A stretch of DNA of 61,935 bases from Rivularia sp. MS3 (GTDB lineage Bacteria; Cyanobacteriota; Cyanobacteriia; Cyanobacteriales; Nostocaceae), in contig JAHCMI010000057.1 of assembly GCA_019192545.1 (NCBI GenBank), positions 1 through 61,935 on the forward strand, given 5' to 3'. Each line of letters begins with the position of its first letter. Positions within the stretch are counted from its first letter, which is position 1. The notes under the pieces were generated by a model. It was not told the origin of the DNA and searched no databases. It saw nothing but the letters and a program-made list of their open reading frames with translations. Shown piece by piece: positions 1 to 61,935 of this stretch. The position numbers and the translations under genes were made by a program.

Positions 1-187
1 ATATTTTTTATATTTACGATATGCCCATCAAAACTAACGGGACAGACCATTAGTATTGCATTTTATTAATTCTGACGGGTAAACCATAAATACTAATAAT
101 CTTTTCTCCCCCTCTCCCCCTCCCTACCTTCACTCGTCAAAACTAATGAAAACGAGTATTAGGAAATACTGCTCGGGCTATTACCAA

Positions 188-1672
188 TTACTTCACACCA
201 TCTTCTACCCATACAGAAACGGAACCACCATTACAGCGAAATTCAGCCCAACCCCATTCATTAGTTACAGTGGCTTCTTTAACATGTTCGGTTAAATCGT
301 AAAACTTGGTATTTGGTTTACCAACCTCCATCCATTTACTTCCACCCGCTCCGTTACTCATGATTACAGCCATTGCTTGAGGATGTTCTGGATTACCTAA
401 TCTCGTCCACCCAATGATGTCCCAATGGTCAAAGTAATTGTACTGATACCCATAGGCAAAATGTTTACGTGCATAAAGGAATTTATCAATCAAAAACTTA
501 TGGGAAGGTAAATAAATTGGATAGCGGTTGCCATCTCTTCCATAGTCTTCATATTCCGCACCGTAATAGTCTGCATAAAAGACGCAAGGATAACCCTCTT
601 CGCGCAGCAAAATTAAAGCATATGCCAAAGGTTTAAACCACGGTTCTACCGGAGCTTCCAAAGCCTGCAACGGTTGTGAATCGTGATTTTCGACAAAAGT
701 AACCGCATGGGTAGGGCGCTGCTGCACGAATGTATTATCAAAAATACGCCGCATATCGTAACTTTCGCCGGATTTACTCGCGTAATGGAAATTATAGTGC
801 AAGGGAACGTCAAAAAGTGACATCCTTCCACCTACCGCATCAGCAAACCAGTGTAAAGTACCGACATCGTTATACCAATATTCACCTACTGTAAATAAAT
901 CTTTACCAGCATGACGCTCCATTTCATCCAGCCATATCGGGAAAAACCACGATGAAATATGTTTTATCGCATCCAAGCGGAAACCATTCACACCAGTTGT
1001 ATCAAGATACCATTTTCCCCAATTAATCGCTTCGTCTTGAACTTCCTGATTTTGAAAATCGCAATCGCTTCCCATTAAATAAGAAAAATTGCCGTTTTCT
1101 AAAGCCACATAATCATCAAAAACCTTGCCTTCAAATAGATATATAGTTGAAGAATCTTGAGTGTATTCGTCGTAGTCTACCGCATCAAAATGCCACCAAT
1201 GCCACTCAAATTTTGAATATTTACCTTTTCTACCGGGAAACTTGTAATGAGTGTAGCATTTGATATCGCGCATCTCACCCTTGGGATTAAGGCGATCGCT
1301 TTGAGAAAAAGGAGTAGCTTTAGCGATTTCTGCATCATCTCCACCAATGCGGTGATTTAATACTGTATCCGCATAAACTTCAATTCCCACACTTTGCAGA
1401 GTATGAACAGCATCTGTATATTGCTTGCGCGTACCGTACTTAGTGCGAGTAGTACCTTTTTGTTCAAACTCACCTAAATCGTACATATCGTAAACAGCAT
1501 ATCCCACATCGTAAGTTCCACCCATACCCTTATAAGCAGGTGGCAGCCACATCGCCGTAAAACCCGCTTGGGCTAACTCTTTCGCCCTTGAATTTACCTG
1601 ATTCCACAGCATTCCATCACCGGGAATATACCAATGGAAATACTGCATTATCGTACCGTTAATATTTGACAT
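188..1672 (-). CDS. alpha-amylase, GH13 family
   Basis: Predicted to hydrolyse internal alpha-1,4-glucosidic bonds of glycogen or starch-like glucans. The 494-residue protein has the GH13 barrel motifs: ADTVLNH near 101-107, GFRLDA with the nucleophile Asp234, the acid/base Glu in TVGEYW (Glu264), and FVENHD with the transition-state Asp331. No signal peptide is seen, so it is probably cytoplasmic, like the bacterial AmyS/liquefying-type enzymes whose length it matches. A C-terminal beta domain follows from about residue 400. It stands alone on the minus strand with no glycogen genes beside it. The family assignment is secure; the exact substrate is inferred. Confidence 0.93.
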   Translation of the reverse strand: MSNINGTIMQYFHWYIPGDGMLWNQVNSRAKELAQAGFTAMWLPPAYKGMGGTYDVGYAVYDMYDLGEFEQKGTTRTKYGTRKQYTDAVHTLQSVGIEVYADTVLNHRIGGDDAEIAKATPFSQSDRLNPKGEMRDIKCYTHYKFPGRKGKYSKFEWHWWHFDAVDYDEYTQDSSTIYLFEGKVFDDYVALENGNFSYLMGSDCDFQNQEVQDEAINWGKWYLDTTGVNGFRLDAIKHISSWFFPIWLDEMERHAGKDLFTVGEYWYNDVGTLHWFADAVGGRMSLFDVPLHYNFHYASKSGESYDMRRIFDNTFVQQRPTHAVTFVENHDSQPLQALEAPVEPWFKPLAYALILLREEGYPCVFYADYYGAEYEDYGRDGNRYPIYLPSHKFLIDKFLYARKHFAYGYQYNYFDHWDIIGWTRLGNPEHPQAMAVIMSNGAGGSKWMEVGKPNTKFYDLTEHVKEATVTNEWGWAEFRCNGGSVSVWVEDGVK

Positions 1673-1906
1673 GGGAGTGCTGTTGATAACTGTACATTTA
1701 GGACTATATCTTGAACAGAGCTAGTAGAAAAATGCCTTATAGTTATGCAGTAATTTAATTAGCTTCTCCGAAACAGGTAAAGCAACAGAGTTTGCAATCG
1801 CGATCTCTATCGTATCAGGTTTGTTTAATTGCTTATGAATCAAAATATGTTTGTAGTTGCCCTCGGGCGCTCAAGATTTTTGACGCTGTAAGCGCAACTA
1901 AGAAGC

Positions 1907-2200
1907 CTATTCCCAAGTTCCTACATCTCGAAATACTTGAGGAATTTCTGTCGATTGGGGAAATTCTAATATCGTTTCTCTAACACCCAAATATCCCGAT
2001 TGGGTAAAAGACATTAACATCCTTCCTAAAGCAAACCAAACCTCACTTTCAAATTCCCAATCACCATAACGCCCAGCTTTACCAGCAATCGAGCGTAAAG
2101 CCCAGAAATAACTATTTCTCACCACCGAGCCACCTTTTTTATACTCGGGCACGTCTTCGTGGCTTATATACAATAAATCATCTTCAATTCTAGCTTTCAT
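1907..2200 (-). CDS. conserved hypothetical protein (about 97 aa)
   Basis: I do not recognise a named family. The protein starting MKARIEDDLLYISHEDVP is soluble, acidic and aromatic-rich, with no membrane segment. The frame stays open 25 codons further upstream, but that extension is encoded by STRR heptamers (copies of GTGAACA and AAGTAGC), so the ATG at 2200 is the better start. It is flanked by alpha-amylase and a TPR gene on the same strand, without operon-like spacing. Function unknown. Confidence 0.6.
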   Translation of the reverse strand: MKARIEDDLLYISHEDVPEYKKGGSVVRNSYFWALRSIAGKAGRYGDWEFESEVWFALGRMLMSFTQSGYLGVRETILEFPQSTEIPQVFRDVGTWE

Positions 2201-2205
2201 GTTTA

Positions 2206-2330
2206 CAGTGAACAGTGAACAGTTAGGAGTAAGTAGCGAGTAGCAAGTAGCAAGTAGCAAGTCACCGGTTACCAATTCCCCATGCCCTATGCCCTATGCC
2301 CCATGCCCAATTACCCATGCCCAATTCCCA
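2206..2330. repeat. STRR heptamer arrays
   Basis: Two adjoining low-complexity arrays. One is built from GTGAACA and AGTAGCA heptamers (about 2206-2262), the other from variants of CCCTATG and CCCAATT (about 2278-2330). This kind of short tandem repeat is typical of heterocystous cyanobacteria and lies between two minus-strand genes. Confidence 0.8.
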
Positions 2331-2332
2331 AT

Positions 2333-3265
2333 TTAAACAAATTCCACTTTCCCAGTCATTTGCTGTTGTACGGTTTCGATTAATTTTACCGTTCTTTGAT
2401 AAGCTATTGTTCCGCCTCGATTTACAAAATGATTTGCTGCTGTTTGTAAATCCTTGATAGCGGCTTGTTCGTAACCAAGATTGTGATAAGCGACACCCCG
2501 GTTTACATAGGCGATCGCATTGTTAGGATTAAGTTTAACTACTTCGTTAAAATCGCGCAATGCTCCCCAATGATCTTTACTTTGAGCGCAAGCACAACCG
2601 CGATTAAAATATGCTCTATCATCTGCTGAATTCAAACGAATTGCTTTTGAAAAATCCAACAACGCCGCAGATAAATTTTGCAATTCAAAATTAACTAAAC
2701 CCCTATCGTTATAAATATCTGCCAACAAAGTTGAAAATTGAGGAGTTTGAGTTAACGCCAAATTATAATCTGCAATTGCTTGTTGATGATTTTTCAGGGC
2801 AGCATTAGCTATGCCTCGATTGTAATATGCTCGGAAATCATCAGGCTTGAGTTTAATAGCTTGATTGTTATCTAAAACCGCTGTTTGATAATTTCCTAAT
2901 CTATATTCTGCAAGTCCTCTATTTAAATAAGCTTCGGTATTATTAGGTACAAAATTTATTGCTAGCGTGCAATCAGCAACAGCATTATGGTATTCTCCTA
3001 TTTGAAGGTAAGCTAAACAACGATTGCTATAAGCTACACCAATATTAGTATTTAAAGTATTTAAATTTAACTCAATTACATCAGTAAAATTTTTAATAGC
3101 TTGTATATAATTACCTAACTGAATATTCTCGACTCCCCTTTGCAAAAAATCACTTGGTTTTAACTGTTGAGAAACTGGTAATGAAAATACAGGAGAAACA
3201 ATAAAAATACAGTTAATAACTGCAATTAGCATAAAATTAATCGCAAACCTGTAGCAGCAATTCAT
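2333..3265 (-). CDS. TPR-repeat protein, probably exported or membrane-anchored
   Basis: A 310-residue protein made almost entirely of tetratricopeptide repeats, a helical scaffold for protein-protein interaction. An N-terminal hydrophobic stretch (about residues 8-30) looks like a signal peptide or signal anchor. About seven TPR units follow between residues 37 and 290, with the typical A-x-x-x-x-x-G/N-R-G and AI-x-D/N-x-x-x-A-I-x-L patterns. It sits between a small hypothetical gene and petJ on the same strand, with nothing that fixes a partner. The architecture is certain; the specific role is unknown. Confidence 0.85.
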   Translation of the reverse strand: MNCCYRFAINFMLIAVINCIFIVSPVFSLPVSQQLKPSDFLQRGVENIQLGNYIQAIKNFTDVIELNLNTLNTNIGVAYSNRCLAYLQIGEYHNAVADCTLAINFVPNNTEAYLNRGLAEYRLGNYQTAVLDNNQAIKLKPDDFRAYYNRGIANAALKNHQQAIADYNLALTQTPQFSTLLADIYNDRGLVNFELQNLSAALLDFSKAIRLNSADDRAYFNRGCACAQSKDHWGALRDFNEVVKLNPNNAIAYVNRGVAYHNLGYEQAAIKDLQTAANHFVNRGGTIAYQRTVKLIETVQQQMTGKVEFV

Positions 3266-3359
3266 AAATAATATTTCTGTGAATTATCGGTATTAACAAA
3301 AAAGTAGGGCAAGTCAAACTTCCCTACTATTTCCAAATAATTAAATTACGATCCAATTC

Positions 3360-3689
3360 TTACCAACCTGCTTCAGATTTAGACAAAACGTAAGCAGCTA
3401 CATCCTGAATTTGTGCATCGCTCAAACGCCCTTTGAAAGCAGGCATTGCATTTTTACCATTGTTAACTTGATTTGTGATAGCCTCGATGGAATTCATGCC
3501 ATACTTTTCCAAATCAGCTTTACTAAGACTTTTATTAGCTTGAACCAAGTTTCTACCACCTGCATGACAAGAAGCGCAGTTAGCATTAAATACAGCACCA
3601 CCAGCAGCTGCATCAGCTAAAGCAGGAGGATTAAAAGCAAAGCTGAAAATTGCTACACCCAGTAACAATATTGCAAAAATCTTCTTCAT
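3360..3689 (-). CDS. petJ: cytochrome c6 (soluble lumenal electron carrier)
   Basis: Carries electrons from the cytochrome b6f complex to photosystem I in the thylakoid lumen, as an alternative to plastocyanin, and to cytochrome oxidase. The 109-residue precursor has an N-terminal signal peptide ending near ALA-DA (about residue 25). The haem site is CASCH, and the axial methionine lies in the motif MPAFKGRL. Length and C-terminal helix ([15 protein letters not shown]) match cyanobacterial cytochrome c6 rather than c550. The gene stands alone. In the family, expression often responds to copper; I see no clear operator here. Confidence 0.93.
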
Positions 3690-3708
3690 TCTATGTTCTC
3701 TCTAGGAT

Positions 3709-3780
3709 TTAAGGATTATCCGGTACAATGCCAATATTTTCGCCATGAGCTACTAACCACGTCAAATGACGGGCTGTCAT
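3709..3780 (-). CDS. very short ORF (23 aa) just upstream of petJ
   Basis: An ATG-started frame (MTARHLTWLVAHGENIGIVP, then DNP) ends 19 bases before the petJ start codon. Its composition looks protein-like rather than random, and an STRR array begins directly upstream of it. It may be a leader peptide, the tail of a lost gene, or chance. I do not recognise the sequence. Confidence 0.2.
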   Translation of the reverse strand: MTARHLTWLVAHGENIGIVPDNP

Positions 3781-3784
3781 ACTT

Positions 3785-3817
3785 CCGGATTGATGATTGG
3801 GCATAGGGCATTGGGGA
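3785..3817. repeat. STRR heptamers upstream of petJ
   Basis: Degenerate copies of the GGGCATT/AGGGCAT heptamer class, in the intergenic region before petJ. Confidence 0.5.
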
Positions 3818-3892
3818 TAGAGTAGGGCTATCTTTAAGTTTTGTTAAGCAATGTCATAGGCTGGGGAAATGGCGATAATAAATAATAATTAC

Positions 3893-3921
3893 CAATTCCT
3901 AACTCCTAACTCCTAACTCTT
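3893..3921. repeat. STRR heptamers (CTAACTC type) overlapping a gene end
   Basis: Four near-perfect CTAACTC units overlap the stop and last codons of the GNAT gene on the minus strand. Confidence 0.75.
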
Positions 3922-4393
3922 TCAAACTCTCTCCAGTAACGCGGCAAATCTGCCAATCTTCTAAAATATCTGCTCCCATATGGCGATAAAATACTTTTGC
4001 GGGTTCGTTCCAATTTAAAACGCTCCATTCTAATCTGCCGCAATTTCTTTCAACTGCAATTCTGGCAATTTCGCGTAAAAGTGCTTTGCCGATTCCCTGC
4101 TGACGGTATTCTTGCAAAATAAATAAATCTTCTAAATAAATTCCCGGTTGAGTCAGAAAAGTTGAATAATTATGAAAAAACAAGGCAAACCCCGCACCTT
4201 GTCCGTTTACTTCTGCTAATATAGCTTCGGCATATTTCTTTGAACCAAATAAATGTTCTTTTAGTTTTGCAGGGCTCCCGGTTACTGCATCACTAAGTTT
4301 TTCATACTCTGCCAACCCTTTAATTAATTCAAATAATACGTCGCAGTCTTCTGGTTGAGCTAAACGTAAAATTAAATCGCTTTCGGTGGTCAT
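3899..4393 (-). CDS. GNAT-family N-acetyltransferase
   Basis: A 164-residue GCN5-related acetyltransferase that transfers acetyl from acetyl-CoA to an amine. The acetyl-CoA pyrophosphate loop is seen in EYRQQGIGKALL (about residues 105-116), followed by the typical FYRHMGA motif. The overall pattern (LFELIKGLAEYEKL at the N terminus, IYLEDLF before the loop) resembles the diamine/spermidine acetyltransferase-like subgroup. The last six codons and the stop are made of the STRR heptamer AGTTAGG, so the native C terminus was probably replaced by repeat sequence. The substrate is not determinable from the sequence. Confidence 0.85.
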   Translation of the reverse strand: MTTESDLILRLAQPEDCDVLFELIKGLAEYEKLSDAVTGSPAKLKEHLFGSKKYAEAILAEVNGQGAGFALFFHNYSTFLTQPGIYLEDLFILQEYRQQGIGKALLREIARIAVERNCGRLEWSVLNWNEPAKVFYRHMGADILEDWQICRVTGESLKELGVRS

Positions 4394-4473
4394 TAGTTAT
4401 TTACAATATCAAGGATGAATTGTTTAGTATGAAGCAAACCTATACTAAACATCGGGGAGCTTTACAAAACTTT

Positions 4474-4704
4474 TCATTGAGGTGTTCTTTTACGCGATGA
4501 AGACATTATTCTTAATCCCCTGGCAATTTCGTCATGGGTTGCTGTTCCATTTGCAACCTTTGGCATGATATTCATTAATTCTAAAGCTAAATCTTTAGGA
4601 ATTCCCCAAGCCTCCAGACGCTTTAGTTCTAAAATATCAATACCTGCTTCTAAGCCTTCTAAGTATTCTTCTACGCTAACCCCAAAGTCTTGAATTTCTG
4701 CCAT
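4474..4704 (-). CDS. small conserved hypothetical protein (76 aa)
   Basis: A short, acidic, helical protein starting MAEIQDFGVSVEEYLEGLE, with a basic C terminus (SSSRKRTPQ). No membrane segment, signal or known motif is recognised. Codon use looks like the neighbours, and the ATG at 4704 is the only sensible start. It could be a small regulatory or adaptor protein; function unknown. Confidence 0.5.
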   Translation of the reverse strand: MAEIQDFGVSVEEYLEGLEAGIDILELKRLEAWGIPKDLALELMNIMPKVANGTATHDEIARGLRIMSSSRKRTPQ

Positions 4705-5556
4705 AGATAACAGTTGCCTTTTTTAATTCATTAATTCGCTGATAAATTTATTTTCTCCCACCAGAGATAAATTTAAACAATCAAATTTGAAATACTTAAT
4801 TTAATTATTGTTAAATCAAAGTATGTTTACTGCTGTATTTATAAGTTGATTTATCTTAAGACAAGTTTTGCTACTATATGCGGAATTCTATTCCTCGGTT
4901 TTATGAAAAATAATCCTAGATGTTGGTTTAAATTCATGTATTGCGTCATTGTCAACACATCGGAATAAATTTCTAGGGTTATATAGTAATTCCGATAAAT
5001 CTAACCAAGTATAAATCTAAGCTGGTTATAGTGTGCTTTAATTCACATTTTGCGTCATTAGTAAAACCGCCTTGGAATAAATCCTCACGGGAGAAAACTA
5101 AGTCGTCTAAAGATGAATGTCAGAGGATTGCAATACGTTTTAACGTACTTTGTATATTAATCGCATCAATTATAGGAATGGCCGTAACTGGCATATTTTC
5201 TTGTAGGATGCTGTGACACTTTGATTAATTCTGAACGTAGCAATAAACTTTTGAGTGTGATGCAGCAACGGACATTGTGACAATTGCCACCATTCCTAAA
5301 TTAATTCAAGGCGATTATTTAGGCACAATCAGATTAGTGCAAACTGCCAATTTTAACGTATTTAGTTTATCGGCATTCAAATTTATCTTAAAACTTGAAT
5401 ATTGCTCAAAACCATGAATTCTATTTTCCGTCAGTGTTAAGAATTTTACAAAAATATTTTTCAACTACATAACTATTAACCAGGGATTGTAAATCCCTGG
5501 TTAATAGCTACATTCCTCTTCAGGAAAGTAAAGACAAATTAATAATTGTTAACCGC
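4705..5556. other. 852-base intergenic region, no convincing gene
   Basis: AT-rich. It holds an imperfect direct repeat (about 4927-4980 and 5038-5092; shared core TTGCGTCATT, then GGAATAAAT) and a strong hairpin at 5473-5507. A plus-strand frame at 5031-5216 could encode 61 residues with one hydrophobic stretch, but it has no clear ribosome binding site and I do not regard it as a supported gene. Confidence 0.5.
5473..5507 (-). terminator. 16-bp hairpin, likely terminator of the sigma factor gene
   Basis: Perfect inverted repeat: left arm CTATTAACCAGGGATT at 5473-5488, three-base loop, exact reverse complement at 5492-5507. It lies about 50 bases past the stop of the minus-strand sigma gene. 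There is no immediate U-run, so it could also be an mRNA-stabilising hairpin. Confidence 0.6.
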
Positions 5557-6693
5557 CTATATCAACCAACCTTTTAAACGCTTGGCTATATGAGGGCGAC
5601 GCAATTTTCGCATTGCTTTACTTTGAATTTGTCGTACCCTCTCCCGAGAAAGATTGAACATATTGCCAACTTCCTCCAAGGTACAAGGCTCGCTACTTGT
5701 TAAACCATAGCGCAAGGAAATTACGTCTTTTTCTCTTGGAGTTAATACGTCTCCTAACACTTCCCAAATCTCCTGACGCATCATGCTTTCGTTCATTCTT
5801 GCTTCTGGAGATTGGTTGTCTTCATCTTCCAACAAATCCATTAGCTCGGTATCTTCTTCTTTACCGACGCGATGATTCAATGAAAGCGCTTGACGGCGCA
5901 ATTGCTGCAATTGACGCAACTGATTGGCTGGAATATCTAAAACTTCGGCTAATTCTTCTTCAGTGGGATTTCGCGATAATTTTTGCTTTAATTCTCTTTG
6001 GGCTTTCTTGAGTTTGTTAAGCTTTTCTACGATATGTATGGGTAAACGAATTGTTCTGGCATCATTAGCGATCGCTCTGGTGATTGCTTGACGAATCCAC
6101 CAATAAGCATAGGTAGAAAACTTATATCCTTTGTCTGGATCGAATTTTTCAGTAGCGCGGTTTAAACCCATTGCCCCTTCTTGAATCAAATCTAAAAAGG
6201 GAACTCCACGATTGAGGTACCGCTTAGCAATAGAAACCACAAGACGCAAATTAGAACGAATCATTTTCCGCTTCGCTACTTTTCCTTGGTATAAGCGATG
6301 TTCTAATTGCTTCTGAACAATCCCCATTTCCTTGGCAATAGCGGCTTTATCGGGGAAATATCCTAATTTTTCCTGAGCGGCGGCTTGTGCTTGTCTAACT
6401 TCTTCGAGGATACGTACTCTTCTAGCTAACTCAACCTCTTCATCAGGCTTTAGCAAGGGGTAACGCGCCATTTCTTTAAAAAATGCCCCTACAGCATCAT
6501 CGTACTCAGTTTTGTTATATCCTGTAGGTTGGGCTGCTGCTAAATCATCCCCATTGCTTGCTTGCGTATCAATATTTTGAGCAATTAAAGCTTCCTCGTC
6601 TGTCACCACTTCTAGAACGTTAACTGCTTCTGATTGATTCTTATCAGCAACTTTTTGCATAGTTTCCATTGTTCCCAGTTGTGCAATATTCAT
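5557..6693 (-). CDS. RNA polymerase sigma factor, group 2 (sigma-70 family)
   Basis: Directs RNA polymerase to promoters, probably under stress, carbon/nitrogen or light-dark control as known for cyanobacterial group 2 factors. The 378-residue protein has region 1.2 (FFKEMARYPLLKPDEEVELA, about 91-110), region 2 with the core-binding and -10 motifs (NLRLVVSIAKRYLNRG, FDPDKGYKFSTYAYWWIRQA), region 3, and region 4.2 with the -35 helix-turn-helix (CTLEEVGNMFNLSRERVRQI). It lacks the acidic N-terminal region of the principal factor SigA and differs from it through regions 1.2-2, which supports group 2. I cannot assign SigB, C, D or E with certainty. An 850-base upstream region separates it from priA. 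Confidence 0.92.
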   Translation of the reverse strand: MNIAQLGTMETMQKVADKNQSEAVNVLEVVTDEEALIAQNIDTQASNGDDLAAAQPTGYNKTEYDDAVGAFFKEMARYPLLKPDEEVELARRVRILEEVRQAQAAAQEKLGYFPDKAAIAKEMGIVQKQLEHRLYQGKVAKRKMIRSNLRLVVSIAKRYLNRGVPFLDLIQEGAMGLNRATEKFDPDKGYKFSTYAYWWIRQAITRAIANDARTIRLPIHIVEKLNKLKKAQRELKQKLSRNPTEEELAEVLDIPANQLRQLQQLRRQALSLNHRVGKEEDTELMDLLEDEDNQSPEARMNESMMRQEIWEVLGDVLTPREKDVISLRYGLTSSEPCTLEEVGNMFNLSRERVRQIQSKAMRKLRRPHIAKRLKGWLI

Positions 6694-7545
6694 AGTTTTT
6701 TTTAATGGGGATTGTTGCTTAATACGGTAAATAACATAGGTGACAGCTACTTGTAGCGAGCATTTAGAGCGCTCATATTTTTTCTGCTCCTAATATGCTG
6801 GGCATTCGTGCTAATAAAATCCCTTGTGGTTTCATAGCGTGACTTTCAAGAATCAAAGAAAGTTTTGCAATATTTGATGCTATTACCCACTTATATGACG
6901 TAGTTATACCTTTCACCTACAAATATAAACTTGATTAACCGTTGTAAATATATTCTTGATTTTTTTTCTCTAACAGAATAGTCTTCTTATCACCTCCGAT
7001 TTTTTATTTGCTCAATAAATATTTAAAAATAATCACCGACCACTAATATTTTAACTTTTTCTATGTTTAGCTTAATACTTTCGGATTTTTCTTTCGTTTA
7101 ACTATCCATAGATAATTCTATCTTTTGATTTATCAATATGTAACTTTTAACAGTGTCAGATGGCTTATTGTTTTAAATATTGCAGGTGAAAGTAAGCAGG
7201 AATTATTCCCTATGTAAAAGCATCTCATATACTGCCAAAGCTGAATATCTATCAATAGAGAGATTAGCCCTATTCCCTAAATGGTAAACAGGGGCAAGAA
7301 TTGAGTGTTTATGAGTAAAACTATTTGAGATAGTATATCAGGTATCAAAAAGTCATTTTTTGAAAGTTTATGTAAGGTTTGTTTGTGAGATAACATATCT
7401 AGGAAATTTATCAAGTATTATGTCGATTGAAAGTATTGCGAAATACATTTTATCTATTCCTATAGTCCGGGTCTAAATACTTGGATAAGCCGAGTAAATT
7501 TTGTGAGGACAATATTGGTAATTATTAATCGGTAAAAGAAAAAAT
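6694..7545. other. 852-base region between divergent sigma factor and priA genes
   Basis: Strongly AT-rich with no coding frame I can support. It must hold the promoters of both divergent genes. I see no recognisable operator, RNA gene or repeat array. Confidence 0.5.
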
Positions 7546-10167
7546 ATGTATACAACTAATGCTGCTCTAAAAACTGCGATCGCGGCTTCAGCAAGGGCCG
7601 AATATAGCTGTACAATTCCCCAGCATCAATGGGTTGAAGTATTAGTAGACTGTCCGAGAATGACAGGATTATTAACTTACGGATTACCTCCGGGGTTAGA
7701 AGTAGAACCTGGAGATATTTTAAGCGTGCCATTGAATACGCAAACGATTGGTGGGATAGCGATTCGTAAGTTGTCGCAGCCTCCGAAAGATATACCAATA
7801 GCAAAGATAAAAAATGTCGAAGATGTTGTCAGCGCTGGTTTTTTCCCAGATTTTTACTGGCAGTTATTAAATAAAATTGCCACATACTATTACACGCCTT
7901 TAATTCAAGTGATTCGCGTTGCTTTACCTCCCGGTTTACTGGGAAAGTCTCAACGACGAATTAAGCTTATTCCTCATCAAAATACCTCCCAATATTTATC
8001 TTCTTCTTCCTTACCATTTTCTTTGTCTCCGGCAGCGAGAAAAATATTAGATTTGCTGCAAGCTCAGCCAGAAGGAAATTATAGTTTTGTTTATTTAAGC
8101 CGACAAGTTCGAGGAGCGTATCGTGCCCTTAGAGAATTACGAAGATTGGGGTTAATAGAAACTTATTTGGAATCTCCACGTCTAAATAAGCCAAAATTAC
8201 AAAAAGCAGTAATATTAATCGATAATAGTTTTAAACAAGATTTAACCGCTCGTCAAACAGAAATTTTAGAAGTACTCCGCCGACGCGGCGGCGAAATGTG
8301 GCAGACTGAATTATTGCAGGCTTGCAGTACCAGTTCTTCAGTTATTAAAACCTTAGAAAAAAAAAGTTATGTTGTCGTAGAAGAAAAAGAAATATTGCGA
8401 ACTGATACTCAAAATAATGTAGACGAAACATTTACCTCTGGGCAAGCAAAAAACCTGACATCAGCCCAACAAATAGCTTTAGAAACTATAAATAATCTTA
8501 ATGGTTATGCATCAATTTTATTACATGGAGTGACGGGTTCGGGTAAAACAGAAGTCTATTTGCAGGCGATCGCACCTTTATTACAAGAAGGTAAATCGGC
8601 ATTAGTATTAGTACCAGAAATCGGCTTAACACCACAATTAACCGACCGCTTTCGTGCTAGATTTGGCAGTAAAGTCAGCGTTTATCACAGCGCTCTTTCC
8701 GATGGCGAACGTTACGACACTTGGCGACAAATGCTAGCAGGGGAGGCTCAAGTAGTAATCGGCACCCGCAGCGCTATTTTTGCACCATTACCAAATCTCG
8801 GTTTAATCGTGTTAGACGAAGAACACGATTCCTCATTCAAACAAGATTCCCCCATTCCCACCTACCACGCTCGCAAAGTAGCAACCTGGCGAGCACAATT
8901 ACAAAATTGCCCCCTAATTTTAGGTTCGGCAACTCCTTCTCTTGAAAGCTGGGTAGCTGCGGGGAGAGGGGGAGAGGGGGGAGATGGGGAGACAAGGGGA
9001 CAAGGAGACAAGGGGACAAGGAGACAAGGGGACAAAATAACTCATAACTCCTCACTCCTAACTCCTAACTCTTTCCCCTCCTCTTACTACCTTTCGCTGC
9101 CCGAGCGCGTCAATTCCCGCCCTTTACCGCCGGTAGAAATAGTAGACATGCGCTCGGAGTTACAGCAGGGAAATCGTTCTATATTTAGTAAATCTTTGCA
9201 GCAAGGTTTGCAACAACTCGTTGAAACCGGGCAGCAAGGAATTTTGTTTATTCATCGCCGGGGACACAGCACTTTTGTATCTTGTCGTAGCTGCGGCTAT
9301 GTAATGGAATGTCCTTATTGTGATGTGTCGCTTTCCTATCACCAAACCGAAGCCGGAGCGGCGCAGGTATTGCGCTGTCATTACTGCAATTACTCAACTC
9401 CCCACCCCAAAAACTGCCCCGATTGTTGTTCGCCTTATCTAAAATTCTTTGGTAGCGGCACTCAAAAAGTAGCGCAAGAGTTAACCAAACAGTTTCCCGA
9501 TTTACGCTTCATTCGTTTCGACAGCGACACCACCCGCAATAAAGGAGCGCACCGCACTTTATTAACTAGATTTGCCAAAGGCGAAGCCCATTTATTAATC
9601 GGCACCCAAATGCTCACCAAAGGTTTAGATTTACCGCAAGTAACTTTAGTAGGAGTAGTCAGTGCCGATGGGTTGCTACATTTATCCGATTACCGTGCCA
9701 GCGAACGCGCTTTCCAAACTTTAACCCAAGTTGCCGGACGTGCCGGTAGAGGTGAAGACCCCGGTAGAGTTATAATACAAACTTACACTACAGAGCATCC
9801 AGTAATTGAAGCTGTACAACAACACGATTATCAAACTTTTATTGCAGACGAATTAGAGCAGCGAGAAGCATTAAATTATCCACCACTAGGAAGATTAATT
9901 TTACTGCGTTTGAGCAGTTTAGACGACGTACAAGTAGAAAACACTGCTGTAGAAATCGCCGAAAAGCTCCAGCAACAACCGGAAATCGATGTATTAGGGC
10001 CAGCACCAGCAAGTATATTAAGAGTAGCAAACCGTTATCGCTGGCAAATACTATTAAAATTCACTGCCGAAGATTTACCAAAATTACCAAACTGGGAAGA
10101 AATACGTCAGCTTTGTCCGAATTCCGTTAGTTTAACAATTGATATCGATCCATTAAATATTATGTAA
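7546..10167 (+). CDS. priA: primosomal protein N' (PriA replication restart helicase)
   Basis: PriA recognises stalled forks and D-loops, unwinds the lagging strand with 3'-5' helicase activity and reloads the replicative helicase. The 873-residue protein has an N-terminal DNA-binding region (about 20-130), the helicase Walker A GVTGSGKT (about 328-335), the Walker B LDEEHD, motif GSATPSLESW, and a zinc-binding cluster (CRSCGYVMECPYC, CHYCNY, CPDC) in the C-terminal half. All key motifs are intact. Residues about 472-510 are an STRR-encoded insert (Gly/Asp/Arg/Gln-rich) directly after the GSATPSLESW motif, adding about 40 residues in frame. The ATG at 7546 agrees with the family's N terminus, but no strong Shine-Dalgarno is visible. 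Confidence 0.95.
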   Translation: MYTTNAALKTAIAASARAEYSCTIPQHQWVEVLVDCPRMTGLLTYGLPPGLEVEPGDILSVPLNTQTIGGIAIRKLSQPPKDIPIAKIKNVEDVVSAGFFPDFYWQLLNKIATYYYTPLIQVIRVALPPGLLGKSQRRIKLIPHQNTSQYLSSSSLPFSLSPAARKILDLLQAQPEGNYSFVYLSRQVRGAYRALRELRRLGLIETYLESPRLNKPKLQKAVILIDNSFKQDLTARQTEILEVLRRRGGEMWQTELLQACSTSSSVIKTLEKKSYVVVEEKEILRTDTQNNVDETFTSGQAKNLTSAQQIALETINNLNGYASILLHGVTGSGKTEVYLQAIAPLLQEGKSALVLVPEIGLTPQLTDRFRARFGSKVSVYHSALSDGERYDTWRQMLAGEAQVVIGTRSAIFAPLPNLGLIVLDEEHDSSFKQDSPIPTYHARKVATWRAQLQNCPLILGSATPSLESWVAAGRGGEGGDGETRGQGDKGTRRQGDKITHNSSLLTPNSFPSSYYLSLPERVNSRPLPPVEIVDMRSELQQGNRSIFSKSLQQGLQQLVETGQQGILFIHRRGHSTFVSCRSCGYVMECPYCDVSLSYHQTEAGAAQVLRCHYCNYSTPHPKNCPDCCSPYLKFFGSGTQKVAQELTKQFPDLRFIRFDSDTTRNKGAHRTLLTRFAKGEAHLLIGTQMLTKGLDLPQVTLVGVVSADGLLHLSDYRASERAFQTLTQVAGRAGRGEDPGRVIIQTYTTEHPVIEAVQQHDYQTFIADELEQREALNYPPLGRLILLRLSSLDDVQVENTAVEIAEKLQQQPEIDVLGPAPASILRVANRYRWQILLKFTAEDLPKLPNWEEIRQLCPNSVSLTIDIDPLNIM
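8961..9075. repeat. STRR array inside the priA coding sequence
   Basis: A purine-rich stretch built from the units GGGGACA and AGGAGACA (about four rounds), followed by CTAACTC heptamers. It is translated as part of PriA with the reading frame kept open. Confidence 0.85.
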
Positions 10168-10183
10168 TAGGTAGGTAATTGGT

Positions 10184-10218
10184 CATTACAACTTACAACT
10201 TACAACTTACAACTTACT
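10184..10218. repeat. STRR heptamer array (TTACAAC x4)
   Basis: Four consecutive TTACAAC units lie between the stop codons of priA and the convergent hybrid kinase gene. Confidence 0.85.
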
Positions 10219-10237
10219 TAATATCCGTCACAGCACC

Positions 10238-12232
10238 CTACAAACTGCTAAATGTCAATTCCGCAACTTTTTTTGCTAGTTTACCAGCTTCAATTGGCTT
10301 GGATAAATGTAATGTAAAACCAGACTGTAAAGATTCTCTTTGACTTGTTTCTCCTGCATAAGCAGTTAAAGCAATGGCAGGTATTGCTGCGGCTTTTTGT
10401 GAAGGTAATGCTCGAATTTGACGCATCAAGGTGTGTCCGTTGACTTCCGGCATCGCTATATCGCTAATAAGTAAATCTGGTTTGTTTTGTAAGAATAATT
10501 TAAGTGCTTCTGGTGCAGATGTGGCAGTTTGTACGGAAGCTCCATGATTTTCGAGAACAAACTGCAAGAAATCTAAATTATCTGGCTCATCATCTACTAT
10601 AAGAATATTTAAACCGGCAAAATTTAACTCTATATTGTTTGTGTCTTTAGTTTCATCACTGCTGAGGGCAATAGATGTCAAAGGTATATCAACTGTAAAG
10701 GTTGTACCTTTGCCAATACCGGGACTTTCTACTTGAATATTACCACCGTGAAGTTCTACTAAATGTCTGACAATTGCCAATCCTAATCCCAATCCACCAG
10801 TATTTCTGGTGCTGGAACTATTTTCCTGACGAAAGTAATCAAATACATAAGGTAAAAACTCCGGATTGATTCCTTTACCCGTATCCCGAACTTTTACTCG
10901 AGCGCAATCATTATTTAATTCTGATTGTACATATACTTTTCCTCCCGATGGCGTAAATTTAACTGCATTAGAAAACAAATTCCAGAAAATTTGCTGCAAA
11001 CGGTTGGCATCTCCTTCTACGAACACATTTTCTACAGAAAAATCGGTAATTATCTCCAGAGATTTTGCGTTAGCAGCTAAACGTACAGTTTCAATAGCAG
11101 CTTTAATAATATTTACTAAGTCAACGTTAACGGGGTTAAGCTGTAATTTACCGCGCAATATTCGCGAAACATCAAGCAAATCTTTAATCATTTCTGCTTG
11201 CAAAGAAGCATTTCGTTCGATTGTTTCTAATGCCTTATCGATTCTATTTGCAGGAATTCTATGAGAGCGTAAAAGTTGAGTCCATCCCAAAATTGGATTT
11301 AGAGGAGTTCGCAATTCATGAGAAAGTACCGCTAAAAATTCATCTTTGACGCGGTTTGCAGCTTCGGCTTTTGCTAGTAACTTGGTTCTTTCTAATTCGG
11401 CTTGTTTGGCTTCAGTAATATCTCTTAAAGTAATCAGATTCGCGGGTTTTCCTTGCCAATCTATCTTGACTACACGCATTTGGGCTATAAGTTCTTTTTC
11501 CAATCCAGTAGAGATATCAACTTCGGTTTTATCTTCATCGGCAACGGGAAACCCAAGTACTTCTCCTAAAAGTTCTTCTTCTTTACGGTTAAATAGCTTT
11601 AATGCTGCGGGATTAATAAATCTAACTATTCCTTGTTTGTCTACCACCACCATGCCATCTGGGTTTTTCACAATCAACATCTTTAATTGCTTTTCGCTTT
11701 TTTTCAGCGCTGCTTCTACTTTTTCCCTGCGGGTACTTTCTAGTTGTCTTTGCTGACGCTGCTTTTTTAATTCTATTGATTGATAGAATAAACGCTGCTG
11801 TATTTCTGTTAAGTAAGCATTACATTTTTCTGCTTCAAAATCTTTACATTTCAAAGATTCACTTACACCAAGGGCTTGTTTAAAAAGCAACGGTAGTAGC
11901 TGTAAGTCATTTTTACTTAAATATTCGGTTGCTCCTGCTTTGATGCAGTTTACAGCTTCAAGTGCATTATCGGCACCGTTGACAACTATAAATGGAATAT
12001 CTATATTGTTTTCCGTTAATATTTGTCGAGCTTTTAAAAAATCTATTTTTGAATGCCGATAATCTACTAATACTATCTGCACTTGCGGATTTAAGTTAGC
12101 TAGATAATCTGCTTTGTTTTCGATTCTTTTAACTGCCAGCTTTAATTCAATTTCGCGTGATATTAAAGATAATATTTTTTCGCTTTCTTCGGCAGAATTA
12201 CATAGCAACAATACATTGATTGGAACTGCCAT
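10238..12232 (-). CDS. hybrid sensor histidine kinase with N-terminal receiver-like domain
   Basis: A two-component signalling protein of about 664 residues, cytoplasmic with no membrane segments. Domain order: a receiver-like domain (about 5-120) lacking the usual acidic pair at its start, a coiled linker (about 140-185), a PAS domain (about 186-275), HisKA with the phospho-accepting His in SHELRTP, HATPase_c (GGLGLGLAIV and the N/G boxes), and a complete C-terminal receiver (ILIVDDEPD, Asp in LLISDIAMPE, conserved Lys in LSKPIE). The ATG at 12232 is preferred; a GTG three codons upstream is possible. It lies 230 bases downstream of the kaiC3-like gene on the same strand, so a clock-related role is possible but not shown. 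Confidence 0.88.
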   Translation of the reverse strand: MAVPINVLLLCNSAEESEKILSLISREIELKLAVKRIENKADYLANLNPQVQIVLVDYRHSKIDFLKARQILTENNIDIPFIVVNGADNALEAVNCIKAGATEYLSKNDLQLLPLLFKQALGVSESLKCKDFEAEKCNAYLTEIQQRLFYQSIELKKQRQQRQLESTRREKVEAALKKSEKQLKMLIVKNPDGMVVVDKQGIVRFINPAALKLFNRKEEELLGEVLGFPVADEDKTEVDISTGLEKELIAQMRVVKIDWQGKPANLITLRDITEAKQAELERTKLLAKAEAANRVKDEFLAVLSHELRTPLNPILGWTQLLRSHRIPANRIDKALETIERNASLQAEMIKDLLDVSRILRGKLQLNPVNVDLVNIIKAAIETVRLAANAKSLEIITDFSVENVFVEGDANRLQQIFWNLFSNAVKFTPSGGKVYVQSELNNDCARVKVRDTGKGINPEFLPYVFDYFRQENSSSTRNTGGLGLGLAIVRHLVELHGGNIQVESPGIGKGTTFTVDIPLTSIALSSDETKDTNNIELNFAGLNILIVDDEPDNLDFLQFVLENHGASVQTATSAPEALKLFLQNKPDLLISDIAMPEVNGHTLMRQIRALPSQKAAAIPAIALTAYAGETSQRESLQSGFTLHLSKPIEAGKLAKKVAELTFSSL

Positions 12233-12465
12233 ATATATCACTCAAGGACTAAACAATTTGTTATTGCCAACTGTTAACTCGCTCTAGCATAACTATATTT
12301 TTAACTAATAAAATTAAATATTTTTCGTGCAGGAAGCGAGTAAATTATACGTTAATTTAATTTTATCTATACACTAGAATTAATATCACAATAATTCTTA
12401 AAATTTGTTGAATTTAATAATTATTTATACATTTATTTATATCACTATAAAAGAAAAATATAATG

Positions 12466-13986
12466 TTATTGCTCGTCTTGAAACATTTCATTCAATCTAT
12501 TTACTTCGCTTTCATCTACGTAAGAAGGGTTCCCAGATAAAATACCTATGACGTTGCGGAAGCTTTCACCAATATGCATTCCCCTATCATCAATACTAAA
12601 TTCGCGAATTTGCTTATCATGCGTCGAACCTCGCATTTTAATCACTGCTAACCCCCTCTTAATTTCACCATAAACTTCCACATACCGTAGTAAAATAATT
12701 GAATCGGTAGTTGTGGAAATATGAGATTCTGTAATTGAACTACCGCCTAATAAAGTCGGAGCCGTAGCAGTGTAAAGCCCAGTCATTCCTTTTCCCCTGA
12801 CTGTGGCATTCAAACTAGCAATAAATTCTCGAAAACCATTCAGCGTAGCTACTTTTTCTAAAGCCGTTAAACTATCAATTACTACTCGCTGCGGTTGAAA
12901 CTTCTGTATGACTTCCTGCATTCTAATTAAATGATTTTCTAATCGCGTTGATTCTGGATAGCGAAACAGAATTTTTAACTTTTCATCTGCTTCTGCTTTG
13001 AGAAAATCCATCCCCCATCCCCGCGCATTTCTAATCAATTGATGCCGATTTTCTTCAAAGGCAAAATAAATACAGCGATCGCCATTTTCGATTCCAGCAG
13101 AAATAAACTGAGTGCAGAGCAGAGTTTTACCGGTACCGGTAGCGCCGCTAGCTAAAATAATTGAGTCTCGATAAAAGCCACCGCCACACATTTTATCTAA
13201 TTCCGAGCTGCCGCTGCGAATACGAGTCGTAGATGAGCCTCTATCTTCTGCCGCCATTGCTGAAAGAGGAATAATTACAAATCCTCGATCCGAAATAATA
13301 GTAAAGGGAAACTCCCCCTGCTGATGGGAACTACCACGATACTTGAGAATTTCTAAAGTGCGGCGACGCTTTTCCTCTATCAACACATTTCGTAAAATAA
13401 TCACGTTATCAGCTACATATTCTTCTACTCCATGAGTGCTGATATCGCCGTATTCATGATTGCGCTCTGAAGTTAAAATTGCTGTAGCATTTACATCTCG
13501 CAATGCCGAAGCAATGATAAATAAATCATCCCGAATTTGAGACTTATCGGGTATATAGCTAAAAAGCGCCCCCAAAGAATCCATCGATATTCTACTAGCT
13601 TTCACTTGAGTGCTAGCATAATGAATTCTAGCTAATAAAGGACTTAAATCGTAATTACCGCTCACATAAGGATTGTTACCAGGCTCGGGGGAAGCATCAA
13701 CAAAAATCCATTTACCTTCTTTTTCCCACTTAGCAATATCCCAACCGAAACCGCGCATATTCCGACGAATATTTTTCGGGGATTCTTCAAAAGAAACATA
13801 TACCCCCGTTTCCCCCCGCTTAATTCCTTCTATTAAAAATTGACAACACAATACAGTTTTACCGCTACCGGCACTACCAACTACCAAAGTAGTACGCCCA
13901 ATAGGTAAACCGCCATTCGATATCAAATCGAAGCCTGGAATTCCTGTTTCTAACTTTTCGATATTTTCAGCAGTCTCTTCAGGCAT
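12466..13986 (-). CDS. kaiC3: KaiC-family clock ATPase/kinase, KaiC3-like
   Basis: KaiC forms a hexamer whose autophosphorylation cycle drives circadian timing. The 506-residue protein has two RecA-like domains. CI has Walker A GSAGSGKT (37-44) and the catalytic Glu pair 67-68. CII has Walker A GATGTGKT (281-288) and Glu 311-312. The phosphorylation sites matching Ser431/Thr432 of Synechococcus KaiC are kept (Ser424/Thr425 in SHISTTTD). The C-terminal tail resembles the KaiA-binding A-loop (SFRNVIGILSG). It lies 45 bases after the KaiB-like gene, in one operon with it and the KaiA3-like gene. The KaiC assignment is secure; the KaiC3 subgroup rests on the linked receiver-KaiA gene. Confidence 0.88.
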   Translation of the reverse strand: MPEETAENIEKLETGIPGFDLISNGGLPIGRTTLVVGSAGSGKTVLCCQFLIEGIKRGETGVYVSFEESPKNIRRNMRGFGWDIAKWEKEGKWIFVDASPEPGNNPYVSGNYDLSPLLARIHYASTQVKASRISMDSLGALFSYIPDKSQIRDDLFIIASALRDVNATAILTSERNHEYGDISTHGVEEYVADNVIILRNVLIEEKRRRTLEILKYRGSSHQQGEFPFTIISDRGFVIIPLSAMAAEDRGSSTTRIRSGSSELDKMCGGGFYRDSIILASGATGTGKTLLCTQFISAGIENGDRCIYFAFEENRHQLIRNARGWGMDFLKAEADEKLKILFRYPESTRLENHLIRMQEVIQKFQPQRVVIDSLTALEKVATLNGFREFIASLNATVRGKGMTGLYTATAPTLLGGSSITESHISTTTDSIILLRYVEVYGEIKRGLAVIKMRGSTHDKQIREFSIDDRGMHIGESFRNVIGILSGNPSYVDESEVNRLNEMFQDEQ

Positions 13987-14031
13987 TTCAGAATTTTATA
14001 TTAGATGATACTCTAAACAGTTATTTTAAAT

Positions 14032-14346
14032 TTACTCGCTTAATATATCATGTTTTTTACTGCTAATACCCAGACCGATTAAGACTGTGATCGTGTCAGA
14101 TAAATCTCCAATAATTCTAACTTGTGGTAAGGGAGATTCTCTAATTAAAGTGGGGGTAACGATAATTTTTTCTTTTTCTGCAATATCGGGATTATTTAAC
14201 ACATTTATGATAATGATTTGATATTCATCCCGAAAGTGTTGTTCGCATAATTCTTTAAGGTTAGATATTGCTATATCCGACCTCGGTGTATCTCCTGTTA
14301 CATATAATTTTAGTACATTTTGATTATCCAAACTACTCTTACACAT
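14032..14346 (-). CDS. kaiB3: KaiB-family clock protein, KaiB3-like
   Basis: KaiB binds the KaiC CI ring after a fold switch and sequesters KaiA, which sets the dephosphorylation phase. The 104-residue protein shows the KaiB thioredoxin-like pattern: LKLYVTGDTPRS, then NLKELCEQ, the central INVLNNPDIAE, KIIVTPTLI, and RIIGDLSDTITVLIGLG. Length matches KaiB. The gene lies between the KaiA3-like and KaiC-like genes with gaps of 46 and 45 bases on the same strand, as in canonical kaiABC clusters. The paralogue number is inferred from context; the family is clear. Confidence 0.88.
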   Translation of the reverse strand: MCKSSLDNQNVLKLYVTGDTPRSDIAISNLKELCEQHFRDEYQIIIINVLNNPDIAEKEKIIVTPTLIRESPLPQVRIIGDLSDTITVLIGLGISSKKHDILSE

Positions 14347-14392
14347 TATTAAATTTATATTATCTAAGGTTATTGTAAAAATTAACTGTCCT

Positions 14393-15325
14393 TTAATCAG
14401 CTTCTAAATCTAGTCTATTTTTATCGAGATTAATTTGATTCAATCCGATGAAATATTTTCGGTAATAAGCAGTTAAATAACCCATTAACTGTAAAATTGT
14501 TAAACGTGCTTCTTTAGCATAAGCTTGATATTTTCGAGAATGGTTAGTTTTTTCTTTAATCACGGTGGTATGAATTTCAATTACGTCTTTGGGTGTAGCC
14601 TGCATAAATCCTAATTGTCTTGCTAAAGCGCTGAGTTTTTCGGAGATATTATGCTCTACCTTATAGGCTTGTTCTTCCAAAGATAAGTCCATTATTTCGC
14701 TATAGTTCTGAACTAACTCCGCAAAAATATCCGGTTTACTTTCTCGTAAAGATTCCGAACTAGATAGATTTGCATTTGTACCAGCAGATGTACTAAAAGC
14801 TTCAAGCTGTTCAACTTCTGCCTTCTGTTGTTCTTTTTGCTGCTGATTTAAATTATTTAAATGTTGCTTGCGCTCTATAGCCGAACGAATCGCATAAACT
14901 AGTAAGTTGGTATCAATTTCAGTTTTGTGTAGATATCCGATGGCACCTAATTCTAAAGCTTTGACAGCAGCAGCTTCATCTAAAATGGTATAAACAATAA
15001 TTGGTAAGCTAGGAGCAGCTTCTAGAATTACCGATAAAGTTTTGATTCCCCGACTATCAGTAAGCATCAAGTCCAAAAAAATAACATCAATATTATTTCT
15101 TGCTAACTCCTGCAATCCTTTTTCTAGAGATTGAGCGACAATCGTCTCAAAGCCTTGTTTGAATGAAGGAGATTTTGCTTTAGATAGCAGTCTGCGAAAA
15201 TATTCTATCTCTTCTAATTCATCTTCAATTAAAAGAATTTGGCAACGACGATGCAGCATAAGTTTTATTTTTAACGATTGGTAAACGGCTAAAGCATGTT
15301 TGCCCAAACGGTAAAGCTGATTCAT
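14393..15325 (-). CDS. kaiA3: receiver domain fused to a KaiA-like C-terminal domain (KaiA3-like)
   Basis: The 310-residue protein starts with a true response-regulator receiver: acidic pair Glu34/Asp35, phospho-acceptor Asp85 in FLDLML, Thr113 and Lys134. A Gln/Glu-rich linker (about 155-195) leads to a helical domain (about 197-292). Its pattern D-V-I-E-I-H near 247-252 and R-L-T...Y-R-K near 274-291 matches the KaiC-binding C-terminal bundle of KaiA (VLEIH ... YRLTLID ... YRRS). This is the architecture described for KaiA3 of Synechocystis. Canonical KaiA has a degenerate receiver; here it is intact, so phosphorylation input is possible. A Met at residue 23 is an alternative start. The KaiA similarity is by eye and needs a profile test. 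Confidence 0.72.
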   Translation of the reverse strand: MNQLYRLGKHALAVYQSLKIKLMLHRRCQILLIEDELEEIEYFRRLLSKAKSPSFKQGFETIVAQSLEKGLQELARNNIDVIFLDLMLTDSRGIKTLSVILEAAPSLPIIVYTILDEAAAVKALELGAIGYLHKTEIDTNLLVYAIRSAIERKQHLNNLNQQQKEQQKAEVEQLEAFSTSAGTNANLSSSESLRESKPDIFAELVQNYSEIMDLSLEEQAYKVEHNISEKLSALARQLGFMQATPKDVIEIHTTVIKEKTNHSRKYQAYAKEARLTILQLMGYLTAYYRKYFIGLNQINLDKNRLDLEAD

Positions 15326-15676
15326 TAACAGTTTTTGCTCGGGGGTGCATTACATCAATTATTACTAGATGTTGCTAAATGTTAGCCGTGAAGTTGCCTT
15401 ATTTGTTTAGCAAAAAAGGTAAATTCGACATCTTCAATACCTATACAAGTCTACAGGATGGCGTAATAACTACAATACAATTTACTAGTAGTACAGTTAC
15501 TTATATATGACCTTCTATTAACTTTAAAAGTTTATGACTTCTAATCACACATCTCAAGTATGAGTTATGGGGTGATTTTCTGTTCGTAATATATAATTAC
15601 AACTATCAAAAGGAATACTTTTTCAGTTAATAGTGAGGAGTTAAAGAATTTCAGATTATTTTACAATCGTTAAAGT
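15326..15676. other. 351-base region upstream of the kai cluster
   Basis: AT-rich with no gene. It must hold the promoter of the minus-strand kaiA3-kaiB3-kaiC3 unit and the 3' end of the upstream PAS kinase transcript. No recognised operator was found. Confidence 0.45.
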
Positions 15677-16777
15677 TTAAACAAATGGTAAGGTAATTAT
15701 AAACTTAGCACCTTTATCGGACTGACTGCGAGCAGAAATTTTTCCTCCATGCCTTTCAATAATTTTGCGGCAAATAGCTAAACCCAACCCCGTACCTTCA
15801 TATTCGCTAGAGTTATGCAACCGCTGACAGGGTTCAAATATTCGTTCTAAGTAAGCTTCATCAAAGCCAATTCCATTATCTGCCACAACTATTTCGTATT
15901 CACCGTTTGATAGATAATTTTGCTCCGTGCTATTTTGATAAATTTTTATAGATAATGGGATTGCTGGCTGGCGATATTTTAAAGAATTGCTTAGGAGGTT
16001 TTGAAATAACTGATACATCTGAGCGGAGTCGGCCAAAATAGTAGGTAGTTTGCCTAACGATACAACCACATCTGCCAAACTATCAGCTTGCAAATCTGAT
16101 ATCACCCCTCGTATAACTTGCTCTAAATTTACCTCTGTAAAAGGTTGCCCTTGAGTCGTAACCAAAGAAAACTGAAGCAAAGCCTCGACAAAACTTTGCA
16201 TTCGATTTCTAATTTTTACAATGCGTTGAAGATAGTCATTTCCTTGCTCGTCCAAAACCTGACTATAATCTTCCTGAAGATATTCTGAAAGAATTTGAAT
16301 TCTGTGCAGTGGTGAGATTAAATCGTGAGACACAACACTGGCAAATTCTTCTAAATCGCTGTTGCTACGTTTTAATTCTGCAAGTAAACTTTTTAATCTC
16401 GCCTCAGCTTGTTTGCGGAAAGTAATATCTTGAATTTGAGCGATAAAGTAGAGCGGTTGCGCTTCGGCATCGCGTACTAAAGAAACACTCAATAAAATCC
16501 ATACAATCCGCCCGCTAGAATGAAAGTAGCGCTTTTCCATTTGGTAAGTACGAATTTCACCTGCAAGCACTCGCCGCACGTAGTTCAAATCTGCTTCTAA
16601 ATCCTCCGGGTGGGTAATCTCCTGAAACGTTTTTTTAAGTAAATCTGTTTCAGAATAGCCAACAATTTCGCATAAAGCACGATTGACTTTTAACCATCGC
16701 CCATCAGGAGCTACAAGTGCCATACCAATTGCAGCATCATTAAAAGCTAAACGAAATAATTCTTCGCTATTAACCAA
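15677..16777 (-). CDS. PAS-domain sensor histidine kinase
   Basis: A cytoplasmic two-component kinase of 366 residues. An N-terminal PAS/PAC domain (about 5-125, ending with the PAC motif IAQIQDITFRKQAEA) is followed by a HisKA domain with the phospho-accepting His in SVVSHDLISPL (about 150) and a HATPase_c domain with N box (QNLLSNSLKYR), G1 (VADNGIGF) and G2 (GTGLGLAIC). The HDLxxPL type H-box resembles that of phytochrome-like cyanobacterial kinases. The start is TTG at 16777, supported by GAGGAG four bases upstream. It is the gene immediately upstream of the kai3-type cluster on the same strand; no cognate regulator is fused to it. Confidence 0.88.
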   Translation of the reverse strand: MVNSEELFRLAFNDAAIGMALVAPDGRWLKVNRALCEIVGYSETDLLKKTFQEITHPEDLEADLNYVRRVLAGEIRTYQMEKRYFHSSGRIVWILLSVSLVRDAEAQPLYFIAQIQDITFRKQAEARLKSLLAELKRSNSDLEEFASVVSHDLISPLHRIQILSEYLQEDYSQVLDEQGNDYLQRIVKIRNRMQSFVEALLQFSLVTTQGQPFTEVNLEQVIRGVISDLQADSLADVVVSLGKLPTILADSAQMYQLFQNLLSNSLKYRQPAIPLSIKIYQNSTEQNYLSNGEYEIVVADNGIGFDEAYLERIFEPCQRLHNSSEYEGTGLGLAICRKIIERHGGKISARSQSDKGAKFIITLPFV

Positions 16778-17409
16778 TGGCTCCTCAACTTCCTATCTTC
16801 TACGCGCTATCATTACCCTGTTGGTAAATAGCGCTGATATCTTTATCTTTTCGATATTCCGACACTACGGAAATTTAATTATTTAGTCTAGTTACTCTAT
16901 TTTGACATATCAGCCTCGTGTCGATAAAACCCAAATTTGTATATGAATGATTTTTGTCACAAATAAAATCAAAGCAATGCTGAGCCAAAAGATTTATTTT
17001 TCTCCTAAAATAATTAAGTTAATAGTCTTTTCTTATACACTAGTCTCCCTTAATATCTGTTATATCGGTGAAAGTTATTAATATTGAGTTTCTATTCCGA
17101 AAAACAGCAAACACCGGAAAATCTTAATTTTACTTAAAGGAGATTATTCAGATGCCGTTCATGGTGTTAATTAACTATTGTTAATCAATAATACCTAAAT
17201 AAAGCCGCAAGCACACAACATTCAAAATATGTCAATATTGAATAGCCATAAGTAAATTTACGACCGGGCTAAGAAAAATTACACTATTAACTCTAATAAT
17301 ATTTTTGAGCAATAAATGGTAAATTATATTACAAAAAATTAGCAGTAACCCTGATTACAAGACACGATAATAGTAATCCTCGAACAAATTGTACACGGGC
17401 AGAAAATAG
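16778..17409. other. 632-base region upstream of kdpA
   Basis: AT-rich intergenic region between the divergent PAS kinase gene and the kdp operon. It should contain the kdp promoter. I looked for a kdpF-like small ORF and for a recognisable potassium or c-di-AMP riboswitch and could not support either. Confidence 0.45.
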
Positions 17410-19092
17410 ATGGGACAAGGTTTTTTGCAGATAGGTTTAACCCTGGCTTTAGTGCTAATAATTACGCCAATTTTTGGTAAATACATAGCCAAAGTATTTA
17501 TGGGCAAAACAACGTTGCTCGATAGAGTCATAAATCCATTAGAATTACTTATTTACAAGCTAGCAGACGTAAATCCTCAAGAAAATATGACAGGCAAAGA
17601 ATATGCCTATTGCGTGCTGCAAAGCAACTTATTTATCGGCATTTTGGTGTATTTAATTATTAGCCTTCAAAAGTTTTTGCCGTGGAATCCGAATAATCTG
17701 GGTGCCCCTCGGTGGGATTTAACACTACACACCACAATTTCATTTTTAACTAATACGGGGCAGCAACATTACTTAGGAGAAAAAACCCTTAGCCATTTTA
17801 GCACTACGGCTGGTTTAACCTTTTTGATGTTTGTTTCAGCAGGCACGGGTTTAGCAATTGGCATTGCCTTTATTCGCGGTTTGACGGGCAGACCTTTAGG
17901 AAATTATTATGCGGATCTAATCAAAGCAATAACCCGTATATTGCTACCAATTTCTATTGTGGGAGCCATTTTATTATTAGCTCAAGGAGTACCGCAAACC
18001 TTAGCGGCACCTTTAACAGTAGAAACCTTAGAAGGAAGAACTCAGTATATTGCCACAGGTCCGGTAGCATCTTTTGAAATTATTAAACTATTAGGTACAA
18101 ATGGCGGTGGTTTTTTTGGTGCAAATTCCGCTCACCCCTTTGAAAATCCTAATAGTTTTACTAACTTAATCGAAATTATCGCCATGATGTCTATCCCAGC
18201 AGCGATGATTTTTGTGTATGGAGCATTTTCCAATAATATTAAACAAGCATGGCGGCTGTTTTGGATGATATTTCTTATCTTCCTAGCTTTATTTTGGATA
18301 ACAGCAGTTGGAGAATTTCAAGGAAATCCTTTAGTAAATTCTAATTTAGGATTTAACCAACCTAATTTAGAAGGAAAAGAAGTTCGCTTTGGATGGGCAC
18401 AAACAGCATTATGGGCGATTGTAACCACCGCAACCATGAATGGTGCAGTGAATGGAATGCATGATTCCCTGATGCCTGCTGGAGGTTTTGCCACCTTATT
18501 GAGTATGTTTTTGCACGTAATTTGGGGTGGAATCGGAACCGGAATAATTTACTTATTAATTTATCAATATTTAACCGCATTTTGGGCGGGTTTAATGATA
18601 GGTAGAACTCCGGAATTTTTCGGACGCAAAATCACTAAATTTTCAATACTTTTAGCGAGTTTAGTCATATTAATTCATCCTATTGCTGTATTGATTCCTA
18701 GCGCAATAGCTTTAGCTTATCCTATATCCTTATCGGGAATCAGCAATCCCGGCTTTCACGGTGTATCTCAAGTTGTATACGAATATATATCAGCTAGTAC
18801 GAATAATGGTTCCGGCTTTGAAGGCTTGATAGACGGGACATTCTGGTGGAATTTAAGTACTTCGCTGACTATGTTAATAGGACGATACATTACCATATTC
18901 GCCGTCTTACTTTTAGCGGACATTATGGCACGTACAAAACCACTACCCGAGATTCCTGCTACCCTAAAAACCGACACAGTATTATTTAACAGTCTTAGCG
19001 CTGGAGTAATTTTTATTTTAAGTTTTCTAATTTTCTTCCCTGTTTTAGTAAATGGTCCCTTAGCGGAAGGTTTGAGACTCGCAGCACAGTGA
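17410..19092 (+). CDS. kdpA: potassium-transporting ATPase subunit KdpA
   Basis: The channel-like K+-translocating subunit of the high-affinity KdpFABC uptake pump in the plasma membrane. The 560-residue protein matches the usual length (557 in E. coli) and has about ten membrane segments. Selectivity-filter-like loops are seen, for example TNTGQQHY (about 116-123) and [15 protein letters not shown] (about 230-244). The start ATG at 17410 gives the typical N terminus. It is the first gene of kdpA-kdpB-kdpC on the plus strand. Expression is expected to be induced by low K+, but no KdpD or KdpE gene lies in this window. Confidence 0.95.
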
Positions 19093-19167
19093 ACAGTTAA
19101 CAATTACTAATTACCAACTAAAAATTAATATTTCCCCAACTTACTCATTTTTCTTATTCTGCTTCCC

Positions 19168-21279
19168 ATGCCTATGAACCCAGTCGCGACTACCTCCAAA
19201 TCTACACTTGCCACTTCTAATCCGAAAGAACTTCGTTCTTCACGTAAAAAAGTCAAGGCAAATAAAAAAGGTCTTTATCGTAGAGCAATAAAAGACTCTT
19301 TTATCAAATTAAATCCTAAATATACTATTAGAAATCCCGTCTTGGTAGTAGTTTGGGTAAGCTGTCTTATTACCTTCACGGCGACAATTTTTCCGACATT
19401 ATTTGGCTCGAAACCAACTGCAAATGCCCAAATTTTTAACGGCGCAGTTACACTAATTTTATTTTTAACATTACTGCTAGCTAACTTTGCCGAAGCTTTT
19501 GCTCAAAGTCGCGGCAAGGCACAGGCTGATGTATTACGTTCGATTAAATCCGATATTAACGCCAAACAACTTTTTGCTGACGGCACCATTTCTGAAGTTC
19601 CCGCTACAAATTTGCAACGTGGCGACACGGTGTATGTTGTAGCCGGTGATATTATTCCTACCGACGGCGAAGTAATCATGGGCGCTGCCAGCGTTGACGA
19701 AGGAGCAATCACAGGAGAAACAGCACCAGTTCTTAAAGAAGCCGGTTCGGATGTTGCTAGTTATGTTACCGGTGGCAGCCGTATTATTTCGGATGAATTG
19801 ATAGTTAGAATTACGGTCGATCCAGATAAAGGGTTTATCAACCGGATGATTCATATTATTGAAAGGAGAGAACGTAAAAAAACACCGAACGAATCGACTC
19901 TAACAGTTTTACTCGCCTTAATCAGCTTAATATTTTTATCAACGATCGCAACTTTTCCGGCACTAGCTTATTACATTAAAACTCCTATTAGCGTACCTAT
20001 ATTAGTAGCGATTTTTGTGGCATTAATACCGACAACTGTTGGCAGTTTGCTCAGTGCTACCACTATTGGAGGTATGGATCGGGTTGCTCAATTAAATTTA
20101 ATTGCCACCTCTGCTAGAGCTATAGAAGCCTGTGGAGATGTCAATACTTTGATCCTCGATAAAACAGGAACTGTAACCAGAGGCAACCGTTTAGCAGATG
20201 GTTTTATTCCAATTAACGGTCATACAATGGCTGAAATTGCTTATGTAGCTTTAGCAGCAAGTGTATATGACGATACTTCAGAAGGAAAATCAATCGTTCG
20301 CTTAGCGCAAAAATTAGGAGCAAGAATTGATTTTGATTATCAGGCGGCTTTATCGATAAAATTTAGTGCTAAAAGCAGAATAGGCGGTACCGATTTACCT
20401 AATGGTTCGATGGTTCGTAAAGGTGCCGTAGATGCAATCAAAAACTTCGTGCGATTGCAGGGTGGGGAATTTTCATCAGAACTTAATTCAGCTTACGAAA
20501 TGGTATCTAGACAAGGAGGTACGCCGTTAGCTGTATGTATGAATGAGGAAATTTACGGCATTATTTACCTAAAAGATAATCTAAAACCAGGAATACGCGA
20601 ACGTTTCGGACAATTACGAAGACTCGGGGTGCGTACCATCATGATTACTGGTGATAATCACATAACTACTTCTGTAATTGCTAAAGAAGCCGGAGTCAAA
20701 GAATTTATTGCCGAAGCAACCCCCGAAAATAAAATCGCTGTGGTTCAAAGAGAACAAGCCGAAGGAAAACTAGTTGCAATGACAGGGGATGGAACAAATG
20801 ATGCAGCAGCTTTAGCTCAAGCAAATGTTGCAGTTGCCATGAACAACGGAACTCAAGCAGCAAAAGAAGCAGCAAATATCATCGATTTGGACTCCGACCC
20901 GACAAAATTAATCGATATCATCGGCATCGGTAAACAAGTACTCATGACTCGCGGTGCTTTAATCACCTTCTCAGTGGCAAACAATATAGCTAAGTATTTT
21001 GCAATTATCCCACTGGTATTTGCTTCGGGGAGCATTAACCAATTAAACGTCATGAACTTGACAAGTATTAATTCTGCCGTGCTGTCAGTACTAATTTACA
21101 ACGCATTAATTATTCCGGCATTAATACCTTTAGCGCTCAAAGGTGTACCATTTCAAGTAATGGCACCCAATCAACTTTTGCAACGCAATTTTTTGATTTA
21201 TGGCTCGGCAGGATTAATTATTCCATTTATTGTCATTAAGTTAATAGACCTAATAATTTCTCTAACAGTTTTAGCTTAA
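19168..21279 (+). CDS. kdpB: potassium-transporting ATPase ATP-binding subunit KdpB
   Basis: The P-type ATPase subunit that powers K+ uptake by KdpFABC. The 703-residue protein has the actuator motif TGET (about 178-181), the phosphorylation motif DKTGT with Asp331, the nucleotide-domain KGAVDAI motif, and the hinge TGDGTNDAAAL. Membrane helices flank these domains. It is about 20 residues longer than the E. coli subunit because of a basic N-terminal extension (residues 1-45), as in other cyanobacteria. It follows kdpA by 75 bases. A second Met two codons on is an equally good start. Confidence 0.95.
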   Translation: MPMNPVATTSKSTLATSNPKELRSSRKKVKANKKGLYRRAIKDSFIKLNPKYTIRNPVLVVVWVSCLITFTATIFPTLFGSKPTANAQIFNGAVTLILFLTLLLANFAEAFAQSRGKAQADVLRSIKSDINAKQLFADGTISEVPATNLQRGDTVYVVAGDIIPTDGEVIMGAASVDEGAITGETAPVLKEAGSDVASYVTGGSRIISDELIVRITVDPDKGFINRMIHIIERRERKKTPNESTLTVLLALISLIFLSTIATFPALAYYIKTPISVPILVAIFVALIPTTVGSLLSATTIGGMDRVAQLNLIATSARAIEACGDVNTLILDKTGTVTRGNRLADGFIPINGHTMAEIAYVALAASVYDDTSEGKSIVRLAQKLGARIDFDYQAALSIKFSAKSRIGGTDLPNGSMVRKGAVDAIKNFVRLQGGEFSSELNSAYEMVSRQGGTPLAVCMNEEIYGIIYLKDNLKPGIRERFGQLRRLGVRTIMITGDNHITTSVIAKEAGVKEFIAEATPENKIAVVQREQAEGKLVAMTGDGTNDAAALAQANVAVAMNNGTQAAKEAANIIDLDSDPTKLIDIIGIGKQVLMTRGALITFSVANNIAKYFAIIPLVFASGSINQLNVMNLTSINSAVLSVLIYNALIIPALIPLALKGVPFQVMAPNQLLQRNFLIYGSAGLIIPFIVIKLIDLIISLTVLA

Positions 21280-21334
21280 TCAAAATTAGCAGATGCATAG
21301 ATGAACAATACTAAATTGGTTAGTTAGAAAAAGC

Positions 21335-21352
21335 AGTAGCAAGTAGTAAGTA
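21335..21352. repeat. short STRR (AGTAGCA type) between kdpB and kdpC
   Basis: AGCAGTAGCAAGTAGTAAGT is made of degenerate heptamers and lies in the 216-base gap between kdpB and kdpC, where some cyanobacteria carry kdpG. Confidence 0.5.
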
Positions 21353-21495
21353 AGAAATTATTCTTCACTCTTTTCCTCGCTCTACCCTCTCTCCCCATCT
21401 TCCTCATCCTTATCCTTACTCATGATTTTTGATAGGACAAAACACTACTTGCTCCCGACTGCTTTAAATCAAAATCTTAAATTTGGAATTGTATT

Positions 21496-22098
21496 ATGTT
21501 GAAACTTAGATCGATTGCGAGAGCGGTTCGCGTGAGCTTGATATTATGGTTAATTACTGCCATTATTTATCCATTATTTATACTTTTAATTGCTCAAATT
21601 CCCTTATTTCAATATCAGGCCAAAGGAAGTATAAGAGTTGACTTGTACAACGAACCAATTGGTTCGGCTTTAATCGGTCAAACATTTACATCTGAAGAAT
21701 ATTTTCATAGCCGCCCGAGTAGCGTGTTATACAGTCAAGGAGCAAAAGCCAAACCTACCGGCATCTCGGGTTCAAGCAATCTTGCTCCTAGCAACCCAAT
21801 ATTGCTTAAGCGAATATTAGAAACAACCAACGAACTTCAAGAAGAAAGCATAGAACCACGTGCCGATTTAATTTATACTTCCGGTTCGGGATTAGATCCC
21901 CATATTACATTTAGATCGGCCATGCAGCAGTTAGATAGAGTTGCCAATGCTCGGAATTTAAGACCTGACGAAATTTATCCTATTATTATCGAAAATACCC
22001 AAGGCAGATTTTTAAACATATTTGGCGAACCTGGAGTCAACGTTCTGAAATTAAACTACGCTCTCGATCTCAAAGAAATCAGCCGCAGGCAAAATTAA
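21496..22098 (+). CDS. kdpC: potassium-transporting ATPase subunit KdpC
   Basis: The single-span chaperone-like subunit that helps ATP binding by KdpB. The 200-residue protein has one N-terminal membrane helix (about 14-36) followed by the KdpC signatures: GSALIGQTF near 52, YFHSRPS near 70, SGSSNLAPSNP near 90, and the ADLIYTSGSGLDPHI motif near 122. Length is close to E. coli KdpC (190). It follows kdpB after 216 bases without an intervening kdpG, and no kdpD follows: the next gene is anmK. Confidence 0.94.
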   Translation: MLKLRSIARAVRVSLILWLITAIIYPLFILLIAQIPLFQYQAKGSIRVDLYNEPIGSALIGQTFTSEEYFHSRPSSVLYSQGAKAKPTGISGSSNLAPSNPILLKRILETTNELQEESIEPRADLIYTSGSGLDPHITFRSAMQQLDRVANARNLRPDEIYPIIIENTQGRFLNIFGEPGVNVLKLNYALDLKEISRRQN

Positions 22099-22203
22099 GC
22101 ACCGTAATCAAATCTTGCACCAGTAGCTCTATTCCCGGCTTCTTTGAGCTTTTTGAAAATAGTGCAATAACTCAGGTAAATCAAAATCTAAATATAAAAA
22201 TTT

Positions 22204-23349
22204 ATGACTCGTGTAATCGGTTTAATGAGTGGTACGTCAGTAGACGGTATTGATGCTGCTTTAGTAGATATTGTCGGTACGGGTTTAGATATCAAATTAG
22301 AATTGCTGGCTGGGGAAACATATGCTTACCCAGCAGAAATAAGAGAGCGTATTTTAGCTTGTTGTGCTGGTAAACCGATCTCAATGTTAGAGCTAGCAGA
22401 ATTAGATGATGCTGTAGCCGTTGCTTTTGCCGAAGCAGCAATCAGTATTCAAAAAGGTCATCAAAAAGCAACTCTAATCGGTTCTCACGGTCAAACAGTT
22501 TATCATCGACCTAAAGAAAAATTTGGCAAAGGAAAACTTGGTTACAGCTTGCAAATTGGGCGCGGCACCTTAATTAATCATTTAACAGGCATAACCACCA
22601 TCAATAATTTTCGCGCTGCCGATATCACTGTAGAAGGACAAGGTGCCCCATTAGTACCTCCCGTAGATGCAGCCCTACTAAGTCATTATTCAGAAGCTCG
22701 CTGCGTTCAAAATATTGGCGGAATTGGCAACGTAACTTATATTCCCGTGCGTGGAGACGATTGGCTTGACAAGATTCGCGGTTGGGATACCGGGCCGGGA
22801 AATAGTTTATTAGATTTAGCAGTAGAATATTTAACTGATGGAGCAAAAAGCTACGACGAAGATGGTAAATGGGCTGCAACCGGTACCGTCTGCTCGGATT
22901 TAGTAGAACAATGGTTAAATCAAGAGTACTTTCATTTGCCACCCCCTAAATCTACCGGCAGAGAATTATTTGGTGTTGATTATTTACATAAATGTATTAA
23001 AGAAGCCCAAAGATTTCAGTTAAATCCAGCAGATTTTTTAGCGACTCTTACAGAGTTGACAGCCGCCTCTATTGCCGCTAGCTACCGTAACTTTTTACCA
23101 CAAATGCCACAAAGAGTACTTTTATGTGGTGGTGGTAGTCGTAACCTTTATCTAAAACAGCGCTTACAAAAATTATTAGTGTCGGTACCTGTTTCAACTA
23201 CAGATGAAGTCGGTTTAAACGCTGATTTTAAAGAAGCAATAGCCTTCGCAGTTTTAGCCTATTGGAGAAACGCCGATTATCCAGGCAACCTACCGGCAGC
23301 TACCGGAGCTAAAAAAGAAGTGCTTTTAGGAAATATTTGGAGGCAATGA
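22204..23349 (+). CDS. anmK: anhydro-N-acetylmuramic acid kinase
   Basis: Converts 1,6-anhydro-N-acetylmuramic acid, released during peptidoglycan turnover, to N-acetylmuramate 6-phosphate. The 381-residue cytoplasmic protein has the family's N-terminal ATP-binding motif [14 protein letters not shown] (about 6-19), [10 protein letters not shown] (about 97-106), [11 protein letters not shown], the GWDTGPGN motif, and LLCGGGSRN near 304. Length matches the family (about 370-390). It lies 105 bases after kdpC, probably without functional connection. No murQ or other cell-wall recycling genes are nearby. Confidence 0.95.
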
Positions 23350-23353
23350 GAAG

Positions 23354-23445
23354 AGGTTAAAGGTTAAAGGTTAGAGGTTAGAACACGCAGAACGATTAAA
23401 ATAATTTTTAACTGCTCACTGTTGACTGCTCACTGCTCACTGTCA
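23354..23445. repeat. STRR arrays (AGGTTAA and ACTGCTC types)
   Basis: AGGTTAAAGGTTAAAGGTTA near 23354 and copies of ACTGCTC/ACTGTTG at about 23411-23443. The second array keeps the following gene's frame open upstream of its likely start. Confidence 0.8.
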
Positions 23446-23502
23446 TTGGGCTATACTGAACTAGCTTCGCGATACTGCAACAATATAGGGAATTATCCAC
23501 AG

Positions 23503-23949
23503 GTGGCTCACAGTTTTTTACTCGAACCAGGACGCTGGACATTACAAGGGAATTGGTTGGAACGTAATGGTATGCCAATCAATGTAAAAGGTATGACCTT
23601 GGTTGCCTGGAATCGAGACAACTGGTTCACTATGGTAACGAAACTGATTTTTCCTTCATCCGAACATCCTGAGATTGCTTTGCAGTATAAAGGACGTTTA
23701 GATGATGGAGAACGTCAGTATACTTTTTTATTACAACACAATCTCTTAGGGCAGGTAGAAGGAGAAGGCTGGATTGGACCAGAAACAATTGTCCAACGTT
23801 ATTGGGTATTAGGCGATCGCCAACGTCGCAGTGGTTTTGAAACTTTACATCGCGTCTCTAATAATACTTATCATCTCACCAGTGGCGTTATGGCAGGTCA
23901 TTTTCTAACCAGCACAATGGAAGCAAATGTAGAACGACAAGTTAGTTAA
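23503..23949 (+). CDS. conserved cyanobacterial hypothetical protein (about 148 aa)
   Basis: Soluble, Trp-rich, beta-strand-like protein. Visible landmarks are HSFLLEPGRWTLQGNW at the N terminus, IALQYKGRLD in the middle, IVQRYWVLGDRQRRSGF and the C-terminal HLTSGVMAGHFLTSTME. It looks like a lipocalin-type small barrel, but this is only an impression. The frame extends upstream to a TTG at 23422 inside an STRR array. The GTG at 23503 (MAHSFLLEPG) is chosen because it lies outside the repeat-derived stretch and begins at the well-structured part. Function unknown. Confidence 0.65.
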   Translation: MAHSFLLEPGRWTLQGNWLERNGMPINVKGMTLVAWNRDNWFTMVTKLIFPSSEHPEIALQYKGRLDDGERQYTFLLQHNLLGQVEGEGWIGPETIVQRYWVLGDRQRRSGFETLHRVSNNTYHLTSGVMAGHFLTSTMEANVERQVS

Positions 23950-24489
23950 CTTCTAACTAATACATTTTCAAACCCTTGCCCAATAAGGATTTTAAATTTA
24001 ATTAAACGTGTTAGTTTCATTTGTTGTGAAGGGTTTTAATACCTTTAACCTTTGACCTTTGACCTTTAACCTTTAACCTTGACTTCCTGGGGCGCTCATA
24101 TCTTGCACCATTTGTTACAAGCCCAAAGAAACACGGAATAAGCAGTGAAAATAATCAATATTTCGTTCCCAAATCAAAATATTCCGGGTTTGTGGACTCT
24201 GGTAGAAGATGTCAGTTAACAGTTAGTAGTAACCATTAACCTTCAATCTGCCATCTGCCCTTGAAGGATTAGAACTAATTCGCAAACAGATTTTTTTTCC
24301 CCGGTAAGTTAAGTTTTTGAGTTAATAGTGGGCATTATAAAATTGAGATGAAGTTAACAATTGTACAAATCTACCGGGTATATCTACCATTTTATGTTGT
24401 CAGTCAATTTTTAATTTTTTAAATCTTTTAGATTCCAAACCAGCCTTTTGGACTGGTGTTTTATATTATTGTTGCAGATTGGAGTTTCT
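23950..24489. other. 540-base intergenic region with an STRR array
   Basis: Contains an array of CCTTTAA/CCTTTGA heptamers at about 24041-24082. Otherwise AT-rich with no coding frame or RNA gene I can support. The promoter of the downstream kinase gene must lie here. Confidence 0.6.
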
Positions 24490-26079
24490 ATGTCAGACCC
24501 CAACGTTGGTCGCTTACTCGGCAAACGCTACCGGCTTCAGGAAATAATTGGCACTGGAGCTATGGGTCGAGTTTATCGCGCTAAAGATGTTCTGTTGGGA
24601 GGGGTGCCTGTAGCAGTTAAGTTCCTGGCTCTCTCAGTACAAAACAAAAAAATGCGATTAAGGGAGCGTTTTGAGCGAGAAGCCAAAACTTGTGCTTTGT
24701 TAGGTCAAAAAAGCATCCATATTGTCCGAGTCATGGACTATGGTGTAGACGAAAAATCTACTCCGTTTTATGTCATGGAGTATTTACAGGGTAAAAGCCT
24801 TAGCCATATTATCCGCGACGAAAAACTATCTTTACCAAGATTCTTGAATTTAGCACGTCAAATATGTCTGGGTTTGCAATGCGCTCATGATGGAATTTCT
24901 GTTGATGGTAAAATTTGCCCTATCATCCATCGCGACATTAAACCAAGCAACATGCTAGCAATTAAAGATGCTAGTTTCGGAGAATTGGTCAAAGTTCTTG
25001 ATTTTGGTATTGCTAAGTTACTACTTTCAGATACTCAGCAAACTAATTATTATTTGGGTACTTTAGCTTATTCTTCCCCCGAACAGATGGAAGGTAAAGA
25101 ACTCGATAACCGCTCGGACATTTACAGCTTAGGAGTAATGATGTTCGAGATGTTGACTGGCAAGATGCCGCTAATTCCAGAAAATCCTTCTTTCGGAGGA
25201 TGGTATAAGGTACATCATTACAAAGAACCCCGGCTTTTTTCTGAAGCGAACCCCAGGCTACAACTACCTATAGAGGTGGAAAAGTTGGTGATGAAATGTT
25301 TGGCAAAAGAAGCTAACGAACGCCCGCAAAGTATTAATGAAATTCTTCAAGAAATAGCTTCTATAGAGCAAAGCTACCAAAGCTCCCAATCTAAAGTTAA
25401 TATTGATGCCGATGCTGATACTGAACTTAGTCTTAACGCCCAAGCTGCTGCTCAAGCTCCCACTATTAAAGCTGATTTCAATCAAGACACTAAGCTTGAT
25501 GTTAATACATCAGCCTGTAACGAAGAAATTTTAAAACAAGCAGTTTGGCCAAAGGATAAACCAATCGCCGATATTGTCTTTCCTCAAAATATCCAGGTAA
25601 AAGGTTGTTTTACTCCTGCTTTATGGATTATGTTACCGCAGATTGAAATTCAAAAACGTTTAGTATCTACCCGTTATAATCAATTTTTATTTATTACTGC
25701 ACCCCACCCAATGTTGCTGTGGATTACAGTTATTTACCATCGTAGATTTGGCGCAAAATGGCTGCCTCATTACCTTGACTTAAAAACTAATACAGGTAAA
25801 GACATCGCTACTTTATTAGGCAAAACTGGTTATTACCGTTTAGTCTTCTTTGGACGAGAAACTCCCTCTAAGTGCAGTCATATCCTAATCTCAAGTATTG
25901 CACCCACTCAACGCCAGCGACTTCTTGATTGGGTTAACATGAGTCACACCCTACCATCTTCGGCTAAAGCCCAATTCAGCAAAAATCTACTCAAAGCCGA
26001 ATACCACAAGATTAAACCGCAAATTTTAGCCAAACTACAGGGAATGAATACCGATTCTCCGTTTGACCTTTCTGCGTGA
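24490..26079 (+). CDS. serine/threonine protein kinase with an unassigned C-terminal domain
   Basis: A Hanks-type kinase of 529 residues. The kinase domain (about 14-290) has the glycine loop GTGAMGRVY (21-29), catalytic Lys44 in VAVKFL, the HRD motif with Asp149 in IIHRDIKPSN, the DFG Asp171 and the APE-equivalent SSPEQMEG. No membrane helix is seen, so it is cytoplasmic. A low-complexity linker (about 300-360, Asp/Ala-rich) leads to a C-terminal domain (about 365-525) with Trp-rich strands that I do not recognise; it may be a regulatory domain. The ATG at 24490 is chosen because GGAG lies five bases before it; the frame is open 14 codons upstream. Confidence 0.9.
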   Translation: MSDPNVGRLLGKRYRLQEIIGTGAMGRVYRAKDVLLGGVPVAVKFLALSVQNKKMRLRERFEREAKTCALLGQKSIHIVRVMDYGVDEKSTPFYVMEYLQGKSLSHIIRDEKLSLPRFLNLARQICLGLQCAHDGISVDGKICPIIHRDIKPSNMLAIKDASFGELVKVLDFGIAKLLLSDTQQTNYYLGTLAYSSPEQMEGKELDNRSDIYSLGVMMFEMLTGKMPLIPENPSFGGWYKVHHYKEPRLFSEANPRLQLPIEVEKLVMKCLAKEANERPQSINEILQEIASIEQSYQSSQSKVNIDADADTELSLNAQAAAQAPTIKADFNQDTKLDVNTSACNEEILKQAVWPKDKPIADIVFPQNIQVKGCFTPALWIMLPQIEIQKRLVSTRYNQFLFITAPHPMLLWITVIYHRRFGAKWLPHYLDLKTNTGKDIATLLGKTGYYRLVFFGRETPSKCSHILISSIAPTQRQRLLDWVNMSHTLPSSAKAQFSKNLLKAEYHKIKPQILAKLQGMNTDSPFDLSA

Positions 26080-26497
26080 ATAATTCTCTTGAGTTTGTAT
26101 CAAACTGTGGTATTCACTCAATATATATTAATTTTTTTTAAGAAAATGCGTGTAAAGACTTAAAAAACAGTTATAAAAATAATAGATAATTTCTAATTTA
26201 AACACTTGCATCAGTAGAGCATTAAGCATAGGGTTATCTTTGTAGCGTGATTTCTACGTAAGTTACATCACTTAAAAAGCTTGAACTTTGACTGGAATTT
26301 GTTTTATAATTGCAAGTTGTAATACCTATAAGCATAGGTAAGGATTAGTAGATTAAAATCAAGCTATATTTTAACCATAGAATATAGTTCGATCCTAAAT
26401 ATAGAATTATAGTTGACGCCCCGGCATCCCCAGCTTTTTTCCGTTAAGGTAGGAACCTAGCAAGAGAAGGAGGTCGTCCACTTTGAGACTATATTAC
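26080..26497. other. 418-base intergenic region with a GC-richer segment
   Basis: Mostly AT-rich spacer between the convergent kinase gene and nblA. The exception is about 26411-26482, described separately as a possible small RNA. No coding frame was found. Confidence 0.5.
26411..26482 (-). ncRNA. candidate structured RNA or 3' UTR element next to nblA
   Basis: About 70 bases with much higher G+C than the surrounding AT-rich spacer. On the minus strand it reads GGACGACCTCC ... AGGTTCCTACC ... AGCTGGGGATGCCGGGGCG. It lies just downstream of nblA and could be its 3' UTR or an independent small RNA. I do not recognise a named family; strand is inferred from nblA. Confidence 0.25.
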
Positions 26498-26695
26498 CTA
26501 TGCCCAAGTGGAACCCGAATCCAAGCCCCACTGATGTTTGAGAAGTTCTTGATAAGTAGCTTCTCTAACAACCATTTGCTCGTAAAGTTTGACTAAAAAG
26601 TCTTGAGCTTGCTCGTGACTCATACCTTTTACTTGGCTTGCAAAAGAGCGAATGCTAAATTGCTGCTCCAAGGAAAGTTCGATTGGTTTGTCCAT
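26498..26695 (-). CDS. nblA: phycobilisome degradation protein NblA
   Basis: NblA is a small helical adaptor that binds phycobiliproteins and brings them to the Clp protease, so that phycobilisomes are dismantled during nitrogen or other nutrient starvation. The 65-residue protein matches NblA along its full length: SLEQQFSIRSFASQV near 8-22, SHEQAQDFLVKLYEQMV near 26-42, and the conserved C-terminal REATYQELLKHQWG. It is a monocistronic minus-strand gene with a long upstream region (over 1 kb). NtcA control is known in the family, but I did not find a convincing NtcA box. Confidence 0.93.
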   Translation of the reverse strand: MDKPIELSLEQQFSIRSFASQVKGMSHEQAQDFLVKLYEQMVVREATYQELLKHQWGLDSGSTWA

Positions 26696-27873
26696 TGTTC
26701 AAACTCCAAAAAACGTTTAGGAAATAATTAGTTAAATCAATATCGATACTACAGAACCGTTAAGCTCTTAGCAGACGGCAGATTTGTAAATAAATTGTTA
26801 CCCCTTCATAAAGAAAGATAACAATTGTTTGACATATTGCCCACACCCATAGTGACGATTTTTAAATTAAATACGTCTTGTCCCTCTTCCGGATGATATA
26901 AACCTCAAGTTTTAATAGTTATATTCCGGTTGAATTTTAGCTTCATCAGCTTTACTTAACTAAAGTCGGTTAAGAGAATGTTAGTAAAAATGCTTTTGAA
27001 GCTTGATACGAGGTGTAATTAAGGGTGAATTATATTCTCCTTAGCTTATTAAGTGCAAGTAGTCGATTTAGCAAATACGAAAATTTAACCTCCGAAAATA
27101 ATTTCGGAGGCTACTTTATTTGTATCAAGTTGTAATCGAAAAAAAAGCTCAGCCTGAACAAATTAATGAGTATTTTTACTCTTAGCAGGGAAAAATTTTA
27201 TTTTGTATCAGAAATAACCCATTATAGCGGTTCTCAATTTGGTGAGATACACAATTTCTGGTTTTAGGGAACAGGGAATAGGGAAAAATTTAGATGTACC
27301 TCAGTTATTCGGGAAAGGCTATAAAACAATTTGGTATTTCTAGTCTTTAATCAATGATTTTGTATCTTAGATGACATTTTAACCATTACTAAGCTAATTT
27401 TAAATTGCAATATAACTTGGTTATGGCATATTTTTCAGGAAAGGTATTATCAAGAATTACCTGTTTTGAAAGGTTTTACGTAAAAGTAGAGTTTTTATGG
27501 TCATGTTTTCTGAGCAGAAATTCTTGAAAACTTAAGTCCGCAGTTTCTATCCAGATAAAAAATTTGAGTCTAACTTTAAGGCAAAAATTTCTGAGATCCA
27601 GAAGATCGTTACTCCAAATTTGAAAATTGAATTAATCGGGTTGTAGCACAAACCCAAGAAATACAAGTAAATACAATACCTCTATCAGCAATAAGTATTC
27701 GTGCAAAATTAATTTAACATTTTAAAACCTTCAAGTTTTTGAGATTGCTATCTCAATCCGGGAGACGTTGCAAAGACCGTTCTTGACAATCGTAATATAC
27801 AATTAATTTTGCCTAAGTACTTAATAAGTTTTTAGTGACTTTAAAATTTGAGCCTGAAATAATCTGATAAAAC
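26696..27873. other. 1178-base intergenic region upstream of nblA
   Basis: AT-rich and without a supported gene. It holds a clear hairpin at 27089-27110 and a short STRR-like stretch (GGGAACAGGGAATAGGGA) near 27267. An untranslated RNA ending at the hairpin is possible. Confidence 0.5.
27089..27110. terminator. hairpin with 9-bp perfect stem in a gene-free region
   Basis: CCTCCGAAA at 27089-27097, four-base loop, TTTCGGAGG at 27102-27110. It resembles an intrinsic terminator, with T-rich sequence following on the plus strand and A/T-rich sequence on the other. No annotated gene ends here. Confidence 0.5.
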
Positions 27874-28602
27874 CTAATCTTCAAATTCTACAATCACAAC
27901 AGTAATATTGTCATGTCCGCCTCGATCCTTAGCTCCTTCGATTAAAGACAAGGCAGTTTTTTCAAGTACGGTATTTTCTTGTAGATAGTAGGCGATTTTC
28001 TCGTCTGCAAGTTCCTCCGTCAAACCATCGCTGCATAACAACAGGCGATCGCCGCTATTGACATCAAGAGGCTGTACGTCAACTTCATGCAAATCATCGC
28101 GTCCGAGACAGCGGGATAAAACATGACGGAAGGGATGGTTTCTGGCTTCTTCAATGTTAATATCACCCATTTTCAAAGCACGTGCCACCCAGGTGTGATC
28201 TTCAGTGATTAACTCTAATAAAGACGAACGCCAGCGATACAAGCGCGAATCTCCCACATGAGCAACATAGGGAGACTCGCCAGGGCGAAACACAACTGCG
28301 ACTACAGTAGTACCCATATCCGCTCGTTCGGAATGCTCCTGCTGATCTCGCAGAATAGCTTCATTAGCCTCCCATAAAGCGGACTTTAATAATTCTTCCG
28401 AAGACTTAGAACTATCCCAATTAGATACCAGATACTTTTGAATTTCCACGTTGGCAATTCGACTTGCCTCTTCGCCCCCAGCATGACCACCCATACCATC
28501 GGCAACAATGAAAAATCGACCTTCTGGGTCAATATAATAAGCATCCTGATTATTAGAACGAATAAGTCCCGGATCGCTAAAACCCGTGAATTTAAGTTTC
28601 AT
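27874..28602 (-). CDS. PP2C-type protein serine/threonine phosphatase
   Basis: A metal-dependent phosphatase of 242 residues that removes phosphate from Ser/Thr residues, probably opposing Hanks-type kinases. The PP2C metal-binding and catalytic motifs are intact: FSDPGLIRSNNQDA at the N terminus, VADGMGGHAGGE (about 34-45), HVGDSRLYRW, LLCSDGLTEEL, and the C-terminal GGHDNITVVIVEF. There are no extra domains or membrane segments, so it is cytoplasmic. It starts 17 bases after the ABC1-family kinase gene, on the same strand, so the two are probably co-transcribed. Confidence 0.93.
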   Translation of the reverse strand: MKLKFTGFSDPGLIRSNNQDAYYIDPEGRFFIVADGMGGHAGGEEASRIANVEIQKYLVSNWDSSKSSEELLKSALWEANEAILRDQQEHSERADMGTTVVAVVFRPGESPYVAHVGDSRLYRWRSSLLELITEDHTWVARALKMGDINIEEARNHPFRHVLSRCLGRDDLHEVDVQPLDVNSGDRLLLCSDGLTEELADEKIAYYLQENTVLEKTALSLIEGAKDRGGHDNITVVIVEFED

Positions 28603-28619
28603 ATAGTTTCATATTTAAA

Positions 28620-30305
28620 CTAATACATACGGTCGTAACGGTCGAGGCGCAAAAGTAATCTAATTAGCATCCACGATACAGCTGCCGCAATTAAACCCGC
28701 AACCACTGCGAACCATACATAATCATGAACCAACAATATCGTAGCTGAAAGGGTAAATCCACTGATAATTAAGGCATAAGTTCCCCCAAGCTGAATATTT
28801 GTTTGTCTTCGTAGCAGACGCTCTGTTTCAATAGACCGGACACGCACTCGCACATCTCCCCGTTCAAGTTTTTCTAGTGTATCCTCTAGTCTCCGTGGTA
28901 GACCAAATGCACTAGTACTGACTTGAACCGCTTGACGGCTAAGTTCGTTAATTATACTGTTCCCCTCGGAACCATTCATATCACTCATAAGCTGCATTGC
29001 GTATGGTTTTGCGACTTCCATAAAGCTAAATTCCGGGTCTAGTCCCTTACCAACTCCCTCAAGAGTAGAAAAAGCTCTCATCACAAAAGTGAAAGTAGCC
29101 GGGAATCTAAATGGTTGGTCGTAAGCTATTTCGTATAAGTCTTCGCTAATATTTGCTACAGACTGTTTCTCGAAGGGCTTGTCCATAAAGTGATCCAGCA
29201 TATACTGAACCGAACGCCGTACCGGCCCCATGTCCTCACTTGGTGCCAAAGCTCCTAAATTGATTAACGAATTAACAACCCGCTCTCCATCTTTAGAAGC
29301 AACACCGAAAAGTGTATCCATTAATCCTTCACGCACGTTGGACTTAATTCGTCCCATCATGCCAAAGTCATAAAATATTAACGCACCATCAGGTCTTACG
29401 GCAATGTTGCCGGGATGGGGATCGGCATGAAAAAAGCCATTGTTAAGCAATTGATGTAAATAAGCTTCGGCTCCTTGACGAGCAAGCAGTTTCCGATCTA
29501 AACCGGCTGCTTCTAAGGCTTCATATTGACTGATTTTAATCCCAGGTACGTATTCTAACGTAAGTACTCTTGGTGAAGCATAACGCCAATAAACGCGAGG
29601 TACTTTAACCCACTCTTGAGCGCGAAAGTTACGACGGAAGGTATCGGCATTTCTACCTTCATTTAAATAATCAATTTCTTCCCAAAGTATACGGCAACAT
29701 TCTTCATAAATTCCGACCCAATCTCTTCCTTTTCCCCATTTAGGATGATTCTGAAAGTATTTTGTAATACCTTTGAGAATTTTTAAATCAATTTCAAAAA
29801 GTTGTTTTAAGCCGGGACGTTGTATTTTAACAACAACCGCTTCCCCAGAGTGCAGCACGGCTTTGTGAACTTGCCCTAAACTCGCAGCAGCTAAAGGCAC
29901 AGGTTCAAAACTAGCAAACAACTCGGGGATTTTCTTTCCCAATTCGTATTCAATAATTTCTTCTACTTGCTCGTAACTAAAAGCTGGAACTTTATCTTGA
30001 AGTTTAGTTAGTTCCTCTACATATTCGCTAGGGAATATATCGGCACGAGTAGAAAATAACTGACCTACTTTTATAAAAGTAGGTCCTAAATCTAGCAGAG
30101 TGTTACGAATCCAAATAGCTTGCGATTTTCGTCTTACAGCTTTTTTCGTTTCAGTGGCTCCGCCGCGATAGCTCCAAGACTTGTTATATAGCCAAAGTCT
30201 AAACATTAAAGTTAGTACAAATGACCAAATATCAACAAAGCGTCGCCTGCTAGAATAATTTTTGCGGTTCCAACGGTATGCCTTATCTGAATAACCCTTT
30301 TCCAT
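28620..30305 (-). CDS. ABC1/UbiB-family atypical kinase (AarF-like)
   Basis: An ABC1 (ADCK/UbiB) family protein of about 561 residues. Family members support quinone biosynthesis or thylakoid lipid and quinone homeostasis. Visible motifs: the KxGQ motif in FIKVGQLFSTR, the Ala-rich AAASLGQVHKA that replaces the glycine loop, the VVVKIQRPG lysine, the FFHADPHPGN catalytic loop and the DFGMMG metal site. Two hydrophobic C-terminal helices (YALIISGFTLSATILLV, WFAVVAGLIAAAVSWML) suggest membrane anchoring. The ATG at 30305 (MEKGYSDKAYRW) is chosen; a TTG at 30356 with nearby AGGAG is an alternative. Confidence 0.9.
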   Translation of the reverse strand: MEKGYSDKAYRWNRKNYSSRRRFVDIWSFVLTLMFRLWLYNKSWSYRGGATETKKAVRRKSQAIWIRNTLLDLGPTFIKVGQLFSTRADIFPSEYVEELTKLQDKVPAFSYEQVEEIIEYELGKKIPELFASFEPVPLAAASLGQVHKAVLHSGEAVVVKIQRPGLKQLFEIDLKILKGITKYFQNHPKWGKGRDWVGIYEECCRILWEEIDYLNEGRNADTFRRNFRAQEWVKVPRVYWRYASPRVLTLEYVPGIKISQYEALEAAGLDRKLLARQGAEAYLHQLLNNGFFHADPHPGNIAVRPDGALIFYDFGMMGRIKSNVREGLMDTLFGVASKDGERVVNSLINLGALAPSEDMGPVRRSVQYMLDHFMDKPFEKQSVANISEDLYEIAYDQPFRFPATFTFVMRAFSTLEGVGKGLDPEFSFMEVAKPYAMQLMSDMNGSEGNSIINELSRQAVQVSTSAFGLPRRLEDTLEKLERGDVRVRVRSIETERLLRRQTNIQLGGTYALIISGFTLSATILLVHDYVWFAVVAGLIAAAVSWMLIRLLLRLDRYDRMY

Positions 30306-30439
30306 AGCTTTTGCAAAGCCGTTGATTTTCAACCGAGCGTAAACTAAGAGATTCAAATCTCCTAGTACTCGGCATTCTTACCAACGGAAATACCCCTTTA
30401 TATTTCCTTTTATTATCAAGTTTCGATGTTGTTCTAACT

Positions 30440-30781
30440 CTAAACTGAACCGCTACGATGGCGTTGCAATTCAGTACGCAATACAGCAATTTCTGCTCGT
30501 AATTCGTCAATCATTGCCTGCAAATCCAGAGGTTCGGTACTCGATTCTCCGGTACTTGAGGCGGGGGTAGAATAGACTCCACCTCCCGCTCCGGCAGCTT
30601 CAGAAGAACGTTCGGCTCGCTCCATCACTTCTGTAGTAAACGAGCGCATATGCTCTTTTAGTTCGGCATCTAATTTACCTAGTTCGCTTAAAGCATCAGT
30701 AAAAGCGCCTTCCATGCGTTCGTTGATGACTTCAGCTGCTGCTCTACCAACGAAAAATGCTTGCACAAGGGGGTTACTCAT
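30440..30781 (-). CDS. small conserved cyanobacterial protein (113 aa)
   Basis: A soluble helical protein with an N-terminal half rich in Ala/Glu (AFFVGRAAAEVINERMEGAF), a Gly/Ser/Thr linker (about 65-85) and a C-terminal coiled-coil (LQAMIDELRAEIAVLRTELQ). Such proteins are widespread in cyanobacteria and plastids and are usually annotated as unknown or thylakoid-associated; I infer no more than that. It lies upstream of the ABC1 kinase gene on the same strand, separated by about 130 bases. Confidence 0.75.
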   Translation of the reverse strand: MSNPLVQAFFVGRAAAEVINERMEGAFTDALSELGKLDAELKEHMRSFTTEVMERAERSSEAAGAGGGVYSTPASSTGESSTEPLDLQAMIDELRAEIAVLRTELQRHRSGSV

Positions 30782-31498
30782 AATTAATTTTTTTTATGGT
30801 TATCCGCAAAAAAATTATAACTTGCTACTATGCCCAACGTGCCTATATAACGCTAGATTTGCTGGACATAATTTTTGGGCTGTTTTACCCATAAAGCAAT
30901 ACACATTAGCGCCAAACTCGGCAAAATATAGCTTTAAGGAAACTTCCGCTTGAGCTAGCTAACAAGTATTCTATATTTTTTTATAATTTTTAAGACTGAC
31001 TTTTAAATATACTTTCAGATTAGCCGTTAGCTTCATGTCATCAAAACCACATAAATTAGATTGATATTTAAATTTTTTCAACTTGTAAAAGTAATACATT
31101 AAATATGATAATGCTTTGACTAACTTCCCAAGCATATTTAGAAATCAAAAGAAATAAACTTATTGCTTTGCCCGGTTTGGGCTTTTTCAAATCATTACAA
31201 GTCTTTTTCACTCATAAATCATTTTATAAATTAGCTTTTTACTTTACATACATCTATCACTAAATCTTATTTTTACTATAGATAACATCCCTGGAGTTAC
31301 ATATTCGATTTGTATGTATGTCAAAGCAGTATTAATGAAAATTAGTTGCATTTTTTGCCAAAGTATAATCGATAAATAGCTTTTAACATAAGAGTATAAT
31401 AAAGCACAGATAAAAATGATAGTGCATCCAAGTAATCGCAACAATTAGAGAAAAATCAGAAGTGGTTGATTGTTGCCGACTTACAGCAGATTTCATTT

Positions 31499-31578
31499 AA
31501 ATGAGGTGCATCGTAAAAGTGCAAGGAAGTAGCAAGTAGCAATAAGCAAGTAGGGATTAGAGAAAATGTACCTCATTT
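31499..31578. repeat. inverted-repeat element enclosing STRR heptamers
   Basis: Ends AAATGAGGTGCAT (31499-31511) and ATGTACCTCATTT (31566-31578) are inverted repeats with one mismatch. Between them are AGTAGCA/AGCAAGT heptamers. It looks like a small mobile-type repeat unit. Confidence 0.6.
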
Positions 31579-31865
31579 ACTTGTATAGAGCTTTACTAAC
31601 TCGGATCGCAATCAAACCAAAAGCAATATAGCAGCTACAATTATTCGCGAACAAAGTCACGCGAAGATTATTTTCTAAGGTATTCCGACACTCAATAACT
31701 TTTTCAATAATGCCAAGCTATTGAAAAATATTATCAATAATCTGTGAATTTAATTAATTTTTCTCTAGGCACTTTTAAATGCAAACAGTATTTTTTACTT
31801 CTTTTGTTGAAGTTTTGATGCAAAGGCAGGAGTAAAAGCAAGCGTAAATATTAAGTTAATTGAAC

Positions 31866-31929
31866 TTTAGCAACGTAAATGTTGTTAAAGTAATGTATAT
31901 TGAGTTTAAGCAACACAAATGTTGTTAAA
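31866..31929 (+). promoter_or_regulatory. two tandem dyads, candidate LysR-type operator
   Basis: Two copies of a dyad with TTTA-GCAAC ... GTTGTTAAA arms, at 31866-31889 and 31905-31929, share the sequence AAATGTTGTTAAAGT. Their centres are about 40 bases apart, close to four helical turns. They lie 110-175 bases before the LysR-type gene. The TTA-N-TAA outline fits sites described for CmpR/RbcR proteins, so autoregulation is inferred. Confidence 0.5.
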
Positions 31930-32041
31930 GTCACGAATTCTACACATATGGTTAATAAAACTTTCATCTAGCGTAAGTTAGAAATTATTGCTTTTGAATC
32001 GCTGACTATAAATGCAAATAAAATCATAGTTAATAATTTTT

Positions 32042-33046
32042 ATGAAAAGTTATGTAGGGGATGTCAGACAGAAGGACACTCTCTTAAAGTCCATTACTTT
32101 AGACCAACTTCAGGTATTTGAAGCTGCTGCAAGACACTCTAGTTTTACTCGTGCCGCAGAAGAATTGTTTGTTACCCAACCAACGGTATCAATGCAGGTG
32201 AAGCACCTGACGCAAGCAGTGGGCGTACCTCTTTTTGAATACGTAGGTAAGCGTATTTATCTAACTGAGGCAGGCAGAGAGGTTTTAGGTACCTGCAAAG
32301 AAATCTTCAAATGTCTCGACAGACTTGAAACTACCATTGTCGATTTAAAAGGAATGAAGCAGGGCAGACTGCGATTAGCAGCAGTTACCACCACCAAGTA
32401 TTTTATTCCGAAGTTACTCAAGCCATTTTGTAAGCTATATCCTGGGGTTAGCGTTTCTTTAGAAATAACCAATCATAATGTATTGCTATCTCGATTGAAT
32501 GAGAATCTTGATGACCTATATATTCTCAGTTGTCCGCCAGAAAGAGAAGATATGGAGACAAAGGCGTTTCTGGATAATCCGCTAGTTTTGGTTGCACCAT
32601 ACGACCATCCACTTGCTTTTAAACGTAACATTCCATTGAAAAATTTAATAAACGAGCCTTTTATCATGCGGGAACAGGGTTCTGGAACCCGTAAGGTTGT
32701 TCAGCAGTTTTTTGCTCAAAATCAAATATCAGTACCAATAAATTTAGAGCTTGGTAGTAATGAAGCGATTCAACAAGCTGTAATTGATGGTTTAGGGCTT
32801 TCAGTTCTATCTCTTCACACTTTAAATTCCCCAGAAACAATCAAAAAACTAGCGATATTAGATGTTGAGGGTTTTCCTTTATATCGTCAGTGGCACGTTT
32901 TGTATCCTAAGAAAAAGCAACTTTCTATTACTGCCAGTACTTTTCTAGAATATTTGCTAGTGCAGAGCCAGCAATTTTCTGTAGATCAAAAAAATCCTTT
33001 GCGGCTGATTGAAGAATTACAGGCAATGGCATCTTTAACTGTATAA
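32042..33046 (+). CDS. LysR-type transcriptional regulator, CmpR/RbcR-like
   Basis: A DNA-binding regulator of 334 residues. The N-terminal winged helix-turn-helix (about 17-80) contains TLDQLQVFEAAARHSSFTRA and ELFVTQPTVSMQVKHL, close to the cyanobacterial CmpR/RbcR group that controls inorganic carbon uptake or Rubisco genes. The C-terminal effector domain (about 100-310) has the type-2 periplasmic-binding-protein fold pattern (FIMREQGSGTRKVV, LGSNEAIQQAV). The N-terminal extension before TLDQLQ (16 residues) is unusual, and a later start is possible. No target operon is adjacent, so the regulated genes are unknown. Twin dyads upstream suggest autoregulation. Confidence 0.88.
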   Translation: MKSYVGDVRQKDTLLKSITLDQLQVFEAAARHSSFTRAAEELFVTQPTVSMQVKHLTQAVGVPLFEYVGKRIYLTEAGREVLGTCKEIFKCLDRLETTIVDLKGMKQGRLRLAAVTTTKYFIPKLLKPFCKLYPGVSVSLEITNHNVLLSRLNENLDDLYILSCPPEREDMETKAFLDNPLVLVAPYDHPLAFKRNIPLKNLINEPFIMREQGSGTRKVVQQFFAQNQISVPINLELGSNEAIQQAVIDGLGLSVLSLHTLNSPETIKKLAILDVEGFPLYRQWHVLYPKKKQLSITASTFLEYLLVQSQQFSVDQKNPLRLIEELQAMASLTV

Positions 33047-33091
33047 GAATTAAGAGTTATTAGATTCTAAATTTTCATAATGACTCTATTA

Positions 33092-33218
33092 GGTCATTAC
33101 CAGCAACGGGTTTTACTTAAGGGTAGCGATCGCCAGAATTGATCGCCAGAATCTGATGATTGGATATTTTTCATGAGATGAAGCGCTAACTCTGGAATGC
33201 GTTTCGCTGGCAATGACC
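33092..33218. repeat. imperfect inverted repeat downstream of the LysR gene
   Basis: GGTCATTACCAGC (33092-33104) pairs with GCTGGCAATGACC (33206-33218) with one mismatch. The interior includes a duplicated GATCGCCAGAAT. It may be a small repetitive element in the gap between the convergent LysR and recR genes. Confidence 0.45.
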
Positions 33219-33336
33219 ATTTTGCTTGGCGTAAGCCCTGTTTTAGCTATTAATTGAATACAAGTAGTTGGAAGTTAACAATTAGGAATTACTTATTTCT
33301 TCTTGAATGCCTAATTTGCCATTTCTTATGCCTATA

Positions 33337-33933
33337 TTAATCTAATTCCCGACGACCTTCCAAAGCCCTTGCCAAAGTGACTTCATCGGCATATTCTAAG
33401 TCGCCGCCTACGGGTAAACCGAAGGCGATTCGCGTTACCTTGGTGAATGGCTTAATTAATTGTCCTATATATAATGTAGTGGTTTCACCTTCAACACTAG
33501 GGCTGATTGCTAAAATAACTTCTTTAGGTTTTCGCTGACTTATTCGTCTTACTAAAGGTTGAATATTAAGCTGTTCGGGACCAATACCTTCTATGGGAGA
33601 AATGACTCCTCCAAGAACATGATATTTACCTTTATATTCCCTGGTTTTTTCTAAAGCAATTACATCGCGGGAATCTGCTACAACACATATAGTTTCGTTG
33701 TCGCGCTTGGGATTGCGGCAGATTTCACAAACGGGTTCGGAAGATAAATGAAAGCATTCTCGACATAAGCCGACTCGTTTTTTGGCATCAATTAAAGCCT
33801 GGGCTAAAGCTTCTATTTCTGCTTCAGGTCTTTTCAGAATATGCAGCGCTAATCTTTGGGCTGTTTTTGGCCCAACTCCGGGTAAGCGTTGCAGTTGCTC
33901 GATTAATCGTGCTAAAGGACGTGCGTAAACCGT
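33337..33933 (-). CDS. recR: recombination protein RecR with a non-standard (ACG) start
   Basis: RecR works with RecO/RecF to load RecA at gaps. Read from the stop at 33337, the frame encodes a complete RecR of 198 residues, the normal length. It shows the helix-hairpin-helix [18 protein letters not shown], the zinc finger [16 protein letters not shown], and the Toprim domain ([20 protein letters not shown] to the C-terminal EGRRELD). No ATG, GTG or TTG occurs in frame until the last dozen codons, which is why automatic callers can miss it. The best start is ACG at 33931-33933, giving (M)[10 protein letters not shown], with GGAG eight bases upstream. It looks like ATG changed by one transition. 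Confidence 0.88.
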
Positions 33934-34024
33934 TTTCTTATCTCCAGTATGTGCGTACCTATATATAATGACATTCTTAGAGAATTTTGGATTGGTTAGT
34001 TAGATTAATTAAATGTGAAAGAGA

Positions 34025-34533
34025 ATGATATCCAACAAAGTTATATCAATCGACGGATTGACAATGAAGCCACTTGAATTATCTGATTTGGATTCTCTTA
34101 CAACTATTTGGTCAGATCCACAAGTAACTAAATTTCTTCCGAGTCGTGGTGTTCCTATTCCTAGAGAAAAGGTTGAAAAAGCTCTTGCATCATTCATCGA
34201 ACATTGGCAGCAACGAGAATATGGTATTTGGGAAATTTTAGAAGATGCAACATCTAAGATGGTTGGCTATTGCGGACTTCGTTATTTAGAAGAATTAAAT
34301 GAAGTAGAGCTTCTTTACGGGTTGGCTAAAACATATTGGAAGGATTTGCAACACGAGCAGCGAAAGCTTCTGTTAAATACGGTTTTGAAAAAGCTAATTT
34401 AAATAGAATTATTGCACTGGCTTTACCTGAAAATGAAGCTTCAACAAAAGTCATGAAGAAAACGGGCTTAAAATAGGAGAAACAACTGCACATTTTTAAT
34501 CTCGATGCTGTTTACTACTCCATAGAACGTTAG
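34025..34533 (+). pseudogene. decayed GNAT-family (RimJ-type) acetyltransferase
   Basis: The first 105 residues (to about 34336) read as a RimJ/RimL-like acetyltransferase: MKPLELSDLDSLTTIW, then VGYCGLRYLEE and VELLYGLAKTYW. Then the frame shifts near 34337-34347. The continuing frame reads FATRAAKASVKYGFEKANLN, IIALALPENEASTKVMKKTG and is stopped by TAG at 34474-34476 where family members have a Tyr codon. The frame then runs on to a stop at 34531. One frameshift and one nonsense change make the gene non-functional, unless the sequence has errors. It is divergent from recR. Confidence 0.75.
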
Positions 34534-34650
34534 GGATGCATTTGCTCAAGGAAGCTAAAAACTATGATGATTTCAAAATCAACAGATTGCGGTAGCATAA
34601 TCAAAGTCTAATGCTATGGGTCAATTTAAATACATTTTTTTGGAATTATT

Positions 34651-36840
34651 ATGGTAAATACCTCTACAAGTTTCCCAGATATAAAAGACCATTGGGCAAG
34701 AAAATTCATTGAAGCTCTAGCAACTCGAAGAATTTTAAATGGTTATCCCGACGGTAGTTTTCGTCCAAATCACTCTGTAACAAGGGCTGAGTTTGCTGCA
34801 ATTATTACTTCAACTTTTCATCAAATCCCTCAGAAACGAGAATACATACCTTTTATTGACGTTCCTACAAGTCATTGGGCATTTTCGGCAATTAAAAAGT
34901 CTTATGAAACAGTTTTTATTAGCGGGTTTCCTAACCGTCAGTTTCGTCCTAGCAACCGTATTACAAGAGCAAATGCTTTAGTTTCAATTATCAGCGGTTT
35001 AGGGTTTACTAGCAGCGTTGATAGCGATTTATTAGACTTTTTGCCGCAAATTTATCAGGATTACAACCAAATTCCTGAATACGCCAAAATCGCAATGGCA
35101 ATATCTACAAAAGCTGATTTGGTTGCAAGTTTTCCAAATATTAAATTACTGAATCCGACTTTAGCAGCAACAAGAGCGGATATTTCTGTTTTTGTTTATC
35201 AAGCTTTAGTTTATTCAAATCAAGCTGAAAAAATTGATTCTGAATATTTAATTTCACCAGAATATATCAATCAAAATTTAGATAAGACTAGAGAATACGA
35301 TATTATTTGCTTTGGTGATGAAGTTCCTGGTGTTTTAACTTTGATATGTGCTTCAAGAGAATATCATCGTCGCACAGGTAAATATCCCCGCAGCTTATTA
35401 CTATTTAAAGGAAATTCTCAATTAGGAATCGGGGGTCATTTAGTTAGAGGTGGTTTGGCTTATCTTGACCGTTCGGCAGTGCCAATTTCAATCCGTCGAG
35501 AGTTAGATTTAGATACTTTTGGCGATTCACCAGCAATTTATGACGAATTTCTAGAACGTTCGGGAGTTTATCAAATTGCTTTAAATCCAGAAAATGCTAA
35601 CATTGCTCTACGTAAAATGTTGCAGGAAGTAAAAGCAAATGTTTTGAGCAATGCAGAAATTAAATCAGTTATAAAAGAAGCAAATCAAATTAACGGAATC
35701 GAATTAAATAGAGGTGAAATTTATACGGCAAAGCATTTTATTGACTGTACTGTAAATGCCGAATTGGCTCAATTTGCTGGAATTAAAAAATTAAAAGGTT
35801 TTGAAACTTTTGGTTTACCGAATTCAGAATTATCCGTAACTTTAACTTTCCAAACTAAAGGCTTAACAGTAGATAGATTAAAGCAGATAGAATACCCATT
35901 TTTAGAAGGATTTACAGATATTAATAATACTCAATTCCAAAAATTATTAAATATTGCTGCTGGTAATAATTCAGAATATGCTGATATTTTGAGAAAAGAT
36001 TTAATTGATAAAAACGGTAATTTTAAAACGATGTACGCCGGTAAAGACTACATAGATGTCCGTTCCAAAGCTTTATCAATCGCTTACCATAGTTTCCGAG
36101 GTACTCCCTTATCTCTACAAGCAAGCGGAAGTATTTTAGATAATGGTAATATCGCAATTTTAAATGACAATACATTATCCTGGAATGCTTTACTATTCGA
36201 TGTTAACGCCGAACAAGCTGAAAATTTAGCCAGAAATAAAGCTTTACCGACATCTAAAATGCTTCGGGAAATGGAATTCGTTGCTAAGTGGTTTCAAAAT
36301 ATTGGCGCTACTGAAGTAATACCAGCTTCCGAATTATATATCCGCCACGCAGGTAATATTCTAGGAGCAGTAGAACCTTTGACGGGAGCAGAAATGTTAG
36401 CTGGAGGAGTTTCAGAAAATCAAGCTTTAGGAACTTTTGGCTATCATTTCGATATTCGTGGAGGTGTTGCAGGTTTAATTAATAGAAGCTCGGAAAAAGG
36501 CTTACAAAAACCAAGTTTACATTTACCACCTTTATTTAATTTTGGCATCCAGCACGCCTTAGTCAAAGATGTCCCCAATCTCGCTGTAATTAGTCCTGCT
36601 TCTGGATTTAAGGGTTACGCTTCTTCTGCTGGCAGAATCGTTGAATTCAACTGTGGTGTAGGGCAAGGTGTAGGAATTGGGATTGGAATAGCTCTTTGTG
36701 AAAATCGTAATTTGGCAGAAATTTCTAACTTAGAGGTACGGGAAGTTTTGGTAAGTACGCAGCGTTTACCGAAGATATATGGAGTTAGCTATGTTGAGCA
36801 AGCGCGGGAGTTGGATGTTTTTGAGAATTTGATTGCTTGA
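34651..36840 (+). CDS. SLH-domain protein fused to an FAD-dependent oxidoreductase
   Basis: A 729-residue two-part protein. Residues 8-180 contain three S-layer homology repeats: FPDIKDHWARKFIEALA...GYPDGSFRPN, then FIDVPTSHWAFSAI...RQFRPSN, then a weaker third. SLH repeats bind cell-wall polymers. From about residue 212 the protein resembles an FAD-dependent oxidoreductase of the large FAD_oxidored type (YDIICFGDEVPGV, LGIGGHLVRGGLAYLD, FAD-motif-like HFIDCTVNAELA near 365). The C-terminal end (AGRIVEFNCGVGQGVGIGIG) fits the FAD-binding closing motif. There is no N-terminal signal peptide, unusual for an SLH protein. Substrate unknown. Confidence 0.82.
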   Translation: MVNTSTSFPDIKDHWARKFIEALATRRILNGYPDGSFRPNHSVTRAEFAAIITSTFHQIPQKREYIPFIDVPTSHWAFSAIKKSYETVFISGFPNRQFRPSNRITRANALVSIISGLGFTSSVDSDLLDFLPQIYQDYNQIPEYAKIAMAISTKADLVASFPNIKLLNPTLAATRADISVFVYQALVYSNQAEKIDSEYLISPEYINQNLDKTREYDIICFGDEVPGVLTLICASREYHRRTGKYPRSLLLFKGNSQLGIGGHLVRGGLAYLDRSAVPISIRRELDLDTFGDSPAIYDEFLERSGVYQIALNPENANIALRKMLQEVKANVLSNAEIKSVIKEANQINGIELNRGEIYTAKHFIDCTVNAELAQFAGIKKLKGFETFGLPNSELSVTLTFQTKGLTVDRLKQIEYPFLEGFTDINNTQFQKLLNIAAGNNSEYADILRKDLIDKNGNFKTMYAGKDYIDVRSKALSIAYHSFRGTPLSLQASGSILDNGNIAILNDNTLSWNALLFDVNAEQAENLARNKALPTSKMLREMEFVAKWFQNIGATEVIPASELYIRHAGNILGAVEPLTGAEMLAGGVSENQALGTFGYHFDIRGGVAGLINRSSEKGLQKPSLHLPPLFNFGIQHALVKDVPNLAVISPASGFKGYASSAGRIVEFNCGVGQGVGIGIGIALCENRNLAEISNLEVREVLVSTQRLPKIYGVSYVEQARELDVFENLIA

Positions 36841-36932
36841 TTAAAAATTAGTTGGAGAATGTAATTCGCCGTTTGATAGTTCAAATTATCAAAGAGGATA
36901 TTTTAAAAGTGTAGTTTTTATCCCAATTCCCG

Positions 36933-37533
36933 ATGGATATTAAAGAATTGCTTGAAAGAATAGCAAAAGGTGAAAGAGACTTCGCAATTTATCGGTGCTT
37001 ATCAAACTCTTCTCAAACAGATTCAAGTTCATATAGACAATCTTGAAATTTATCAATTCACAACTGGGGAATTAGTAGAAGACTCAGATGCTTTAGCTTA
37101 GATTATTTTTGCAAAAACTAAAGCTGATGATTGGTTGGGAATTTCTACAGCTTTCTGTGGTATTAGGGAGCAAGACTGTAATTCATTACCGATTTTTGAT
37201 ATTAGAGATTTTGCTTTATCAAAACCAGATAATCAGAAATTAGTTCTAACTATTGAAAAAGCAATAGATAAAGCTAATGTTTTTATTCCATCTAGAAATG
37301 ATGCAAGTCATTTTGTGTGGGAAATTCCAGAAAATCGTAATTCTGTATTTCTGAATTTGCTTGTTAAAACAAAATACTTCACAACTCAAAAATATTATTA
37401 TGATACTGAAGATGAAGATAATGAAAATATTTTTGAATTTGATGAATCAACTACTCAATTAATCAATACAGAGTTAACTAATCTCCGATATTATTTATTT
37501 GGTTGGACAAACAAGATATGGGGATTGGATTAG
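36933..37533 (+). pseudogene. decayed hypothetical gene (frameshift plus stop)
   Basis: An ATG at 36933 opens MDIKELLERIAKGERDF and soon ends out of frame. The +1 frame continues from about 36981 with QFIGAYQTLLKQIQVH... and is stopped by TAG at 37099. The same frame runs on with ADDWLGISTAFCGIREQD and a final 132-codon part ending at 37533 (SHFVWEIPENRN..., acidic YDTEDEDNEN, FGWTNKIWGLD). Together they look like one gene of about 200 codons. I do not recognise the family. The last section (37135-37533) could still be translated from TTG. Confidence 0.5.
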
Positions 37534-37570
37534 CATCAAATCTACCGTGGTTGAATATTTTCAATAAATT

Positions 37571-37635
37571 GGTGCGTGACGGTATATCCTAATCGTCTCT
37601 TTATGCTTTGTAAATCATCCTAACCGTCACACACC
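37571..37635. repeat. short inverted-repeat element, GGTGCGTGACG family
   Basis: GGTGCGTGACGGT (37571-37583) is an inverted repeat of ACCGTCACACACC (37623-37635), with one mismatch. The same family recurs at 43442-43505, and a half copy (GGTGCGTGACA) lies at about 43830. Probably a non-autonomous small palindromic repeat. Confidence 0.7.
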
Positions 37636-37683
37636 CTACGGGCTATGTTAAAATTTCGATTTCACCCTAAATAATTTGGTGCT

Positions 37684-37742
37684 GTAAGCGTTCACGAAGT
37701 GAGTCGTTAGACTAAGCTTTCTCGTAGAGTAGCGCAACTACA
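37684..37742. repeat. dispersed Nostoc-type palindromic repeat
   Basis: Sequence of the form GTAAGCGTTCACGAAGTGAG ... CTCGTAGAGTAGCGCAACTA, which resembles a common intergenic repeat of heterocystous cyanobacteria. A shortened relative (GCTGTAAGCGCAACTA) is seen at about 1884-1900. Confidence 0.45.
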
Positions 37743-37763
37743 AACCTAGAAAAATTGCACAGC

Positions 37764-37798
37764 AAAAAACACCTCCCGATTTCTCGGAAGGTGTTTTT
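37764..37798 (-). terminator. rho-independent terminator of psbA
   Basis: Read on the minus strand, AAAACACCT-TCCGA pairs with TCGGG-AGGTGTTTT, followed by a run of T. It is 45 bases past the psbA stop codon. Confidence 0.8.
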
Positions 37799-37843
37799 AT
37801 TATGTCGAGACGTAAAACATTACGTCTCCAGAATATTTAATTA

Positions 37844-38926
37844 TTAACCGTTGATTGCGGGAGCGCTAACAGCTACAGGAGCAGTCTCACCAGCAGCCAA
37901 GTCTAAGGGGAAGTTGTGTGCATTTCTTTCGTGCATTACTTCCATACCTAAGTTAGCTCTGTTCAATACATCAGCCCAGGTATTTACAACTCTACCGCTA
38001 GAATCGATTACAGACTGGTTGAAGTTGAAACCGTTCAAGTTGAACGCCATTGTGCTGATTCCCAAAGAGGTAAACCAGATACCTACTACAGGCCATGCAG
38101 CTAAGAAGAAGTGTAAGCTACGGCTGTTGTTGAAGGAAGCGTATTGGAAGATTAAACGACCAAAGTAACCGTGTGCAGCTACGATGTTGTAAGTTTCTTC
38201 TTCTTGACCGAACTTGTAACCGTAGTTCTGAGATTCGGTTTCGGTGGTTTCACGTACCAAAGAGGAAGTTACCAAAGAACCGTGCATAGCACTGAATAAG
38301 CTTCCGCCGAATACACCTGCTACACCTAACTGGTGGAAGGGGTGCATCAAAATGTTGTGCTCAGCTTGGAACACGAACATGAAGTTGAAGGTACCAGAAA
38401 TACCTAAAGGCATACCGTCAGAGAAAGAACCTTGTCCGATGGGGTAGATCAAGAATACTGCGGTTGCTGCTGCTACTGGAGCAGAGAAAGCAACACAGAT
38501 CCAAGGACGCATACCCAAGCGGTAGGAAAGTTCCCACTCACGACCTAAGTAGCAAAATACTCCAATTAAGAAGTGGAATACTACCAATTGGTAAGGGCCA
38601 CCGTTGTACAACCACTCATCCAAGGAAGCTGCTTCCCAGATGGGGTAGAAGTGTAAACCGATAGCGTTAGAAGAAGGAACAACTGCACCAGAGATGATGT
38701 TGTTTCCGTAAATCAAGGAACCTGCAACAGGCTCGCGGATACCATCGATGTCAACAGGAGGTGCTGCTACGAATGCGATGATGAAACAGGTGATTGCAGA
38801 TAGCAAGGTAGGAATCATCAATACACCAAACCAACCGATGTATAAACGGTTATTGGTGCTTGTAATCCACCCACAGAACTGCTCCCACGCCGAAGCGCTT
38901 TCGCGTCTTTGTAATGTGGTTGTCAT
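37844..38926 (-). CDS. psbA: photosystem II D1 protein, Glu130 (high-light) form
   Basis: D1 is the reaction-centre core subunit that carries Tyr161 (Yz), ligands for P680, pheophytin, QB and the manganese cluster, and is replaced rapidly after light damage. The 360-residue protein has the usual length and the five-helix pattern. Residue 130 is Glu (LGREWELS), the form linked to high light; low-light forms have Gln. The C-terminal processing site after Ala344 ([10 protein letters not shown]) is kept, so the last 16 residues are cut by CtpA. The gene is monocistronic, with a terminator on its 3' side. Heterocystous cyanobacteria usually carry several psbA copies. Confidence 0.97.
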
Positions 38927-39071
38927 GGTTCAGATAATTGCGTTTATTTTTATAAACCGGTAAGTCTTTTTGCTCACCTATATATACCTTAAAGGAAAGT
39001 TTACGTTTTGTAAAGGAATTTTAATTAAGTTTGTTTTATACAACAGATTAGTTTCTGTTATCAGCGAACAA

Positions 39072-39192
39072 TTCGGTGAACAGTGAACAGTGAACAGTGA
39101 ACAGTGAGCAGCAAGCAGTTAGGAGTAAATAGTTAATAAATTTTGCCTATCTCTTATTTTCATGCCCAATGCTCAATGCCCAATGCTCAATC
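39072..39192. repeat. STRR heptamer arrays upstream of psbA
   Basis: Copies of GTGAACA at 39072-39104 followed by AGCAGTT variants, then GCCCAAT/GCTCAAT copies at about 39162-39192, between psbA and the HIT gene. Confidence 0.8.
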
Positions 39193-39195
39193 TTC

Positions 39196-39546
<351 letters not shown>

Positions 39547-39611
39547 TTATTTATTGCGATCGCAGGGCATCAATTGTTAATCATAGGACAGAGGGTTCAA
39601 AGGTTTGTTAT

Positions 39612-40520
39612 CTAATCCACTGATGTTTCTAATACGGGTGAAAGTTCTAAATTTTGAATCTTTTTTTGTCGAGAACGTGCCAGCAAATTGGCTTCGCTAG
39701 GCATTCTCAGTTTTGATGCTAAATTAAGGGACTCAAGGATTTTGATGAAGGCAAATGTGGGGTCTGGAAGATAGGCAACACGTCCGGAACTAATCGTTAT
39801 CCCGTGGCGACTGGACGATTGAAAGGCATGATGCAGATTGTGCCAGCCTTCACCCAAGGTTAGTATTGCGACAAAGACATTATTTCGACTGAATTCATCG
39901 GTTATGAACGGGCGATCGCCAACAATATGAGCAAAGGAATTTACAGTTTGTACGCCGTGGAATAGCAGAGTGGTACTGAGAAAAAATGCACCGAGATATT
40001 CAACACCACCGATGAAATATGAAAGTGCAGCCAGGGCAATTACGGGCAAGAAGTGTAAACGGTCAATTACTTTTAAAACAATGTCGTTCTCAACATCTTT
40101 AGGTAGCTTGGCTGGAAAGAATTCAGGTGATAATAACCAACCACCTTGAGACCAATAAAATCCTTGAATTTTCTTAACCCATGTATTTGGTGAATGGGGA
40201 TCTAGTTGTTTATCTGCATGTTGATGATGAGTCATATGATGCGCTTTCCACCAGCTAGGTCCCATTTGCCCTGCTGATGCCGTTATAATGCTGCCAATCC
40301 ATAGAATAGAAGACGGAGCTTGATAGCTTTTGTGGGTAAGTAACCTGTGGTAGATAGCGGTTGTTCCTAGCATCCGGATTAAGTATAAAAATACAATCCA
40401 GGCAATAGCGCCCCATGATAAACCAGTCATTAAAACGAGCAACGACCCAAAATGACTGAAGATAATTAATATTGGGCCGATTACATAGGAAACAATCGTA
40501 AGTGGGGAATACTGCCTCAT
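39612..40520 (-). CDS. fatty-acid desaturase (acyl-lipid / acyl-CoA type)
   Basis: A membrane di-iron desaturase that introduces a cis double bond in membrane fatty acids, like the DesC/Delta-9 branch. The three histidine boxes are present: HRLLTH, HHMTHHQH and HNLHH (in EGWHNLHHAF). Several hydrophobic helices surround them. From the ATG at 40520 (MRQYSPLTIV) the protein has 302 residues, typical for the family. The frame is open upstream to a GTG at 40595, which would add 25 non-conserved-looking residues. Position specificity cannot be told from the sequence. Confidence 0.9.
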   Translation of the reverse strand: MRQYSPLTIVSYVIGPILIIFSHFGSLLVLMTGLSWGAIAWIVFLYLIRMLGTTAIYHRLLTHKSYQAPSSILWIGSIITASAGQMGPSWWKAHHMTHHQHADKQLDPHSPNTWVKKIQGFYWSQGGWLLSPEFFPAKLPKDVENDIVLKVIDRLHFLPVIALAALSYFIGGVEYLGAFFLSTTLLFHGVQTVNSFAHIVGDRPFITDEFSRNNVFVAILTLGEGWHNLHHAFQSSSRHGITISSGRVAYLPDPTFAFIKILESLNLASKLRMPSEANLLARSRQKKIQNLELSPVLETSVD

Positions 40521-40595
40521 TTTGTCGTACTGTCCTGAAAGTATTGAGAAGGAAGCCAAAGCTGTAACTATGCGGAAATCCAACCGTATAATCAC

Positions 40596-41041
40596 CTTTA
40601 AAGACAGTAGTTGAGAACTAGTACTAATACAAGCGATTTCTAAAACTGGTATCAGAAATAAAGGAAATTTGATGTCTATCGAGAATAAGTTACTTCAGTC
40701 AGCTTTATCTTGTTTCACCAGCTTTAGATAGACTATAAGATATTTCCGGTTTTATAAATAACTCGAACTTAATCATAAAGATGAATCGGGAATTTCACAG
40801 GACGATGTGATTTTTTGTTTCAAATTATGGACTACCAAGTGTATTTGTAGGTTGGGTTAGACACGAGCAGCAAACTTGAAAAGTAGCGAAGATTTTTCTA
40901 ATCGTGTCGTAACCCAACATGGCGATCGCGAAGAAGCCGATAAACCAATAATTGAATGTTGGGTTACAGCGCTATGATAAATCTCTTGTAAAAACTAGTT
41001 TATTCGTGCGCCGTGAAGCTAACCTACTAAATATTTTTTTG
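40596..41041. other. intergenic region with a GTTGGGTTA inverted-repeat element
   Basis: About 450 bases without a gene. It contains an inverted repeat with arms GTTGGGTTAGACACGA (40851-40866) and TCGTGTCGTAACCCAAC (40902-40918), one base bulged. A second GTTGGGTTA copy lies at about 40954-40962, and the motif recurs at the end of the window (61891-61930). Confidence 0.6.
40851..40918. repeat. short inverted-repeat element, GTTGGGTTA family
   Basis: Arms of 16 and 17 bases, near-perfect complements with one bulge, 35 bases apart. It resembles REP/MITE-like cyanobacterial repeats. Confidence 0.65.
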
Positions 41042-41671
41042 CTAATTATCGTTATCTGAAGGTAAAGCAAGAAACTCAGTTATCATGTTGCGAGTTTTAA
41101 GAATAGAACTCTCTAGCTCACTTTTTTGCTCAATATAAATGAAAGAAGCTTCTTCTCCAGAATGTTTCAAAAGTTTAACTTGAATATGAGAAAATATGCT
41201 TCCTCCAAATAACTTCCAAGCTGGTTTCTCAATTTGAGCAACTTCAATCGCTGAAATATCTTCTAAATTACCTTCTACTTTCTTATTAGATATATAATTC
41301 TTATTCTCAACCAAGAAAGTATTATTTTCTTTATCAAAAACACATCTAGAAACTTTTCCATAAAATAGCAGTATCCATAATCCCGGTAACGCTAAACAAA
41401 GCCGAAATGGAATAGCTTCTAAATGATTAAAAAAATCATATCCATTCCAACGACTCATGTTATCTGGTTCTAACAAGAAAGGTAAATAGAAAGGTGATGT
41501 AGATAATACAATTAGAAACATTCCGATACTACGATATGGGATTGAAGCATCTGCCTTTAATATCAGTTTATTAAAGTCTGACTGATTAAATTTTAATCTC
41601 TTAAAGCGAGGACTAATTAGATTTATGAAATCTATTAATGATTGGCTAAACTGATTTTGAACAAAACTCAT
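41042..41671 (-). CDS. hypothetical membrane protein (209 aa)
   Basis: No family recognised. An N-terminal soluble part (about 1-45) is followed by two hydrophobic stretches (about 48-66, MFLIVLSTSPFYLPFLL; about 88-106, FRLCLALPGLWILLFYG) and then a soluble beta-rich part (about 110-190) ending with an Asp/Asn tail. The layout, two helices then a beta domain with repeated hydrophobic strands (FLVENKNYI, HIQVKLLK), is like small PH-domain-type membrane proteins, but this is a guess. It is divergent from the YifB gene. Function unknown. Confidence 0.6.
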   Translation of the reverse strand: MSFVQNQFSQSLIDFINLISPRFKRLKFNQSDFNKLILKADASIPYRSIGMFLIVLSTSPFYLPFLLEPDNMSRWNGYDFFNHLEAIPFRLCLALPGLWILLFYGKVSRCVFDKENNTFLVENKNYISNKKVEGNLEDISAIEVAQIEKPAWKLFGGSIFSHIQVKLLKHSGEEASFIYIEQKSELESSILKTRNMITEFLALPSDNDN

Positions 41672-41853
41672 GTAGTACTTGACTAAACGTCTATTTATTA
41701 ATTGTTCCCTCTCTTACCATTTTTCTACCATTTAAGGTGTTGACAAAATTCATAAAAATTTCAATTGCTTTCTTTCTATCAACAAGCCATCCAAAATAAT
41801 TTTCAGCTATAACTGATGAGTTAAATGTTTTTATACTAATCGGTTATATAAAT

Positions 41854-43392
41854 ATGCTTGCTAGAGTTTGGAGTGCATCAATTGTCGGCATCGATGCGAT
41901 TAAGGTGGGTGTGGAAGTCGATGTTTCGGGTGGTTTACCGGCGATTGTGATGTTGGGGCTTCCCGATAGTGCGGTGCAGGAATCAAAAGAACGGGTAAAA
42001 GCAACTTTGAAAAATGCAGGTTTTGCTTTCCCTATGCGTAAGATTGTAATTAACTTGACTCCTGCCGATTTGCGTAAGGAAGGTCCTTGTTTTGATTTAC
42101 CTATCAGCGTGGGTATTTTGGCGGCTTCGGAGCAGGTTAACCCGGATTTGTTGGGAGATTTTTTGTTTTTAGGAGAAGTTTCATTAGATGGTAGTTTGCG
42201 TCCGGTTGCTGGTGTATTACCTATCGCTGCTGCGGCGCAAAATATGGGAATTACGGCTTTGGTGGTACCTGCGGACAATGCTCAAGAAGCGGCAGTTGTC
42301 AAGGGATTAAATGTTTATGGTTTTGAAAATATCTCTGAAGTAGCCGATTTTTTAAATAATCCCACAGGTTATAAACCCGTACAGCTTGATGAAACTGTAG
42401 AGGAATGTCACGAAGACGGAGAATTTATTCATCATTTAGATTTAAAAGATGTCAAAGGGCAAGCCCACGCACGACGCGCTCTAGAAATAGCTGCCGCAGG
42501 AGGGCATAATTTGATTTTTGTAGGGCCTCCCGGAAGCGGTAAAACTATGTTGGCAAGGCGTTTGCCCGATATTCTACCTCCATTGGGTTTTGACGAATCT
42601 TTGGAAGTGACTCGTATCTATTCCGTAGCTGGTTTATTGAAAAATCGGGGTACATTAATCCGCGATCGCCCTTTCAGAAGTCCCCACCATTCAGCGAGTG
42701 GGCCATCTTTAGTTGGTGGTGGTAGCTATCCCCGCCCTGGTGAAATTTCTTTATCACATCGAGGGGTACTTTTTCTAGATGAGTTAACAGAATTTAAAAG
42801 AGATGTTTTAGAATTTCTGCGTCAACCTTTAGAAGATGGGCAAGTAACGATTTCCCGCACCAAACAATCTGTGATGTTTCCGGCACAGTTTACCTTGGTA
42901 GCGAGTACTAATCCCTGCCCCTGCGGCTTTTATGGCGATACAATCGAGCAGTGTACCTGTTCCCCTAATAAAAGAGAACAATATTGGGGAAAGTTGTCGG
43001 GGCCGTTGATGGATAGAATTGATTTACAAGTTGCAGTGAATCGTTTAAAACCAGAAGAAATTACCCAGCAACCCAACGGAGAAACATCGGCAACCGTTAG
43101 AGAAAGAGTTTTAGTTGCACGAAAGCGAGCATCTAAAAGATTTGCTAAGGAAAAAACTCTACGGTGCAATGCTCAAATGCAAAGCCGTCATCTACAGAAA
43201 TGGTGCAAACTAGATGATGCATCTCGCAACTTATTAGAAATGGCTATCCGAAAATTAAGTTTATCAGCAAGAGCTAGCGACCGTATATTAAAAGTAGCTC
43301 GAACTATAGCAGATTTGGCTGGCGATGAAAACTTACAACCCCATCATGTTGCGGAAGCCGTACAGTATCGGACGATTGATAGAATGCAGTAA
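41854..43392 (+). CDS. YifB family Mg chelatase-like AAA+ ATPase (ComM-like)
   Basis: A 512-residue AAA+ ATPase. ComM, its best-studied relative, is a hexameric helicase that drives branch migration in natural transformation. The N-terminal ChlI-like (Lon-type) domain spans about 1-170 (SIVGIDAIKVGVEVDVSGGL). The AAA core has Walker A GPPGSGKT (about 227-234), Walker B LFLDELTEF, and the zinc-like cluster CPCGFYGDTIEQCTC. The C-terminal magnesium-chelatase-type domain closes the protein (LSARASDRILKVARTIADL). All motifs are intact. It is a stand-alone gene; heterocystous cyanobacteria do carry competence-type genes, but none is visible here. Confidence 0.94.
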   Translation: MLARVWSASIVGIDAIKVGVEVDVSGGLPAIVMLGLPDSAVQESKERVKATLKNAGFAFPMRKIVINLTPADLRKEGPCFDLPISVGILAASEQVNPDLLGDFLFLGEVSLDGSLRPVAGVLPIAAAAQNMGITALVVPADNAQEAAVVKGLNVYGFENISEVADFLNNPTGYKPVQLDETVEECHEDGEFIHHLDLKDVKGQAHARRALEIAAAGGHNLIFVGPPGSGKTMLARRLPDILPPLGFDESLEVTRIYSVAGLLKNRGTLIRDRPFRSPHHSASGPSLVGGGSYPRPGEISLSHRGVLFLDELTEFKRDVLEFLRQPLEDGQVTISRTKQSVMFPAQFTLVASTNPCPCGFYGDTIEQCTCSPNKREQYWGKLSGPLMDRIDLQVAVNRLKPEEITQQPNGETSATVRERVLVARKRASKRFAKEKTLRCNAQMQSRHLQKWCKLDDASRNLLEMAIRKLSLSARASDRILKVARTIADLAGDENLQPHHVAEAVQYRTIDRMQ

Positions 43393-43505
43393 TTAAGGTT
43401 AAAGGTCAAAGGTTGAAGGTTAAAGGTTAGTTTCCTGGTAGGGTGTGTGACGCTTCTGAAAATTTTGTTGGGTAAATCAAGGTTTACAACATAGCGTCAC
43501 GCACC
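43393..43505. repeat. STRR array plus GGTGTGTGACG inverted-repeat element
   Basis: AAGGTTA/AAGGTCA heptamers at about 43396-43428, then an inverted repeat GGTGTGTGACGCT (43442-43454) / AGCGTCACGCACC (43493-43505) with one mismatch, the same family as at 37571-37635. Confidence 0.75.
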
Positions 43506-43528
43506 AACTCTCAGGTAGGAAAAAAATA

Positions 43529-43753
43529 ATGAGGTTAAGAAAAAATGGCTTCCTGAAAATGAAAGACGGTTATATTAATCTGCTTAATTATCTACTGTTA
43601 CTTGAAGGATTTATTCTTCAAGCAATAGCCTTGGTTAAAGGCGATCGCCCACAATACGGAACATCAAAAGTTTTTTCAATGCGTAATCCCGGTAACGATT
43701 TATATGATGTATTGAAGATTTTGAAAAAATTGATTCAAACTGCTAGCATTTAA
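43529..43753 (+). CDS. small hypothetical protein (74 aa)
   Basis: Short ATG-started frame with an alternative Met at residue 11. It has one hydrophobic helix-like part (LNYLLLLEGFILQAIALV) followed by a polar part (GDRPQYGTSKVFSMRNPGND) and a basic helix. I do not recognise it. It lies just after a repeat element and could be a remnant of a longer gene. Confidence 0.35.
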   Translation: MRLRKNGFLKMKDGYINLLNYLLLLEGFILQAIALVKGDRPQYGTSKVFSMRNPGNDLYDVLKILKKLIQTASI

Positions 43754-44191
43754 ACTAAAAAACCAATATTAAGTAGTAAAGTACAATTATTTATATCAAA
43801 ACTTACACAATTGTCACAATGTCGTGATTGGTGCGTGACACTATAAAGGTTATTAGTATTATTCCACCACATTAATTTTAAGGGGTTATAAAGCTCTCTT
43901 AAAAAAAAAACCGCAGAGAGCGCAGAGTACCCAGAGGAAGAGAATTTTGAGGATTAATCTTGTTAAAACTAAAATTGGTTTTACCCCTCATAACTGATGT
44001 GGCGGAGTACTACGTTCATAAATAGTCGAAGTGAATCTCATATATGTTTACCACTTAGTTATATAGCTGTTCCCTATTCCCTATTCCCCATTCCATAATC
44101 CCTACAACCTTTTTAAGTAAAATTACTTTTATCTTTACCAATAGTTGATACTCATCTAAAATAATAAAATTCTTGCATTGCAGAACTGTAG
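43754..44191. other. 438-base intergenic region with repeat fragments
   Basis: Holds a GGTGCGTGACA half element near 43830, a GCAGAGAGCGCAGAG-type repeat (43909-43939, see below) and CCCTATT heptamers (about 44070-44096). No gene supported. Confidence 0.55.
43909..43939. repeat. AACCGCAGAG-type dispersed repeat, copy 1
   Basis: AAACCGCAGAGAGCGCAGAG followed by TACCCAGAGG. It belongs with copies at about 45919-45950 and 52570-52645. Confidence 0.65.
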
Positions 44192-45859
44192 ATGGATTGG
44201 AGTAGCTTGCTGCGAAGTTTACAATCTGACTTTATCAGGCGTTTGGCTGATGGTTGTTTGCTGCATTGTCCAAGTGTTGGTCAACATAGCGAACTAAGTA
44301 CTATTTCTGGCGAGAGGTTAAAACAGTTACGCGATTTTTGTTGGCAGATGGCGGAGAAGTATAAGCGCGTTTCTTCGGTGCGCGATGTTTTTATTAGCTA
44401 TCTTAAGGGAAAGTTGGGTGAGGAAGTTGTTAAGGAAAGATTGGCGGATTTTATTACTGAAGTCGATTATGAGAAGCGATTTGGTGGAGATGGTAATGTT
44501 GATTTTATGTTGACTAACAATCCTTTAATTGGGATTGAAGTTAAATCTCGCCACGGTTATTTTAATAAGGTTAGATGGACGGTTTCTGTTGACGAGGTTC
44601 AGAAAAATGCGGTTATAGTTTGCGTTTTGATTCAAGAGGAAGTAAATGAAGCTCAGTCTAAATATAATATGGTTTTGGCTGGGTTTTTACCAACTGAAAT
44701 GATTAAGCTAAAAACTGGTAAAATCTCTTTTGGAATTGAACAGCTACTTTACAGTGGTGGATTGCGGTGTTATTTGGAACAGTTGCAGGCTTCTACAAGC
44801 TATATTCCTACAAATATTTCTCCTCAGCAGCAATTATTGAAAACACCGTTAAATCAAATTACTACACCTGTTGTGACACCTGTTGAAACTCAGGAAAATT
44901 TAAATCAGGTTTATATTCAACAAGCTGATGAATGCTTTAATAAAAAACTTTATGATGCTGCAATTGAAAATTATAGTCAAGCCTTAGAAATTCATCAGAA
45001 TGATGCCATTACTTATTACAAACGTGGGAATGTTTTTTATAGTTTGAAAGAGTATAGCCAAGCAATTAATGATTTTACTCAAGCGGTAAACATAAATCCT
45101 AATTTTGCTAAGGCTTATATAAAAAGCGGGTTAACTCGATACAAATTAGGAGATTATTACGGAGCAATTGAAGATTATACTCAAGCGATTAGAATTAATT
45201 CTTACGATGCGGTAGCTTTTCAAAATCGTGGTGATGTGCGCTCTATGATTGGGGATAGTCAAGGTGCAATTGAAGATTACACTCAAGCCGGAAAAATTAA
45301 TCCTCATTTATTAGAAGCACAAAAATTAGAATTGCAGCAAAATAATTTCAACATTGAAGAAAATTCTCATAATTCTCCAGCAGATGAGAATAAAAATAAT
45401 TTAGAGCGCGAGAATCATCAACGAGCCATTGAGGTTTTCACTCAAGTAATTGAAATAAGTCCCGATGATGCGGTTGGTTACAAAAAGCGCGGCAATGCAC
45501 GTTGTGATTTGGGTGAGTATTTACCAGCCATTGAAGATTTTACCAAAGCAATTCAGATAAACCCTGATGATGCAGATGCTTATTTTTTTCGGGGAAATGT
45601 GTTTTATCAAATAGAAGATAAAGTCGAAGCAATTGAAGATTACACTCAAGCAATTAAAATAAATGACAACCATGCAGATGCTTATATAAATCGCGGTAAA
45701 GTGCGCGATGAATTAGGAGATACCCAAGGTGCGATCGCTGACTTTAACATAGCAGCAGATTTATATCAAAAAGCGGGTAAGGTGCAGGAACATAAGGATA
45801 CCAAGGAAAAGATTTTAGATTTGGAAATTGAAGAATCTTTGGATGTATTGGATTTTTGA
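44192..45859 (+). CDS. PD-(D/E)XK nuclease-like domain fused to TPR repeats
   Basis: A 555-residue protein. The N-terminal part (about 65-150) has a pattern like the PD-(D/E)XK fold: KGKLGEEVVKERL, then GDGNVDF with Asp104, then GIEVKSRHG with Glu116 and Lys118. This could be a nuclease or a DNA-binding relative. A spacer (about 190-235, Thr/Gln/Pro-rich) leads to two groups of TPR units (about 238-375 and 410-535), with lines such as YYKRGNVFYSLKEYSQAIND. No signal peptide or membrane helix is seen. It is a single gene, close to a broken HigA-type gene. Defence, DNA repair or unrelated roles are all possible; I do not know. Confidence 0.7.
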   Translation: MDWSSLLRSLQSDFIRRLADGCLLHCPSVGQHSELSTISGERLKQLRDFCWQMAEKYKRVSSVRDVFISYLKGKLGEEVVKERLADFITEVDYEKRFGGDGNVDFMLTNNPLIGIEVKSRHGYFNKVRWTVSVDEVQKNAVIVCVLIQEEVNEAQSKYNMVLAGFLPTEMIKLKTGKISFGIEQLLYSGGLRCYLEQLQASTSYIPTNISPQQQLLKTPLNQITTPVVTPVETQENLNQVYIQQADECFNKKLYDAAIENYSQALEIHQNDAITYYKRGNVFYSLKEYSQAINDFTQAVNINPNFAKAYIKSGLTRYKLGDYYGAIEDYTQAIRINSYDAVAFQNRGDVRSMIGDSQGAIEDYTQAGKINPHLLEAQKLELQQNNFNIEENSHNSPADENKNNLERENHQRAIEVFTQVIEISPDDAVGYKKRGNARCDLGEYLPAIEDFTKAIQINPDDADAYFFRGNVFYQIEDKVEAIEDYTQAIKINDNHADAYINRGKVRDELGDTQGAIADFNIAADLYQKAGKVQEHKDTKEKILDLEIEESLDVLDF

Positions 45860-45918
45860 TAGTTGGGCATGAAACACAATTGGGTTACTAATTTCTTTTG
45901 AACAGAGGATTATTAAGA

Positions 45919-45950
45919 AAAAACCGCAGAGACGCAGAGGGCACAGAGGT
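45919..45950. repeat. AACCGCAGAG-type dispersed repeat, copy 2
   Basis: AAAACCGCAGAGACGCAGAG followed by GGCACAGAGG. It lies in the gap between the nuclease-TPR gene and the HigA remnant. Confidence 0.7.
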
Positions 45951-46010
45951 AAGAGGTTTTATAGAGATAACAATCAGAAGCAGGATAGGAGCTATCAAAA
46001 TTTATTTAAA

Positions 46011-46413
46011 TTAATTCTCAGGAAAAAATACAGCAGGTGAAAGATGAAACATTTCTGCACTCCTTTGAATATGTTCAGCCGTCATTTTTCTTTTCCCGTT
46101 GAGTACATCAGAAACAATAGACTCAGTTTTGAAAATAGGAATTAAATCTTTTTGTTTCAGCCCTAATTCCACCATTAAAGCTTTGATAAGCTCTATTCCA
46201 TAAATATCTGGAACTAAGTCTTGTTTTTCTTCGTACTCTTCAATCAATATTGCGGTGGAGATATAAATAATCTTCTTCTTCTTCTGTTCGTTTTTCTTTA
46301 TCAAGTAATTTATCAACAATATTTTGAACTTTTTCTAAGTCTTCTTCAGACTTTATAGGACGTGGAGGAAAAGATATAAGTAAGTTTGTATAGGTATTTT
46401 TAGTATATGACAT
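46011..46413 (-). pseudogene. frameshifted HigA-type antitoxin (XRE helix-turn-helix)
   Basis: An ATG at 46413 opens MSYTKNTYTNLLISFPPRPI and runs acidic to EEEEDYLYL near 46255, then ends. The other frame continues with LIEEYEEKQDLVPDIYGIE and a helix-turn-helix LMVELGLKQKDLIPIF, SDVLNGKRKMTAEHIQ, ending AEMFHLSPAVFFPEN. Together they match the HigA-type antitoxin layout, interrupted by a one-base-type frameshift near 46255-46262, right after a GAA microsatellite. The last 102 codons could still be read from TTG. No HigB-type toxin gene is adjacent. Confidence 0.7.
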
Positions 46414-46737
46414 TTGCCATTAGTTTGTTGTTTCTAGGAGAAAGAAGAATTGTTTAAAACAAATTTCTTACAGTAGTGTCAGAAACTATTTAGGGGAGAC
46501 AGTTTGCGATGTAGACTCTCTTCCCGCAAAACTGCCGTTGTGTTGTCGTGCAGCGCAACGCACTATTCTATGAAGGTTTCGGTGCGTTAGACTGAAGTCG
46601 TAACGCACCCTACAAATACCAAATTTTTTATGTCTTAATGTCCTGACTACCCAATTACCAATTACCCATTACCAATCACCAATTACCTAAAAAATAGGAG
46701 CTAGAAATAACTCCTAACTCCTAACTCTTAACTAATC
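46414..46737. other. intergenic region with GGTGCGTTA repeat and STRR arrays
   Basis: Contains the inverted repeat GGTGCGTTA...TAACGCACC (about 46581-46611) and STRR heptamers: CCAATTA/CCCATTA copies (46651-46687) and CTAACTC copies (46709-46735). Confidence 0.65.
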
Positions 46738-47724
46738 TTAATATCCACCTTCTTCCTCATATTCTGGCTGCTTTTCTTTGACTTTCTTGGGAATATTAAT
46801 TGGTTTTGGTGCTTCGTCGTCTTCCCAAGCGTCTTTTTCTAAGTCGTCGTCGTAGGTGTCGTAGTCTTCTTTATATGCTTTAGTTGGGAAAGGCTGGGAT
46901 GATGTTGAATACTTATCTTTGCCCGTTGCCTCGCTCCAGTTGTCTTCTTCTGCTTCTTCGTAACGGATGGTTTCTTCTTCGTATGGGCGTGCTTCCATAA
47001 CTCGACGACGGGGAGCTTCTTCATAAGCGTCGTCTTCCGTCCAAACTTCTTCTGCTACTGGCTCTGGGCGGCGTACTCTGGGCTGAGGTGCTTCTAAAGG
47101 AACTCCCGATGGTAGCTGATTTTCTGGTGCTACGGTTTTGGGAGTACTGTTATAGCCGTATTCGTCTTCGCGCTCCCAAGGAGCTTTACCAATACCTAAA
47201 CGTTCTAATACACCAACGCTTAACTGGGTAACTCGTTCTTCGGCTCCTTCAAATACTATCAGTCGGTTGGGACCAACGCTGACTACTTCGTCCATTGATA
47301 GTTCGTAGGTACTAAGAACTTGGTCTGGTATTTGCGGTAGCCCTAAAGAAGCAATAACTATGGAAGTGATTCTACCGCCGATACCGTCAAACTTGAAGCC
47401 GCGTACTCTTCCTAGTACTTCTCCGGCTTCTGTAATTACTTCCCAATTAACTAAATTGCTGTAGATTTCGGTATCTACATCTTCAATTACATCTTCGTTG
47501 TCAACCAAAATCACGTCTCCGATTTGGTCAACGCTGCTTAAGTACATATAGCGCGGTATGCCAGAAACGGAGATCAGGCTGTCTCGCAATCCAATTGCCA
47601 CAACCTCTCGTCTATCAATATCTACCCACAGTTGGTTGACGATGCCAAGCCTTCTCCCGTTATCGCGGGTGATGACTTGGGTGTTTAAAATGTCCGAGCG
47701 TCTAATAATTTGTTCAGAGGTCAT
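46738..47724 (-). CDS. PRC-barrel domain protein
   Basis: A 328-residue soluble protein. The N-terminal half contains two PRC-barrel units (about 8-80 with VITRDNGRRLGIVNQLWVD, and about 90-165 with VITEAGEVLGRVRGFKFD), a fold also found in photosynthetic reaction-centre H subunits and RimM. The C-terminal half (about 185-328) is low in complexity, acidic and Tyr-rich (EEVWTEDDAYEEAPRR), probably disordered. It starts 58 bases after the smc stop on the same strand, so the two may be transcribed together. Partner and function unknown. Confidence 0.88.
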   Translation of the reverse strand: MTSEQIIRRSDILNTQVITRDNGRRLGIVNQLWVDIDRREVVAIGLRDSLISVSGIPRYMYLSSVDQIGDVILVDNEDVIEDVDTEIYSNLVNWEVITEAGEVLGRVRGFKFDGIGGRITSIVIASLGLPQIPDQVLSTYELSMDEVVSVGPNRLIVFEGAEERVTQLSVGVLERLGIGKAPWEREDEYGYNSTPKTVAPENQLPSGVPLEAPQPRVRRPEPVAEEVWTEDDAYEEAPRRRVMEARPYEEETIRYEEAEEDNWSEATGKDKYSTSSQPFPTKAYKEDYDTYDDDLEKDAWEDDEAPKPINIPKKVKEKQPEYEEEGGY

Positions 47725-47782
47725 TATATACCGAGTCCCGATCTCGAATCCGGTTTATCTATACACTATTATTAACAGATAC

Positions 47783-50700
47783 TCAAGCAGAAGTATTGTC
47801 GGTTTTTAACTTAATCCCTAAAACTTGTGTATAAGCTCCACGGGCTTGAGTAACTCCGATTGTACGTTCGGCTGATTCTATCATTGGGCGGCGCAAGCTT
47901 ACAACTATAAATTGTGCTAGTTCTGCCTGTTGCTTAATCATTTTAGCTAATCGTTCTACGTTTGCCCCGTCTAAAAACATATCTACTTCATCAAATGCAT
48001 AAAATGGGGATGGGCGATATCTTTGTAGAGCGAAAATAAAGCTTAATGCTGTTAATGATTTTTCTCCCCCTGACATAGATGCTAAGCGCTGTACTGGCTT
48101 TCCTTTGGGATGTGCAACTAAGTTTAAACCGCTGTTAAATGGGTCTTCTTCATTGTCTAATTGTAAGTAACCATCACCGTCGGAAAGAGTGGCAAAAATT
48201 GATTTAAAGTTTTCATTTACAGCGTCAAATGCTTCTTTAAAAGCTCTTTGTCGTAAAGTAGTAAAGTTTTCAATTCTTAATAATAATTCGGTTCGTTCTG
48301 CTTCTAATGTTTCTAGTTTTTCGCTGAGTTCTTCTAAACGTTGTTGGGTGCGATCGTATTGTTCGAGAGCCAACATATTAACAGGTTCCATTGCTTGTAA
48401 GCGTTTGGAAAGAGATTTTAATTCTTTCTGTAGTTCTTCTAAATTTACTTTCTCGGGTACTTCTGGTAAGGGGTTCGGTAATTCCCCAGAAATAGTTTGT
48501 AATTCTGCTAGCACTCGATCTAATTCTTCGCGGCGATTTTGTTGGCTTTCTTGCAGTTTTTGAACTTCCCATTCTAACTGTTGTTGGCGTAGCAATAATT
48601 GCCGCAATTGGGCTTCCACAGCATCGCGTCTTTGTTTTTCTTCGCCTAAATTCGCTTCCATTTCCTGCATCCGTTGGCGAGTTTCGGCGAGAGTTGCTGT
48701 TAAGTTGGCTTCTTGTTGTTTAAGACTATTAATTTGATTTTCTTGGTTTAATTGCTGTTGCTGATATTCTTCAACTCGTCTTACTCCTTCTTGAATTTTC
48801 TCTTGCAATACCTGCTGTTGAACTTCAAGATTCTTCAATTTTTCTGTTTGTTCTAGTAAAGCTGTATCTTGTTGCTGTAATTGTTGCTCTTGACTTTTAA
48901 TTGTGGCTTGAATCTGCTGCCATTCACTTGGGGTTTGCGATGCTTCTAACTCGGCTAGTTCGTTACGTAGCTGCTGTAATTGTTGCTCTTGTGACGGTAA
49001 TTCCCTTTCTAATATTTCCAAACGAGATTGAGCGGTGTTTAACTTTTCTGTATTTTGTGTAAGTTGACTTTTAGCATCTTCTACTCGCTTGGTTAAACCT
49101 TGAACTTCTTTTTGTAATTGTTCGGCTCGTAACTGCTGTTCTCTTTTGCCCTGACGAGTTTCGGTAAGCTGGGTAGATAATTCTTTAGTTCTTTCAGAAA
49201 GAGTATTAATTGCTTCGTTACAACGCCCTAAAACTCTTTCGATTTCTACCAAACGATTTCTCAAATTCTTGACTTCTTCCGATTCGGTTGCTTCAACGGT
49301 ACCAAATCGTAAAGTCGAACGTTGAGTAACGCTACCACCAGTCATTGCGCCGCTGGTTTCTAATAATTCCCCTTCTAAAGTTACTATGCGGACTTTTCCT
49401 AAATGATTTCTTGCTAAATTAATATTTTCAAATACAACGGTATTGCCAAAAACGTAAGCGAACACCTCATCATAACGAGGTTCGCAATCGATTAAATTCA
49501 CCGCATAATCGATAAAACCATTGGCATATCTTAAATTACCGGATTCATTAATACGCGGCGCTCTGATTTTATTTAAAGGTAGAAAAGTTGCTCTCCCGGC
49601 TCGTCTTTGCTTGAGTAATTGAATACCGGCAGCACCAACGCTGTCATCTTCCACCACAATTTGTCCCAAACGCCCACCCGCAGCAATTTCCAAAGCTAGC
49701 TGAAAATTAGGCTCTACCCTTCCCAACTCCGCAACCAAACCGCAAACGCCAGGTAAACCAGATTGCAAAATAATTTTACTGGCGTGGGTTCCCTGTGCTT
49801 CCTGTTGTGCTTGGGCTTGAGCTTCCAATTTATCAAGCTGCCGCTGTTTCTCTCTTTGTTCCTGCAACAACCGTTTTTGAGTTTGCTGTTGAATTTGTAA
49901 TTCTTGTTCCGTTGCGGCTAAATTCTCAGCTAAATCTTGAATTGGCGCGACAGTAGAATTAAACCCAACTTGAAATTGCTCCAACTGACTTTGTTTTTCA
50001 GCTAACTGTGGCTCTAAACTTTCAACTAATTCGGTTTGCTCTTGAATTTGTTGCTGTAACTGGCTGTTTCTTTCCCTTAACTGTGCCCTTTCCGTGCGTT
50101 GTGGTTCCAAAGTTTGCAGCACGGTTTCAATTTGACGGTTTAAATTTGTTTGCTGCACTACCCAAGCTTCTGAAGCCGAAGCAATTTCGGCAGCAGTTTC
50201 CCGAGATTTTTCGAGAGTTGCGTGCATTGACTCGCGCTGACTTTGTAAAGCGGCAGAATTTTGAGTTTCTGCTTCTTTTTGTTGTGCCAACTCAGTTAAA
50301 GAAGTTTGATGTTGCACAATTTCTTGCTGGATTTGAGTAACTTTCACCCCAGCTTCAGCACGTGCTGCTTCTAATTCACTTTGACGACGTTGAACTTGCT
50401 TGCATTCTGCTTCTTGAGTCGCCAATTGCGATTGCACTTTCAAAAGTTCGTCTTCACCCAAAGCCTTGACGCGAGCATTCAACTCCTCAAGTTCTTTTTG
50501 TCTGGCTTGAATATTTTCATTTACCTCAACCAACTGCTGGCTGTTTTCTGATAAGGTGCGATCGCCATTTTGAATTTGGTTTGATAATCGCTCTTGATTT
50601 CCCTGCAAAGTGCGCCAAGACAGCACAACTTCCCACTTCTGCTTCTCTAGAAAATCAGTTCGCAATTTTTGATATTTTTCTGCCTTGGCTTTATCTTGAG

Positions 50701-51523
50701 AAAGCCTTTCGCATTGGGTAGTTAATTCCGTTTCAATAATCCGACAGCTATCTTCTTTTTCCTTGACTTCCTCTAAAGTACTTTTGGCTTGATTAATTTT
50801 TCTGTCAAAAGCAGCAACCCCAGCTAGCTCATCAACAATCTCTCGCCGCTCGCGAGCTTTCATTGAAATAATGTCGGTAACGTCCCCTTGCAGAACAACG
50901 TTATATCCTTCCGGGTTTATACGGATATTGCTTAATTCTTCGTGTAGCTCAGTTGCGTTGGAAGAAATTCCATTAATGTAATAACTTGATGAATAAGTTC
51001 CTTGCTTAGTCACCCTCAACCTACGGGTAACACTCCATTCAGGAATTCCAGGTTTAGCGCGGATTTGCTCCCGACGGTTTTTTATTTCCTCTTCTTCCTG
51101 CTCCTGCAAGGCTCTTTCTTCTGCTTCCTCTTGAGTTTCTTCTACTTCTTCGGTTTCTTCTAAAATTTCTTCCTCAGTTGTGGAAGTTTCTTCAACCTCA
51201 TCAACCACTACATTTGAAACAATCGGCTCATCATCAAGCTCATCGGAATCATAGTCCGATAAATCAAAAGTTACCGTTACGCTAGCTTCCACAGTAGCGC
51301 GGGACTTACTTATTTGATTCGTATTGACTAAATCCGGGAGCCTACCAGCACGCATCCCCTTAGAACTAGAAAGTCCCAAGCAGAACAGCAGCGCATCCAA
51401 AATATTAGACTTTCCCGAACCGTTAGGACCAGAAATCACCGTAAATTCCGGCAGTAACGGTACGGAAGTAGTACCGCCGAAAGACTTAAAATTAGTGAGT
51501 TCCACGCGCTTAATATGAACCAT
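47783..51523 (-). CDS. smc: chromosome segregation ATPase SMC
   Basis: SMC dimers with ScpA/ScpB organise and separate the chromosome. The 1246-residue protein has Walker A GPNGSGKS (32-39), two long coiled-coil regions (about 270-510 and 690-1050, Gln/Glu-rich), the hinge (about 530-680, GVCGLVAELGRVEP), the ABC signature SMSGGEKSLTA and Walker B FYAFDEVDMF near the C terminus. It is somewhat longer than the usual 1170-1190 residues because of an acidic insert in the N-terminal head at about 91-160 (rich in Glu/Asp/Thr). All ATPase motifs are intact. scpA and scpB are not in the window. Confidence 0.95.
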   Translation of the reverse strand: MVHIKRVELTNFKSFGGTTSVPLLPEFTVISGPNGSGKSNILDALLFCLGLSSSKGMRAGRLPDLVNTNQISKSRATVEASVTVTFDLSDYDSDELDDEPIVSNVVVDEVEETSTTEEEILEETEEVEETQEEAEERALQEQEEEEIKNRREQIRAKPGIPEWSVTRRLRVTKQGTYSSSYYINGISSNATELHEELSNIRINPEGYNVVLQGDVTDIISMKARERREIVDELAGVAAFDRKINQAKSTLEEVKEKEDSCRIIETELTTQCERLSQDKAKAEKYQKLRTDFLEKQKWEVVLSWRTLQGNQERLSNQIQNGDRTLSENSQQLVEVNENIQARQKELEELNARVKALGEDELLKVQSQLATQEAECKQVQRRQSELEAARAEAGVKVTQIQQEIVQHQTSLTELAQQKEAETQNSAALQSQRESMHATLEKSRETAAEIASASEAWVVQQTNLNRQIETVLQTLEPQRTERAQLRERNSQLQQQIQEQTELVESLEPQLAEKQSQLEQFQVGFNSTVAPIQDLAENLAATEQELQIQQQTQKRLLQEQREKQRQLDKLEAQAQAQQEAQGTHASKIILQSGLPGVCGLVAELGRVEPNFQLALEIAAGGRLGQIVVEDDSVGAAGIQLLKQRRAGRATFLPLNKIRAPRINESGNLRYANGFIDYAVNLIDCEPRYDEVFAYVFGNTVVFENINLARNHLGKVRIVTLEGELLETSGAMTGGSVTQRSTLRFGTVEATESEEVKNLRNRLVEIERVLGRCNEAINTLSERTKELSTQLTETRQGKREQQLRAEQLQKEVQGLTKRVEDAKSQLTQNTEKLNTAQSRLEILERELPSQEQQLQQLRNELAELEASQTPSEWQQIQATIKSQEQQLQQQDTALLEQTEKLKNLEVQQQVLQEKIQEGVRRVEEYQQQQLNQENQINSLKQQEANLTATLAETRQRMQEMEANLGEEKQRRDAVEAQLRQLLLRQQQLEWEVQKLQESQQNRREELDRVLAELQTISGELPNPLPEVPEKVNLEELQKELKSLSKRLQAMEPVNMLALEQYDRTQQRLEELSEKLETLEAERTELLLRIENFTTLRQRAFKEAFDAVNENFKSIFATLSDGDGYLQLDNEEDPFNSGLNLVAHPKGKPVQRLASMSGGEKSLTALSFIFALQRYRPSPFYAFDEVDMFLDGANVERLAKMIKQQAELAQFIVVSLRRPMIESAERTIGVTQARGAYTQVLGIKLKTDNTSA

Positions 51524-51689
51524 AGGCGCAGGTTAATACAGAGGGCTGAAAGTTCAAGTGTACCAGTGAAAGACCCATTCGAGTAAGGGAATTAGAAATT
51601 ATTGAAACACACAATACATGAGAAGTAGATGCTTATTTAACAAAAGTATTTTAGCGGCACCCAGTAAATACGGAAAGATTTATGTATCT

Positions 51690-51730
51690 TTAAAACAGTT
51701 AGCAGTGAACAGTGAACAGTGAACAGTTAT
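51690..51730. repeat. STRR array (GTGAACA type)
   Basis: AACAGTTAGCAGTGAACAGT and two further GTGAACA units. It keeps a reading frame open upstream of the NACHT remnant but is unlikely to be coding. Confidence 0.75.
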
Positions 51731-51744
51731 CAAATGTATGTAGA

Positions 51745-52446
51745 ATGTTTAATCATCCTCTTTTTCAAGCTTTATGCAGTGCTTTGCTAGCTGCTACTGT
51801 TGGATATTTAATCAATCAGCTACCTGCGATTAAACAATTTCCTGGTAAAAACACCATTGTTGTCAAGCTGACAATTGAAGTTGTTTTGCTAGTAGGAATT
51901 TACAGCCATGAATTACAGATTTTGCTGGCAACCGTCGGCGGTATAGCTTTAGTATTTTTAATGTGGCATATATTCAAATTAATTTGGATGCTGCAAAAAA
52001 CAAAAACTGATAACAATAGCACTGATAATACTACAACAGAATTAAAATCCCCGGACGATTGGCGACGAGAATTATTAAAAGTAATGAAGATTGAAGTCGA
52101 AACCCGGTTAAACGACTCGCTTTATGATAATCAGATGATTCGTATTGCAACAGAAGATAGAAATAAATAAATTGGCAGAATTTTTGTAAATGCTTCTACA
52201 ATTAACAAGCAACCTTCTTTAAAAGATAAATTACTTCAACCGTTGCGAATTTTAGAAGTATTCAAGGGTGGTAAGACGCAATTAGAAGATGGAAAACCGA
52301 TAATTACAGCTTTTGACGAGTTCGATATTGCCGGAAGATTATTGATTTTAGGAAATCCTGGTGCGGAGAAAACTACATTGTTACTGGAATTAGCCAGAGA
52401 TTTAATAATACGCGCTCAAAATAATCCAGATTATTTATATTGCTAG
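51745..52446 (+). pseudogene. truncated NACHT-type NTPase with membrane anchor (remnant)
   Basis: From ATG 51745 (MFNHPLFQALCSALL) the frame encodes two hydrophobic helices (about 5-22 and 40-80) and then a polar part with DDWRRELLKVMKIEVETRLN. An in-frame TAA at 52168-52170 interrupts it. The same frame then continues with KLLQPLRILEVFKGGKTQLE and a P-loop GNPGAEKTT, and stops at 52446. In intact NACHT proteins the P-loop has Gly where Glu stands here. The rest of the NTPase and any C-terminal repeats are missing. It looks like the broken head of a cyanobacterial NACHT signalling or defence gene. Confidence 0.65.
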
Positions 52447-52569
52447 GTAGAGTTAATAGCAAATATAGAAACCAAAATATAATTGACCCCGTAGAACGTT
52501 TATTCATGATAAGTTACAAGAATATTTTGCGCGGATGTGATATTAATTTTCACAGCATCTGAATTATTA

Positions 52570-52645
52570 AAACCGCAGAGACAAGCCACTGCGTTGCGGA
52601 GGTTTCCTCCGTTGTAGCAAGTGGCGTGCAGAGGACGCAGAGGAA
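52570..52645. repeat. AACCGCAGAG-type repeat (copy 3) carrying a nested palindromic repeat
   Basis: AAACCGCAGAGA is interrupted by about 45 bases with palindromic ends (GCCACT at 52585, AGTGGC at 52620) and an inner CGGAGG/CCTCCG stem, then resumes with GCAGAGGACGCAGAGG. It looks like one repeat inserted into another. Confidence 0.75.
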
Positions 52646-52687
52646 ATAATTCAGGAGAGCATTAAATAGAAAGTAATATTCATAATC

Positions 52688-52906
52688 ATGATAAAGCTTA
52701 AATATAAAATGATAATTGAATGGTCGGAAGAAGATAATTGTTTTTTAGTTGGTTTTCCTGACTTCCCCGGACAAAAATGGCGAACTCATGGCGAAACTTA
52801 TGAAGAAGCAGTTGATAACGGAACCGAAGCTCTAGAATCTTTAGTAATAGCTTATCAAGCAACTGGTGAACCTTTTCCCGAACCAACTATTAATAAAGTT
52901 GCTTAG
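52688..52906 (+). CDS. HicB-like antitoxin family protein, orphan
   Basis: A 72-residue protein of the HicB-like partial RNase H fold type: KYKMIIEWSEEDNCFLVGFPDFPG at the N terminus (given here as its recognisable landmarks only), then GETYEEAVDNGTEALESLV and a Pro-rich end PFPEPTINKVA. The lack of a C-terminal DNA-binding extension is common in short cyanobacterial forms. No HicA-type toxin gene is visible on either side, so this is an orphan or the partner has been lost. Confidence 0.82.
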   Translation: MIKLKYKMIIEWSEEDNCFLVGFPDFPGQKWRTHGETYEEAVDNGTEALESLVIAYQATGEPFPEPTINKVA

Positions 52907-52911
52907 AAACT

Positions 52912-52947
52912 AAGGTGCGTTACGAATATTGCTATAACACACCCTAC
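52912..52947. repeat. short inverted repeat, GGTGCGTTA type
   Basis: GGTGCGTTA near the start and TAACACACC near the end form an imperfect hairpin just after the HicB-like gene, similar to the element near 46581-46611. Confidence 0.5.
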
Positions 52948-53230
52948 AGCTAATTAAAGTAAACAAGAATACACCTAAAAATCAAACACTTGTGACAAAA
53001 GTCATAAAAATTGTTTACTCAATCTAAAACTTCTGCTACACATGAATAATTTGTCTTAAAATATAAATATAGGTCAAAGAAGATTAGTCTCAATAACCTT
53101 ATATCTTGTGTTAGTTCCTCAAGCAACTTTTATATTCCAATTTAGTTCGCTAGTTAGACAAATATCTCAAGTGGGAAATGCAAGATATCAAAAGAAAATT
53201 TCCAACAAGTTATCAATAACAGGTGTAGAA

Positions 53231-53623
53231 ATGAATAAATTTATCAAACGTGCATTCTTACCCAGCTTATTAGCAACAGGTATATTTAGCGCTACATTAA
53301 TTCCAGCACAACCTGCTAAGGCTGACGATGATTTATTAGAAGATGCGGCAATTGGTGCTGCTGCTGGTGCTATCACTGGAATCATTACCAATAACGATTC
53401 TGTTCTCACCAACGCTGCTAATGGTGCCGCTGCTGGTGCTGCCGTCAATGCTGCAAATAGCGGTAGAAAAAACAAAAGAAATCGCAACCTTATTCAAGAT
53501 ATTGGTGCAGGTGCGGCAGGTGGTACCGTCGCAGGTGAAATTACCAACCGCGACAATACTATTAGCAATACAGTAAATGGTGCTGCTGCTGGTGCGGCAA
53601 TTCATATATTAAAAGGTAAATAG
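53231..53623 (+). CDS. exported glycine-zipper protein
   Basis: A 130-residue protein with an N-terminal signal peptide (FIKRAFLPSLLATGIFSATL) and a cleavage site after PAKA (about 33). The mature part contains glycine-zipper-like hydrophobic helices (AAIGAAAGAITGIITN, AANGAAAGAAVNAANS, IGAGAAGGTVAGEITN, VNGAAAGAAIHIL), which often pack in or across membranes. The frame is open 41 codons further upstream, but the ATG at 53231 starts a normal signal peptide and has AGGTG seven bases before it. Periplasmic or outer-membrane location inferred; function unknown. Confidence 0.8.
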   Translation: MNKFIKRAFLPSLLATGIFSATLIPAQPAKADDDLLEDAAIGAAAGAITGIITNNDSVLTNAANGAAAGAAVNAANSGRKNKRNRNLIQDIGAGAAGGTVAGEITNRDNTISNTVNGAAAGAAIHILKGK

Positions 53624-53920
53624 GGAATAGGGGATTGGGCATAAGGCATGGGGCATTGGACATTGAAAACTTTAAGTAGTTAAGAGTGAAGAGTTAGGAA
53701 TTAGGAGTAGCAAGTAGCAAATAGCAAGCTTAGTTACTTTTTCTCTCACTCGATTAACAATGCCCAATGCCCAATGCCCAATGCCCAATCTTCAGTTTGT
53801 TTGCTTTAATCACAGCTTATCCTTTAACGAAACTTGCCTTAACCAAAACAACGCTTCAAATCAGGTATTCTACTTAGTACGGCAAATCATTTGTTACAGT
53901 AGGCGCTTACCTGAGTAAAA
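53624..53920. other. intergenic region with STRR arrays
   Basis: Contains AGGCATG/GGGCATT heptamers (about 53641-53660), AGTAGCA copies (about 53706-53728) and GCCCAAT copies (about 53762-53790). No gene. Confidence 0.6.
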
Positions 53921-54571
53921 ATGACCAGACTATTTGATATCTTTTTAGCAGGGGGCTTCATGATGTTTCCTCTGCTAGTTTTGTCTGTTGTAACTTTAGC
54001 TTACGCGATGCAGCGCGTTTGGTTTTGGTTAAAGTTGGTGGTTCAGGAAAGACAGGTAGTGCAGGATGTGCTAACGGTAGCACAATATGATTGGGAAAAA
54101 GCAGGAGAGATTGCAACTGCTGCTGAAGATTTGGCGATTGGGCGTTTTCTTGCTGCACCGTTAAAACTAAATAATCCAACTCCGGAGAATTTTCGTTTAG
54201 CACTACAAGCAGCTGCTGACAAAGAATTGATTGATATCGGGGGAAGCAATAAGCTGTTAGAAAGTGTAGTAGTCATTGCACCTTTATTAGGTATTTTAGG
54301 TACTGCCGGTGGTTTAATCGCTACTTTTCTAACTTTAAGAAACGGTGGTGTAGATAGTGCGGATAGTAGCGGGGTTGCAAATTTAATTCTACAAGCGTTA
54401 ATTAGTAGTGCCGCAGGAATAGCAGTAGCGATTCTTGCATATGCTTGTTTTCGGCTTTTTATTATATTGCGTGCGCGTCGTGTAGACTATTTTGCTACTG
54501 TTAGCAATCAATTAGAGTTGATTTATTTACATCTTTGGAATCAAACTTTTCAAGATGTAAATGTTAATTAG
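53921..54571 (+). CDS. MotA/TolQ/ExbB-type proton channel protein
   Basis: A 216-residue inner-membrane protein of the MotA/TolQ/ExbB family, which uses the proton gradient to energise outer-membrane or motility systems. There are three hydrophobic stretches: about 7-33 (GGFMMFPLLVLSVVTLAYAM), about 112-138 (VVIAPLLGILGTAGGLIATF) and about 156-180 (ALISSAAGIAVAILAYACFR). GILGTAGGLIATF near 119 is the conserved family motif. No ExbD-type partner is next to it. The facing gene on the minus strand looks TonB-like, so the pair may be linked. Confidence 0.87.
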   Translation: MTRLFDIFLAGGFMMFPLLVLSVVTLAYAMQRVWFWLKLVVQERQVVQDVLTVAQYDWEKAGEIATAAEDLAIGRFLAAPLKLNNPTPENFRLALQAAADKELIDIGGSNKLLESVVVIAPLLGILGTAGGLIATFLTLRNGGVDSADSSGVANLILQALISSAAGIAVAILAYACFRLFIILRARRVDYFATVSNQLELIYLHLWNQTFQDVNVN

Positions 54572-54767
54572 TTATTGATTTAATACGTTAATATGTCGTA
54601 ATTCTTAATCATTTTTTTGATTGGGAGTTACGATTTTTTATAGTTCGTAGAACTTATTTTTTATGCTTAAACGATTAAGCGAACTTGATATTAAGTTTTT
54701 AGACAATAAGAAATCGTAATCCATAATCAAAGTTATGAATTACGAATTAAAGTATGCAAGTAACAGG

Positions 54768-56585
54768 TTAAGGAGAATTCTTCAAAGCCAAAATAATTGC
54801 TCCTTTACCTTCTTTTGTTGGTAAAAAAGAAATATATTTTGTAAATTCACCTTTTTTGACTTCATACAAAAGTTCGGAATTTTCTTGGTTGACTTGAGAT
54901 GTTGCAAAACCTTCTGACTCTAACTTTGTTTTTACTAACAAAGCTAATTCGTCAGGAGTTTTGTTTGTATCTTTCCCGAAGATTTTTTCTACTTGAGAAT
55001 TTGCAGCAAAACCTTTTTCTTCCATCCAATTAAGTTGAGCGTATAGATTTTGGAATGCTGCATCAAAAGCTTGTTCTTCGGTTTTAGTCGGTTCTAACTT
55101 ACTTTCATTGCTTAATCTGTAGCAGTCAACTCGCTGGGAAGATAAAAGAATCATCGTACCCTGCCCTTCAACTGCAAAAAGCTGTAAGAATTGAGTTAAA
55201 CTGCCTTTGGAAACTTGATAAACCTTTGTATCGGTTTGATCGGTGAGTTTTTCTACCTGAAAATCAGTTCCCGCTAACTTTTTCTCGAAGTAGGTTTGCA
55301 CTGAATCTAAAGAGTCAGATGTAATTCTAGTGCGTCTATCGATTCTGGCGCTTTTGACTCCACAAAAATTAGGTCTAACGCTGCTGTATTTAGGAAATTC
55401 GGCAAATGGATCGACTGGGCGGGGTTTGGGTTGGGTATCTGTTTGGGTAGGAGTTGTTTCTTCTGGATTCAACTCGGTTTTTGTATTAGAAGATTCTGGT
55501 TGTGTAATTTCTTCTGGTTTTTCTGTTAGTTCGGAAGTTGCGTCTCCGATAGGTTCTTCTACTGGTTCAGAACTTGTATCGTCGATAGGTTCTTCTACTG
55601 GCTCAGAATTTTCAGAATTTGTATCGTCAATAGGTTCTTCAGTTGGTTCTGCTGGTGTATCTTCGATAGGTTCTTCAATTGGTTCGGAAGGTGTGAACGC
55701 AATTTCAGGCTCGGCTTCGGGTTCACCTACAGATAAACTTTCGCTGGGAGTAGGCAATTCCTCTGATGAAATATCATCTCCGCCAAGAGAAATATTATCA
55801 CCTGATGTATCATCGATAGAATCGCCTGAATCATCTAAAGAATCACCATTAGTTAAATCGGGAATCGCGCTTTCAGTGTCTCCAGCTTCTTCACCGTTGC
55901 TTTCGCTTTCTAAATCGCTTAGCAAAGGCGTTTCTTTGGGTACTTTTATCGCTTTTCCTTTCGGTAAGGTGTCATCTTCGCACAGTTCTTTTTCTGGAGA
56001 GGTAGCTGTATCTTCCTCACCTAATATTTCTTCAGCAAAAGAGTCATCTTCAACTAAAGAATCTTCTCCTGCAACTTCAACAGAAGCGTCTTCAACTAAA
56101 GAATCTTCTCCTGTACTTTCAACAGAAACATCTTCACCTAAAGAATCTTCTCCTGCAACTTCAACAGAAGCGTCTTCACCTAAAGAATCTTCTCCTGCAC
56201 TTTCAAGAGAAGCATCTTCACCTAAAGAATCTTCTCCCGCATCTTCAAGAGAAGCATCTTCACCTAAAGAATCTTTTCCTGCACCTTCAAGAGAAGCATC
56301 TTCACCTAAAGAATCTTCTCCTGCACTTTCAACAGAAGCATCTTCACCTAAAGAATCTTCTCCTGCACCTTCAAGAGAAGCATCTTCATCACAAGCATCT
56401 TTTGATACTGTTTCTGTATCGTTTTCTGGATTATTTCCGCCTTTTGATAATTCTGTATCCGGCGAATTTGAAGGTATTGGTACTGCAAATAACAAACTAT
56501 GCAAAGCTGCTGAAGCTAGCAACATCGATGGAGAAATTTGTCGTAATGGAACGAACAAATTATTCAGAAGATATGACTTAATCAT
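54768..56585 (-). CDS. TonB-like membrane-anchored protein with acidic 14-residue tandem repeat
   Basis: A 605-residue protein, not assigned to a known family. The N terminus has a basic start and one hydrophobic segment (SPSMLLASAALHSLLFAVP, about 18-37), like a TonB-type anchor. Residues about 64-180 are eight or so tandem units of the form EDSLGEDASxExAG, coded by 42-base DNA repeats. A long Glu/Pro/Ser/Thr region (about 190-395) includes repeats of EPIxDT. The C-terminal half holds two related folded units (about 428-490 and 550-605) sharing Y-x-V-x-KG-x-x-T and an aliphatic end. It faces the ExbB/TolQ-type gene. TonB function is inferred from anchor and neighbour only. Confidence 0.65.
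   Translation of the reverse strand: MIKSYLLNNLFVPLRQISPSMLLASAALHSLLFAVPIPSNSPDTELSKGGNNPENDTETVSKDACDEDASLEGAGEDSLGEDASVESAGEDSLGEDASLEGAGKDSLGEDASLEDAGEDSLGEDASLESAGEDSLGEDASVEVAGEDSLGEDVSVESTGEDSLVEDASVEVAGEDSLVEDDSFAEEILGEEDTATSPEKELCEDDTLPKGKAIKVPKETPLLSDLESESNGEEAGDTESAIPDLTNGDSLDDSGDSIDDTSGDNISLGGDDISSEELPTPSESLSVGEPEAEPEIAFTPSEPIEEPIEDTPAEPTEEPIDDTNSENSEPVEEPIDDTSSEPVEEPIGDATSELTEKPEEITQPESSNTKTELNPEETTPTQTDTQPKPRPVDPFAEFPKYSSVRPNFCGVKSARIDRRTRITSDSLDSVQTYFEKKLAGTDFQVEKLTDQTDTKVYQVSKGSLTQFLQLFAVEGQGTMILLSSQRVDCYRLSNESKLEPTKTEEQAFDAAFQNLYAQLNWMEEKGFAANSQVEKIFGKDTNKTPDELALLVKTKLESEGFATSQVNQENSELLYEVKKGEFTKYISFLPTKEGKGAIILALKNSP
56041..56395. repeat. 42-base coding tandem repeat, about eight units
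   Basis: Read on the plus strand, units of the form CTTCACCTAAAGAATCTTCT then CCTGCA...TCAAGAGAAGCAT, with few differences between copies. They encode the acidic 14-residue unit on the minus strand. Copy number is expected to be unstable. Confidence 0.85.
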
Positions 56586-57019
56586 TTATTTGGCTCTGGG
56601 AATCTGGATTGCACAATGCCAAGAAGAAATTCAATAAAAGACAGATGCACAGAGCGAAACCAGATAGTTATTTTGCAGCATAAAGCATGAATTATCAAGC
56701 ACAAAATTTCATACTTTATACTTTTTCCGTCCAAAATTATAGATTCCTGTATATCAATAGTAGCATTTTTGAATTTATTGATTGTTTTTCTGCTTTACAA
56801 TCGCTACTCTAATAATAGAAATTTAAATCACAAACTAAATTATTCAAATATTTTTGATATATTTTAATTAAAGAATAATTACTATTACCTAAAAACCAAA
56901 TTTTAAACATATTTTAAAGTTTTATTGCTGCCTTCTTTAACAATTCTTAACTGGTAAAAGGGTAGGGTATTTCTGGTAGGCACCTCGCGTAGAACTCTAT
57001 CCCCACAAATCGAGACACT
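56586..57019. other. 434-base region upstream of pstS
   Basis: AT-rich. Contains two pairs of TTAA-type direct repeats at 56901-56919 and 56936-56953, which are Pho-box candidates. The promoter of the divergent TonB-like gene also lies here. Confidence 0.5.
56901..56953 (+). promoter_or_regulatory. candidate Pho box for pstS
   Basis: TTTTAAAC (56901) and TTTTAAAG (56912) are spaced 11 bases apart; TTTAACAA (56936) and CTTAACTG (56946) 10 bases apart. They resemble tandem PyTTAAPyPy repeats bound by the SphR/PhoB-type regulator of cyanobacteria. The match is loose and AT-rich sequence gives false positives. Confidence 0.35.
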
Positions 57020-58051
57020 ATGAATTTAAAAGCTACCGCATTGAATCGTATCGTAACTTCTTCCGTTGCTGCTGCTGCTTTCTTATTAAGTGGAGCTGCT
57101 GCTCAAGCTCAAACATTAGTAGGTGCAGGTGCTAGTTTCCCTGCTCCTTTGTATCAGAGATATGCTCGTGAAGTTCGCAAGACACACAAAAACTTGCAAG
57201 TAAACTACACAGCTTGTGGTTCTAGCTGTGGTATCCGCAACTTCGTTAAAGGTACCGTTGATTTCGGCGGTAGTGACGCAGCGATGAAAGATTCTGACAT
57301 CGCTAAAGTCAGCCGTGGAACAATCTTAGTTCCTACTGCTGGTGGTGCTGTTTCCGTTGTTTACAACTTGCCCGGAGTTACAAACCTCAAGTTGTCCCGC
57401 AAAGTTCTACCTTTGATTTTCGCTGGTAGAATCACCAAGTGGAACGACGCAAGAATCAGAAAGGACAACCCCGGTGTTAGATTGCCTAACCGCAGAATTA
57501 CACCTGTTGTTCGTGCAGATGGTTCCGGTACAACCTTCATCTTCACCAACCACCTCAGCACCATCTCCGGCTACTTCAGAGGAAGAGTTGGTACTTCCAA
57601 GAAGCCTAGATGGGCTTTCAGAGGAGCTAGAAAGGGTAAAGGTAACTCTGGTGTAGCTGCTTTAGTTAAGCGTACTCGTGGTGGTATCGGTTACGTTAAC
57701 TATTCCTACGCTCGTTTGAACAGAATTAAGTCTGCAAAAGTTCAAAACAGAAGAGGACAGTTTGTTGCTCCTTCTTTGAAAGCTGCAAACCAAGGTTTAG
57801 CTAGTGTTAAGTTCCCCGCGAACTACCGCGTATTCGTTGGAGATTCTTCTCAAGGTTACCCCATCGTCGGTTTGACCTGGATGATGATCTACAAAAAATA
57901 CCCATCTGCGGCTAAGGCTGCTGCTGTTAAAAAGTGGGTTAATTGGGTAATGACCAAAGGTCAAAGCTTCAATGGTAAGTTACTTTACACCAGCATTCCT
58001 ACCAGCGTTAGAACTCGTGTAATTAACCAAGTGAAGAGAGAAGTTAAGTAA
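57020..58051 (+). CDS. pstS: phosphate-binding protein PstS (SphX-like)
   Basis: The periplasmic phosphate-binding component of the Pst transporter. The 343-residue precursor has a signal peptide cut after AQA (about 30); it has no lipobox cysteine, so it is not a typical lipoprotein. The binding-site motifs are GAGASFPAPLYQRY (about 36-49), DFGGSDAAM and RADGSGTTFIFT, with T-x-A-x-G-x-S in between; a CGSSC pair (about 66-70) may form a disulfide. The mature protein is rich in Lys/Arg. It heads the plus-strand pstS-pstC-pstA-pstB cluster. SphX-type proteins are the cyanobacterial form without a lipobox. Confidence 0.92.
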   Translation: MNLKATALNRIVTSSVAAAAFLLSGAAAQAQTLVGAGASFPAPLYQRYAREVRKTHKNLQVNYTACGSSCGIRNFVKGTVDFGGSDAAMKDSDIAKVSRGTILVPTAGGAVSVVYNLPGVTNLKLSRKVLPLIFAGRITKWNDARIRKDNPGVRLPNRRITPVVRADGSGTTFIFTNHLSTISGYFRGRVGTSKKPRWAFRGARKGKGNSGVAALVKRTRGGIGYVNYSYARLNRIKSAKVQNRRGQFVAPSLKAANQGLASVKFPANYRVFVGDSSQGYPIVGLTWMMIYKKYPSAAKAAAVKKWVNWVMTKGQSFNGKLLYTSIPTSVRTRVINQVKREVK

Positions 58052-58139
58052 TTAACTGAACTATACAAAAGTTAGAATTCTAACCTCTGTATTGATATCT
58101 GTTAAATAGGTATTCCTAAGACTTAATTGAAGAAAGATG

Positions 58140-58158
58140 GGGTGGGTTGTGCCCACCC
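58140..58158 (+). terminator. hairpin between pstS and pstC (attenuator)
   Basis: GGGTGGG at 58140-58146 pairs perfectly with CCCACCC at 58152-58158, then TTCTTCTT. It lies 88 bases after the pstS stop. It probably ends most pstS transcripts, giving more binding protein than channel, or stabilises the pstS message. Confidence 0.7.
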
Positions 58159-58328
58159 TTCTTCTTAGGTGTTTATAGATTTCATCTGACGTAAGCATAA
58201 TCTGACAGTTCGGGATGCGACATCAAATATTTTGTGATTTCTTGTTGAAAAATATTCTTGGAATCTAAAATCTTGAATCTCTACGCAAATGCATCCGTTG
58301 TTAAAATCTAAAATCTAATTGACTGGCA

Positions 58329-59309
58329 ATGGCTAATTCATCCGTTCAACCTAATTCAGTAGTTGATGACAAGCTCGATATTTTTGCTCAAGATGCTAAA
58401 AATCTGTGGCTAGAGCAGGGATTTAAATGGCTGGTGCGCTCTTTTGCGGTATTTGTAATATTTATGTTTCTGTGGATGATTTATATCATTTTTCAGGAAG
58501 CAAAACCGGCTGTTGTCAAATTCGGACTCGGATTTCTCTGGAGCCAAGACTGGGATACTGTTGAAGGAGTTTATGGTGCATTACCATACATTTACGGAAC
58601 TCTTGTCAGCAGCTTTTTAGCGATTTTAATTGCTATACCCGTTGGCTTGGCAATTGCTCTTGTTACCAGTGAAGATTTTCTACCTTCTTACGTGCGATCG
58701 CCTATTGCCTTCATTATTGAATTAATAGCGGCAATTCCCAGCGTAATCATTGGTTTGTGGGGTGTTTATGTTCTAATTCCAGTAATCATACCTTTGCAAA
58801 CCTGGCTATCAGTAAATCTTAACTGGATACCACTGTTTAATACTGAATTTCCTAGCGGTGATAATTTATTAACTGCGGGAGTAATTTTAGCTATCATGAT
58901 TTTGCCCACAATGGCAGCAATCAGCCGCGATGTTTTAATGGTAGTGCCCAAATATTACCGCACCGGTTCGATGGCTTTAGGTGCTACCCGTTGGGAGACT
59001 ATTTTCAAAGTATTATTACCTAGTGGATTCTCAGGTATTGTTGGTGCTACCATGCTGGCTTTGGGACGCGCTTTAGGGGAAACAATGGCCGTAACAATGG
59101 TTATCGGTAACTCAGAATTTATCAGTGCTTCCTTGCTAGATGCTAGCTATACAATTCCGGCTGTATTAGCGAATGAATTTGCTGAAGCCGAAAATAGACT
59201 GCATGTGGGGGCATTAACTTATTTAGCTTTGGTTTTGTTCGTTGTTACTCTAGCAGTTAACGTTGGTGCTGTGGTATTAGTGCAGTGGCTGAACAGGAAG
59301 AACAAGTAG
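58329..59309 (+). CDS. pstC: phosphate ABC transporter permease PstC
   Basis: A membrane subunit of the PstSCAB phosphate importer. The 326-residue protein has about six membrane helices. The ABC-permease EAA loop is in the second half (YRTGSMALGATRWETIFKVL, about 212-231), followed by ALGRALGETMAVTM. The N terminus is soluble (about 1-35), the first helix starts near 37. Length is normal. It starts 277 bases after pstS, following the hairpin, and 85 bases before pstA's best start, so it is co-transcribed with pstA. Confidence 0.95.
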   Translation: MANSSVQPNSVVDDKLDIFAQDAKNLWLEQGFKWLVRSFAVFVIFMFLWMIYIIFQEAKPAVVKFGLGFLWSQDWDTVEGVYGALPYIYGTLVSSFLAILIAIPVGLAIALVTSEDFLPSYVRSPIAFIIELIAAIPSVIIGLWGVYVLIPVIIPLQTWLSVNLNWIPLFNTEFPSGDNLLTAGVILAIMILPTMAAISRDVLMVVPKYYRTGSMALGATRWETIFKVLLPSGFSGIVGATMLALGRALGETMAVTMVIGNSEFISASLLDASYTIPAVLANEFAEAENRLHVGALTYLALVLFVVTLAVNVGAVVLVQWLNRKNK

Positions 59310-59394
59310 TTTATCTAACCTAAATACTGCAAAGCTATCAATAATGAAGGCTTAACGGATTCGCGTCGAAAATGTTTTGAGTAGGTTGAGAGAA

Positions 59395-60273
59395 ATGAGT
59401 GCTAGAAAACGTTCGGAAATTGATTTGTCTGTAGCCAGAGAGGTATGCAATCCTCTTTCACCAGAAAGGTTTGTGTTGCAGTATGGAATGACTGCTATTG
59501 CTTTCTTTCTCACCTTTTTGGCGCTGTTACCTTTATTTTCGCTGGTATGGGAAATTCTTGGACGGGGACTTTCCAATCTCAAACCAGAAATGTTTGTTAA
59601 TCAGGTAATTGATTTTGGTTTTGCCAATGCGATTGTTGGCACCATCAAAATGGTTACAATTGGCTCTCTGTTCGCCATTCCCGTAGGAGTAATGACGGGA
59701 ATATTTCTATCGGAATTCGGTAAAGATTCCAAGATTGCTGCTGTTGTCCGCTTTATCACTACTATTCTTTCTGGCGTACCTTCAATTGTTGTTGGTGTAT
59801 TTGCTTACGGTGTTTTCGTCGCTACAACCAAGCAATTTAGCGCCGTTGCAGGTGGCTTTGCTTTAGGTGTTATTATGCTTCCGGTTATTGCTTTAACAAC
59901 CGAGGAAGTATTGAAACTGGTTCCAAATTCCTTACGCTTAGCATCGGCAGCATTAGGTGGAAATCGCTTCCAAACTACTTTTCGCGTCGTGCTAGCTGCT
60001 GGATTACCCGGAATTACAACGGCAACTTTGTTAGCAATAGCCCGCGCTAGTGGTGAAACTGCGCCGTTGATTTTTACAGCTTTGTTCAGCAACTTTTGGG
60101 CAAAAGGGCTATTTGAAGAAACAGCTTCCTTACCCATACTAATTTATCGCTTCTACCAAGACGACAGACCAGAAATATTTCAGTTAGTCTGGACGGCTTC
60201 AATTGTATTGGTGGGTTTAATCTTCTTGTTGAATCTCCTGTCTCGCGTAATTACTAGTAGAAAGCTTACATAA
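59395..60273 (+). CDS. pstA: phosphate ABC transporter permease PstA
   Basis: The second permease subunit of the Pst phosphate importer. From the ATG at 59395 ([12 protein letters not shown]) it has 292 residues, with about six membrane helices. The EAA-type loop is [20 protein letters not shown], followed by [18 protein letters not shown], both typical for PstA. A TTG six codons upstream (59377) is the longest possible start, but the ATG has GAGAG closely upstream and fits better. It lies between pstC and pstB. Confidence 0.94.
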
Positions 60274-60346
60274 GTTTAAACCGCAAAGCTTTCATACTTG
60301 TCTAGTTGTAATTCCCATCGTTTCTATCATCCAAGTTTCTTTCTTC

Positions 60347-61126
60347 ATGAGTAACTTAATCCCAGCTATTACCGTCAAAAACCTTGCTTTCTATTACGGT
60401 ACTTTCAAAGCACTTCAAGGAGTGTCTTTAGACATTTACCAAAGACAAGTTACCGCACTTATTGGGCCTTCTGGCTGCGGTAAATCAACTTTCATCAAGT
60501 CTCTTAACCGTATTGGCGAATTAGAATCTAATGTCAAAATTGATGGAAAAGTAGAATTTTTCGGTCAAAATATTTACTCTTCCCGCGTCAACCTGAATAG
60601 ATTACGCCGTCAAATTGGTATGGTGTTCCAAAAGCCCAATCTGTTTCCCATGAGCATTTACGATAATGTAGCTTATGGAATTAGAATCGCCAGACATTGC
60701 CCCAAATCAGAATTGGACGGTATTGTTGAATCTGCAATTAAGGGTGCTGCGTTGTGGGATGAAGTCAAGGATAAACTATACAAATCAGCTTTGGGTTTAT
60801 CTGGTGGGCAACAACAGCGTTTGTGTATTGCTCGTTCGTTAGCAGTTCGACCAAAAGTGTTGCTGATGGACGAACCTTGTTCGGCATTAGACCCCATTGC
60901 AACTATGAAGATTGAAGAGTTAATCGATAGTTTGCGTGGTGAATTGACGATTGCAATTGTGACTCACAATATGCAACAAGCCCAACGTGTTGCTGACTTT
61001 ACGGCATTCTTTAGTACTGATGAAAGCCGTGTTGGACAAATGGTTGAATTCGGTACCACCGACCAAATCTTCAATAATTCTCTGGATCGACGTACTCGCG
61101 ATTATGTTTCCGGACGTTTCGGTTAA
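60347..61126 (+). CDS. pstB: phosphate ABC transporter ATP-binding protein PstB
   Basis: The ATPase of the Pst phosphate importer. The 259-residue protein has Walker A GPSGCGKS (about 39-46), the Q-loop FQKPNLFP, the signature [15 protein letters not shown] (about 151-165), Walker [14 protein letters not shown], and the switch His in VTHNM. Length is normal. Gaps of 73 bases to pstA support one operon. phoU does not follow; the next gene, after a short gap, is a MarR regulator on the other strand. Confidence 0.95.
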
Positions 61127-61285
61127 TTTTAACTAGTACATTTTTTCAGGGTGCAGGCTCCGCTTTCTATTAGTATGTTGTATGTTTGCACGGACAGGGA
61201 TACCTATCTCATAAGAATGTATTCTATTTAATTGAAAAGAGCATATTTAAATTATGCTCTCCTATGTTTTTCTTTCAAATAATTC

Positions 61286-61771
61286 TTATTTTGTTTTTAA
61301 ATATTTCAAGTGATTCAAAAAATTGCGATCATCATCTTTATCAAAAAATTGCTCGTTTAAACAATTTAATTTGGCAGTTGCTTGAATAGCTATATGCTCA
61401 CCGTTATCAGTAATAGATAAAGATTTGGATCTCGAATCGCTTCCAGCAACTCTTTTTACCAAACCTTTTTTTTCAAATTTGGTCATGATTTTGGAAGTGT
61501 TCATTGGGATTGTATCGGCAAATTTGGCAATATCTGTCTGAGTGACTTCTTCTTGATGTTGTGATAGCCAAAACAAAGAAGCTAATTGATAATACTCTGC
61601 TTGAGTTAAGTCAAATTCCTTTAATTCGCTGTTAACTCGCTTTTCCCATTTGTTTGCTACCTGCCAGATTAAAAAACTTGCATAATTATCTGGCCCGAGA
61701 CGTTTATTCCTCACCGATTTTAGAAATATAGTAACTTTTTTTATAATAAATTGGTTTAATATATTTGACAA
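61286..61771 (-). CDS. MarR-family transcriptional regulator
   Basis: A DNA-binding regulator of 161 residues from the TTG start. The winged helix-turn-helix occupies about 55-135: EFDLTQAEYYQLASLFWLS, then VTQTDIAKFADTIPMNTSKIM (landmarks only) and the wing KGLVKRVAGSDSRSKSLSIT. It likely forms dimers that respond to a small ligand or redox change. The start is uncertain: a TTG at 61771 is used, with no clear Shine-Dalgarno; the recognisable MarR part begins near LGPDNYASFLIWQV (about 25-38). It faces the pst cluster and may regulate a gene beyond this window. Confidence 0.82.
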   Translation of the reverse strand: MSNILNQFIIKKVTIFLKSVRNKRLGPDNYASFLIWQVANKWEKRVNSELKEFDLTQAEYYQLASLFWLSQHQEEVTQTDIAKFADTIPMNTSKIMTKFEKKGLVKRVAGSDSRSKSLSITDNGEHIAIQATAKLNCLNEQFFDKDDDRNFLNHLKYLKTK

Positions 61772-61884
61772 TGGTGCGATCGCGATAAATGTAAAAAACC
61801 CTAATTATTGCGTAAGTGGGGTTTTGAAGCTGTTTGTAACTACTATTTCACCACAATAAATATGAGGGGTAAAGCAATGGAAGA

Positions 61885-61935
61885 AGGTAGGTTGGGTGAA
61901 ACGCAGTGTAACCCAACTCGGATGTTGGGTTGCGC
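61885..61935. repeat. GTTGGGTTA-family repeat at the window end
   Basis: GTAGGTTGGGTGAAACGCAG, TGTAACCCAACTCGG and ATGTTGGGTTGCGC resemble the element at 40851-40918. The element may continue beyond the window. Confidence 0.55.

Follow-up and report, generated by a model that had tools for sequence, protein, structure and literature searches.

A kaiA3-kaiB3-kaiC3 cluster flanked by two histidine kinase genes in Rivularia sp. MS3

Results

Gene organization of the locus

The window, i.e., the whole analyzed stretch of 61,935 nucleotides from Rivularia sp. MS3 (contig JAHCMI010000057.1 of assembly GCA_019192545.1), carries a kaiA3-kaiB3-kaiC3 cluster between two histidine kinase genes, hereafter HK366 and HK667.

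HK366: 15677..16777, minus strand; histidine kinase, PAS - HisKA - HATPase, upstream of kaiA3
kaiA3: 14393..15259, minus strand; 288 aa with the revised start; receiver with an intact E/D-D-T-K set and a weakly KaiA-like C-terminal domain
kaiA3 open reading frame as first called: 14393-15325, minus strand; 310 aa
kaiB3: 14032..14346, minus strand; 104 aa; KaiB (PF07689, E = 1.3e-22); adjoins kaiC3 or HK667 in relatives
kaiC3: 12466..13986, minus strand; 506 aa; two ATPase domains, S424/T425, C-terminal tail motif EVNRLNEMF
HK667: 10238..12241, minus strand; hybrid histidine kinase, degenerate receiver - PAS - HisKA - HATPase - intact receiver

A first-pass annotation of this DNA described the three central genes and their order on the minus strand, and the open reading frame calls bear it out: kaiA3 lies directly upstream of kaiB3 on the same strand with a gap of 46 bases, and 45 bases separate kaiB3 from kaiC3. 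HK667 lies 224 bases downstream of kaiC3. The flanking kinases, which were absent from that annotation, are the informative part of the locus.

None of the four intergenic gaps from HK366 to HK667 contains a terminator-like site. Terminator-like sites numbered 9 versus 4.9 in shuffles, and promoter-like sites were no commoner than chance (27 versus 27.7 in shuffles). Among three full clusters, the dN/dS values of 0.06‒0.25 across the five genes indicate that these genes are under purifying selection. Canonical kaiABC, about which the first-pass annotation had asked, is also present in the genome. The canonical KaiA encoded there is short (an open frame of 117 aa), so KaiA3 is the sole KaiA found in the genome with an input domain. 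A separate protein, which we take to be SasA-like, is encoded on contig C85 of the genome.

Start, receiver, and C-terminal domain of KaiA3

The kaiA3 start is most likely located at 15259 (Met23 of the frame as first called). In the congeneric genome G539, the ATG at the 15325 start of the window reads ACT, and the open stretch upstream of the Met23 equivalent contains no start codon; in G537, two stop codons are located just upstream of the Met23 equivalent. Since these comparisons favor Met23, the 15325 start and the Asp85 numbering were rejected, and the acceptor Asp85 becomes Asp63. The acceptor residue of Synechocystis KaiA3 is D65 (PMC11372060).

The receiver matches PF00072 with an E-value of 4.8e-15, and all the receiver residues listed in the earlier description, Glu34/Asp35, Asp85, Thr113, and Lys134 (310-aa numbering), are present. 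The acceptor Asp is kept in 15 of the 24 kaiA3 genomes read and lost in the other nine, and the intact receiver is, judging from these sequences, a property of the lineage.

The receiver half of the proposed receiver/KaiA fusion is thus clear, whereas the KaiA half matches its profile weakly. The C-terminal domain alone matched PF07688 at E = 0.0048 with 17.5 bits, short of the 22.2-bit cut-off, and the Pfam search with the whole protein gave no PF07688 match at E ≤ 1. Homologous C-terminal domains matched PF07688 at E ≤ 1 in 13 of 16 cases. Alignment of the domain to KaiA with hhalign gave an E-value of 0.0005 at a probability of only 31%, and the best three of six matches in a PDB profile search with the domain were KaiA, all weak (E = 0.1‒0.25). 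When KaiA3 alone was used for a PDB search, the best 60 of 137 matches aligned with the receiver part, and none of them was KaiA. The AlphaFold2 model of KaiA3, predicted from two sequences, has a mean pLDDT of 44.9, with residues 178‒310 under 50. By sequence, the C-terminus appears weakly KaiA-like. With one protein as the query, a contig scan yielded no matches beyond Calothrix parasitica and one in Halobacillus, the latter of which was dropped since it covers the receiver only.

Phylogeny and tail motif of KaiC3

KaiC3 contains two stretches of the KaiC ATPase domain (PF06745, E = 1.9e-120) and the residues S424 and T425, in agreement with the phosphosites and ATPase domains annotated previously. 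In a tree of 24 KaiC3 and 16 KaiC1 rows, KaiC3 forms a clade apart from KaiC1 with 100/100 support; the tree comprises these two KaiC types, from sets with no record named as Synechocystis, and the KaiC3 label reflects linkage or co-occurrence with kaiA3. The name KaiB3 rests on gene position and best-hit identity. This clade, the recurrence of the gene order among other cyanobacteria, and the weak KaiA-like matches of the C-terminal domain support the earlier kaiA3-kaiB3-kaiC3 assignment.

The KaiC3 tail motif, defined after inspection of the alignment, was found in 15 of 15 kaiA3-bearing versus 2 of 12 kaiA3-less sequences, with G672 counted as kaiA3-less from its locus alone; these counts comprise only three independent contrasts (sign test, p = 0.25). 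The two genomes that keep the motif despite the absence of kaiA3 are G453 and G454. Three separate branches retain kaiB3-kaiC3 without kaiA3; trees cannot tell gain from loss here, and remnants show a loss of kaiA3 only in genus g1. In the kaiA3-less pair G305/G538, kaiC3 and kaiB3 have dN/dS values of 0.21 and 0.38, respectively, versus 0.06‒0.20 for both genes in full clusters.

HK667 follows kaiC3 in one clade

We searched for kaiC3 regardless of HK667 in a family set of 217 Nostocaceae genomes (E ≤ 1e-170) and found it in 14. In all 14 genomes, HK667 is the next open reading frame after kaiC3 on the same strand, at a spacing of 90‒312 bases; owing to shared descent, these are not 14 independent events. 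Three genomes of other families, which were picked by HK667, also have kaiC3 directly upstream, and in one of them (G688) the adjacency spans a contig end. The 17 KaiC3s with downstream HK667 form one clade with 100/100 support. Kinase motifs were found downstream of none of the 10 KaiC3s outside this clade, for which about 1.5 kb (five loci) or 4 kb (the other five) was read. Since the kaiC3/HK667 genomes outside the family were found via HK667 or kaiA3, members of this kaiC3 clade that lack HK667 may be present in other families.

Orthologues of HK667 occur in 18 of the 217 family genomes (>600 bits, with 471 for the next best). In each genome, scoring was restricted to the best first-look candidates (for HK667, five per family genome and three per order genome; nine for HK366; up to seven for kaiC3), so orthologues may have been missed. 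Four genomes (G541, G543, G544, and G437) have HK667 without kaiC3, and thus HK667 is not strictly tied to KaiC3; the G437 orthologue lacks the N-terminus, and kaiB3 and HK667 stand side by side in G543 and G544. G540 matched neither kaiC3 nor HK667. In G735, an assembly that is 89% complete, HK667 is located close to the start of a contig, and the search gave no match of the KaiC3 type (best KaiC 48%).

The kaiB3-kaiC3-HK667 block is intact in differing surroundings, with kdpA-like/priA-like flanks in genus g1 and other flanks in g147, g157, g162, G605, and G672. Eleven family genomes carry HK667 and kaiB3-kaiC3 with no kaiA3 match. Over its N-terminal 140 residues, HK667 matches the receiver profile PF00072 at 28.2 bits against a cut-off of 30.2, and the Pfam search found no match to KaiB (PF07689) in this region.

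HK366 accompanies kaiA3 in one genus

HK366, which has no receiver domain of its own, is located upstream of kaiA3 in all three family genomes with kaiA3, which belong to one genus. All five genes of the locus are also found in Calothrix parasitica NIES-267. The sister genomes G305 and G538 retain kaiB3-kaiC3-HK667, and only remnants of HK366 (protein-level match with stops, E = 5e-4 to 0.003) and kaiA3 (DNA match, E = 7e-10 and 1e-14) are found in the interval from the kdpA-like gene to kaiB3. HK366 and kaiA3 were probably lost together in one event.

Relatives of HK366 without a kaiA3 match occur in G437, where the HK366-like gene adjoins the HK667-like gene with no kai3 genes beside them, and in G542 (84% complete), where the contig ends at HK366 and which was excluded from the architecture counts. 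In G605, a kinase gene lies upstream of kaiA3, and its product matches HK366 at 43% over 386 aa. Since unlinked PAS kinases of the family reach the same level (44‒45%), we rejected this kinase as a proven HK366 orthologue, and the HK366-kaiA3 linkage seems weak outside the one genus. At the 21 kaiA3 loci outside the genus, no close relative of HK366 or HK667 was found within four open reading frames of kaiA3. Distant kinases (25‒33% to HK667) are present within this range after kaiB3 in L059 and L060 and upstream in L059 and L047; given only such distant matches, conservation of the kinases around kaiA3 throughout cyanobacteria was rejected.

Discussion

The receiver/KaiA chimera, its phosphorylatable Asp, and an in vitro KaiA3B3C3 oscillator are reported in PMC11372060 (2024). 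The present locus resembles those of Synechocystis sp. PCC 6803 and its relatives described there in the chimera of a receiver and a (here weakly) KaiA-like domain upstream of kaiB3 with the phosphorylatable Asp, the Ser-Thr phosphosites of KaiC3, and the canonical kaiABC in the same genome, and it has the usual kaiA3-kaiB3-kaiC3 order. The first-pass annotation regarded the clustered kaiC3 and the intact receiver as unusual; according to PMC11372060, kaiC3 usually comes after kaiB3 in kaiA3B3 loci and most KaiA3 proteins retain the Asp, so neither can be claimed as novel.

What is new here is the setting, namely the kinases flanking kaiA3-kaiB3-kaiC3. According to PMC11372060, Synechocystis has its kaiC3 at a separate site, with no known cognate kinase or output, whereas two histidine kinase genes on the same strand flank the cluster here. 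A literature search within open-licence PMC papers did not find the kaiC3-linked kinase setting in print. PMC11372060 describes both the output of KaiC3 and the kinase of KaiA3 as unidentified, and PMC6989803 (2020) says so of the KaiC3 output. A kaiC gene followed by a histidine kinase gene is reported in Ramlibacter and other non-cyanobacteria (PMC3164672) and in the kaiBC-kinase operon of Rhodobacter (PMC5520375). In PMC3164672, the N-terminal domain of the Ramlibacter kinase is likened to a receiver and to SasA, and cyanobacteria are named as the exception to the kaiC-kinase neighborhood rule. In contrast, one cyanobacterial kaiC3 clade has the kaiC-kinase pair, with a hybrid kinase ending in an intact receiver.

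As putative clock-linked histidine kinases, HK667 and HK366 are comparable to SasA and CikA. CikA also carries a degenerate receiver. Unlike SasA, HK667 has no KaiB-like N-terminus, and Pfam finds a receiver there; its degenerate receiver is N-terminal and its gene is located beside kaiC3.

We consider that the locus probably encodes a KaiA3-KaiB3-KaiC3 clock of the published kind, united in this cyanobacterial branch at one locus with two-component partners of its own. In our best reading, HK667 would be the clock output (or input), and HK366 a candidate kinase of the KaiA3 receiver. Sequence comparison shows the gene identities, the kaiC3-HK667 neighborhood, the loss of HK366 together with kaiA3 in one branch, the missing tail motif in 10 of 12 kaiA3-less KaiC3s, and purifying selection on all five genes among the three full clusters; we infer the protein contacts, phosphotransfers, and signaling direction. 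KaiA3 would dock onto the C-terminal tail of KaiC3 and lead to phosphorylation of S424/T425, and KaiB3 would reverse it, resulting in a roughly daily cycle such as that reported with the Synechocystis proteins (PMC11372060). HK667 may sense the state of KaiB3/KaiC3, probably via its degenerate N-terminal receiver, and may transfer phosphate from its own histidine to its own C-terminal receiver and then to a further regulator. HK366 may phosphorylate the intact KaiA3 receiver and thereby bring a signal into the clock. Tentatively, and with more doubt than confidence, the five genes can be regarded as a module in which HK366 passes an environmental signal to the receiver of KaiA3, KaiA3B3C3 acts as the timekeeper, and HK667 senses the clock and runs its own phosphorelay apart from SasA-RpaA, with KaiA3 and its kinase shed in several lineages to leave a KaiB3-KaiC3-HK667 timer.

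It is also conceivable, if somewhat unlikely, that the kinases are neighbors of the published kaiA3B3C3 system without a functional link, held in place by slow rearrangement. Kinases are abundant in large cyanobacterial genomes (>200 first-look histidine kinase candidates in G000), and HK667 persists in the four genomes without kaiC3. However, the kaiB3-kaiC3-HK667 block remains intact despite different chromosomal surroundings, and kaiB3 and HK667 are adjacent in G543 and G544 even without kaiC3. HK667 might instead be an input that phosphorylates the KaiA3 receiver or resets KaiC3, with HK366 as an accessory sensor of the same relay. The adjacency of the HK366-like and HK667-like genes in G437, away from kai3 genes, is consistent with this, since the two kinases may form one relay. 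We nevertheless regard such an input as unlikely: HK667 is kept in the 11 family genomes that have kaiB3-kaiC3 and no kaiA3 match, so KaiA3 cannot be its sole target.

The KaiC3 system in this lineage could also work as an hourglass, or assist the canonical clock, instead of being an oscillator in its own right. The three branches that retain kaiB3-kaiC3 without kaiA3, the dN/dS values of G305/G538, and the canonical kaiABC in the same genome agree with this idea. It seems improbable: in the window genome, all three genes are under purifying selection and the tail motif is intact, and Synechocystis KaiA3B3C3 oscillates in vitro (PMC11372060). A role of the C-terminal domain as an RsbU_N-like partner-switching domain, with KaiA3 acting on another target, is very improbable. 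Eight of the 16 homologues also match RsbU_N at E ≤ 1, and four genomes that lack a KaiC match (E ≤ 1e-40) encode PAS proteins whose C-terminal domain is similar. On the other hand, PF07688 matches 13 of the 16 with a better best E-value (0.0035 versus 0.0076 for RsbU_N), the top three of the six weak PDB profile matches are KaiA, 10 of 12 kaiA3-less cases lack the tail motif of KaiC3, and KaiA3 of Synechocystis stimulates the phosphorylation of KaiC3 (PMC11372060).

For the reading that we prefer, a KaiA3-KaiB3-KaiC3 clock with its own two-component partners, the conserved neighbors provide one candidate each for the KaiC3 output (HK667) and the kinase of the KaiA3 receiver (HK366), and Calothrix parasitica NIES-267 is a named strain that has both. 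Three branches naturally lack kaiA3, in most cases along with a decayed KaiC3 tail, and may serve as controls for the contribution of KaiA to a KaiB-KaiC timer.

The kai3 cluster and the receiver/KaiA-like chimera

The clock genes and the two kinase genes flanking them are arranged as follows.

10238-12241, minus strand: HK667, hybrid histidine kinase, downstream of kaiC3
12466-15325, minus strand: kaiA3-kaiB3-kaiC3, encoding a receiver/KaiA-like chimera, KaiB and KaiC; 46 and 45 bases separate the genes
15677-16777, minus strand: HK366, PAS-HisKA-HATPase kinase, upstream of kaiA3

Pfam searches detected the receiver of the chimera (E 4.8e-15), KaiB (E 1.3e-22) and two stretches of KaiC ATPase (E 1.9e-120), which bears out the three kai genes of the first-pass annotation. 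The residues that it had named, Glu34/Asp35, Asp85, Thr113 and Lys134 in the chimera and the phosphosites Ser424/Thr425 in KaiC, are present in the sequence. Since the equivalent of the first kaiA3 ATG is ACT in G539, with no other start codon ahead of Met23, and stop codons immediately precede Met23 in G537 (both of the window's genus), kaiA3 probably starts at 15259 rather than 15325; the protein would thus comprise 288 aa, with Asp63 as the acceptor.

The C-terminal domain of the chimera scored below the cut-off of PF07688 (E 0.0048, 17.5 against 22.2 bits). Among 16 homologues of this domain, 13 matched PF07688 (E ≤ 1) and eight matched RsbU_N. A profile of these homologues gave six matches in the PDB, the best three being KaiA, weak at E 0.1-0.25, and a profile-profile comparison with KaiA gave E 0.0005 at a probability of 31%. 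The model of the kaiA3 product, built from two sequences only, had a mean pLDDT of 44.9. At the sequence level, the domain appears weakly KaiA-like. We assign the gene to kaiA3 because of the gene order, the KaiC clade and the biochemistry of the Synechocystis protein described in PMC11372060. The window KaiC falls, as the annotation had proposed, into the KaiC3 clade (24 rows), separated from KaiC1 (16 rows) at 100/100.

PMC11372060 states that kaiB3 is preceded by kaiA3 in all cyanobacteria analysed there, that kaiC3 usually comes next, except in Synechocystis and Microcystis, and that the acceptor Asp of kaiA3 is conserved save in Pleurocapsa and Microcystis. In our 24 kaiA3 genomes (25 rows; G131 occurred twice and one row was dropped), kaiC3 follows directly in eight, 11 of the remaining 16 being from two genera, while the acceptor Asp is found in 15 and the full E/D-D-T/S-K set in nine. 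Clustering with kaiC3 and an intact receiver, both held unusual, are therefore not new; the observation is correct and its claim to novelty ordinary.

Other clock genes and rarity of kaiA3

The genome also carries canonical kaiABC, on contig C98, where KaiA is a short form with a 117-aa open frame; KaiA of Nostocales is described as single-domain in PMC8113500. Four KaiB domains exceeded the cut-off: KaiB1, KaiB3, a 404-aa SasA-like kinase and a 279-aa fusion. The KaiB domain of the fusion (L112:3178-4014, contig C39) is C-terminal, and its N-terminal part had no Pfam match at E ≤ 0.05. Within the family, kaiA3 is rare (3 of 217 genomes, all from the window's genus), and one of the three, Calothrix parasitica NIES-267, has the same genes as G537.

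KaiA3-type domain matches (E ≤ 0.01) occur in 31 of 386 phylum-sample genomes, and some are not kaiA3. Four genomes of one phylum family encode proteins ending in this domain (E 1e-11 to 2e-19).

L040:9777-11528 (G240): KaiA3-like C-terminal domain protein, 584 aa
L041:6258-9749 (G321): KaiA3-like C-terminal domain protein, 1164 aa
L042:9828-10715 (G236): KaiA3-like C-terminal domain protein, 296 aa
L043:7856-9928 (G325): KaiA3-like C-terminal domain protein, 691 aa

In Pfam searches of three of the four, PAS domains were found and no KaiA match at E ≤ 0.05; KaiC (E ≤ 1e-40) was matched in none of the four genomes. Use of the KaiA3-type domain may extend beyond clocks.

Linkage of KaiC3 to HK667

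From N- to C-terminus, HK667 has a receiver that is degenerate (28.2 bits, lacking the acid pair), then PAS, HisKA and HATPase domains, and lastly a second receiver, which is intact. In the family, kaiC3 (E ≤ 1e-170) occurs in 14 of 217 genomes. Orthologues of HK667, scoring over 600 bits against 471 for the next best match, are present in at least 18 (five best candidates per genome scored). The next same-strand ORF after kaiC3 is HK667 in all 14 kaiC3 genomes, at a distance of 90-312 bases. Outside the family, four genomes of a 388-genome order sample matched HK667 (E ≤ 1e-145); three of them have kaiC3, each with HK667 next, after 24 bases in G605 and 26 in G672. In G688, the HK667 N-terminus lies about 90 bases past kaiC3 and reaches near the contig end, and the remainder opens another contig.

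The 17 linked KaiC3s form one clade (100/100), and a kinase motif or match was found downstream in none of ten KaiC3s outside it (1.5-4 kb read). According to PMC3164672, kaiC of most bacteria, cyanobacteria excepted, has signalling genes, often kinases, nearby or downstream; the 17-member clade departs from this exception. By-eye comparison of the HK667 and KaiC3 trees revealed no starred split in conflict among the 14 family members, to which the judgement applies, the HK667 tree also holding deep branches with G688, G735 and G437.

Two genomes of one genus carry, after kaiB3, a different histidine kinase of 418-420 aa (L059:10531-11793, L060:7737-8993), with kaiC3 located elsewhere; this is possibly an independent recruitment of a kinase to kaiA3B3.

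KaiC3 tail and selection

The C-terminal tail of canonical KaiC is the docking place of KaiA. A tail motif composed after the data were seen, E-[VILF]-[DEN]-R-L-x-x-[LM]-F, occurs in all 15 KaiC3s from kaiA3 genomes and in 2 of the 12 from kaiA3-less genomes (G453, G454; Fisher p 8e-6, ignoring kinship). Of three independent contrasts, an average of 2.8 agree, with no opposing one (sign test p 0.25). PMC5520375 reports that, where strains lack KaiA, the KaiA-contact residues of their KaiC1 are less conserved.

Among three full clusters, dN/dS of the five genes is 0.06-0.25. The kaiA3-less pair G305/G538 gave 0.21 for kaiC3, 0.38 for kaiB3 and 0.12 for HK667, rough values over short distances, by which kaiB3 and kaiC3 look to be under relaxed selection and HK667 does not.

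Erosion of the module

G305 and G538, of the window's genus, retain kaiB3-kaiC3-HK667 and have lost kaiA3 and HK366, of which short remnants persist, those of HK366 with stop codons. Their locus occupies the same position as in the genus, between kdpA-like and priA-like genes. In the window, ORFs that are presumably kdpA-, kdpB- and kdpC-like (17410-22098, opposite strand) adjoin the clock locus, and the kdpA-like ORF lies beside it in all seven genus members read (G540 left out), two on contigs reaching no further.

In G541, HK667 and a remnant of HK366 are present, and kaiB3-kaiC3 is missing. The arrangement kaiB3-kaiC3-HK667 recurs without a kaiA3 match in nine genomes from three other genera. 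In G437, HK366-like and HK667-like genes adjoin with no kai3 genes alongside. On the KaiC3 tree, kaiA3 presence switches three times, gain and loss not being separable there. Because G543 (L146:7091-9482) and G544 (L145:7736-10128) pair kaiB3 with HK667 despite the absence of kaiC3 (best KaiC ≤ 49% identical to KaiC3), KaiB3, and not KaiC3 alone, is suggested to matter to HK667.

In G183 (L030) and G268 (L031), short or broken kaiA3-like remnants have open frames of 141 and 135 aa, with stops in L031, and KaiC1 is the sole KaiC match (E ≤ 1e-40). We read these remnants as further losses of the kai3 system.

Proposed working of the locus

The oscillator part would work as published for Synechocystis, with HK667 as the KaiC3 output and HK366 as a kinase acting on the KaiA3 receiver. 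For the missing output of KaiC3, HK667 is the strongest candidate: it is a constant neighbour, has intact kinase and phosphorelay parts and stays with kaiB3-kaiC3 in genomes that lack kaiA3, so KaiA3 is not its sole target. HK366, a kinase without a receiver of its own, lies upstream of one that is intact and is jointly present or lost with it in one genus, which makes it a candidate for the KaiA3 kinase that is missing. The linked kinases are what goes beyond the published kaiA3B3C3 system.
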